The position numbers were made by a program, and so were the translations under genes. 32,783 nucleotides of DNA from a virus. Shown here in pieces: positions 1-32,783 of this stretch; the stretch's first letter is position 1, and each line of letters starts with the position of its first letter. Under the pieces are notes generated by a model. The model made no database searches. It was not told the origin of the DNA and was given only the letters and a program-made list of their open reading frames with translations. The stretch lies in the IMG/VR virus record IMGVR_UViG_3300042450_000134, positions 1 through 32,783 of that record, one strand, 5' to 3'.

Positions 1-127
1 TTTAATTTCCTAAATTAAAACTCAGATTAGCATGGCGAGGATACTGCACCACTCGCTCACCCTCTGGGCATTTGTACTTAATCGTCGCCAGCAGAGTAGC
101 TGCACCCGGCGCAATCTTCTCTTTTTG
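1..127. repeat. Terminal direct repeat, left copy (circular-contig overlap)
   Basis: The first 127 bases are identical to the last 127 of the window. The repeat lies inside a coding sequence and the lysis genes run across it without interruption. It is therefore best read as the overlap left when a circular or circularly permuted genome is written as a line. A length of exactly 127 is a common maximum assembly k-mer, which favours an assembly overlap over a physical terminal repeat. The P22-like gene set implies headful packaging, which gives circularly permuted ends and such circular maps. Confidence 0.95.
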
Positions 128-457
128 CACCATCGTTAACTGGTAGGTAAACGTATCAATCTGTGGCCCTGCTGGGCCGCTGAATTTGCTTGCTGTTGTC
201 GTTGCCTCATGCACCATGCCTGCCGCATCCCTAATGCTTGGCGTAAAACTTTCAACAGAGCAGTCATCGCGCTTTTTAATTCGGGCAACGGTGACAATGA
301 TGGGCTGTCCAGCGGCTGCTGTGATCTTGAAATGCTCTGGCGCCCACTCCAATATAGCCCTGTCAAACCAGCCAAACTTGTCTGCCAAGGTGTAACCGCC
401 GCCAATGGCTGCAATGCTGGCCGCGACTGCTCCAATGGCCTTGGTGAGGTCAATCAT
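2..457 (-). CDS. Membrane-anchored protein of the lysis cassette, function unknown
   Basis: 151 residues. The N-terminal ~30 residues form one hydrophobic, Ala/Gly/Ile-rich segment (about residues 7-25), probably a signal anchor. The remainder is polar and beta-rich with Cys residues near 65 and 129, suggesting a periplasmic domain. It starts 2 nt after the stop of the 55-codon membrane gene upstream. Across the circle junction its stop lies just before the start of the 3TM holin gene. This places it in the lysis operon, where a spanin-like, holin-accessory or superinfection role is possible. No family was recognised and no lipobox was seen, so no function is assigned. Its last 41 codons recur at the right end of the window because of the terminal overlap. 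Confidence 0.8.
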   Translation of the reverse strand: MIDLTKAIGAVAASIAAIGGGYTLADKFGWFDRAILEWAPEHFKITAAAGQPIIVTVARIKKRDDCSVESFTPSIRDAAGMVHEATTTASKFSGPAGPQIDTFTYQLTMVQKEKIAPGAATLLATIKYKCPEGERVVQYPRHANLSFNLGN

Positions 458-459
458 TT

Positions 460-627
460 TTAACGATGCAACGTCAGGCTGGCATAAACAATGGCAGACA
501 TAGAAAAGATAAGCACTCCTGCGGTCTTAATAAGGATGCCCTCAAGCCGCTTTAGCCGTGCGTTGATCTGCTCATAGCGCTCAGCGCAAACCGCCTCATG
601 GCTAGAAAATTGTGATTCAAGGTTCAT
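460..627 (-). CDS. Small single-TM protein, putative holin or holin-like
   Basis: 55 codons. The ATG overlaps the stop of the large ejection-protein gene in an ATGA arrangement, and the stop lies 2 nt before the next gene, so it is clearly part of the operon. Residues 1-30 are polar, charged and helical, with heptad-like spacing around ERYEQINARLKRLE. Residues 31-52 are one hydrophobic membrane span, and the protein ends in a short basic tail (LHR). A coiled-coil-like N-terminus followed by a C-terminal membrane segment resembles XhlA-type haemolysin/holin-associated proteins. This rests on architecture and position, not on a recognised domain. Confidence 0.72.
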   Translation of the reverse strand: MNLESQFSSHEAVCAERYEQINARLKRLEGILIKTAGVLIFSMSAIVYASLTLHR

Positions 628-3110
628 TCTTTTTTAACTCCTGCGCCAATTTCTAGGGCTTTCCTCACTTCTGCTTCATTGGCCCGTCTTGCTCTCATTT
701 CTTTTACGGTAGTGCCAAGCTGTAAGAATGGTACAGCCATATTCAAACCACCTTCAGCGGCAACGCCAATGCCTTGTTTAGCTTTTTCTGCCAACGCACC
801 AACCAGTGTATTTGAGTTGTTGACGAATGCGCCTCTTGGCTGTGCTTGAGTGTATCTAGCTACATTGCCCAACGTCTTTAGTTGACTAGCAGCATCAGGC
901 GTAAATATTTGCTCCATGTTTTTTACGTCATCAAGCTGCTTGAGCGCTTTGTTAAATCCTGCTTGCGTGAAGTTACCTGTTTCATCAACGATGCCAGCTT
1001 TGTCTTTCAACCAGTTAACAGTGCCTGCGGCCATATGCTGATGCGCTACAGAGTCTTTGCCAAGGTGGTTGACCATAGTGGCAATGTTCTTGTTTACGCC
1101 ATTGACAACAAATTTCTGTAAGTATTTGTCAGCTGAAACAGCATCATCAACCGCGGCCTTGTAAGCAGGGTCTTTCTTGAGCATATCAAAGCGCTCTTTG
1201 GCTAAACTTCTTGCAGAGTCTGCCAGGGGCTTTAGCTTGGTAGCGGCTTGGCCTGTCAATGGCAGTTGTTCTAAAGCCTCGCGCACGATGCTGGATGCCA
1301 TTGCAGCGTTACCGTCACCAGACCGTTCTGCCTTGCGAATCTCTGCCGCCAAGTTAGTCCGCATGGCTTCAAACTGCTCAAACGTCATTGGCTCACCAGA
1401 TTTAAACCGTTCAAGCTGGGATTTGATTGATGACGGTAAGAATTCTGTCTTTAGCTTTTTACCAAGCATTACCTCTGCATTTGATGCCAGCTTTACCCCA
1501 TCAATTGGGAATTGACCACCATTTGCATCTTCCAGCGCTTTGTAAGCTGTGCTGATTTTTTCATTTCGAGCGCCATCAATAGTTTTGTAAGCATCAATGA
1601 TGCCTTGACTGTTTTCTATGATCTTTGTGCCATAGGCATCAGGCGCAGCAAGGCCACGGATTTCGTTGATGTTTTCAATTAATAAACCGTTTTGTTCATT
1701 AAATCGTTGTGCAAGTTCAGGGTCTTTTCCCCTACGGTTTTGTTCATTGGACAGCTGAACTATGTCGCCATTGGCTTGACCTTTGGTCAAACGGATTGGT
1801 ACTGGCAAGCTGTCAGCTTCAATATGCCGCATAAACGTAGGCACATTTGTTTGCTCAAATGAGATACCTCTTATTGCATTTTGCAATTCTGGTGTAGCAC
1901 CTAAAAGCGCTTGCTGGATAGTTGATACGGTTGGCAAAGCAGCAGCACCAACACTACCAGGGGCAACACCAGCGCCAGCAGGAGCCACGGGAGCAGCAGG
2001 AGCAGGCGCACCAGCCCTAGCAGCAGCTTGACGTTGTGCAAATGCCGCTTGAGTATCTGCGAGTTGGGTTGCCGACATTGGGCCTGGTACAGCTTCCGTC
2101 AAACCACTTGGTTCAATCTTAGCGCGTTCAGCAAGCACTGTTTTATCTGCAACCAATGGTTCAGTTATAGCGTAAACGCCTTCTCCCAATGCTCGTCTGA
2201 CAGGTGCTGTAACCTTACCAGCAGCAGGAGCAACACCTAGCAAGCCTGTGCCAATCATGTTGGCTACATCGCTCTCCGGCATACCTGTTTTCTCAGAAAT
2301 GAACTTGGCGCCTTTGCCAATGTTTGCGCCAATGAAATCCATGATTTCGCGGCTTAGTTCACCTTTGTAGGCTGGTGCTTCGGTAACGCCAAATGTCTTG
2401 CCAAATGGCTTGTCTAACGCTCCAACAACAGATTGTTCAGCAGCTGCCGCCTCTGCCGGTGATTGACCAATTATCCTTGCACCAGCGTAAGTAACAGGCC
2501 CAGCAATCCCCGGCAAGATGCCGCCAATGGTTGTGTCAGCCAATGATGCTGTTGCGGCTCCCAGGTTCTTTAAATGCCTGAGCGCAGCTTGTGCAATTGG
2601 GCCATTACTACCAGCAATGCCTGTGTCGCCCCTAGTGCCGGTAAAAGCGCTTGGTTTTGCTACAGGCTTTTGGACAACGGATCCCGGTTGATATGCTGGC
2701 ACTGTTGTTTCAAACATCTCAGAGAAGTTGCCAACATCTTTAGCAGACTGTGAAGCAGCAGGGGCAGGCGCAGAAGCTACAGGAGCAGGCGCAGCAGGCG
2801 CAGCAGTAAACGTTGTGACTGGTTGTTTTAACTCTCTTTGAACTGAATTAATATCCCTTTGCGTTCGAGCAACAGCCTCTTGGTTATCTTGTGCAGTTGG
2901 AATTGGAGGCCCAGCTTGTAACACTTTTAACAGCCTAGACAGCTCACCTTCTTGGATACGCTTGGCTTCTGCGTCCCTATCAGCTTGTGTTGCTGCTGGA
3001 ATAACATTAACCGCAGCAGCTGGAACAACGGTTAGCTTTGGTGGTGCAACTGGTTTTGCAACTAAAGCAGCCGCAGGCGTATCTTCAAACAGATCAGCAA
3101 GAGTAGCCAT
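624..3110 (-). CDS. Large ejection (internal virion) protein, P22 gp16-like position
   Basis: 828 residues, the last and largest of three consecutive genes after the neck proteins. These match in order the P22 ejection proteins gp7, gp20 and gp16. Residues ~1-130 are low-complexity, rich in Ala, Pro and Val. Around residues 190-300 there are Gly/Ala-rich hydrophobic stretches that could insert in membrane. A second Ala/Pro linker lies near 355-395, and the C-terminal half is helical and charged. By analogy it would leave the capsid with the DNA and help form a conduit across the cell envelope. The assignment rests mainly on gene order, size and composition. Its start overlaps the preceding stop by 1 nt (TAATG). 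Confidence 0.72.
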   Translation of the reverse strand: MATLADLFEDTPAAALVAKPVAPPKLTVVPAAAVNVIPAATQADRDAEAKRIQEGELSRLLKVLQAGPPIPTAQDNQEAVARTQRDINSVQRELKQPVTTFTAAPAAPAPVASAPAPAASQSAKDVGNFSEMFETTVPAYQPGSVVQKPVAKPSAFTGTRGDTGIAGSNGPIAQAALRHLKNLGAATASLADTTIGGILPGIAGPVTYAGARIIGQSPAEAAAAEQSVVGALDKPFGKTFGVTEAPAYKGELSREIMDFIGANIGKGAKFISEKTGMPESDVANMIGTGLLGVAPAAGKVTAPVRRALGEGVYAITEPLVADKTVLAERAKIEPSGLTEAVPGPMSATQLADTQAAFAQRQAAARAGAPAPAAPVAPAGAGVAPGSVGAAALPTVSTIQQALLGATPELQNAIRGISFEQTNVPTFMRHIEADSLPVPIRLTKGQANGDIVQLSNEQNRRGKDPELAQRFNEQNGLLIENINEIRGLAAPDAYGTKIIENSQGIIDAYKTIDGARNEKISTAYKALEDANGGQFPIDGVKLASNAEVMLGKKLKTEFLPSSIKSQLERFKSGEPMTFEQFEAMRTNLAAEIRKAERSGDGNAAMASSIVREALEQLPLTGQAATKLKPLADSARSLAKERFDMLKKDPAYKAAVDDAVSADKYLQKFVVNGVNKNIATMVNHLGKDSVAHQHMAAGTVNWLKDKAGIVDETGNFTQAGFNKALKQLDDVKNMEQIFTPDAASQLKTLGNVARYTQAQPRGAFVNNSNTLVGALAEKAKQGIGVAAEGGLNMAVPFLQLGTTVKEMRARRANEAEVRKALEIGAGVKKE

Positions 3111-4600
3111 TATTTGATGACCCCCATTTGTTTAGCTTTGCGAATTTTGTTAATCATTGCTTTTTGCTCTGATTCACTCATTGATGCTTTTAGCTTGGCA
3201 ACTTCTTCTCTGGTCATTTCTTGAAAAAGCCTGCTGTCTGCCACATTGTTGAACTCAGCTAACTTCTGGATGTAAGCATTGGGGTCACCTCTGTATTGAC
3301 CTAAGAATTCTGCTTTTGCAGCCTTCATGTTCTCCATGCCAATAAGCTGACCAACAACGTCTTTGATGGCCTTTTCGTTCATCTTGGTGTTGGGGTTTGC
3401 CGCTTCTGCCAACATCCTGGCTGCATCAGTATTGCCACCAGCAAGCGACAACAGGTTTGAGTTTTTCCTCAACTCATCAGTGGCTGTCTTTTCTGCTTCA
3501 TAAGCTGATATGCCGATAGCATTGGCAACGCCTGCAACAAGTTCTTTTCTTGCACCACCAACACCCGTAAACGCTTCGGGAGCCAGCTGCCTGATTTTCT
3601 GCAACGTCATGATGCGCTGTTGGGCAGTAGATGCGTCTTTAGAAGTGGTTGACCAATCATCACTTGCAATTGTTGCGTTTGCCGTTAACGTTTGAGCAAC
3701 GCCAGGAGCCTGACCTGTAACCGCGGGTCTAACAACTGGTGGAGCCATAGCAGCAGGCGCAGCTGGTCTTGGTGCTGGTGACAGCATTGGCACAGGGCTA
3801 GGCACAGTACCCTCTTGTGGGCCTTTGACGTATGGCGTTCCAGGAGCAAGGCCAGTGCCATCACCTTCAACAGCAATCAACGGTTGAGTTGGTGGGAGTT
3901 GGGTTGTAATCGTAGTGCCTGGAAGTGCAGTACCTTTTGGAGCAGCACCAAACTCACCAGTGGCAACAACGGATTGAGCAGCACCACTGCTAACAGGTAC
4001 GCCAGTGGGTTGTATGGCAGAAAGGCGGCTACCAGCATCTAATGTTGCTAACAGCTTGTCTTTCAAAAACTGACGCATGGCAGCTGGTGACTGTGCAAGA
4101 TAGGGCTGAATTAAGGCGTTAGCTTGGTCTTCTGGTATGCCCATTTCTTTAGCCTGGGTCATTCCATAGTTTTTTATCAAACCATACAAGGCGTCTTTGT
4201 TAACCGCATCTGGATTTTGTTCAGCAGCAATGATCAATGGATTGTTAATGATGCCTGTCAACCTGTTGGCAACAGCAGTTACTTTTTTATTGGCAAAATC
4301 CAAATTAGCTGATGCTTGACCAGTCTCGGCAGTGCCTGCGGCAGCGGTAGCGCTACGCATCAATTCTGGATTTACTCGAGCAGCTTGGTCAACAATTTGT
4401 TGCTGTTGTTGCAGCTGCAAAGGATTCATCAGCCGCGCCTGTTCAACCTGCTGCTGAGAGGCTTGCAACTGCAAAGGATTGATCTGCTGGGCCTGCTTGT
4501 ATGCTTGGGCAGCGCCTGCAACATTCATCATGTCAGACAGCGACATTCCTGGCACGGGTTTGCCAGTGTTGCCGATTGGGGTTATGTTGAAATCAGCCAT
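3110..4600 (-). CDS. Ejection protein, P22 gp20-like position
   Basis: 496 residues. The N-terminal ~70 residues are Gln-rich with an internal repeat (NPLQLQ occurs twice in this region), predicted helical. The middle (~210-305) is a Pro/Ala/Val-rich low-complexity linker, and the C-terminal ~170 residues are a charged helical domain ending KAKQMGVIK. Long Gln-rich helices with disordered linkers are usual in podovirus ejection proteins. The gene lies between the gp7-like and gp16-like genes with spacings of 3 nt and -1 nt, so the three are translated together. The function comes from position and composition; no catalytic motif is seen. Confidence 0.7.
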   Translation of the reverse strand: MADFNITPIGNTGKPVPGMSLSDMMNVAGAAQAYKQAQQINPLQLQASQQQVEQARLMNPLQLQQQQQIVDQAARVNPELMRSATAAAGTAETGQASANLDFANKKVTAVANRLTGIINNPLIIAAEQNPDAVNKDALYGLIKNYGMTQAKEMGIPEDQANALIQPYLAQSPAAMRQFLKDKLLATLDAGSRLSAIQPTGVPVSSGAAQSVVATGEFGAAPKGTALPGTTITTQLPPTQPLIAVEGDGTGLAPGTPYVKGPQEGTVPSPVPMLSPAPRPAAPAAMAPPVVRPAVTGQAPGVAQTLTANATIASDDWSTTSKDASTAQQRIMTLQKIRQLAPEAFTGVGGARKELVAGVANAIGISAYEAEKTATDELRKNSNLLSLAGGNTDAARMLAEAANPNTKMNEKAIKDVVGQLIGMENMKAAKAEFLGQYRGDPNAYIQKLAEFNNVADSRLFQEMTREEVAKLKASMSESEQKAMINKIRKAKQMGVIK

Positions 4601-4603
4601 TTT

Positions 4604-5413
4604 TTATCCAACCTGATATTGACTAAAACCTGAACCCAACGGCTGTGAAGATGATGGAACGTTCATAGCATTGGCGTTGTAGATTTGTGATGGCGAATAA
4701 CTAGCCCCTTGGGGGCTTAACAGACTTGCCAAGGTAGCACCACTTCCAAGCCCCTGCAAGCCGCCTGCCGTAGCCTGTGCAGCACCAATGTTGCCAGCAC
4801 CCAGCGCCGTAGCCCCACCAATGCCAAGCTGACCAATATTAGCCGCCGTGCCAACACCCACGTTTCCGATATTGGTTGTAGCGGTTTGCCCAATGCCAGC
4901 TAGGTTAGACAAGCGGTTGTAGATGTTTGTTTTTTGGCTTTGGCCTTGGTTAAATATGTTTTGCTGCTGAGACATATAGTTTTGCAAAGCATTTTGATAG
5001 GCATTGCTTGCGTAATCTTCAGCAAACTTAGTCCTAGCCAAATCAATGTTGCTGCCACCGCCACCAACGTTCATTGCTTGACCAGTAGCGCCTAGCCCTT
5101 GCTGTTTCATAAACTCGTAGTTTGGCGCTAGGTTTGTTTTTAAATCTGCTGCCGTAAACGGTTTGTAATCAGGTTGCTGTTCAGTAAAGTACGGAAGCAT
5201 ACTTTGCAGGCTGGTCAATGCACCGCCGCCAGCGGCACGGTAAGGCAGTTGTTGTGCGTTGAGGATGTCAAACATCTCCCTTTGCTGTCGGGCTGCGTCT
5301 TGCGTAGCACCATATTGCAGCTGTGCGCCTTCCCTAGCAGCTGATGCTTGTCCTTGAGAACCTAAAAAGCCCAATAATGCGCTACCGCCAATTGCTGCTG
5401 CTACCCAAGTCAT
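4604..5413 (-). CDS. Ejection / DNA-transfer protein, P22 gp7-like
   Basis: 269 residues. A hydrophobic Gly/Ala N-terminus (about residues 4-22) is followed by a helical Gln/Arg-rich region (DAARQQREMFDILNAQQLPYR). The C-terminal half is Gly/Ala/Asn-rich and repetitive (LSNLAGIGQTATTNIGNVG and similar). This architecture is typical of small phage DNA-transfer proteins that occupy the gp7 slot. The ATG overlaps the upstream cupin-like gene by 4 nt. It probably acts inside the virion and is ejected into the host envelope with the DNA. Confidence 0.75.
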   Translation of the reverse strand: MTWVAAAIGGSALLGFLGSQGQASAAREGAQLQYGATQDAARQQREMFDILNAQQLPYRAAGGGALTSLQSMLPYFTEQQPDYKPFTAADLKTNLAPNYEFMKQQGLGATGQAMNVGGGGSNIDLARTKFAEDYASNAYQNALQNYMSQQQNIFNQGQSQKTNIYNRLSNLAGIGQTATTNIGNVGVGTAANIGQLGIGGATALGAGNIGAAQATAGGLQGLGSGATLASLLSPQGASYSPSQIYNANAMNVPSSSQPLGSGFSQYQVG

Positions 5414-5838
5414 GTCAACTCCTTCAGTTTTAACTTATTTGATGAATCAAACAACGCTGCTGTGTCTGGTTCAATCAATTCAGTTTCAATGTCATCTAAA
5501 TCTGTTTTGTCAGTGCGGTGGATAGTAATACCAATTGCATCTGTCACTGCCAACGTCACCCGCTTTGTGCCTGGTTTGCTTTCCACCACATCACCAGCGT
5601 ACAAGTGTTTCATGCCGCCTTCTGTCCAGGCAATTATTTCACCTTTGGCGCAAAGAAAGAAGTGTGGTTCTTTATGCACCTTGCCCACAATCAGCGTTCC
5701 CGCGGGTCGGTAAACTTTCCGGAGGTACATTCCTGGGCTAAACGAATGCTCTGTCACCAACTCAGCTTGCGGCATTGCCGCCATTTCGCTTTGCAGGCGT
5801 TCAATCTGCTCTTTGCTAACTTGTGTGACCAGGCTCAT
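5410..5838 (-). CDS. Small cupin-like protein in the gp14 position
   Basis: 142 residues. Residues ~38-110 read as a single beta-barrel of cupin type. The pattern PAGTLIVGKVHKEPHFFLCAKGEI resembles a cupin motif 1 with two His, followed by AGDVVESKPGTKRV as a degenerate motif 2 without a clear His. The N-terminus is helical and the C-terminus acidic. Similar small cupin-fold proteins occur next to ejection genes in podoviruses, and P22 has gp14 here. Whether it binds metal or is a structural or assembly factor cannot be told. It starts ten nt after the upstream gene, with an AGG about 8 nt before the ATG. Confidence 0.65.
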   Translation of the reverse strand: MSLVTQVSKEQIERLQSEMAAMPQAELVTEHSFSPGMYLRKVYRPAGTLIVGKVHKEPHFFLCAKGEIIAWTEGGMKHLYAGDVVESKPGTKRVTLAVTDAIGITIHRTDKTDLDDIETELIEPDTAALFDSSNKLKLKELT

Positions 5839-5847
5839 TGCACCAAC

Positions 5848-6591
5848 CTAAGTCGCAGGAGTCTGCGCTGTAAGCAAACCGTTTGTAAAAGTCATGCTAC
5901 CGTCTGCGCCAAGTGCAGTCAGTTTGGCAGTCACGATGGTGGCGCTAACCCCAGCAGTGGAAGTACCTGTCCCACCGTTGGCTATGGGCAGGATACCAGA
6001 CACGTTGGTTGTCAGATTAGCAAAAGTGGTAGAAGTTGTACCCGTGCCGCCATTGGCTATCGGCAACGTCCCACTGACTTGAGTTGTCAGGCTTACGCCA
6101 CTCAGCGTACCGCCAAGCGTCAGGTTGCCAGCAGTGGTGACCGTGCCTGTTAGCGTAATGCCGTTGACCGTGCCAGTGCCGCCAACGCTCGTCACCGTGC
6201 CAACAAACGCATCATTACTGGTGATGGTGAAGCTGGGGTATGTCCCGGTCACTACCGTTGTGCCTGCGCCAGTTAGCACCACCGTCAAGTCGGGCAGGCT
6301 GTTGGTCACCGTGATAGTGCCTAAACCATTGGTCACTGTGATGCCAGTACCAGCTGTCAAGGTGTTTAGCGAATAGCCTGTGCCATTACCAATCAACAAT
6401 TTGCCGTTGGTTGGGATAGTGCCTAGACCCGTGCCGCCGCTGGTAACTGGCAATGCACTACTTAAATTTGCGCTGATAAAGGTTGGGTTCATCAAGAACA
6501 TCAACCACTCTTGGCTGGGCCTGCCCGTTATTGGGTCTAAAAAGCTGCTAAACGGAATGTTGATGTTGCTGTTGGGGATAGAAGTTGCCAT
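5848..6591 (-). CDS. Repetitive tail fibre-like protein in the gp26 slot
   Basis: 247 residues, rich in Gly, Thr, Val and Ser and predicted almost all beta. The N-terminus contains DPITGRPSQEWLMFLMNPTF, an attachment-like segment seen at the start of small phage tail proteins. The body carries GGTGT repeats, including two ~20-residue units of the form LTTxVSGxLPIANGGTGT, common in trimeric phage fibre shafts. It follows the gp10-like gene directly (TAATG coupling), where P22 encodes the tail needle gp26. It may be the functional counterpart of the needle or an extra fibre. No coiled coil like that of gp26 is seen. Confidence 0.68.
   Translation of the reverse strand: MATSIPNSNINIPFSSFLDPITGRPSQEWLMFLMNPTFISANLSSALPVTSGGTGLGTIPTNGKLLIGNGTGYSLNTLTAGTGITVTNGLGTITVTNSLPDLTVVLTGAGTTVVTGTYPSFTITSNDAFVGTVTSVGGTGTVNGITLTGTVTTAGNLTLGGTLSGVSLTTQVSGTLPIANGGTGTTSTTFANLTTNVSGILPIANGGTGTSTAGVSATIVTAKLTALGADGSMTFTNGLLTAQTPAT
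5956..6090 (-). repeat. Tandem ~25-codon repeat in the fibre-like gene
   Basis: Residues 168-187 and 193-212 of the fibre-like protein are near-identical units (LTTxVSGxLPIANGGTGT). The spacing is 25 residues, so the DNA is an imperfect 75-bp tandem repeat. Such units are known to expand and contract in fibre shafts. Confidence 0.7.
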
Positions 6592-8285
6592 TAGTTATCC
6601 CCTGCGCTAGCTTTCAAATTGGCTGAAATAATTACGGCTTTTACAGGCGCTGAGATGCTAACCTCAAACACGCGATCACGGCCAAATCCTAAACGCCGCC
6701 AGATAGCACGGTTGCTGTACTGCCCCATTTTGCCAATAGATGTCCAATGCTCACTTGACCAGGTGCTGCCGCCATCAGATGACCAGCGCAGCATGGCCTG
6801 CGGGTCGTAGCCTGGTGTGGCTAGGAATGATTCGGTGACAATATCCGCGCCGTCAATGTCTGGGCCTGTGTAGGCAAAAGTCACCAAGTTCTCACCCGGC
6901 AGGCCCAAGGACGGTTCAGTAATGATCTCAAGGCCCGACTCGGTTGCCAGATATTCCCAATCAAACTCTGCAATCAGTTGGTAGCTTGGGCCAGCTGGTG
7001 GGACGTTAGCCAACTCGGTAATGATGCCATCAGCAGTTTGCTCTGGTGTGACGCCAAGCCCAACGCCTGGTTGGAATTGAATTTGTAGTTCATCAAAGTA
7101 TTGACGTTGGAAATCTGCTACCAGGTGCGGCGCTCGACGTAGCCTGCGGATTGTTGCCCCGTCTTCTGTGTAAACAGCATTCTCAATGCTGTACAGCTTG
7201 CCGTTTTGAAAGTCACCAACAATGTACCGATTGCCAAAAAACGCACCGCAGTTTGACCGATGCCGACTGTAAACGCCATTTGCAAACGCTAGCCATTTGT
7301 GCCAGCTTTTAGTGGACAGGTCATAAACCCATGTCAAATTGATAGTCGGAAATGTAACAACGTACATCTCGTGGCCTTCAATCTGATAGGTATAGGCAAT
7401 TGCATCACCAATGTATTGGTTGATCAGGCTCTGCTCAACTGCATGGGTAGATATTCGCACCCAGGTGTAGCCCTCCATCATCTCAATCGTGCCATTGCCC
7501 ACCGTATCCCTAGCTACGCAAACAAAGCTATTGCCAAACCGCGCCAACGAAAACCTTGCAGCAATACCGCTTTGGCTGCTCGTGCCTTGAATTCGTTGAA
7601 ACGGAAAAGTAGTGATGCCAGCAATCACGTTGCCAATGTCAGTCCAAACCTCTGTGGTGCGTTCACCCAGCAAGTAAACCTGCCTACGGTCAACAATGAA
7701 GGTCACCAACAGGTCACTGGAGCCATCAACCGTGCCGTACAGCGCCAAAGATGACGTAGCAAGGCCAAGGTCGCTGCAAGCAAAGTTTTGCGTTCCTGGC
7801 TCGTTGTAGAGGAAATAATTATCAACCTGATCTGTAACGTTTGCGCCCTGCCAAGGGCCATCAGTAGGCGGCAATACTGCAAAGGTATTTGTGGCTGCAA
7901 TCCAGGTGTAGCGGTTACCGCCATCCACAATGTAGGCAGTCAACCCGTTGTTAGTTGTGATGTTGTCGCTGATGGACACTGGGCCAGTGGTGCTTAACAG
8001 CGTACCAATCAAGGTTGCCACCATGCTGGTGTTGACCGAGTAAACACTTGCGCCTGACACAGCAATTAAGATTGTCTCGCCTGACAGGGTATGCAGCCCA
8101 CGCACTTCTGCCACTGCCAGCTGCGTTTGCAGGGTCAGTCCAGGGGTTGGGTACAGCGCTACAACGCCACGTTCACCAGCCTGCTTCTGAGGATCAATCT
8201 CCGCATAGAAATTGATGCATTCTTGAGCATCTTGATAGATAGAAGGGGCTTCGTATGAAGTCCCAACAAAACCAAAATCTGGCAT
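6591..8285 (-). CDS. Neck / packaged-DNA stabilisation protein, P22 gp10-like
   Basis: 564 residues, close to the usual length of the gp10 family. The N-terminus MPDFGFVGTSYEAPSIYQDA, followed by CINFYAEID and later GVVALYPTPGL, is the characteristic opening of gp10-like tail hub proteins of P22-like and related podoviruses. The rest is beta-rich, with a propeller-like succession of short strands. In P22, gp10 sits below gp4 and closes the portal so that packaged DNA does not leak. Both the family pattern and the position two genes after the gp4-like gene support the call. Confidence 0.87.
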   Translation of the reverse strand: MPDFGFVGTSYEAPSIYQDAQECINFYAEIDPQKQAGERGVVALYPTPGLTLQTQLAVAEVRGLHTLSGETILIAVSGASVYSVNTSMVATLIGTLLSTTGPVSISDNITTNNGLTAYIVDGGNRYTWIAATNTFAVLPPTDGPWQGANVTDQVDNYFLYNEPGTQNFACSDLGLATSSLALYGTVDGSSDLLVTFIVDRRQVYLLGERTTEVWTDIGNVIAGITTFPFQRIQGTSSQSGIAARFSLARFGNSFVCVARDTVGNGTIEMMEGYTWVRISTHAVEQSLINQYIGDAIAYTYQIEGHEMYVVTFPTINLTWVYDLSTKSWHKWLAFANGVYSRHRSNCGAFFGNRYIVGDFQNGKLYSIENAVYTEDGATIRRLRRAPHLVADFQRQYFDELQIQFQPGVGLGVTPEQTADGIITELANVPPAGPSYQLIAEFDWEYLATESGLEIITEPSLGLPGENLVTFAYTGPDIDGADIVTESFLATPGYDPQAMLRWSSDGGSTWSSEHWTSIGKMGQYSNRAIWRRLGFGRDRVFEVSISAPVKAVIISANLKASAGDN

Positions 8286-8286
8286 A

Positions 8287-8886
8287 TCAAGCTGCTACAG
8301 CTTTAATCACTGCAAAGTTGAAGACCGGAGTTTCAGTGGTAGTGCCGCCAGTTGTGCGAAATGTCAGGTTAAAACTTCCTGCGGCCACTGCTGTTACCAT
8401 CAAGTCGTATAGATCAGTACCTGACTTTTGGTTCAAGATAATCACATCGGTAGCGGCCACGGTGCTGTTGGTCACGGTAAAAGTCGTTGCGGCTGTTGTT
8501 CCTGCCGCGCTAAATAAGGTAATTGCGCCTGTGGTTTTGTTCAGCGTCACGCCTGTGGTGCGGCTTGTTGCTTGGGTAACAGTACCGCCTGCGCCTGTTG
8601 CGTAGCCAACGCCTGCCGTGCCAGAGGATGTGACTGCACCAGTTGCTGCCAAACTTGTGCCGGTAGCTGCACCAATCACTGGCGTCACCATAACCATGCT
8701 GGTTGATGTGCAGGCCGAAATGACGCCACTGGCAACCGTCCCCAACGCAGGCGTCACCATTGTGGGGCTGGTGAACAACAAGGTCTTGCTGATGCTTTTG
8801 GTTGTGCCAGCTTGGACAAACGGAACAATGTCGGCAGCGTTGATAACGGTAGCAACGGGCAGAGCAGAAATGGCAACAGTAGTCAT
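8287..8886 (-). CDS. Beta-rich structural protein sharing a domain with a distant gene
   Basis: 199 residues dominated by Ala, Thr, Val and Gly. Residues 1-60 have fibre-like features (ALPVATVINAADIVPFVQAG, then TPALGTVASGV). Residues ~92-199 form a compact beta domain: VTQATSRTTGVT, then FTVTNSTVAATD, ending in a hydrophobic strand (VFNFAVIKAV). The same domain makes up most of the 137-residue protein at 22314-22727. Location between the gp4-like and gp10-like genes suggests a virion protein, perhaps a neck or head decoration. AAGGA lies a few nt before the start. Confidence 0.72.
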   Translation of the reverse strand: MTTVAISALPVATVINAADIVPFVQAGTTKSISKTLLFTSPTMVTPALGTVASGVISACTSTSMVMVTPVIGAATGTSLAATGAVTSSGTAGVGYATGAGGTVTQATSRTTGVTLNKTTGAITLFSAAGTTAATTFTVTNSTVAATDVIILNQKSGTDLYDLMVTAVAAGSFNLTFRTTGGTTTETPVFNFAVIKAVAA

Positions 8887-8898
8887 AATAATCCTTGT

Positions 8899-9867
8899 TT
8901 AACGGAAACCGCCATCCATGATAAAACCGGCATCTTTGGCTTTGCCAACCATCAGGGCATCAGGATAGCGAGAAACTTGGGGGGGACGCATATTGGTGCG
9001 TTTGATCGTGGCCTTGGCCTGGGCAGCAAATGCGTTGATCATGGCAATGGTTGTCGCATTGGTCTTGCCGTACATAGGCATTAACCGTTCAGCCAAGCAC
9101 CACCGCAGCGCATTGTTGTAGCCCTGGGGCAGCTGGATGGAGTCAGCATAGCCGTTGAACTGCCGAAAGATGGTCTGAGTAAACAAGTGCAACTCGCCCT
9201 GGCTGGGGTTTGGATAGACAAACAATGTCCCCAGAACTTCGCTTGGCTGGTAGTAAACGGCCTTAGCCCACGGCCCACTTAGCTGCTTAATACCAATGCT
9301 CTGGTATTCCTCTGCACCAAGAATGGCCACAGGATAGTCAAGGTAACCGCCAGCAACAGAACTGCCGCCCTGCATGGTAGCAATCCGCACAAATGCGCTC
9401 TCAATGGTCAGGGGGCGCTCGTAATAAGCTGCTATCGTGCCGCTGGTCGTTGTTTGGTTGGTGCTGACAGTGTATGTGCCTGCCTCGTTAACATTGCCGC
9501 CTGCGCCCGTTGTAAAGCCCACAATGGTGGTTCCCGCGGTAATGCCAGTGCCTGACAGGGTTTGACCAATCGCTATAGCGCCTGATGTGATGGCAGTGAC
9601 TGTCAACGTTGTGCCAGCAATAGATCCTGTGAACGATGCGCCTACCTGACCACCTGGGCCGATGGTGTACTGCACTTGGTTGGGCGTTGTTGGAAAAATG
9701 ATCTCAGTCTTATAGAAGACCATCATGTTTTCGTTTGACCACTGAGCGCACATATCGTTCAGCATATCGAACGCATCTGCTGAATCTGCTGCCGCAGGGG
9801 TTTCCCCCGCAGCTAGAGCGCCAACGTCCTTCAGCGCCCGATTAATGATGTCTTGGGGGGTTGTCAC
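8899..9867 (-). CDS. Head-to-tail adaptor, P22 gp4-like, with an inserted beta domain
   Basis: 322 residues. Residues ~1-72 and ~149-322 match the gp4-type adaptor/stabilisation family: helical start [17 protein letters not shown], then [20 protein letters not shown], then [14 protein letters not shown] and a helical C-terminus with [14 protein letters not shown]. In P22, gp4 binds under the portal and starts tail assembly. P22 gp4 is much shorter; part of the extra length is a Gly/Thr-rich beta insert at residues 78-148. The ATG overlaps the upstream stop by 4 nt. Confidence 0.84.
9424..9636 (-). other. Inserted Gly/Thr-rich beta domain within the gp4-like protein
   Basis: Residues ~78-148 read [18 protein letters not shown], then [19 protein letters not shown], then [16 protein letters not shown]. 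This is the widespread GTTLTV...G.L.G.GI..GT.I...GTYTV pattern that appears as an insert or add-on domain in many unrelated phage virion proteins. It breaks the adaptor between two segments that are contiguous in ordinary gp4-like proteins (family knowledge; boundaries inferred). Confidence 0.75.
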
Positions 9868-10181
9868 AGCCCTTGCCCTTGCGTAACGTAGACCACCGCG
9901 GTGCTGCTTGCAGTGATGCCTGTAAAGAATGTTCCTTGAGGAAAACTCATTACTTCAACAGCGCCAGCTACTAATGGAATGCCGGTGGTTACAGATGCAG
10001 CTGTCACAGCAATTGCTGACGTTGTACCAGTTCCCAAAAACACGGTCACAGCACCAGTATTGACAAACCTAAAATTAGTGTTGACCACATTGGATGGGTT
10101 GGGCTGCACTGCCGTTGGCGCACTGGTTGCGCCGGTAAAGTTAACTGTTGCACCAATTGGTTGGAAGGCTTCTTGTGTCAT
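9864..10181 (-). CDS. Small beta-rich virion-type protein, unknown
   Basis: 105 residues, rich in Thr, Val, Ala and Gly with alternating hydrophobics ([16 protein letters not shown], then [15 protein letters not shown]). It looks like a small beta-sandwich of the kind found as decoration or neck accessory proteins. Its stop overlaps the start of the gp4-like gene by 4 nt, so it belongs to the neck module. No specific family was identified and no signal peptide is visible. Confidence 0.7.
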
Positions 10182-10190
10182 TTTTGTCTT

Positions 10191-10454
10191 TCAAGGTTGT
10201 TCAGCGGCTCGTGCCTCAACTTCATACGGGTTCATTTTATAGCCATAGCGCAGCAGCCAATAGCCATACTTGATGGCGTACAGCACCTTGCCATCCCGCC
10301 GCATCTGCTCTAAGTGCGTCATTTCATGCCTGATCAAGGCGTTGTTCAACTCATAGCCTAGCGCCATGTAAATGACATTCCAAAAGCTAGTCCACCCTTG
10401 GAAGCCACAGGCTTTCATGTAGAGCAAGATTGGGCCAGAGGCAGTGCGAATCAT
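10191..10454 (-). CDS. Small HExxH putative zinc-metallopeptidase in the tail module
   Basis: 87 residues. Residues 43-47 are HEMTH, a canonical zinc HExxH motif, preceded by a helix (NNALIR). About 30 residues downstream MNPYEVEARAAE supplies Glu78 or Glu80 as the third ligand, as in gluzincin-type small peptidases. No signal peptide is evident, but the N-terminal ~35 residues are fairly hydrophobic. The start overlaps the previous stop in ATGA fashion. It could process a virion protein or cut host envelope material; a purely structural zinc site is the alternative. Substrate unknown. Confidence 0.68.
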   Translation of the reverse strand: MIRTASGPILLYMKACGFQGWTSFWNVIYMALGYELNNALIRHEMTHLEQMRRDGKVLYAIKYGYWLLRYGYKMNPYEVEARAAEQP

Positions 10455-10693
10455 GGTTGGGCAGCAGCAGCCTTGTAAGCAGTCACCACAGCAGCCGTAT
10501 GCGTTGCTTTGCAGATAGCCTTTACTCGGGCATCCTCGGCGCTGTAGTCATCACCGGGGGCAACAACGTGGCGGTGGAACGTGCCGCTGATCTGCTTGCC
10601 ATCTTCGAGGATAGTGGTCTTGGTGCGTACTTGTACGCAGCCATTTTCAACAACTTCAATCAGATCAACAGAAATAACTTTTTCGAGAGCCAT
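10451..10693 (-). CDS. Conserved-type small phage protein, unknown
   Basis: 80 residues. The N-terminal half is predicted beta strand (KVISVDLIEVVENGCVQVRTKT, then ILEDGKQISGTFHRHVVAPG). The C-terminal half is Ala-rich helix ending AYKAAAAQP. Proteins of this shape occur near tail genes of many tailed phages without a known role. AAGGA lies just upstream of the ATG, and the gene is coupled to the HExxH gene by a 4-nt overlap. It follows two small hairpins after the spike gene. Confidence 0.68.
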   Translation of the reverse strand: MALEKVISVDLIEVVENGCVQVRTKTTILEDGKQISGTFHRHVVAPGDDYSAEDARVKAICKATHTAAVVTAYKAAAAQP

Positions 10694-10712
10694 GATTTTT
10701 CCTTGTTTCCAA

Positions 10713-10758
10713 CCTGACCATCCAGTCAGGCATTAAGGTTTCCAGTTGTCCGAACTGG
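10713..10758 (-). terminator. Two tandem perfect hairpins between spike and downstream genes
   Basis: Two perfect inverted repeats stand in the 71-nt gap after the spike gene: CCAGTT-5 nt-AACTGG (10742-10758) and CCTGAC-6 nt-GTCAGG (10713-10730). Neither is followed by a U-tract on the minus strand, so a strong intrinsic terminator is unlikely. They could protect or process the mRNA 3' end of the spike gene, or act as weak attenuators. Confidence 0.5.
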
Positions 10759-10764
10759 TACGGG

Positions 10765-12462
10765 TTAAACCAATATCTTGTACGTCATTGTAAAACTCAC
10801 ATAATTACTGCCAGCCCCTGTTGCCATATTTGCCGCAGTTTTTGACGTTGGCGCAGCCCCGCTGTTGACAACTTGAGGTATGACATACGTGGTATTTGAA
10901 ATCATGCGTACTTGATTAGGATCGCCGCCAGAACCCCAATTTACAGAATAGCATCCAGCATCAGAATAATTTACTCCAGTACCATTTCCAGCAAAATCCA
11001 TAGAAAATGGCAAATTGGTTATTTTCATATTTCCAGATGCAGTACCTATTGTTATCGCATCAGTTGATATTAAACAAGTTATTGTTACATGGTCGCCAAC
11101 AACAACGTATTTGCCGCTTTGATTTCCGTATGTAAGAACCGAAAACGCCCCTGCTGTTGGCTCGTATTGAGGAGTCCAAACGCCTTCCTCATATCGATTA
11201 AGAAGTGATCCACCTTTTAATTGTGCGCCAAAATAACCGTATGCCGTATAACTTCCGCTTGAATTGTCATAGACAGAACCATTAGATGAGTCAATAGAAA
11301 ATTCGTTTACTAATGTATTTGCGCTAGTATTATTTATGCTTACGCGCCTTGTACCTGTGTTTCCACCTTCCCAATAGTTGTTTTGAATACCTGTGTTAGA
11401 TGCATCGCCAGCAACACTTATGTTGTTTGCCAAAGAACCAAAAATATTATTTGTTATCATCAAATTTGATGTATTTGATGTTTGAATATTCCCGCCTTTG
11501 TTGTTGTAGTCTGGGTTAATAGAGTTGAGTTGGTTTGCAATAAACGTACACGCAACCACTAAACCAATACCGTTAGCTACAGGTGACCGCCCTTGCAAAT
11601 TTACATCTCTATAGTAATTTCCAGTCGTGCAGCCCGTCATTAACAATTCAAAAGTTGGCGTGTAATTAGCAGGCGTACCGTCATCTGCTGCGCCAGTTTT
11701 TAGCGAGTCAAGATACAAAAAAGAAGAAAAGTTGATATTTTTGCTGTTAACTTTTGCAAAATACCCGCTTTTAAATGTTGCTATGTTTGCGGTTAAATTT
11801 GTCGGCACTCCAGCCATTACATAGTCAAACGTATTTGCGGTAACATTTTGAATAGTAAAAATGCCGTTGTATACGTTGTCTCCTGGTACTTCTGGCGTAG
11901 AAACACCAACCATTCGGACAACATTACCATTAGACAAACCATGAGCAGTTTTAGTGACTGTTGCCGTTGTGCTTACAGCGGTAATTGAAGTAACATTTTG
12001 AGCAAGTTCTGCAAACGAATAATTCTGACCACCGCAGTTAATAATCTGGATATATCGGCCAGAAGCAGAAATCATGTTTACCGTAATTGCGTCACTGAAT
12101 ACACAAGTTGCATCAATATTCAAAAGCAAATTTTCAAACACACAACCTTGCAAACTGCGTGTTGTTAAATCAGAACCCGTAATACAATTTTTGTCGGCAG
12201 TAGCGTTAAATTTAAAGTTTAATCCTGCGCCAGAAAAATTACGCCATGCTTTATCCGCAAAAATACGCTGATTTGTGTTTACATAAATCGTGTCATTAAC
12301 GGTATAGAGTTCTTCAAATAGAACACTTTTGCCCGTATCAATTGCGGCTTGAATTGCCGCGCGATTTGTTGCTCCATTGGTATCGGATGTGGTCGCACCA
12401 TAGTCTTTGACATTGACAACTTGCGTGTCAATCATTGAATAGGTTACTTTAGTCAAAGACAT
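10765..12462 (-). CDS. Tailspike with pectate-lyase-type beta helix
   Basis: 565 residues. After ~14 residues comes VVNVKDYGATTSDTNGATNR followed by AAIQAAIDTGKSVLFEE, the hallmark opening of the pectate-lyase-3 superfamily found in phage tailspikes. The middle is Asn/Thr-rich, with turns typical of a parallel beta helix. Residues ~420-565 form a separate tip domain starting YEEGVWTPQYEP. The likely role is binding, and perhaps cutting, a host surface polysaccharide. Catalytic residues cannot be assigned. AAGGA precedes the ATG. Its AT-richer codon use and position between coat and gp4 suggest a swapped-in module. Confidence 0.83.
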   Translation of the reverse strand: MSLTKVTYSMIDTQVVNVKDYGATTSDTNGATNRAAIQAAIDTGKSVLFEELYTVNDTIYVNTNQRIFADKAWRNFSGAGLNFKFNATADKNCITGSDLTTRSLQGCVFENLLLNIDATCVFSDAITVNMISASGRYIQIINCGGQNYSFAELAQNVTSITAVSTTATVTKTAHGLSNGNVVRMVGVSTPEVPGDNVYNGIFTIQNVTANTFDYVMAGVPTNLTANIATFKSGYFAKVNSKNINFSSFLYLDSLKTGAADDGTPANYTPTFELLMTGCTTGNYYRDVNLQGRSPVANGIGLVVACTFIANQLNSINPDYNNKGGNIQTSNTSNLMITNNIFGSLANNISVAGDASNTGIQNNYWEGGNTGTRRVSINNTSANTLVNEFSIDSSNGSVYDNSSGSYTAYGYFGAQLKGGSLLNRYEEGVWTPQYEPTAGAFSVLTYGNQSGKYVVVGDHVTITCLISTDAITIGTASGNMKITNLPFSMDFAGNGTGVNYSDAGCYSVNWGSGGDPNQVRMISNTTYVIPQVVNSGAAPTSKTAANMATGAGSNYVSFTMTYKILV

Positions 12463-12471
12463 TTTTAATCC

Positions 12472-13026
12472 TTACACAAGGTATGTAGTAGTAATATACA
12501 AATATTTTGACGCACCAGCGGTAATGTTAGGAAATGACCAAGCACCATTATCGGCAGCAGAAACAAATTCAATGCTTGTCCCGCCGCCACCAAAAAAGCT
12601 ATTTAAAGTTTTATTTGGGATACTTAACCCAAAGCTGGTGACAGAGCCAATTTGGTTAAGCCCTGATTTTGCGGTATATGGCAATCCATTTACCAGCAAT
12701 TGACCAACAGCACCCGTAGTATCAACATTTACAAAAATAATACTGACAGTAACAGAATTTCCAATTTTTGTGTAGCTGCCTGTTGCAGTAATTGGCGTTG
12801 TCGGCGGTGTTGTGCCGCCCGTCATTGTTCCTGTCCAAGTACCTTCCTCGTAATCAGCCAGCAACTCGCTGGTCATTCCAGCAGGATGTGATGTAGCCGA
12901 AAAGTCAATGCCTTTGCCAGATGTACCAATGATAAGGTTGCCGGTGGACAAGGTAACGTCACCAACAAACGTGATTGGCGTTTTAATTTGGCTGGCGCTG
13001 ATGATTGAATTTGCTACTTTTAACAT
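12472..13026 (-). CDS. Tail fibre-like protein with YEEG-W tip domain
   Basis: 184 residues. The N-terminal ~55 residues resemble a short shaft (TFVGDVTLSTGNLIIGTSGK, then IDFSATSHPAG). From DYEEGTWTGTM onward is the tip domain, which also ends the neighbouring spike: YEEG.W, then YTKIGNSVTVSI, then NGLPY. Many environmental phage fibres carry this C-terminal domain after a shaft. It is short for a full fibre, so it may attach to another tail protein. TAGGAA lies upstream of the ATG. Confidence 0.75.
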   Translation of the reverse strand: MLKVANSIISASQIKTPITFVGDVTLSTGNLIIGTSGKGIDFSATSHPAGMTSELLADYEEGTWTGTMTGGTTPPTTPITATGSYTKIGNSVTVSIIFVNVDTTGAVGQLLVNGLPYTAKSGLNQIGSVTSFGLSIPNKTLNSFFGGGGTSIEFVSAADNGAWSFPNITAGASKYLYITTTYLV

Positions 13027-13034
13027 GGCGATTC

Positions 13035-13493
13035 CTAGTTGTAAACAACTTCAATAATGGATGTGTCTGGCGGTGCTTCGCTAAAAGTTACCGTGCCGCT
13101 GGTGACCGTATATGTGTTGCGGTTTTGGTAAACGCCGTTGATGTAAATAGCGGTGAAGCCGTTTACCACTGAGAAAGCAGTAGTTGTCCCGTCACCCGTA
13201 GCATTAGAGGCAAAGGTGCTGCCATTAATGTTGTCTACTGTCCAGATCAACACGCTAACGCTGGTGTAAAGAGCAAACTTATAGATATCCCCACTGAGCC
13301 ACACATTAGCCTCGCCGCGGCTGTCCAGGACGATGGGGTTAGTGTTGGCAATTAGGCCAGTGGAATCGGTGTAGGACGCTAAAGGCGTGGTTGTGCCAGC
13401 AGCGTAGGTGTACAGCAGCCCACCCGACAACGGTGCGCCGTTCAAATCAAAGAATTGCAGCTTGGGCGTGGGGGATAGGAATGTTGTAGCCAT
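13035..13493 (-). CDS. Tail fibre/spike adaptor-like N-terminal domain protein
   Basis: 152 residues. The opening FLSPTPKLQFFDLNGAPLSG, then LYTYAAGTTTPLASYTDSTG, then NPIVLDSRGEANVWL is a recurring domain at the head-proximal end of podovirus fibres and spikes. The C-terminal ~50 residues form a second beta domain (GDGTTTAFSVVNGFTAIYING, then VTFSEAPPDTS). Standing alone it may be an adaptor to which the two following receptor-binding proteins attach. No clear SD precedes the ATG. The gene follows a terminator-like stem. Confidence 0.75.
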   Translation of the reverse strand: MATTFLSPTPKLQFFDLNGAPLSGGLLYTYAAGTTTPLASYTDSTGLIANTNPIVLDSRGEANVWLSGDIYKFALYTSVSVLIWTVDNINGSTFASNATGDGTTTAFSVVNGFTAIYINGVYQNRNTYTVTSGTVTFSEAPPDTSIIEVVYN

Positions 13494-13506
13494 GATTTTT
13501 GAGTGA

Positions 13507-13540
13507 AAAAGGGAACCGCCCTTGCGAACAGTCCCCTTTT
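13507..13540 (-). terminator. Terminator-like stem after the capsid module
   Basis: On the minus strand AAAAGGGGAC pairs with GUUCCCUUUU (one G-U pair) around a 14-nt loop, and the stem runs into UUUUU. It separates the coat/decoration genes from the tail-fibre genes. The stem is reasonable but A-U closing and the loop is large, so partial termination is more likely than a full stop. The opposite strand also ends in a T-rich stretch. Confidence 0.55.
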
Positions 13541-13561
13541 ATTTTACTGAAAACCGACAGT

Positions 13562-13993
13562 TTAGAACGCTGTGAAATCAGTACCGTATACAAAAACGTC
13601 AATCGTGCCGCCAGAAACAGCAGTTCCAACCCGGACGTAAAACACCTGGGCTGAAAGGTTAGCCGTTCCAGTAGCCGCTACCACCGTGGATTTGGTGACG
13701 TAAGCTGAACTGGTATTGCTGGTCAACGATGCGTTAGTCACGATTTCAGTACCCGCACCAGCTGGTTGCGTCCAGATTGCCAAAGCACCACCAGACACAT
13801 CTTTGTTGGCATTAGTAATAATGACATTGGTGATGTTGTAGCTAGTGGTGTTGATGACCGGCAGGGTAATTGCTGCATCGCCTGTGGCATTGATAGAAAC
13901 GCCCGTTGCGTAAGCAATCAAGCGGATGGCCTGGTTACTCGACAGAGTTTGCGGATGGACGGTAGTGGTTGTTGCTGCGCCTGGATTTGCCAT
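13562..13993 (-). CDS. Putative capsid decoration or head-completion protein
   Basis: 143 residues, low in charge and rich in Thr, Ala, Val and Asn, with alternating strands throughout (AIRLIAYATGVSINATGDAA, then ITNVIITNANKDVSGGALA). It lies immediately after the coat gene and just before a terminator-like stem, with a strong AAGGAG SD. A small all-beta protein translated next to the major coat protein fits a decoration protein. That role is inferred; no specific family is recognised. Confidence 0.68.
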   Translation of the reverse strand: MANPGAATTTTVHPQTLSSNQAIRLIAYATGVSINATGDAAITLPVINTTSYNITNVIITNANKDVSGGALAIWTQPAGAGTEIVTNASLTSNTSSAYVTKSTVVAATGTANLSAQVFYVRVGTAVSGGTIDVFVYGTDFTAF

Positions 13994-14018
13994 GATAATT
14001 ACTCCTTAGTAGTGAGTG

Positions 14019-15266
14019 TTAAGCTGCAACTCGGCAAGCGAGTTCTGGGTACAAAGGCGCCCAGCCGTACAGCACATCGACGCGAGTCGGGATCGAATCG
14101 TTGTTGATAGTGTACTGCCGCACAACCCGCATTGACAGACCCAGTTCCTTGTCGGCTGCACGGCCAGCAAAGTGAACGCCATCAGGCAGTTCTAGGTCAG
14201 CGCAAGCCATCGTAAAGGCATTTTTGTGCATCACAATGTTCTGTGGAGAAACAACGCCGGTGTTGTTGAACGGGGTCACAACTGCGGTAGCGCTAGTGCT
14301 GTTGACCACCACATTCTGGAATTGACCAGCAGTAATCACAGCAGGGCTGACGATCACAGAAGTCGTGCCAGAGGTTGCAACCGTCACATCAGCTTGGACA
14401 ACAAAACTACGCAGACGGTTGGAGCCGTAAGCTGCGCGATTTTGTGGGTTGGCTGCAAAGATGTTTGCAATGGTGATGGTGTCGCCTTGCTTGAGGCCAG
14501 CCGTAGCAGTGGTAGCAGTCAGAGCAATGGTGGACGTTGATGCCCAGCCGCTGGTCAGAAAGCCGGTTGCCGTGGTAGTAGCGCAAGCCAGGGTAGCAGT
14601 AGCGTAGGAGCCAAAAGTTTGGCTAACAACGTTCTGATCCATCTTCCACATCATGCCTGCCGAGTCCTTGCCCATCATGCCGCGCTCGTATTGTTTGGCA
14701 ATGGTGTTGGATGGCACAAACAGACCTTTGAGCGAGTCCACAATCGTTGCGCCGGTAAACGGTTCAACAATGCAAGCCCTGCGGCCATCACGGGGTGCGC
14801 CCTCGGAGTCCAGGTATGCGCCTGCCGTGAGGTAGGTCAGCAAGCTGGTGGGGACAGTACCGGCAGTACCGACAATGTTGGCAGTGGCGTTTTTAGCCAT
14901 CACCAGACCATCACGGTCAATCTTGTTGGCAATAGCAGCAACCGCGGGTTTTAGCACGCGATCACTGAAGCGGTCAAGAGACAGCGCTAAATCCTGCGTG
15001 GTGAACTGGGTATCAACGTGGAACTGCGTAGACAAGGTAACGGGAACAGAAGTCTCGTTAAAGTCTTCCACATTCAACGCTGGGCCACTGGTGCCGACAA
15101 AGCGTCCAGGCCGGCGAACATTCAGTGTTGCGCCAATCTTTGCGCCGGTTACAGCGAATTGATCGTCATAGTTACGTTCGACTTGGCTCGTGAAAGTCAA
15201 CTCGTTTTCCAAGACCATCAACGCTTCGTTGGTGATCATGCTGATGGTAAGCAAATTATTTGCCAT
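14019..15266 (-). CDS. Major capsid protein, P22 coat (gp5) family
   Basis: 415 residues, near the length of P22 gp5 (430). The N-terminus ITNEALMVLENELTFTSQVE, then YDDQF, then GATLNVRRPGRF is typical of the P22 coat family, as are QFHVDTQFTTQDLALSLDRF and VLKPAVAAIANKID. The Thr/Ala/Val-rich stretch at ~220-330 corresponds to the inserted I-domain region and a beta-rich extension. The C-terminus (RVDVLYGWAPLYPELACRV) completes the HK97-like fold. TAGGA precedes the ATG. It is preceded by the scaffold gene, as in P22. Confidence 0.92.
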   Translation of the reverse strand: MANNLLTISMITNEALMVLENELTFTSQVERNYDDQFAVTGAKIGATLNVRRPGRFVGTSGPALNVEDFNETSVPVTLSTQFHVDTQFTTQDLALSLDRFSDRVLKPAVAAIANKIDRDGLVMAKNATANIVGTAGTVPTSLLTYLTAGAYLDSEGAPRDGRRACIVEPFTGATIVDSLKGLFVPSNTIAKQYERGMMGKDSAGMMWKMDQNVVSQTFGSYATATLACATTTATGFLTSGWASTSTIALTATTATAGLKQGDTITIANIFAANPQNRAAYGSNRLRSFVVQADVTVATSGTTSVIVSPAVITAGQFQNVVVNSTSATAVVTPFNNTGVVSPQNIVMHKNAFTMACADLELPDGVHFAGRAADKELGLSMRVVRQYTINNDSIPTRVDVLYGWAPLYPELACRVAA

Positions 15267-15286
15267 GATAAATCCTAAAAAAATGG

Positions 15287-16174
15287 TTATCGAATTTGCC
15301 CATTAAGTCTACCTGCTTTCCAGGCTTGGTAGCTGCCATGAAACTGCCCATCAGCAGTCAATGCAACATCACGCCCGTTAGCGGCTGACCGAATAGGGGT
15401 AATCGGTGCGCTTGCTCTACTTCTCTGGACAACAGGCTTTGAGTCTTGTTTCTCAAACATAGCCTCTAACTTCCCAATTTGTCGCAACTGTGCGGCTGGC
15501 GTCATCCCTTGCAGCTTTTCAACGAATTCGGGATTATCAGCAAGGTGATACAGCAGCTGCGGCCCAACATCTGACTCGAATATGGCATCACGCACTTCAT
15601 TGACTACTGTCATGTCTGCGCTTTTCACCACTCGCTCAAAATCTGGCATTGCTGCTTTGGCCTGGTTAACCCGTTCTGACCAAGTATTTAATACCTGCTC
15701 TTTCTCGGCTTGCACCTTGGCCTGTACTGCCTTCTGTCGTTCTTCCCCTAGTCGCTGGTCAACCTTGTAGTCTGTCAATGCCTTGGCATATTCAAACATA
15801 TCGGTAAACTGGCTTGGGTCTGGTTCGGCTTCGCCCTTTGGCGCTTGTTTCCGTTCCATTTCCGCTAACCGTTGTTCAAGACTTACCCTAGCTTCGCGCT
15901 CCCGCATTGCTTCTTGCTTTGCTTCATCACGCGCTTTGGTTACCGCCTCAAACCGTCGCTCAATCTTAGGTCGCCTTTTTTCCTCTGTTGTTTGCTGCTC
16001 GTCACTGGCTGGTTCACTCTGACTATCATCGTCCAGCGGCTCTATTGTTTCAATAGCCTCGCGTGGCGGTTTGTCAGCTAAACCTAGCTTTTCAGCTTGG
16101 AATTCAGCTAAATTTTCGCTAGTGACCACACTGGCCTCTAGTCTTTTCTGTACTGCACTTACTTCTTCAGACAT
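15287..16174 (-). CDS. Scaffold protein
   Basis: 295 residues, strongly charged and helical. An acidic Gln/Glu/Ser-rich N-terminal region (~45-75) precedes a long coiled coil (~70-165; EKRRPKIERRFEAVTKARDE and following). The C-terminus is basic, with a short Arg/Lys-rich tail. These features and the position between portal and coat match P22 gp8-type scaffolds, which direct procapsid assembly and then exit. The SD GGAG lies 8 nt upstream. A 32-nt hairpin stands in the gap before it. Confidence 0.85.
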   Translation of the reverse strand: MSEEVSAVQKRLEASVVTSENLAEFQAEKLGLADKPPREAIETIEPLDDDSQSEPASDEQQTTEEKRRPKIERRFEAVTKARDEAKQEAMREREARVSLEQRLAEMERKQAPKGEAEPDPSQFTDMFEYAKALTDYKVDQRLGEERQKAVQAKVQAEKEQVLNTWSERVNQAKAAMPDFERVVKSADMTVVNEVRDAIFESDVGPQLLYHLADNPEFVEKLQGMTPAAQLRQIGKLEAMFEKQDSKPVVQRSRASAPITPIRSAANGRDVALTADGQFHGSYQAWKAGRLNGQIR

Positions 16175-16192
16175 GGATTACTCCAAGGATTT

Positions 16193-16224
16193 GCCCCGTA
16201 AGAACCCACGGGTCGGGTTGGGGC
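16193..16224 (-). promoter_or_regulatory. Nested hairpin in the portal-scaffold gap
   Basis: On the minus strand GCCCC AACCC - 7 nt - GGGTT - 5 nt - GGGGC folds as a two-part stem with a 5-nt bulge. It ends nine nt before the scaffold SD. It lacks a U-tract. It may set the scaffold-to-portal ratio by stabilising the downstream mRNA or by slight attenuation. Confidence 0.45.
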
Positions 16225-16254
16225 ATTATTACCCAAAAACAAAAGGTTATGCAA

Positions 16255-18357
16255 CTATTGCATGGGTTGGATCAGCGGATTTGCTCCTTCGCTTATGTCT
16301 TGGATGCCAAATTGAGCGTATGCGGCTTGCTCTTGGTTCATCTTTTCAATCTCCATTAGCAGCTGGTCAGGCGGCATTCTGGCAATTAACATTTTGACCA
16401 GTGCCTCAATCTCAGTCCTGTTTTGCGTGGTAACCCGACGAATATTCTCATTGTTGACGCGAGCCTCTGCGATTGTTTCGGTGTTATGCGCCCGTGCAGT
16501 CACATCCATCAGCTTGCGCTTGGTTTCGCCTTCATCTTTCAGCTGCGCCACTTGCATACGGTTATTAATCTCCAGCTGGGCGGCTTGGAGTTGTTGCTGC
16601 ATTTGTTCCAGTTGTTGCTGCTGCTGGGCAAGCTGCATCTGAACCTGGGGCGGTATGTCTGACTTCTCGTCAATCTGCGCCATTGGGTTTCTAGCGGCCA
16701 GCCGGTCAGCAATAACGTCAGCACCAGGGAAGTCCATGTTCCTGAACACCAGATCGCCAGCTAGGTCAAACAGTTCTTTGTTGCCAGTCAGTAGGGGCAT
16801 CATGGCTTCCACGGCCTGCTGGCGCTTGGATTGGAAGCCTGGCCCAGTGTCCATCACAACGTCATACTCGCCCACGGTCACATCGTTCAGCACTTCGCCC
16901 ACCGCGGTTTGTTCGTTGATGGTGGTCATGTCAGGTTGTCCATCGCTGCCAATAATTCGCATCACCCGCTGAGTGTCGTAAATCTTGGGGATCAGATCCA
17001 GCAGAATCTTGCCCGTATGCTTGATGCTGCGGGTCAAGTTGTCGTAGAAATGGAAGTTGCTCAGATCCGTCTGGTTCTGCTGGCCTTGAAGCGCTTTGCC
17101 GCTGATGTTGCCGCTTGGTAGTTGGTTGGGGTCTAGGATACCCAGCACCATCTGTAAATCAGTGTTGATTGCATTTGCAGCGTCCATGATGCCAGCAGGC
17201 GGTGATTCGGGCTGTAGGCGCACTGGAACAGGGGCAGGCTGTCCTTCTATGTCTTTCTGCTTGTAACGCAGCACAGGGCTGCTTTTGATGTTTGCCAATG
17301 CCCATTCGTTCTCGTGGCCTTCGTCCTGGCCTTCAGCAAGCAGCCATTTGGCTTTAGGCGCCAGGGCAATGCTCTCGGTCATGCTGGTGCGCCAGAAGTT
17401 GTACATCCGCTGGGGGTCTTTGGCAAACCGTACCAGGCCATACTTCTTGCGCTTGTCATCAACAATCACTTGAGCGCCGTACACCGGAACAATGGGAATG
17501 TACTTACCGTCCCAAGTCTTTTCTTCTAAGATCTCCAGTGCAGTCATCTTGCACCATTTCACTGCCCTGCGGAAACTCTCGCGGGTATCTACTACCGTCA
17601 ATCCAGCTGCGGCCACTCGCTCAAGGAATCGGTCAGAGTCAGCAAACCCGCTGGAACCATCACTTAGCAGGTACAGCTTGGCCTTTTCGCGGGTAACGTA
17701 AAAGAATTCAGCAATGCGGATGTCTTCCTTAGTCACCCAGCTGGCTGAGTTGTCACCCGTGCTGCGGTGCGTGAAGTTAGCCCCATCGTCAGCATCTGGG
17801 TACATTTCCTTGAAAACCGTCTTGCTTAACAGTGTGGTGACAAGGCAACGCTCCGCATCTGAACCGTCTGGTCTTACGCTATTAGGGTCAAAGTAAACCG
17901 TGAACGGGTTATCAATGGCGTCAATGTAAATTTCTTGGTCGAACGAATCTTCGCTGACATACTTAGTATTGATGCGCCAGTAACCCCAACCCATTCGGAC
18001 AGCGTAGTCAAAAGCGGTGTCGTAGGCAGTGTCAGCGTTGCTGTTGACCTCAATGTGACGAGTAATGCCTTCCAGCACTTGGGCAATCTTGTAATCAGCC
18101 AAGTTGTTGACAGGATGCACCTTGATGCGGGGACGCTGCTGGCGTTGCTGGTTGGTCACCTGGCGCACATAAGCATCAATTTTGTTGATGGTCAGGCATG
18201 GCCTAGCCTCAAGGTTCCTGCTGTTCTGAATCTCTACAGGCCACTGGTCACCCGCGGCAAACCGTATGTCTTGCAGGGCTTCGCTGCGGTTGGTGCTGTC
18301 GCTGTCGTTCACCAGCTGCCAAAACTTGATGGCTTCGTCAATCCGTGGGTCATTCAT
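16255..18357 (-). CDS. Portal protein, P22 gp1 family
   Basis: 700 residues, close to P22 gp1 (725). The N-terminus MNDPRIDEAIKFWQLVND, then NRSEALQDIRFAAGDQW, then RPCLTINKIDAYVRQV is diagnostic of P22-like portals, followed by QRPRIKVHPVN and the GWGYWRI motif. The C-terminal ~130 residues are a long Gln-rich helix (QMQLAQQQQQLEQMQQQL), matching the barrel/tube part of the portal. I chose the ATG preceded by GAGGA at 6 nt, not the TTG two codons upstream. It forms the dodecameric DNA gate at one capsid vertex. Confidence 0.93.
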   Translation of the reverse strand: MNDPRIDEAIKFWQLVNDSDSTNRSEALQDIRFAAGDQWPVEIQNSRNLEARPCLTINKIDAYVRQVTNQQRQQRPRIKVHPVNNLADYKIAQVLEGITRHIEVNSNADTAYDTAFDYAVRMGWGYWRINTKYVSEDSFDQEIYIDAIDNPFTVYFDPNSVRPDGSDAERCLVTTLLSKTVFKEMYPDADDGANFTHRSTGDNSASWVTKEDIRIAEFFYVTREKAKLYLLSDGSSGFADSDRFLERVAAAGLTVVDTRESFRRAVKWCKMTALEILEEKTWDGKYIPIVPVYGAQVIVDDKRKKYGLVRFAKDPQRMYNFWRTSMTESIALAPKAKWLLAEGQDEGHENEWALANIKSSPVLRYKQKDIEGQPAPVPVRLQPESPPAGIMDAANAINTDLQMVLGILDPNQLPSGNISGKALQGQQNQTDLSNFHFYDNLTRSIKHTGKILLDLIPKIYDTQRVMRIIGSDGQPDMTTINEQTAVGEVLNDVTVGEYDVVMDTGPGFQSKRQQAVEAMMPLLTGNKELFDLAGDLVFRNMDFPGADVIADRLAARNPMAQIDEKSDIPPQVQMQLAQQQQQLEQMQQQLQAAQLEINNRMQVAQLKDEGETKRKLMDVTARAHNTETIAEARVNNENIRRVTTQNRTEIEALVKMLIARMPPDQLLMEIEKMNQEQAAYAQFGIQDISEGANPLIQPMQ

Positions 18358-18366
18358 GGTCAATCC

Positions 18367-19626
18367 TCAATTCATCCAGCTGCCTGCGGCCTCGGCAATG
18401 GCTTTTGGTTTGCGCTTGTGCGGTTCCCGAATCATAAGCCCAATGTATCTAAAGGCATCAGCGCCGTGGCTGTAGTGGTCGTGCAGGGGGTTTCTGCTGA
18501 ACTGTCCGGTGTCTGGGTCTACTTCGTAACGGTAGTGCCGCAAACAGGCTAACCCATCAGCTGCGTGTTCTCGGTCAAAGTAACAATTGGGAAATATTGT
18601 CCTGGCAGCGTTGATACTGTCCACCACAGGAACCCGCGGTAATATCTCTGTTTTGTACCCTGCCGCCCGGACAATATCGTCAATGCTGCGGCCAGATGCT
18701 GCCAGTGTCTTGTTCTCAGCGTCATGCGGTAGCCATACCTTGTCGTAGTGGTAACCATAGGTCTGCATGGTTGCCAAGTAATAGCTGATGGTCTTCTGGC
18801 TGTCCTCAATGTAGCGAATAAGCCTTGTTTCCATGCCTACGAACTGCAAGAACCATATGGCAGTGCTATCAGACCAACCAAGGTCAAAAACAGCGTGGAC
18901 AGGCTTTGTAGCGTCAAATGGAACCCGGCAGATGCGTCCATCCTTTTCGGCCTGCTGCATTTCCTTGGCAAAGATGGCCCCGTCTACCGTTTGGCGGCAT
19001 AGACCTTCCCAGACTTGGTTATACGATTCCTCATCCCTTTGCTTGAGCGAATCCTTTTCCAACCGTAGCGTTTCGGGAAACCAAGGGTTGTCTGACCAGT
19101 TAACCTTGATCTGGATGCAGTCATCAGGCGGCTTGACCACAAAGCGCTGGTAAGTCTCGTCTGTCTCCAACTCGGGATTAAAGCTAACCCATATCTCGCT
19201 GCCTTCTTTGCGGATGGTTGGAATCAACACGTTCCAAGACAGGCGGCTGACCGTGCTTCCCTCCTCAACCCAACAAATATCAACTCCTTCAAAACTTTTT
19301 ATGTTGCTGATGTTGTTCTTCAGACCAGCGAATGCAAACTCAGTGCCGTTTGCGCCTTTTATGTTGGCCTGGGTAATCTCGTAGAAGCTGTGTAGGTTCA
19401 AAGCCTCAATCTGGTCGCATAGGAGCTTGTGTACGCTGTCTTTGATGCTGGTCTGGTACTCACGGGCGCAGAGTATGCGGATTGGCTCCTTGGCCCCTTT
19501 AATCAGCAATGCCCTAGCTATCCCCCAAGACTTAGCACCGCCCCTGCCGCCGTAACAAACCTTGTACCGACTGCGCTGGAACAGGCTTTGCAGCTTGAGA
19601 GGGAACTCTGCTTTGACTTCAGTCAT
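18367..19626 (-). CDS. Terminase large subunit
   Basis: 419 residues. Walker A is GGRGGAKS (26-33). Walker B is VDICWVEE (115-122), with the catalytic Glu. The coupling motif VSFNP lies at 147-151. The RNase H-like nuclease follows with Asp248 (HAVFDLGW) and the terminal Asp390 in HGADAFRY. This is the PBSX/Sf6-like (Terminase_3) arrangement. It pumps DNA into the procapsid and cuts by headful. The chosen ATG overlaps the small-subunit stop by 8 nt; a TTG four codons upstream is less likely. Confidence 0.93.
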   Translation of the reverse strand: MTEVKAEFPLKLQSLFQRSRYKVCYGGRGGAKSWGIARALLIKGAKEPIRILCAREYQTSIKDSVHKLLCDQIEALNLHSFYEITQANIKGANGTEFAFAGLKNNISNIKSFEGVDICWVEEGSTVSRLSWNVLIPTIRKEGSEIWVSFNPELETDETYQRFVVKPPDDCIQIKVNWSDNPWFPETLRLEKDSLKQRDEESYNQVWEGLCRQTVDGAIFAKEMQQAEKDGRICRVPFDATKPVHAVFDLGWSDSTAIWFLQFVGMETRLIRYIEDSQKTISYYLATMQTYGYHYDKVWLPHDAENKTLAASGRSIDDIVRAAGYKTEILPRVPVVDSINAARTIFPNCYFDREHAADGLACLRHYRYEVDPDTGQFSRNPLHDHYSHGADAFRYIGLMIREPHKRKPKAIAEAAGSWMN

Positions 19627-19954
19627 TAGGCTTGACAAAGGTTACCTGGATACCTTGGAGCGCTTCACCGTCTTTGCCGGTTATCTCTTGCTTAACAGTC
19701 TCGGCCCATCGCAGCTGCGTCTTCGTCCACCAGATCAGTGCCGTGGTGTCGCCGCTGGTTGCCTTGTCAAACAGTGTCCTGGCTATCTGCCCATTTGCTT
19801 TGGCTTTGCCCAGGTCTAACTCAGTGCGGTAGTGCTTGCGGAGCGTCTTATCGTCTATCCCAACCAGAATAGCTATCTGCTCATGCGGCAAGCCTAACCC
19901 GCTGGTGTTCTCAACCAGGCGTTGCATTTCGGGGGTAACTTCATGCTCAATCAT
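19619..19954 (-). CDS. Terminase small subunit
   Basis: 111 residues. A helix-turn-helix lies at ~22-45 (GLPHEQIAILVGIDDKTLRK), followed by a helical oligomerisation region (LGKAKANGQIARTLFDKATS, then WWTKTQLRWAE). This is the usual layout of small terminases that recognise the pac site. It is coupled to the large subunit. The 81 nt upstream carry the divergent operator/promoter of a plus-strand gene. No convincing minus-strand promoter was found there, so transcription probably comes from upstream. Confidence 0.83.
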   Translation of the reverse strand: MIEHEVTPEMQRLVENTSGLGLPHEQIAILVGIDDKTLRKHYRTELDLGKAKANGQIARTLFDKATSGDTTALIWWTKTQLRWAETVKQEITGKDGEALQGIQVTFVKPND

Positions 19955-20000
19955 TTTATATAGGGGAAATGTGATTGCACTTGCTGCTCTTTAATTGTCG

Positions 20001-20029
20001 TTGACGTTTAGCTGGCTAAACTATACAAT
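20001..20029 (+). promoter_or_regulatory. Strong sigma70-like promoter for the lone plus-strand gene
   Basis: TTGACG (20001-20006) and TACAAT (20024-20029) are separated by exactly 17 nt; each hexamer matches consensus at 5 of 6 positions. With a 6-nt discriminator the transcript would start at the A of the ATG at 20036. The spacer is filled by a perfect 16-bp palindrome, so the promoter is probably repressible. Confidence 0.72.
20006..20021. promoter_or_regulatory. Operator O3, perfect 16-bp palindrome
   Basis: GTTTAGC-TG-GCTAAAC is a perfect palindrome placed between the -35 and -10 of the plus-strand promoter. Its core AGCTGGCT is shared with two palindromes in the early control region (27134-27145 and 27214-27225). 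It is therefore probably bound by the same regulator. Confidence 0.72.
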
Positions 20030-20035
20030 GTGGAA

Positions 20036-20242
20036 ATGACACTATCGCCAATCGTCAACACAGACGTAAAAATTCCAGCCAAGATGCTTGAAGCGCTTAC
20101 CTTGCATGAGATGCGGTGCGTTGTCACTGGCGTTGAGTCTGTTACGCAAGAGTCGGTTAAAGCATTCCTGCTTGAGCGATATGGGGCAAAGTTAGCAAAC
20201 AATTTCAAACCTAAATTCTTGTTCAGTAGCCAAGCTGTCTAA
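20036..20242 (+). CDS. Lone plus-strand 68-residue protein, possible regulator
   Basis: This is the only plus-strand gene inside the long minus-strand late block. It contains a short helical region (IPAKMLEALTLHEMRCV), a strand-turn and a second helical region (TQESVKAFLLERYGAKLANN), and ends with a basic/hydrophobic tail. No known domain was recognised; a small DNA-binding or antagonist protein is possible. There is no usable SD (GGA is only 2 nt from the ATG). The promoter geometry predicts an mRNA starting at the ATG; a GTG two codons earlier is the alternative start. Its 3' end overlaps the convergent 446-codon gene by 20 nt. A real promoter with an operator supports the gene. Confidence 0.6.
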   Translation: MTLSPIVNTDVKIPAKMLEALTLHEMRCVVTGVESVTQESVKAFLLERYGAKLANNFKPKFLFSSQAV

Positions 20243-21563
20243 GCATTTTTTCGGTGATCACGCCAGCGTACGGCTTCATTGAGATTGATCTCATATCGGC
20301 GTCACTAGGCATCCTTGGGTCAGAAATGTTCCGTGCTTTGGCGTACTCAGGCAGCATTTCAAAGATGCTGGTGTCTTTGCTTACAGTTCCAATGCCTCGG
20401 CCTGGTACGCCACTTGGGTAAGCAGGATGACCAGATTCTGTGATGATTGGCTTACCAGCATATATCTCACCGACATTCATAATGCCACCTTGACGGGCTT
20501 CTAACTGTGCTGGGTCTGATATTGCTAACCGTGCGCTTCCAATATTTAAACCGCCTTCATCACGAAATTTCTTGTCCATCTTGTCTTTGATGGCTTTACG
20601 GGTCAAATCTGGCATTTGCCTAAATTGATCAACGCTTGCGGGATTAGATACACCCGCCCAATCAGGGATGTATTGCTTTATCATTTTGTCTAATTGCTTT
20701 TTTTGCATCTTGCCCATAGACGCATCAGCATAAGCCAACATGGTTTCGCCTGTCATTTGGGCAAAATCACCACCAGTGGGAGCCATGCGATATGGCAAAT
20801 ACAACGGGTCTTGCCCTGTTGCAGCCTTAATTTCATCAGCGTATTTCATCAACACTTTTGCTGGTTGCTTGCCAGATGCCCAAACTTGCCCAGGGTTGTT
20901 GAACATATAGTCCTGTCCACCAAGCAACTCTACTGGCCTGTTGAACTGTACATTGTCAACTCCAACCAATTTGCCACCAGCTGCCGTGCGATCAGCCATG
21001 CTTGTAATAAATGGCCTGCCTTCAAAGTCAGCTAACGAAACTGTAGGCGCATTTACCGCACCAGGATTCAATTGAACATCCCGAGTCATGGCCTGCATCC
21101 TGGCTTGCTCATTTACCCGCGGATCGTATCTTGGATCAAAAGCACCAAACCCGCTACGGCCAGCTGGTGGTAACGCATAGCTTTCCGCACCCCTGCTCAT
21201 GCCTTGCAGCATCTCAGCGCCCATACCGCCACGTTCCATGATCTGAGGTACAGCACGTTCTGCAAAGCGTTCACCGGCTCGTCCTACAGCCATAGCGCCT
21301 GTCTTGGCAGGGCCAAAGAAGGGCAACATTTGTAACGCAGTGCCCACTGGAAACCCAATCTGAGCGCCTTGCCTGACTCGGGCGGTGTTTGGGTCTAACA
21401 CGCTGCCGCCCATCTCGTCTGGTGCCATGCCCATCAGCCCACCCAGACCACCATAGACCTCGGGGTATTGTTCGCGCAAGGATGGCTGTGCTGGGCGTTG
21501 CAACATTTTTGCGCCCATAACGCTGCGGTTGGGCAAAAACGTACTCAGGCGGTTGTCAGCCAT
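20223..21563 (-). CDS. Large uncharacterised protein upstream of terminase
   Basis: 446 residues. Residues ~1-50 are basic/Pro-rich, followed by a Gly/Met/Ala-rich stretch (~40-130). Around 175-260 there is a domain-like segment (LADFEGRPFITSMADRT, then GVDNVQFNRPVELLGGQDYM, then GQVWASG). The C-terminal half is charged and helical (MGKMQKKQLDKMIKQYIPDW). Glycine-rich N-termini with a globular core occur in phage internal virion or polyvalent proteins, but no catalytic motif was identified. It is coupled to the preceding gene by an 8-nt overlap. Function unknown. Confidence 0.75.
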   Translation of the reverse strand: MADNRLSTFLPNRSVMGAKMLQRPAQPSLREQYPEVYGGLGGLMGMAPDEMGGSVLDPNTARVRQGAQIGFPVGTALQMLPFFGPAKTGAMAVGRAGERFAERAVPQIMERGGMGAEMLQGMSRGAESYALPPAGRSGFGAFDPRYDPRVNEQARMQAMTRDVQLNPGAVNAPTVSLADFEGRPFITSMADRTAAGGKLVGVDNVQFNRPVELLGGQDYMFNNPGQVWASGKQPAKVLMKYADEIKAATGQDPLYLPYRMAPTGGDFAQMTGETMLAYADASMGKMQKKQLDKMIKQYIPDWAGVSNPASVDQFRQMPDLTRKAIKDKMDKKFRDEGGLNIGSARLAISDPAQLEARQGGIMNVGEIYAGKPIITESGHPAYPSGVPGRGIGTVSKDTSIFEMLPEYAKARNISDPRMPSDADMRSISMKPYAGVITEKMLRQLGY

Positions 21564-22314
21564 GATTCTTGAAGAAATTGTTTACTTGTTTCTTTGATAC
21601 TTTGCGCTGGTTGATGTTTTCCAGCATCTTAATGCCGTACTTCTTTACAGCATCTTTTTTGATGACGTACTCGCCATCTTTCAAGCCACCGTAGCCATCG
21701 TCCTTGCCTGGGCCTGGTTGGATCAAGTCTTTCAGCTTTACCTTGCCACCGTCGGAATAACCCATATTAGCAGCATCAGCAGGGCTGCCGCCACTCTCGC
21801 CAGTGCCAACGTTACCGCCAAAACCGCCACCAAAACCAACAGCAGAATCGCCAAAAGTACCCATGCCAGCAGCTGCATCGCCGTACAAGCCTGTTTGACC
21901 TGTATTAAATTGGCTTTGTAATCCTGTATCCGTTGAAACGCCAGACATACCCGGACTAACTATGCCGCCGCTGGGTAAACTGCTTTCTTTGCCAAAGTTC
22001 CTAAACCCTGAGTACGCCATTGGGCCTTGAGCAATTGATTGCTGTTCGCGTACAAAGGCAGGCTGTAAAGCGTTTTGCAACATTCCGTAGCTAGTCATTC
22101 CAAAGAGTTTCTGTCCTGCTTGAGTAATTGCCGCCATCATTGGGTTTTGCCCGTAATAAGCGGCTTTGTCCTCATTTGACATAGTATCAAACTGCGGGTT
22201 TGAACTAACGCCCTGATAACCACCACCGCCCATCTGTTGCTGTTGCTGCTGAAACAGGCGAATATCCCTGCTGGCAGGTAGCATCTGGCTAATCAGGTTT
22301 TGGCCGGGGAACAT
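21556..22314 (-). CDS. Gly-rich virion-type protein with a C-terminal GEYVIKKDAV motif
   Basis: 252 residues. A Gln run (~22-27) and Gly/Ser/Met-rich low complexity (up to ~190) precede a compact C-terminal domain: SDGGKVKLKDLIQPGPGKDD, then LKDGEYVIKKDAVKKYG, then LENINQRK. This C-terminal pattern (PGPG..D....L.dGE.Vi...AV...G...L..iN) recurs at the ends of many phage tail/tape-measure-associated and internal proteins. TAATG coupling links it to the upstream beta-domain gene. Probably a minor virion or ejected protein. Confidence 0.72.
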   Translation of the reverse strand: MFPGQNLISQMLPASRDIRLFQQQQQQMGGGGYQGVSSNPQFDTMSNEDKAAYYGQNPMMAAITQAGQKLFGMTSYGMLQNALQPAFVREQQSIAQGPMAYSGFRNFGKESSLPSGGIVSPGMSGVSTDTGLQSQFNTGQTGLYGDAAAGMGTFGDSAVGFGGGFGGNVGTGESGGSPADAANMGYSDGGKVKLKDLIQPGPGKDDGYGGLKDGEYVIKKDAVKKYGIKMLENINQRKVSKKQVNNFFKNHG

Positions 22315-22727
22315 TAAACGTTGTGAATGATTGAAAAGTTGAGCACTACTGCCTCAGAGTATGAAGTAGCAGCAGTCAGGTTTCGCAGCGTAATCAAAGC
22401 AGAACCAGCAACCATGTAAGACACATAAACAACATACGCACCAGCGGCACTACCAGTGGTATTGCTTCCGACGTTCACAATCATTGTGTCCTTGGCGCTA
22501 ATCGTGCTGTTGGTCAGAACAAACGAAACGGCAGTGGCTCCAGCCAAAGCTGCGTTGTTCATCGTAATCTGACCGGCACTGGTGTTTGCAGTCACGCCGG
22601 TAGACTTGCTAGTCGCTTGCGTTACGGCAGTTTGAGCCGCTGCGCTATAGCCAAATTCTTGGCTTGCGTAGCAGGTAGTAAATTCAGGGTCGGAGTAAGC
22701 AACGCCTGTAGCGACTGAGTTTGACAT
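22314..22727 (-). CDS. Beta-domain structural protein, paralogue of the neck-module protein
   Basis: 137 residues. After ~25 residues the rest is one beta domain homologous to residues ~92-199 of the protein at 8287-8886. Shared positions include VTQATSKSTGVT, the FVLTNSTISAKD strand-loop and a final hydrophobic strand (AVVLNFSIIHNV). Predicted cytosolic or virion; no signal sequence. AAAGGA lies 7 nt upstream of the ATG. It may be a head decoration or surface-exposed Ig-like domain. Confidence 0.75.
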   Translation of the reverse strand: MSNSVATGVAYSDPEFTTCYASQEFGYSAAAQTAVTQATSKSTGVTANTSAGQITMNNAALAGATAVSFVLTNSTISAKDTMIVNVGSNTTGSAAGAYVVYVSYMVAGSALITLRNLTAATSYSEAVVLNFSIIHNV

Positions 22728-22739
22728 GATGTTTCCTTT

Positions 22740-23012
22740 TTAACAGTTCCAGTTTTTGAGGGATGCCTTTGCCCGTTCTGCTGGGCCTTTGGCGTTTTGC
22801 ACCACCCCTTCCATTCGCGCACAAAAGCTGGCTTTGCGGCCTGCATCTGCTTTGGTCTTGGGGTTGGGGGCTGGTGGTTTTAGATTTGAGTTGTTTGCTG
22901 CGTTGTAAGCTGCACGGCCAGCCGCAGTCATACCAGCCCCTTTTTCTACGGGGTTGTAGTTCTTGCCTTTACCTGTCGTGGTGTGGGCAATAGGTTTGTC
23001 GTGCTTTGCCAT
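22740..23012 (-). CDS. Small basic phage protein of the SFCARM type
   Basis: 90 residues, basic, with GMTAAGRAAYNAANNSNLKP followed by PNPKT, then RKASFCARMEGV and a C-terminal SLKNWNC. The order G.TA.GR..YN....NLK.P...PK..........SFCARM..........LK.W.C is a widespread small phage protein pattern (DUF6321-like, from memory). Two conserved Cys could coordinate metal or form a disulphide. Role unknown; many relatives lie near structural genes. The start overlaps the upstream stop as TAATG. Confidence 0.75.
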   Translation of the reverse strand: MAKHDKPIAHTTTGKGKNYNPVEKGAGMTAAGRAAYNAANNSNLKPPAPNPKTKADAGRKASFCARMEGVVQNAKGPAERAKASLKNWNC

Positions 23013-23176
23013 TATTTCTTAGCGGTTTTGGCACTGGCCTTAAACGCCGCGGCAGTAGGTGCGCCCTTGGCGCCTGGTGACCTCATGCGCTCTGGTGTCT
23101 TGCCAGCATCTTTTTGGCGCTCAATTCGCTCTTGCTTAGCGTGAATGTTGGCATACAGCCCTGGTTTATTCGCCAT
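23012..23176 (-). CDS. Small basic conserved-type phage protein (54 residues)
   Basis: 54 residues beginning MANKPGLYANIHAKQERIER and ending with an Ala/Lys-rich tail (FKASAKTAKK). The pattern KPGLY.NIHAKQ.RI....G..MR.PG.KGAPTA.AF is seen in many phages next to structural genes. The stop overlaps the next start (TAATG), and its start lies inside the end of the GroES-like gene (11-nt overlap). Highly basic and probably helical; function unknown. Confidence 0.75.
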   Translation of the reverse strand: MANKPGLYANIHAKQERIERQKDAGKTPERMRSPGAKGAPTAAAFKASAKTAKK

Positions 23177-23435
23177 CTTCATACTCCACTACTGCACAAA
23201 TGTCAGCTTCTTGAATGATTTGGTAATCCTGCCCATCTTCCGTTTGAGTCGGCCAGTTGAGATAGTCGCCGTTGCCGTACTTAATAAAGTCACCAACCGC
23301 CACATCCGTCACCAGTGGGCCTACAGCCACAATAGTGCCTTCGTTGAAAAATTCCTTGTTGTCAACGTAGATCAAGTCGCTTAATAGCCTCACCTGGGGT
23401 TTGACAACAACACGGTCACGCAGAGGTTTGAACAT
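23166..23435 (-). CDS. GroES-like co-chaperonin
   Basis: 89 residues. FKPLRDRVVVKP at residues 2-13 is the classic GroES opening. After the loop come FFNEGTIVAVGP, VAVGDFIKYGNGDY, and ADICAVVEYED at the end, reproducing the Cpn10 beta-barrel order. The mobile-loop region is short (RLLSDLIYVDNK) and lacks the usual GGI(V/L)L. GroES partners GroEL in folding. Phages such as T4 (gp31) encode versions that help coat folding, and this gene is among late genes. I prefer the internal ATG because it places the GroES motif at the N-terminus; a start 12 codons upstream is the alternative. Confidence 0.82.
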   Translation of the reverse strand: MFKPLRDRVVVKPQVRLLSDLIYVDNKEFFNEGTIVAVGPLVTDVAVGDFIKYGNGDYLNWPTQTEDGQDYQIIQEADICAVVEYEDGE

Positions 23436-23652
23436 TTTTACGCTCGTACTTTCGTTTGATTCGGGCAACAACTTGCGGTTTGATGGTGTCGGTCATTATG
23501 TCGTAAACAGGCACTTCTACAACTTTTCTGTTTTCAATTGCAGCAAATTGACCGCACCAATCAGTTCTTTGCTTGTTTTGCGTTTGTGGATATAACCGGC
23601 AGACGCCCATGATGGGCTGGTCTTGGAACATCCTGCAAGATCCACAATTCAT
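23416..23652 (-). CDS. Small Cys-rich putative zinc-binding protein
   Basis: 78 residues. CGSCRMF at 3-9, GVCRLYP near 16-22 and DWCGQF near 31-36 give four or five Cys arranged as a compact knuckle, followed by a basic C-terminal helix (ARIKRKYERKN). The order C..C..F...G.CR..P......WCG.(F/W) also occurs in the 70-residue protein at 25572-25784. A metal-bound fold is likely; the partner is unknown. It is linked to its neighbours by 4-nt and 20-nt overlaps. Confidence 0.75.
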   Translation of the reverse strand: MNCGSCRMFQDQPIMGVCRLYPQTQNKQRTDWCGQFAAIENRKVVEVPVYDIMTDTIKPQVVARIKRKYERKNVQTSA

Positions 23653-23822
23653 TGGCTGCTCTTGCGTCCGTGGTCGTAGCAGCTGCCGCCGTTGGATTTG
23701 CCGCCGCTGAAGTTCATTGGCGCTGGCGCTTTGGCCTTCATCATAGGCTGGGCCATTGGCTGCATTGGTGCTTTCTCAGCTTTTGGCTCCATCTTTTCCA
23801 TCTTTTCCATTTTGCTATCCAT
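23649..23822 (-). CDS. Met/Lys-rich small protein with SCYDHGRKS tail
   Basis: 57 residues. An alternating Met-Glu-Lys N-terminus (MDSKMEKMEKMEPK) is followed by a Met/Pro/Ala linker (MQPMAQPMMKAKAPAPM) and a Gly/Ser tail with one Cys (NFSGGKSNGGSCYDHGRK). The SD GGAG is well placed. The stop overlaps the next ATG, which makes expression convincing despite the low-complexity sequence. Function unknown; the Met/Cys/His content could bind metal, which is of interest beside the ferritin-like gene. Confidence 0.7.
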   Translation of the reverse strand: MDSKMEKMEKMEPKAEKAPMQPMAQPMMKAKAPAPMNFSGGKSNGGSCYDHGRKSSQ

Positions 23823-23824
23823 GT

Positions 23825-24190
23825 TTACTCCAAAAAGCGCAGTCGGTACAGAGTAGAGTTGATGAGTTCTGCAATTTCATCAACAATGTTTTGCAATTCT
23901 GTGTCTTCAGGCAATGACACTCGTGCCTCGGTTACAAACGCCTGGATGCCTTGCAGATAAGCAATTGGGTCAGTCGCGCTGTGGAATTCTTCAGGGTATT
24001 TTTTAATCTTCTCGTATTTGCCCTGAAAGTTTTCAGCAAACTTGTCAGTCAGTTCAACGATCTGCGGGTAATACTTGCCCAGCGCCTTGTGCTTGCTGTA
24101 GCTGTCAGTAGACAAATGAAGTAGATGCGTCACCGTGCTGCTGTGGAACAGCTGGGCAATGAATTCAGCAATGTCATCAATGTTTGGCAT
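23825..24190 (-). CDS. Ferritin/Dps-like protein
   Basis: 121 residues from the ATG just after the hairpin. A first helix with VTHLLHLSTDSYSKHKAL, then YYPQIVELTDKFAENFQGKY, gives the H...H...D...E pattern of Dps/ferritin-like four-helix bundles (DUF5856-like phage proteins). Candidate iron ligands are H22/H25, H34, D49 and E53. The C-terminal half is two more helices. It might store iron, protect DNA or be structural. GGA stands about 6 nt before this ATG; a TTG start 13 codons upstream would translate the hairpin and is rejected. First gene after the terminator-like hairpin. Confidence 0.7.
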   Translation of the reverse strand: MPNIDDIAEFIAQLFHSSTVTHLLHLSTDSYSKHKALGKYYPQIVELTDKFAENFQGKYEKIKKYPEEFHSATDPIAYLQGIQAFVTEARVSLPEDTELQNIVDEIAELINSTLYRLRFLE

Positions 24191-24198
24191 ATCTGTCC

Positions 24199-24219
24199 AA
24201 AAAGCGGGGGCGAACCCCC
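24199..24219 (-). terminator. Intrinsic terminator-like hairpin before the late block
   Basis: On the minus strand GGGGG-UUCG-CCCCC is followed by GC and UUUUU. The loop is UUCG, though closed by G-C rather than the extra-stable C-G pair. It sits between NinB and the ferritin-like gene, with only about 8 nt left before the next ATG. Downstream late genes therefore either depend on read-through or antitermination, or are transcribed from a promoter whose leader includes this hairpin. Confidence 0.68.
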
Positions 24220-24250
24220 AAAAGGGCAACTGCTTTGCAAATGTAGCACA

Positions 24251-24655
24251 TTACAACGTCAATCCCTTGTTTGCTGCCCAAGCGTAGAGGAACTCAATGA
24301 ACTCACTGCTCTCGCCGGTGGTGAATTTGTGGCTTTGCAGGCCAAGCTGGACAATGCGCTCCCCATCCAGACTCGGACAGACCTTGCCAATCTTGCGGTT
24401 TGTGTCGTGCGCCCACTGGTCGATAAGCAATCTTTTCCAGTCATCTGCTGTCCAGGTGCTGCCGGCCGCGGCCATTTGCTTTGCTATTTTGTCAATCATG
24501 CTGTGAAACATTGCGTTCTGTTCCACGCTCCGCTTGCTCTGCTTGATCTCAATCGTCATCCGGTGGCCTGCCATCAGCATGGATTTCAGCATCGGCCAAA
24601 CAACGGTCATCATTTCTTTGTGGGCCTGGACAGGCTCCCAGCAAGTGACTTTCAT
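24251..24655 (-). CDS. ninB: NinB recombination protein
   Basis: 134 residues with the NinB/Orf pattern. RMTIEIKQSKRSVEQNAMFH is followed by IAKQMAAAGSTWTADDWKRL, then IDQWAHDTNRKIGKV and SSEFIEFLYAWAANKGLTL. In lambda, Orf (NinB) binds single-stranded DNA and can substitute for RecFOR in loading recombinases. It forms a recombination pair with the RusA gene just upstream (4-nt overlap). Last gene before the terminator-like hairpin. Confidence 0.88.
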   Translation of the reverse strand: MKVTCWEPVQAHKEMMTVVWPMLKSMLMAGHRMTIEIKQSKRSVEQNAMFHSMIDKIAKQMAAAGSTWTADDWKRLLIDQWAHDTNRKIGKVCPSLDGERIVQLGLQSHKFTTGESSEFIEFLYAWAANKGLTL

Positions 24656-25074
24656 TCTTTTTCCTTTATCAGTACATCCACGCCAGCAGTCTCGGCATAC
24701 ACCTTTGTTGTGTGAATTTCCACCACTTGCGAGTCATCGCCGTAAACAATGCTATTCATTGCATCCATAAAAGATTTCACAACATTGTCCAAGTCTGGCT
24801 TCTTGCAAGGCCATTCAGAGCCACTTAAACACGCCTCTGCTCGCTTTTTGGGGTATGACTTAGGCACTAGTAGCCTAACGTAAATAAAAGCCTCTAGCGC
24901 CGTTTTAAGCGGTTCACTGCTTCCCATTGCTTGTAGTGCGTAAAAGCGTACTTGGTCTTCGTAGCTGCTGGTCTTGGCGTCGGTGTAGGTTTGGATGAAG
25001 TTTCCTCGTCTGGCAAACCGCGGTCGTCCTTTGCCGTGCGGCTGGCCTGGCACTGTGAACATGATTTGCATCAT
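24652..25074 (-). CDS. rusA: RusA-like Holliday junction resolvase
   Basis: 140 residues. GQPHGKGRPRFARRG near the N-terminus and KKPDLDNVVKSFMDAMN, then VYGDDSQV, are the RusA signature. The paired acidic residues (PDLDN and GDDSQV) form the metal site. It cuts four-way junctions arising in recombination or replication. The ATG one nt after the upstream stop is preferred; an in-frame ATG 10 codons earlier (25104) would overlap that gene by 29 nt and cannot be excluded. Confidence 0.88.
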   Translation of the reverse strand: MMQIMFTVPGQPHGKGRPRFARRGNFIQTYTDAKTSSYEDQVRFYALQAMGSSEPLKTALEAFIYVRLLVPKSYPKKRAEACLSGSEWPCKKPDLDNVVKSFMDAMNSIVYGDDSQVVEIHTTKVYAETAGVDVLIKEKE

Positions 25075-25075
25075 T

Positions 25076-25309
25076 TCAGCGCCTACTCGCAGCTCGTTCT
25101 GCATCTTTTTCTGCGTGTTTTCCCCAATCAGTTTCAGTTTTTATTGGCCCCACAATTTTTACTTTTTGTCTTTCAGCCGCCCTTGTCAACATAAAAGCAC
25201 ATTCTTCATCATTAGTTGATTCGAAATCACGCTCACTAAATTTGACAGAAATTACTCCGCGCCTCCCGTCTTCATGTTCTGCTTCAGCTTTAATAATCCA
25301 ATAATCCAT
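25076..25309 (-). CDS. Small charged protein, unknown
   Basis: 77 residues. It starts with a beta-like segment (DYWIIKAEAEHEDGRRGVIS), followed by a short charged helix and a basic C-terminus (AEKDAERAASRR). AAGGA lies upstream of the ATG, and spacing to its neighbours is 1 nt on both sides. It sits in the leftward early operon between small genes and rusA. Not recognised. Confidence 0.68.
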   Translation of the reverse strand: MDYWIIKAEAEHEDGRRGVISVKFSERDFESTNDEECAFMLTRAAERQKVKIVGPIKTETDWGKHAEKDAERAASRR

Positions 25310-25310
25310 T

Positions 25311-25526
25311 TTATTTTTCCTTTTGAATTTGCTTAATTCTGTCGATGATCATTAATCTCAATCCCGGAAAATCCTGATCCAGTTCTAAGAACCGTTGCAG
25401 CAGATAATCCCGTCTCCCGTCTTTCAGCGCCTGGTCGCCCCCAGCCAAGGCCATTTCCGAATAAGTCTGGATCAATGTCTCCAGTGAGTTCAAGTGCGCT
25501 TGTAATGTCGGCTTCGGTGTAGTCAT
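25311..25526 (-). CDS. Small helical protein overlapping its neighbour
   Basis: 71 residues, almost entirely helical (LQAHLNSLETLIQTYSEMAL, then YLLQRFLELDQDF, then LMIIDRIKQIQKEK), possibly coiled-coil. It shares 194 bp with the 80-codon frame at 25333-25575 in a different reading frame. Of the two, this one has the more protein-like composition across the shared part and ends 1 nt from the next gene. AGG lies very close to its ATG, so initiation may be coupled. Function unknown. Confidence 0.6.
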   Translation of the reverse strand: MTTPKPTLQAHLNSLETLIQTYSEMALAGGDQALKDGRRDYLLQRFLELDQDFPGLRLMIIDRIKQIQKEK

Positions 25527-25575
25527 GGCCTGCTCTGGTTTCGTCTAGCAGCTTATGGGCAGAAAAATAGTTCAT
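25333..25575 (-). CDS. Small protein of the AHKLLDE...ALELTGD type, overlapping frame
   Basis: 80 residues from an ATG that overlaps the preceding Cys-rich gene by 4 nt. The first ~35 residues (NYFSAHKLLDETRAGHDYT, then ITSALELTGDID) match a recurring small phage protein pattern (AH.LLD..R.G......I..AL..TGD). The remainder (Arg/Gly-rich, WGRPGAERRETG) looks like a shadow of the overlapping gene. The real product may be this whole frame or only a short protein whose end has been replaced. Function unknown. Confidence 0.5.
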   Translation of the reverse strand: MNYFSAHKLLDETRAGHDYTEADITSALELTGDIDPDLFGNGLGWGRPGAERRETGLSAATVLRTGSGFSGIEINDHRQN

Positions 25576-25784
25576 GTTTTTGCCTTCCATTCCCCGCACC
25601 AGCCATCATCAGAAACTGCTGGTTGAGCCCATGCATAAAATTCGTGAGCCTGCAATTCGTTATCAGACATATCGCCTGGTTCAAATACAAAAACCGGGGG
25701 AACTTTTCTGCATCTTCCAACATCCTCATCCATGCCATTTTCGTGTTTATAAAATTTGCAATTTTCACAGTTTTCTTCAATCAT
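25572..25784 (-). CDS. Small Cys-rich putative zinc-binding protein, paralogue
   Basis: 70 residues. CENCKFYK near the start, then GRCRKVPP and DGWCGEWKAKT near the end, reproduce the layout C..C..(F/Y)...G.CR..P......WCG of the 78-residue protein at 23416-23652. The insert between the second and third parts is longer and acidic. Most likely a small zinc-binding fold. It sits in the early leftward operon and overlaps the next gene by 4 nt. Confidence 0.72.
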   Translation of the reverse strand: MIEENCENCKFYKHENGMDEDVGRCRKVPPVFVFEPGDMSDNELQAHEFYAWAQPAVSDDGWCGEWKAKT

Positions 25785-25837
25785 GCTATTCCTTTTGTAG
25801 CTATAACGTCAATATCCATGCGGGTTAGAGGCATATT

Positions 25838-26083
25838 TCACCACTTTTCATCCGGTTGTTTGTACCAATCAGCCACAGGCTTACTCAGCGGCTGGCGATC
25901 TGCCCATTGCTTGTACGTCGATGTAGATTGATTGACAGGCTTTGCGCCCCATTGGTGATGGCTGCACTTCGGTGGCGATCCTTCCATGCGTACCGACCAC
26001 AGGTTGCCGCAGCCGTTGACACTGCATAGCAGATCACTCTTGCCTTCAGGAATGTCGTCTTTTTTAAAATTAGTTAGTGCCAT
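25838..26083 (-). CDS. Small zinc-finger-like protein next to the replication gene
   Basis: 81 residues. CSVNGCGNLWSVRMEGSPPK followed by CSHHQWG offers a C.4C...C..HH zinc-binding set, with C-terminal W/Q/P-rich residues (YKQPDEKW). Proteins of this type often accompany DUF1376 replication proteins in phages, as here (14-nt overlap). The ATG is chosen because AAGGA stands 7 nt before it; an in-frame ATG 9 codons earlier has no such signal. Function unknown; a replication accessory role is an inference. Confidence 0.68.
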   Translation of the reverse strand: MALTNFKKDDIPEGKSDLLCSVNGCGNLWSVRMEGSPPKCSHHQWGAKPVNQSTSTYKQWADRQPLSKPVADWYKQPDEKW

Positions 26084-26870
26084 GATATTTTCCTTCCACG
26101 ATTTTTGCAAAGTTGCTGGGTTTGAGGATCCATTCCAAATCAGCCGTAAACGCTCGTCCGTCTTTGCTGTTCACCTTGCCGACTAGGAACTTAGATTTTT
26201 GAATGTGTCCAAAGAAGTCATTGAACCAATCTAGCACCGCGCTTGCGCTGATCGGCTTGTCTTTGCCCAGCTCTGCCGCTACTTCCCTCCACCGTTGTCG
26301 CAGATAACCTTGCCTGGCAGCATTCCAGACTTCCACTCGGCGTAGTGTTGGCAGCTGCTGGTGATACAGGTCTATGACTGCTTGATGCTGACAGTCTGGC
26401 AACGCAGGGCCACCGTCAGGTGGACATATATCTGTATTCGTTGTTGATGATGGTGAAGATAAAGGTGAAGGTGAAGGTGAAGGTGATGTGCTATCCCCCA
26501 AGGATGCTTGGAGCATAGTCGGAGCATCTTTTTTGCCATATTTAGCAGCTGCACCAGCCAAACCACGCCTGCGGTTCACATCTTTGTTGTGGTTAGCCTT
26601 TGCCAACTCTTCGTCAACACGGTGGTGTGACCACTGCCCTGACTGCACTTCAAAGAATGCTTCAAGCATAGTCCGAGCATTGCTCCAAGCAGACGGAGAC
26701 AGTCTTGTGATCTGCGCTAAAACGCCATCGTTGTCTGGTGGTGGCCCGTTTTTCCAATAGTCCATCAGCAGCAACAGGTAGGCGCCGTGCTGTTCTGTGG
26801 TCAAACGGGAAGTTGCGCTCAGATAGTCCGCTACATAAAGCGGCATCCAAATATCGACTTTTGAACTCAT
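26070..26870 (-). CDS. DUF1376 (YdaU-type) replication protein
   Basis: 266 residues. Residues ~5-50 (DIWMPLYVADYLSATSRLTT, then HGAYLLLLMDYW) are the DUF1376 domain, a winged-helix-like module of phage replication initiators/organisers. A (Ser-Pro)n linker follows at ~120-135, then a C-terminal domain with helices (VEVWNAARQGYLRQRWREV). It probably recognises the origin and recruits the host helicase. It is the only replication-initiation candidate in the genome. The chosen ATG has an excellent SD (TGAGGT); one 14 codons upstream does not. Confidence 0.8.
   Translation of the reverse strand: MSSKVDIWMPLYVADYLSATSRLTTEQHGAYLLLLMDYWKNGPPPDNDGVLAQITRLSPSAWSNARTMLEAFFEVQSGQWSHHRVDEELAKANHNKDVNRRRGLAGAAAKYGKKDAPTMLQASLGDSTSPSPSPSPLSSPSSTTNTDICPPDGGPALPDCQHQAVIDLYHQQLPTLRRVEVWNAARQGYLRQRWREVAAELGKDKPISASAVLDWFNDFFGHIQKSKFLVGKVNSKDGRAFTADLEWILKPSNFAKIVEGKYHGTN
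26452..26487 (-). repeat. Hexanucleotide microsatellite in the replication gene
   Basis: Units of GGTGAA (TTCACC on the coding strand) repeat in tandem at 26464-26487, with one further copy at 26452. They encode an alternating Ser-Pro linker between the two domains. Six-base units keep the reading frame if slippage changes the copy number. Confidence 0.8.
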
Positions 26871-26968
26871 TGAGACCTCACATCGTTGGTCGTCATCACT
26901 GTTAAAGAACATCGGCAGGGAGGTGATGAGTCCCCTTTTCGTCCGCTAAGACTAGCCGTGCCCAAATT

Positions 26969-27124
26969 TTATCGTACAAACCACCCTGGCCGCAACAGTT
27001 TCAGCTGCCAAATCCGTGCCTCTGGGATCTCTGTCCACTGGCTGATAGCAGCATCACTGATCTCCAGCAATGCCGCCAGCTTGGCCTGGGAGCCAGCAAG
27101 AGTGATCGCCTGTTCTTTAGTCAT
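26969..27124 (-). CDS. Cro/YdaS-like small regulator
   Basis: 51 residues. The helix-turn-helix spans about 12-35: QAKLAALLE, then IS, then DAAISQWTE, with the Gly-Ser-Gln-Ala-Lys-Leu opening and IPEARIWQL following. This is the Cro/YdaS-type pattern (small HTH with a W in the recognition helix). It is the first gene of the leftward operon, and the adjacent region holds two palindromes that could be its operators. No SD is present; the ATG lies 5 nt after TACAAT, so the mRNA may be leaderless. The product is likely a transcriptional regulator that binds the nearby palindromes. Confidence 0.78.
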   Translation of the reverse strand: MTKEQAITLAGSQAKLAALLEISDAAISQWTEIPEARIWQLKLLRPGWFVR

Positions 27125-27129
27125 GCCGC

Positions 27130-27164
27130 ATTGTAAGCCAGCTTTACAGAGTTAGAGCTGTCAA
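27130..27164 (-). promoter_or_regulatory. Candidate leftward promoter of the regulator gene
   Basis: On the minus strand TACAAT (27130-27135) is preceded by an exact TTGACA (27159-27164). The spacing is 23 nt, too long for a normal sigma70 promoter. The TACAAT is the mirror image of the -10 of the rightward promoter and overlaps operator O1 in the same way. Activity probably depends on an activator or an unusual geometry. Confidence 0.45.
27134..27145. promoter_or_regulatory. Operator O1
   Basis: TAAGC-CA-GCTTT is a palindrome with one mismatch; read with wider arms, TGTAA and TTACA pair exactly around 7 nt. On the minus strand it reads AAAGCTGGCTTA and touches the leftward -10 (TACAAT). It shares 10 identical bases (AGCTGGCTTA) with O2 in inverted orientation; the O1 and O2 centres are 80 bp apart. 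Confidence 0.65.
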
Positions 27165-27176
27165 TACCTGACAAAA

Positions 27177-27192
27177 GTTAAGGGGGATTAAC
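27177..27192. promoter_or_regulatory. Palindrome between the divergent promoters
   Basis: GTTAA-6 nt-TTAAC is an exact inverted repeat between O1 and O2, next to the -35 of the rightward promoter. It does not share the AGCTGGCT core. It may bind another protein or be incidental. Confidence 0.35.
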
Positions 27193-27199
27193 AAAGTAG

Positions 27200-27229
27200 T
27201 TGACGACATGATTTAAGCTGGCTTATGAT
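27200..27229 (+). promoter_or_regulatory. Rightward early promoter
   Basis: TTGACG (27200-27205) and TATGAT (27224-27229) are separated by 18 nt; each matches consensus at 5 of 6 positions. Operator O2 fills the spacer and the first two bases of the -10. It is well placed to drive the whole plus-strand early operon; transcription would start near 27236. Confidence 0.7.
27214..27225. promoter_or_regulatory. Operator O2, perfect 12-bp palindrome
   Basis: TAAGC-TG-GCTTA is exactly palindromic and lies between -35 and -10 of the rightward early promoter, where binding would block RNA polymerase. It shares its core with O1 and O3. Confidence 0.68.
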
Positions 27230-27238
27230 GCAGTCAAT

Positions 27239-27267
27239 CCCCAACGCAATTCCGCAAGGGGTCTTTT
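27239..27267 (+). terminator. Weak attenuator-like hairpin in the early leader
   Basis: CCCC (27239-27242) pairs with GGGG (27258-27261), with a second GC pairing inside, followed by TCTTTT. It lies within the first ~30 nt expected of the rightward transcript. The stem is interrupted, so at most a partial attenuator. Confidence 0.3.
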
Positions 27268-27277
27268 AGAAAACATC

Positions 27278-27565
27278 ATGTCAAAAACATTAATCAGGAT
27301 CGGTCATTCAGCGTACAAGGGCATTAACGCTTACCGTATGTGTTTTAGCAAAGCACAGGCAATTCGCGTCTTGCGTCATCGGGGCTTGAAGCGTGATGAT
27401 GCGCGTGTTGTGGTGCAAAAAGCACTGACTCAAGGCGGCGCTTCTGCGTACTCGGGTTATGCCTGTATTGAAGTGGTCAACGAAGAGTGGGCGTTTCAGG
27501 CGGGGCATTTTTACAGCAGCTACTCTGAACTCAAGGCCAGGTGGTCTAGCGCTCCCGAGCATTAA
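27278..27565 (+). CDS. First early protein, unknown (95 residues)
   Basis: 95 residues, basic, with an N-terminal strand-rich part (TLIRIGHSAYKGINAYRM), a helical middle (KAQAIRVLRHRGLKRDDARV) and an aromatic C-terminus (NEEWAFQAGHFYSSYSELKA). It is the first gene behind the rightward promoter, so probably expressed immediately after infection, a position often held by host-takeover proteins. AGGGG lies in the leader but rather far from the ATG. Not recognised. Confidence 0.7.
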   Translation: MSKTLIRIGHSAYKGINAYRMCFSKAQAIRVLRHRGLKRDDARVVVQKALTQGGASAYSGYACIEVVNEEWAFQAGHFYSSYSELKARWSSAPEH

Positions 27566-27580
27566 TTCTCAAAACACAAC

Positions 27581-27594
27581 GGGGCTTCGGCCCC
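27581..27594 (+). promoter_or_regulatory. C(UUCG)G hairpin between early genes
   Basis: GGGGC-TTCG-GCCCC is a perfect stem with the extra-stable C(UUCG)G tetraloop, 12 nt before the next ATG, and with no U-tract after it. It could stabilise the mRNA end, weakly attenuate or insulate the next ribosome site. Confidence 0.55.
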
Positions 27595-27606
27595 TGAAAG
27601 AACACC

Positions 27607-27939
27607 ATGAAAACTCCCATCTGGACAACTGGCTACAAGCCAACCAAAGACGACTTAAAGGGTCTGTATAACCACAGCTTTGAGACTGCTGGCGGTCTTG
27701 TGCTGGACTGCTACTTAGCTTTTGAAGCAGAAGAACGTGCCACCTACGATCATCCTGGCAGTGCAGCAGCCGTTGAGTTGATCTGGGCTTTGGTTGAAGG
27801 TGTAGATATCAGCGAGGTCATCGGGGATCTGGCTGCAACCATTGAAGAAGAAGCGCTTGAGGACATGGCGGTCCAAGCTGAACATGACCAGTACGACCGT
27901 GGCCAAGAGCGCTACGAAAACCGGAGGGATGCCGAATGA
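27607..27939 (+). CDS. Acidic early protein, unknown (110 residues)
   Basis: 110 residues, strongly acidic in the middle (AFEAEERATYDHPGS, then GDLAATIEEEALEDMAVQAE) and highly helical, with a charged C-terminus (YDRGQERYENRRDAE). AAAGA stands before the ATG, and the stop overlaps the next start by 4 nt. Acidic small early proteins of this sort can mimic DNA or bind host proteins, but nothing specific supports that here. Not recognised. Confidence 0.7.
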   Translation: MKTPIWTTGYKPTKDDLKGLYNHSFETAGGLVLDCYLAFEAEERATYDHPGSAAAVELIWALVEGVDISEVIGDLAATIEEEALEDMAVQAEHDQYDRGQERYENRRDAE

Positions 27940-28205
27940 ATCACGCAATCAATTGGACGCTGGCAGCTTTGGCGGCACTGGTGCTGTCCACGGCATACCT
28001 GCTGGACGGCCCTAGCGACCACCAGGCTGCAATTGATGCGGCGGCTGATGCCAAGGCTACGCAAACAGAACAAAAGGCGCAGGCGAGGTTTGAGAAGGCT
28101 GCACAACAGATGTGCGGAGAGAACTCGGGGTGGACGCAGCTGGAAAACGGCAGTGTCCAATGTTTTACTAAACGGGGTCACAAGACCCAGAAAGTTCAGC
28201 TATGA
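27936..28205 (+). CDS. Membrane-anchored or secreted small protein
   Basis: 89 residues. Residues 5-24 form one hydrophobic segment (INWTLAALAALVLSTAYLL) preceded by few charges, probably a signal anchor. An Ala/Gln/Lys-rich helix follows, then a C-terminal portion with two Cys (MCGENSGWTQ and SVQCFTKRGH) that could form a periplasmic disulphide. GGAGG lies upstream of the ATG. It is coupled to both neighbours by ATGA overlaps. Not recognised. Confidence 0.7.
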   Translation: MNHAINWTLAALAALVLSTAYLLDGPSDHQAAIDAAADAKATQTEQKAQARFEKAAQQMCGENSGWTQLENGSVQCFTKRGHKTQKVQL

Positions 28206-28396
28206 GCATAGATCAGATTCTGGCAGGCGTCACTGACGTTGCCAACCGTGCATACGAAGGTTCACCGCCCGAGGACAGGCTAGCGTTTGAGGTTGGGATG
28301 CTGCATAGCAAGCTGAGGGAAATGTCGTACCTGCTGGCTAACGCCAATGAGCATATCAAAGAGTTGGAAATCGAACTTGCTTACGAAAGGAAATAA
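28202..28396 (+). CDS. Small helical protein (64 residues)
   Basis: 64 residues, helical, with a Glu/Leu-rich C-terminal half (LHSKLREMSYLLANANEHIK, then ELEIELAYERK) that may be a coiled coil. The ATG overlaps the previous stop by 4 nt, and the next gene starts 2 nt after its stop. No domain recognised. Confidence 0.68.
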   Translation: MSIDQILAGVTDVANRAYEGSPPEDRLAFEVGMLHSKLREMSYLLANANEHIKELEIELAYERK

Positions 28397-28398
28397 AA

Positions 28399-28587
28399 AT
28401 GACAACCATCATGCTTCACCGAATCACAACGCTCGAATTGACCGAGACAAATGCATTGACCACCAGTTCAGGCAGTTTGTTCTGGAGGCGCAAGCTGATC
28501 GTCACTGATGACAAAGGCAACAGGACTGAGATTAACTTGTTTGCCGACAGCGTAGAGCCAATGAAAATTAAGGAGATAACTGTATGA
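28399..28587 (+). CDS. Small beta-strand protein before ERF (62 residues)
   Basis: 62 residues, mostly beta strands (MLHRITTLELTETNALTT, then RRKLIVTDDKGNRTEINL, then MKIKEITV). AAAGGA precedes the ATG by about 7 nt, and the stop overlaps the ERF start by 4 nt. Similar tiny proteins stand before recombination genes in other phages. Function unknown. Confidence 0.68.
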   Translation: MTTIMLHRITTLELTETNALTTSSGSLFWRRKLIVTDDKGNRTEINLFADSVEPMKIKEITV

Positions 28588-29132
28588 AACAAATAGCCAG
28601 CGCTTTGGTCAAAGCACAGAAAGCCTTTGGGCCTGCTTTAAAGACCGCTACGAACCCGCATTTTAAGAGTCGGTATGCTGACCTTGCCGCTTGCGTTGAA
28701 GCGGTCATAGGCGGTTTAAACGATAACGGCATAGCACTCATCCAGCGCAACAGCTTGGACGATGCTGGCGTGACCGTGGAAACCGTGTTTGTGCATGAGT
28801 CTGGCGAAATGCTGGAATGCGGAAAGCTGCACGTACCCGCTGCCAAACACGATCCGCAAGGGTATGGATCTGCTCTGACGTATGCCAGGCGGTACAGTTT
28901 GATGGCGGCTTGCGGCATAGCACCTGAAGATGATGATGGCAACGCTGGCAGCAAACCAGCACCCAAGGTGACAGACGCCACCATCAAAGCACTACTGGCA
29001 GACATTGCTGATTGCTTTACGCATGAACAACTCAAAGAAGCCTTTTTCAAGGGAATCAAAACAGTGGGTGATGATGCCGACGCCCGTGATCAAATCACCA
29101 AGGCCAAAGATGCAAGGAAGGCAACACTATGA
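28584..29132 (+). CDS. ERF-family single-strand annealing protein
   Basis: 182 residues. NPHFKSRYADLAACVEAV near residues 25-45, LNDNGIALIQRN, and DPQGYGSALTYARRYSLMAA with GIAPEDDDGNA are the characteristic ERF blocks. ERF proteins anneal complementary single strands during phage recombination and genome circularisation, which a headful-packaged, terminally redundant genome needs. Typical C-terminal helical region. AAGGAG gives a strong ribosome site. It is coupled to the exonuclease gene (4-nt overlap), its usual partner. Confidence 0.9.
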   Translation: MKQIASALVKAQKAFGPALKTATNPHFKSRYADLAACVEAVIGGLNDNGIALIQRNSLDDAGVTVETVFVHESGEMLECGKLHVPAAKHDPQGYGSALTYARRYSLMAACGIAPEDDDGNAGSKPAPKVTDATIKALLADIADCFTHEQLKEAFFKGIKTVGDDADARDQITKAKDARKATL

Positions 29133-29758
29133 GCATCCTATTTCGCGCCAGCGCATTGAGCGCAATCATGACGGATGGCAAAGGCAAAGATGAATTGTCG
29201 GTTGGGGCTAAGACCTACGTTACCAAGTTGGCCAAAGAGTTCATTTACGGCTACGACGAACGGGTTAGCAGCAAGTACATGGACAAGGGCATCCAGGTTG
29301 AAGACGAATCCATTGATTTGTACAACGCCGTACATTTGACCAGCCACAGCAAAAACACCGAGCGCCGAAACAACGACTGGATTACCGGCGAGGCTGACAT
29401 TGTTGCTGATGACCGAATCATTGATATCAAATCAAGCTGGTGCCTAACCACCTTCCCCGTCCTGGCTGACCAGGGCAGAGATACTGGCTACGAATGGCAG
29501 CTACGCGCTTATATGTGGCTGTGGGACAAGCCACGCGCAGACATTGCATATTGCCTGGTCAGCACTCCCGAGGCTTTGATTGGTTGGGAGAATAAAGCGC
29601 TTCACCAGGTTGACCACATCAATCGGGAATTGCGCGTGACCATCGTTCCTTATGTCCGAGACTCGGTAATGGAAGACAAGATCAAAACCAAAGTCGAAGC
29701 GGCACGGGTCTATTACGACCAGGTTATCCAAGAAATCAGCAACCAACACACTTACTAA
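29129..29758 (+). CDS. PD-(D/E)XK exonuclease, recombination partner of ERF
   Basis: 209 residues. GEAD (Asp90), then DIKSSW with Asp99 and Lys101, form the PD-(D/E)XK catalytic core. EWQLRAYMW with Gln124 and Tyr128 is the downstream QxxxY motif of lambda-exo/YqaJ-like nucleases. It would resect duplex ends to give single strands for ERF. The position immediately after ERF with ATGA overlap matches the usual exonuclease/annealase pair. Confidence 0.82.
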   Translation: MSILFRASALSAIMTDGKGKDELSVGAKTYVTKLAKEFIYGYDERVSSKYMDKGIQVEDESIDLYNAVHLTSHSKNTERRNNDWITGEADIVADDRIIDIKSSWCLTTFPVLADQGRDTGYEWQLRAYMWLWDKPRADIAYCLVSTPEALIGWENKALHQVDHINRELRVTIVPYVRDSVMEDKIKTKVEAARVYYDQVIQEISNQHTY

Positions 29759-29761
29759 ATC

Positions 29762-30001
29762 ATGGCAATCACAAAAGAAATCAGCTGCGTAGTCGGCACA
29801 TACACAAATGCGCAGGGCGCAACCAAGAACCGCTATCAGCGAATTGGCTCAATCATCCAGACGCAGCGAGGCGAGATGTTGAAATTGGACGTTATCCCGC
29901 TGCGTGAAGGCGGTTGGGATGGCTGGGCATATCTGAATGACCCAAAGCCGAAAGAGTACCAGGGCTTGCCCAAAGATGATGACGGCGATATTGCATTTTG
30001 A
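29762..30001 (+). CDS. Small SSB-like protein with an acidic tip
   Basis: 79 residues. Strands ISCVVGTYTNAQGATKNRYQ, then IGSIIQTQRGEMLKLDVIP, then WDGWAYLND suggest a compact beta barrel. The C-terminus DDDGDIAF resembles the acidic tail of bacterial SSB (consensus DDDIPF), which recruits SSB partners. It follows ERF and the exonuclease directly. An SSB-like or SSB-mimic role is inferred; the length is short for a canonical SSB. No strong SD; only 3 nt separate it from the upstream stop. Confidence 0.65.
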   Translation: MAITKEISCVVGTYTNAQGATKNRYQRIGSIIQTQRGEMLKLDVIPLREGGWDGWAYLNDPKPKEYQGLPKDDDGDIAF

Positions 30002-30013
30002 GGAGAAGACAGC

Positions 30014-30295
30014 ATGAGTGGCGGACACTTTAACTACAAGCAACACACGTTGCTGGACATGGCAGATGACATAGGTAGCGAGATACTGACCAACGACAGC
30101 AAGGAAAAAAATGAGTGGGGCAACAACATTGGCAGTCATTACAGCCCTGAAACTATTGCCGAGTTTGAGAAGGCGGTGAAGGTACTGAAGCTGGCCTATG
30201 TTTACGCACAGCGTATTGATTGGCTGCTGAGTGGTGATGACGGCGAGGATAGCTTTCACAAACGTTTACAGGCACAACTTGGAGAATTGAAATGA
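30014..30295 (+). CDS. SGGHFNYKQ-type small phage protein
   Basis: 93 residues beginning MSGGHFNYKQHTLLDMADDI, a recurring opening of small phage proteins, followed by helices (FEKAVKVLKLAYVYAQRIDW) and an acidic/basic tail. GGAG precedes the ATG, and the stop overlaps the next start. Function unknown in all relatives I can recall. Confidence 0.72.
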   Translation: MSGGHFNYKQHTLLDMADDIGSEILTNDSKEKNEWGNNIGSHYSPETIAEFEKAVKVLKLAYVYAQRIDWLLSGDDGEDSFHKRLQAQLGELK

Positions 30296-30546
30296 CACAA
30301 CCAGAAGCCTTGCGGTTGGCTGACTGTCTGGAAACAGAAAAAGTTGGCGCAATACTAGGCGACTCAGCCGCCGCCGAACTGCGCCGGTTGCATGCAGTGA
30401 ATCAGGAACTGCTGGCGGCGTTGAAGATGGCCGAGCCTCTGCTTCAAGCAATGCTAAACAACATGGTTAGATATCTTCCGCAGTACGAAAAAATGCCAGC
30501 ACTAGATCAAGTCCGTGCTGCAATAGCTAAAGGAGAAGCCAAATGA
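30292..30546 (+). CDS. Small Leu-rich phage protein (84 residues)
   Basis: 84 residues, helical and Leu/Ala-rich. ALRLADCLE near the start, AAAELRRLHAVNQELLAALK in the middle, and a tail with ALDQVRAAIAKGEAK. The pattern (A..LA..L..........AA.ELRRL...N.ELL.AL) is common in small phage proteins of unknown role. GGAG stands upstream; it overlaps both neighbours by 4 nt. Confidence 0.72.
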   Translation: MTQPEALRLADCLETEKVGAILGDSAAAELRRLHAVNQELLAALKMAEPLLQAMLNNMVRYLPQYEKMPALDQVRAAIAKGEAK

Positions 30547-30674
30547 ACGACGAAATCAAAGACGATGAGATCGAAGACCTCTACATGAACCCGTGGCTGG
30601 AGTACGGCATCGTAATACTCATCCTCGCCATCTCAACAGCGGCGTTTGCGTTCTTGCTGGGGTATGTGATATGA
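30543..30674 (+). CDS. Tiny single-TM protein (43 residues)
   Basis: 43 residues. The first 17 are strongly acidic (MNDEIKDDEIEDLY), then PWLEYGIVILILAISTAAFA with FLLGYVI forms one membrane span to the end. AAAGGAG lies before the ATG, and both ends overlap neighbours in ATGA fashion. An acidic head with a C-terminal membrane span could be an inhibitor or anchor peptide; function unknown. Confidence 0.66.
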   Translation: MNDEIKDDEIEDLYMNPWLEYGIVILILAISTAAFAFLLGYVI

Positions 30675-30871
30675 AACTACCTGTAACCGACACAATTCTT
30701 CCAGCATACGGGATACATGGCTACACCGTCGAACAGATGCTGGCGTGGGGCAAAGCCTGCGCCGAATCAGAGCGTGAGGCTTGCGCTGTAATCTGCGAGC
30801 AGGAAGAAGAACTCAGAGACCATACGCCGTTTGACGCTGCTTTAAGAATCAGAGCAAGGAGTAAATCATGA
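30671..30871 (+). CDS. EREACA...RAR small protein A (66 residues)
   Basis: 66 residues. GYTVEQMLAWGKACAESERE, then ACAVICEQEEEL, and a C-terminus AALRIRARSKS make up the EREACA..C.......A..IRAR pattern shared with the next gene. The ATG overlapping the upstream stop is preferred; a GTG 26 codons earlier lies inside the 43-codon gene and is rejected. The last codons carry the SD (AAGGAG) of the next gene. Function unknown. Confidence 0.7.
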   Translation: MKLPVTDTILPAYGIHGYTVEQMLAWGKACAESEREACAVICEQEEELRDHTPFDAALRIRARSKS

Positions 30872-31131
30872 AAGAAAAAACTAAAGAAATTGCAGACTCT
30901 GTTGGCGCTGTATACCCCGTGCTCTTTATGGGGCGGCATGATGGCGTACTGTTTACAGAGACTGAGTTGGAGACGTTTGTTGCGTTAGTTGCCAAGCATG
31001 AGCGTGAGGAATGCGCGAAGTTGTGCGAAACGCCAATAGACGAAATACAGATTACAGACGATTGCGCGGAAACCGTTTATATGGGCGCAACTGAATGCGC
31101 CGACGCCATCAGAGCAAGGGGAAACACATGA
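30868..31131 (+). CDS. EREECA...RAR small protein B (87 residues)
   Basis: 87 residues. The second half, KHEREECAKLCETPIDE ending ECADAIRARGNT, repeats the EREACA...IRAR pattern of the preceding protein. The identical DNA string ATCAGAGCAAGG ends both genes (30848-30859 and 31108-31119) and provides each successor's SD. The N-terminal half (YPVLFMGRHDGVLFTETELE) differs. Probably an ancient duplication; role unknown. Confidence 0.72.
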   Translation: MKEKTKEIADSVGAVYPVLFMGRHDGVLFTETELETFVALVAKHEREECAKLCETPIDEIQITDDCAETVYMGATECADAIRARGNT

Positions 31132-31577
31132 CAGGATTTGATTCAAAGCGCCAAGCAGCGCAGGTGCGGGTGGTGGTTGATGATGCACAAGGCTACATCG
31201 CAGACTACGAAGCGGCTCTGAAGATTGCATACGAGATCGGTTTTGAAAACGGCAAGAAAGCACAGCGCAAGCCGTTTTCTGCTGTTTCAATCCACGCTAC
31301 ACAGACGGCGTGGAAAATGGGCTACGAAGCTGCAAAAGCGGAGATGCAGCCAGAGCAGGAGCCATGCGTAGGAAAAGACCCTCGATGCCCTTGTCAAGAT
31401 GGTCATGCGTGTCATTACAAAGACTGTGGTGGGGGTACGAAGGCACGGCCAGTAGCACAGCGCACATGGGTAGGGCTGACGGATGAGGATTGGGACAAGG
31501 TTGGGGATATGCCCGACACGTTTGACCAAGGCGTAGCGTGGGCAGCGGCAAGATTGAAAGAAAAAAATGGTTACTGA
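31128..31577 (+). CDS. Protein with a Cys/His cluster (149 residues)
   Basis: 149 residues. Two similar helical segments (AALKIAYEIGFENGKKAQRK and QTAWKMGYEAAKAEMQPEQE) precede a cluster CVGKDPRCPCQDGHACHYKD with an additional Cys, suggesting zinc binding. The C-terminal portion (WVGLTDEDWDKVGDMPDTFD, then VAWAAARLKEKNGY) resembles small phage proteins with EDW....... GV.WA...LKEKN endings. AAGGGG is well spaced upstream. The preferred ATG overlaps the preceding stop; an earlier in-frame start would overlap by 37 nt. Function unknown. Confidence 0.7.
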   Translation: MTGFDSKRQAAQVRVVVDDAQGYIADYEAALKIAYEIGFENGKKAQRKPFSAVSIHATQTAWKMGYEAAKAEMQPEQEPCVGKDPRCPCQDGHACHYKDCGGGTKARPVAQRTWVGLTDEDWDKVGDMPDTFDQGVAWAAARLKEKNGY

Positions 31578-31746
31578 AGACGATGAATTTAGGCGCATCG
31601 AGCGCGAGATCAAATGGCGAAAAGAAAAAGCCGACGCCGACTTAATGGTTGTCTACTCATTGAGGCTGACCAAAAGCCAGCGCGTCAAGCTGCTGCAACT
31701 CGGTGGGCCAACATGGATTAGGAATCAAATTGACAGACATTCCTAA
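31567..31746 (+). CDS. Small basic helical protein (59 residues)
   Basis: 59 residues. An acidic start (MVTEDDEFRR) leads to a basic helix (IEREIKWRKEKADADLMVVY) and SQRVKLLQLGGPTWIRNQID, an R..KL..LGG..W.R..I pattern frequent in small proteins of proteobacterial phages. It overlaps the previous gene by 11 nt and the next by 17 nt, so translation is likely coupled. Small basic regulators are a possibility; no function assigned. Confidence 0.65.
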   Translation: MVTEDDEFRRIEREIKWRKEKADADLMVVYSLRLTKSQRVKLLQLGGPTWIRNQIDRHS

Positions 31747-31906
31747 CTTCGCAGCCTGGGAGCGTCAGACACTGGACAAATTCGCCCTGGACGCCTACCT
31801 ACGACTACAGGCCCAGCAGGAGGCGCTTGAGCAGCTAAGGGGTGACCTCAAGGATGCAATGAGCCTGCTACGCAAACAAACGTGTGCTGCTGCGGTCAAT
31901 GATTAG
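31730..31906 (+). CDS. Small helical protein, last gene of the early operon (58 residues)
   Basis: 58 residues from a TTG with AGGA about 6 nt before it. The preferred start gives LTDIPNFAAWERQTLDKFAL followed by AYLRLQAQQEALEQLRGDLK, a long helix, probably coiled coil. A GTG nine codons upstream is possible but lies deeper in the previous gene. The 3' end overlaps the convergent endolysin gene by 39 nt. Function unknown. Confidence 0.62.
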   Translation: MTDIPNFAAWERQTLDKFALDAYLRLQAQQEALEQLRGDLKDAMSLLRKQTCAAAVND

Positions 31907-32272
31907 CGCCTGACGCCGGGGCTTGTCGCTGATGCTGATGTGCGTCCAGGCGTCATACTCGCGGATGATCTGGTCATAGGGCAAGTGCAGCAGCGCCCTC
32001 ACAACGGCGTCAGGAGCCATCCCAGGCACTCGGAAGTCAGCAGCTAGTCCTAGCCTATGCTGAGAGGTATCTTTGGAGCCTACAGCGTCATTTACGGCCT
32101 TGGAGCGAAACGCTGAGTTGATCATTATTGGCTTGCCGCCCAGCGTAGTTTTGACAGTCTCTAGAAACTCAGCCAGCCGCTTGAGGTTAACCAATTCAGT
32201 AGCGTTTGGCGTATTGTCCAGCAGCCGGTGGTCGGTGTGGGTCAGTTCCGCAAGGCTAAAGTGCGGGGTCAC
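31868..32272 (-). CDS. Endolysin, peptidase M15-like
   Basis: 134 residues. INSAFRSKAVNDAVGSKDTS, then SQHRLGLAADF with His72 and Asp79, then WTH with His111 supply the three zinc ligands of M15-type (D-Ala-D-Ala carboxypeptidase-like) peptidases. These cleave peptidoglycan peptides. This is the common short endolysin of podoviruses. No signal peptide, so it needs the holin. The ATG overlaps the holin stop (ATGA). Last gene of the leftward transcript. Confidence 0.88.
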   Translation of the reverse strand: MTPHFSLAELTHTDHRLLDNTPNATELVNLKRLAEFLETVKTTLGGKPIMINSAFRSKAVNDAVGSKDTSQHRLGLAADFRVPGMAPDAVVRALLHLPYDQIIREYDAWTHISISDKPRRQALIIDRSSTRLFA

Positions 32273-32655
32273 TTGGATGCTACGCCTTGGGTCTTTTCAA
32301 ACGTCCTTAGACCGCCCAGACCAAGCATACCCATCATCAACTGCCACAGGTTGTCATCCAAGCCGGGGAAGGCCAGCGCAGGCATAAAGGCAACCAGCAG
32401 AGGTCGAGCCAGATACTGATACCCCATTGCCAAGGCGCAGACCCAGCCGATTGCTGGACGCCAGCCGCTGACAAACACGCTGGGGTTGCTGGCCTCTGCT
32501 TTGTTGATCTCGGTCTGAGCAGTCATTGCCGCCAGTTCGCCTGACTGTTGCAGCTTGAGCAACTCCAACCTCGCCGCATCTTGGGCAGCAGGATCCGGAA
32601 TCAGCTTGTCAATCAGCTTGCCGCCGATACCAAGGATAGCGTCAAGTCCTAACAT
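32269..32655 (-). CDS. Holin with 3 TM segments (GTA-holin-like)
   Basis: 128 residues. The N-terminal ~60 are amphipathic/charged (DAILGIGGKLIDKLIPDPAA, then RLELLKLQQSGELAAMTAQT), followed by SNPSVFVSGWRPAIGWVCAL and membrane segments near 64-95 and 100-118. The motif NP..FV.GWRP.IGWVCA and the final LGLGGLRTFEK are typical of the 3TM gene-transfer-agent holin family. It permits the endolysin to reach the wall. It is coupled to the endolysin by a 4-nt overlap. The upstream gene joins it across the circle junction. Confidence 0.87.
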   Translation of the reverse strand: MLGLDAILGIGGKLIDKLIPDPAAQDAARLELLKLQQSGELAAMTAQTEINKAEASNPSVFVSGWRPAIGWVCALAMGYQYLARPLLVAFMPALAFPGLDDNLWQLMMGMLGLGGLRTFEKTQGVASK

Positions 32656-32656
32656 A

Positions 32657-32783
32657 TTTAATTTCCTAAATTAAAACTCAGATTAGCATGGCGAGGATAC
32701 TGCACCACTCGCTCACCCTCTGGGCATTTGTACTTAATCGTCGCCAGCAGAGTAGCTGCACCCGGCGCAATCTTCTCTTTTTG
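32657..32783. repeat. Terminal direct repeat, right copy
   Basis: Identical to positions 1-127. It should be counted once in the circular genome (32,656 bp). See the left copy for the interpretation. Confidence 0.95.
32658..32783 (-). CDS. Second copy of the C-terminal end of the 151-residue lysis-region gene (overlap artefact)
   Basis: The last 41 codons and stop of the gene at 2-457 recur here because of the terminal overlap. It is the same gene seen twice, not a second truncated gene. On the circle the complete gene ends 2 nt before the holin start. Confidence 0.9.
   Translation of the reverse strand, partial: QKEKIAPGAATLLATIKYKCPEGERVVQYPRHANLSFNLGN

Follow-up and report, generated by a model that had tools for sequence, protein, structure and literature searches.

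A Putative Cro-Controlled Early Region with Operator-Like Sites on Two Divergent Promoters in an Uncultured Phage

Results

Two gene blocks and the junction between them

The window analysed here is the whole of the virus record IMGVR_UViG_3300042450_000134 in IMG/VR, 32,783 nucleotides in length. It carries a perfect 127-nt direct terminal repeat (1-127 and 32657-32783), and because of this repeat we probably have a whole genome here, circular or circularly permuted and about 32.66 kb in size. The minus-strand genes lie, with few exceptions, in a single block that extends leftward from 27124 and, the genome taken as a circle, reaches 31868, and the plus-strand genes form another, from 27278 to 31906; the 153-bp intergenic region is the divergent junction of the only two gene blocks in the genome. 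An earlier note, made from the sequence of the window, had proposed that a switch in this region controls the two halves of the genome. Two blocks are indeed present, but "halves" is a loose word for about 28 kb on the minus strand and about 4.6 kb on the plus strand. In the minus block, cro is followed by a DUF1376/O-like gene, then by RusA and NinB, and later by the genes for terminase, portal and capsid. Many of the genes lack an assigned function. The ones that matter for the argument are the following:

24251-25104, minus strand: NinB and RusA, more distal in the block that cro heads (profile matches)
26070-26912, minus strand: replication initiation protein (DUF1376/O-like), next after cro (profile matches)
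26969-27124, minus strand: cro, 51-residue P22-type Cro protein (Pfam P22_Cro, E 2.5e-11)
27278-27565, plus strand: first rightward gene, 95 aa, no assigned function
28584-29758, plus strand: Erf-like annealing protein and exonuclease, in the rightward block

The relatives are metagenomic contigs. Where a record contains both Erf and cro, the two are on divergent sides in 10 or 11 cases, the single exception being the L040 record, and DUF1376 adjoins cro in 9 of the 13 records with a P22_Cro match. Two other genes of the minus strand deserve mention in their own right. One, at 23166-23471, encodes a GroES-like co-chaperonin (PHROG, E 2.8e-8) in this 33-kb phage. The other, at 25572-25784, encodes a small Cys-containing protein for which the high-potential iron-sulfur protein model scores just over its cut-off; a similarly named gene is annotated in the Manatee Spring phage MW202544, and the product may be another metal-binding protein and not a true HiPIP.

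Inverted repeat and promoters in the intergenic region

The elements found in and next to the 153-bp region are, from left to right:

27130-27135, minus strand: TACAAT, a -10-like hexamer for cro, 5 nt ahead of the cro ATG
27131-27148, no strand: candidate operator O1, 18-mer TTGTAAGCCAGCTTTACA, part of the inverted repeat, over the leftward -10
27159-27164, minus strand: TTGACA, the only one there, at a spacing of 23 bp from TACAAT and not a standard -35
27176-27193, no strand: probable third operator AGTTAAGGGGGATTAACA, resembling the P22 site AGTTAAGTCATCTTAAAT
27200-27229, plus strand: rightward early promoter TTGACG-18-TATGAT, with an 18-bp spacer
27211-27228, no strand: candidate operator O2, 18-mer ATTTAAGCTGGCTTATGA, within the spacer of the rightward promoter and over its -10
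27239-27267, plus strand: hairpin (27239-27261), then UCUUUU, close to the 5' end of the rightward RNA, fold -7.5 kcal/mol

The two nearly identical 14-mers on opposite strands that the earlier note had described are found at 27216-27229 on the plus strand (AGCTGGCTTATGAT) and at 27143-27130 on the minus strand (AGCTGGCTTACAAT). They extend to a 17-nt inverted repeat, GCATTGTAAGCCAGCTT (27128-27144) and AAGCTGGCTTATGATGC (27215-27231), in which 15 of 17 positions are complementary and each copy, taken alone, is close to palindromic (AAGC-TG-GCTT). A likeness of this length is rare in shuffled sequence: the best 17-mer pair among 60 shuffles of the 153-bp region reaches 13/17, and when the O2 side is shuffled, 15/17 against the O1 side is attained once in 5000 trials. 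The centres of the copies, at 27139.5 and 27219.5, lie 80 bp apart, as had been said, and each copy overlaps a -10-like hexamer, TATGAT to the right and TACAAT to the left, on opposite strands. The orientation had been given as head to head; since the -10 ends face outward, the 14-mers are in fact placed back to back.

The claim of two opposite promoters holds better on one side than on the other. The rightward promoter is a good one (10/12), but for the leftward TACAAT there is no recognisable -35 at a distance of 16-18 bp. In the relatives L123, L207 and L218 a TTGACA is located near 17 bp from a TAATAT hexamer, and the clade of the window thus appears, from the sequences, to have a longer spacer between -35 and -10 ahead of cro. 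Because a -35 at normal distance is missing, the cro promoter may be weak or dependent on an activator.

A Cro protein of the P22 family

The 51-residue protein scores 43.6 bits against the Pfam profile P22_Cro (PF14549), where the cut-off is 30.2, and its gene is the only one in the window to match this profile. By phmmer, its nearest relative of solved structure is P22 Cro (1rzs, 7e-5). The AlphaFold model (pLDDT 94) is all-helical with five helices, and its top Foldseek matches are the Cro proteins of P22, Xfaso 1 and N15 with TM values of 0.76-0.80, at E values of only 0.03-0.4 as the chain is very short. By sequence profile and predicted fold alike, the protein belongs to the P22 Cro family, which bears out the earlier description of an adjacent Cro-like gene. 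The YdaS toxin family (PF15943) gives 29.9 bits, just under its cut-off of 30 and less than P22_Cro, and no partner gene is recognised; a toxin-antitoxin reading was rejected on these grounds.

Our scans gave 183 loci with a Cro relative, which reduce to 113 distinct upstream regions and these to 76 clusters. In 65 of the 76 clusters the best -10-like hexamer of cro ends 5-7 nt ahead of the start codon, where shuffles predict about 12. At the usual distances of initiation, an mRNA would begin on the A of the ATG or directly beside it, and the cro mRNA is probably leaderless. Such an mRNA has been demonstrated by RACE for cro of the telomere phage PY54 (PMC4488713).

Three sites of the P22 operator kind

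The starting pattern in the search for sites was ATTTAAG-N4-CTTAAAT, which we take to be the P22 operator and which was afterwards located in the P22 record. In that record, the best sites by cro and in the other operator cluster are ATTTAAGTGTTCTTTAAT, AGTTAAGTCATCTTAAAT, ATTTAAGACTTCTTAATT, TTTGAAGAAAACTTAAAT and ACTAAAGATTCCTTTAGT. O2 is the joint best match to the pattern in the window (11/14), with a core, TAAGCTGGCTTA, that agrees with TAAG-N4-CTTA at 8 of 8 positions; for O1 the corresponding values are 9/14 and 7/8. Between them lies one more such palindrome, GTTAAGGGGGATTAAC (27177-27192), in an 18-mer that matches the pattern at 10 of 14 positions. The earlier note had reckoned with two operators; the pair is real, but there are most likely three, the central palindrome having been overlooked.

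When the P22-derived core TAAG-N4-CTTA is searched for with a threshold of at least 7/8, i.e., with one mismatch at most, there are seven matches in the whole genome, where 9.4 are expected, and three of the seven, namely O1, O2 and the centre, fall in the 153-bp intergenic region. Three core matches in this region are seen in 2 of 20,000 shuffles. Adjacent sites are separated by 35 and 45 bp, and no side-by-side array of the lambda kind is formed. The centre GTTAATYYCCCTTAAC or a similar sequence is present in nine clusters, that of the window included, and only beside operators of the TAAG type. This restriction is consistent with the centre being a third Cro site, which on the sequences it probably is. 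The 18-bp sites of the TAAG-N4-CTTA type are candidates for binding by the 51-residue Cro.

Sites and Cro vary together among relatives

In the relatives that belong to the clade of the window, O1 and O2 are both retained, nearly unchanged and paired as in the window. In other lineages different sequences stand at the same two places, and these are again paired: TGTCCA-N6-TGGACA occurs twice in L050, GTTAAT..GTTAAC twice in L211, and GTCTA..GCTATAC twice in L029. Over the 76 clusters, the O1 region of a genome resembles its own O2 more than the O2 of other genomes, with z about 8 and none of 20,000 permutations reaching the real value. Fixing the sites relative to the -10 reduces the effect to z 3.5, because the position of the site shifts between lineages, as in L183 and L199, where O1 extends to the start codon of cro. 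Taken one by one, 19 of the 76 clusters are significant at the 0.05 level, against an expectation of 3.8.

The similarity of O2 between clusters also tracks the similarity of the Cro recognition helix when the rest of the protein is allowed for (partial r 0.16, p 0.0005); for O1 the corresponding relation is not significant in the 76-cluster comparison (p 0.08). The earlier note had made its proposal depend on conservation of the palindromes in close relatives. The proposal withstands this check: paired sites persist across the 76 types with a sequence that changes with Cro, which suggests that protein and sites change together while the layout is kept.

A further palindrome and a leader hairpin

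In 29 of the 76 clusters, where 0.95 are expected, the centre is instead occupied by TAGGKA-N4-CCCTA or a close form of it. This 15-bp palindrome lies upstream of the TTGACA of an early promoter, for example ahead of cro in L183 and L030 (pattern hits L225-L342), and it does not occur in the window. As it is common to clusters with 17 different recognition helices, it was ruled out as a Cro site. The exact 17-mer TAGGTACTTTCCCTAAT is present in at least 120 viral stretches, and in only 22 of the 119 inspected is a Cro-like gene close by, which points to a wider element of these phages. Judged from these sequences, at least one factor other than Cro probably acts in the early region of the relatives.

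The fold of the leader hairpin is not significant in the window alone. Its anchor is found in 61 of the 76 clusters and the hairpin is conserved in about 60, with a third pair that is CG in 41, GC in 12, TA in 4, TG in 2 and AT in 1, i.e., with compensatory change. In many relatives hairpin and UCUUUU are followed by AGGAG, which is like a ribosome-binding site. Protection of the mRNA or attenuation are possible roles. An intrinsic terminator is also possible but not preferred, as the hairpin begins a few nucleotides past the predicted start of the transcript and leads into AGGAG in many relatives. A search of Rfam matched no family. A second GC-rich hairpin, GGGGCTTCGGCCCC (27577-27606, plus strand), has a similar placement just ahead of the next start codon, at 27607.

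Lysogeny genes

The family models find neither a tyrosine integrase (PF00589) nor an S24 repressor/peptidase domain in 14 related records of 31-38 kb, and HTH_3 gives no match over its cut-off. There is no gene between the promoters, and a repressor of the cI/c2 type was not found. In a scan of 84,980 species genomes one relative only was detected, in a metagenome-assembled bin; in viral contigs there are at least 565 stretches with relatives.

Of what makes up a lambdoid immunity region, the locus has a pair of diverging early promoters that both carry repressor-type sites, although the left one is without its -35. A cI/c2-type repressor gene, an integrase or prophage copies were not found, and tandem operators, two or three per promoter, are absent, there being one site per promoter and one in the centre. 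Since repressor and lysogeny genes were sought and not found, the locus falls short of a full lambdoid immunity region.

Discussion

We propose, with a probability of about three in four, that this junction controls the early genes of a lytic phage. It would be an early region of the P22/lambda type that lacks cI and where Cro, acting by itself, turns down the two early units, its own included. The proposal builds on the sites and their pattern, the protein family, conservation, co-variation and gene order, and from these we infer binding, repression, timing and the leaderless start. Of the two outward early promoters, one would express cro, the replication and recombination-junction genes and then the structural genes, and the other would express Erf, the exonuclease and further early genes. 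The P22-type Cro, translated from a probably leaderless mRNA, would build up early in infection and bind the 18-bp O1 and O2 on both promoters and probably the third site between them. Bound Cro would then lower transcription of both early units, including its own, and the outcome would be negative feedback and timing, with no choice between lysis and lysogeny. The "compact bidirectional switch" of the earlier note is right in so far as the sites overlap the -10 hexamers of two opposite promoters, one directed at each gene block; as no lysogeny genes were found, shut-off of early genes describes it better than a two-state switch.

The closest known system is immC of P22, where Erf lies to one side and cro, the replication and the nin genes lie to the other, as in the window. 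The Cro proteins are of the same family, with recognition helices SDAAISQW and SDAAVSQW, and the operators are of the TAAG-N4-CTTA kind. In contrast to P22, no c2 repressor separates the promoters of the window, which has a single site at each promoter and one central site, all inside 153 bp, and a cro start 5 nt past the -10, where P22 cro has a leader with a GGAG motif. Lambda Cro shuts down both early promoters, but OR/OL of lambda differs by another fold class of Cro, by tandem triple operators and by the presence of cI. The immB region of PY54 has a small Cro, which has been investigated alongside the all-alpha P22/N15 type, and the leaderless cro mRNA (PMC4488713); it differs in that PY54 has CI and is temperate, and in that its Cro has one binding site and no presumed role in repressing its own synthesis. 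Among uncultured phages, the Manatee Spring phage MW202520 has an antitoxin-like small gene divergent from erf and paired sites, TTTAGATGGCTTAA and GTTAAGATAGCTTTA; here the small gene is annotated only as an antitoxin, and erf is the first rightward gene. For the cultured phages, no Cro is recognisable by eye in the divergent region of MEP301, and none is annotated in P19250A.

The same arrangement could be read in other ways. O1 and O2 might be targets of a host regulator or of some other phage protein while Cro acts elsewhere, and the palindrome TAGGKA-N4-CCCTA, which in many relatives is conserved between the promoters whatever the type of Cro, lends this some plausibility. That palindrome is missing in the window, however, where O1 and O2 fit the P22 operator pattern, and across relatives O2 varies with the recognition helix of Cro, which makes this reading unlikely. 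It is a little less probable again that the phage is temperate and that an unrecognised repressor, encoded elsewhere, uses the same sites as in an ordinary lambdoid switch. In its layout, Cro family and operator pattern the region agrees with P22, which is temperate, and a repressor could be among the many genes of the window that are functionally unassigned; against it stand the 14 records of 31-38 kb with neither integrase nor S24 domain, the lack of HTH_3 matches over the cut-off, and one relative in the genome scan versus 565 stretches in viral contigs. The likeness of O1, O2 and the centre could, finally, be due to chance, as the 14-mer match consists in part of -10 sequence, which lengthens it, and short AT-rich regions readily yield palindromes. 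The shuffles and the cross-genome comparison, in which similarity of the -10 is kept constant, make this very improbable.

If Cro does turn down both early units in this phage, the locus would show what role Cro has where no CI opposes it. For the wider group the evidence is, in our judgement, evenly balanced on whether a large set of freshwater phages has reduced the lambdoid immunity region to a compact lytic timer. In such phages cI would be gone, operator-promoter units would stand about 80 bp apart, and a Cro of some 50 residues, made from a leaderless mRNA, would repress both. Operators and Cro helix would have diversified into dozens of matched pairs, and in many members the Cro-independent TAGGKA-N4-CCCTA would bring a further factor to the same promoters. 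Rules of helix-DNA recognition have been proposed from lambdoid phages (Hall et al. 2005, as cited in PMC4997575), and the 76 upstream types would provide a large natural collection, in which Cro helices are matched with operators, on which to test such rules. Prediction of operators and promoters would also become possible for an abundant group of uncultured freshwater phages.
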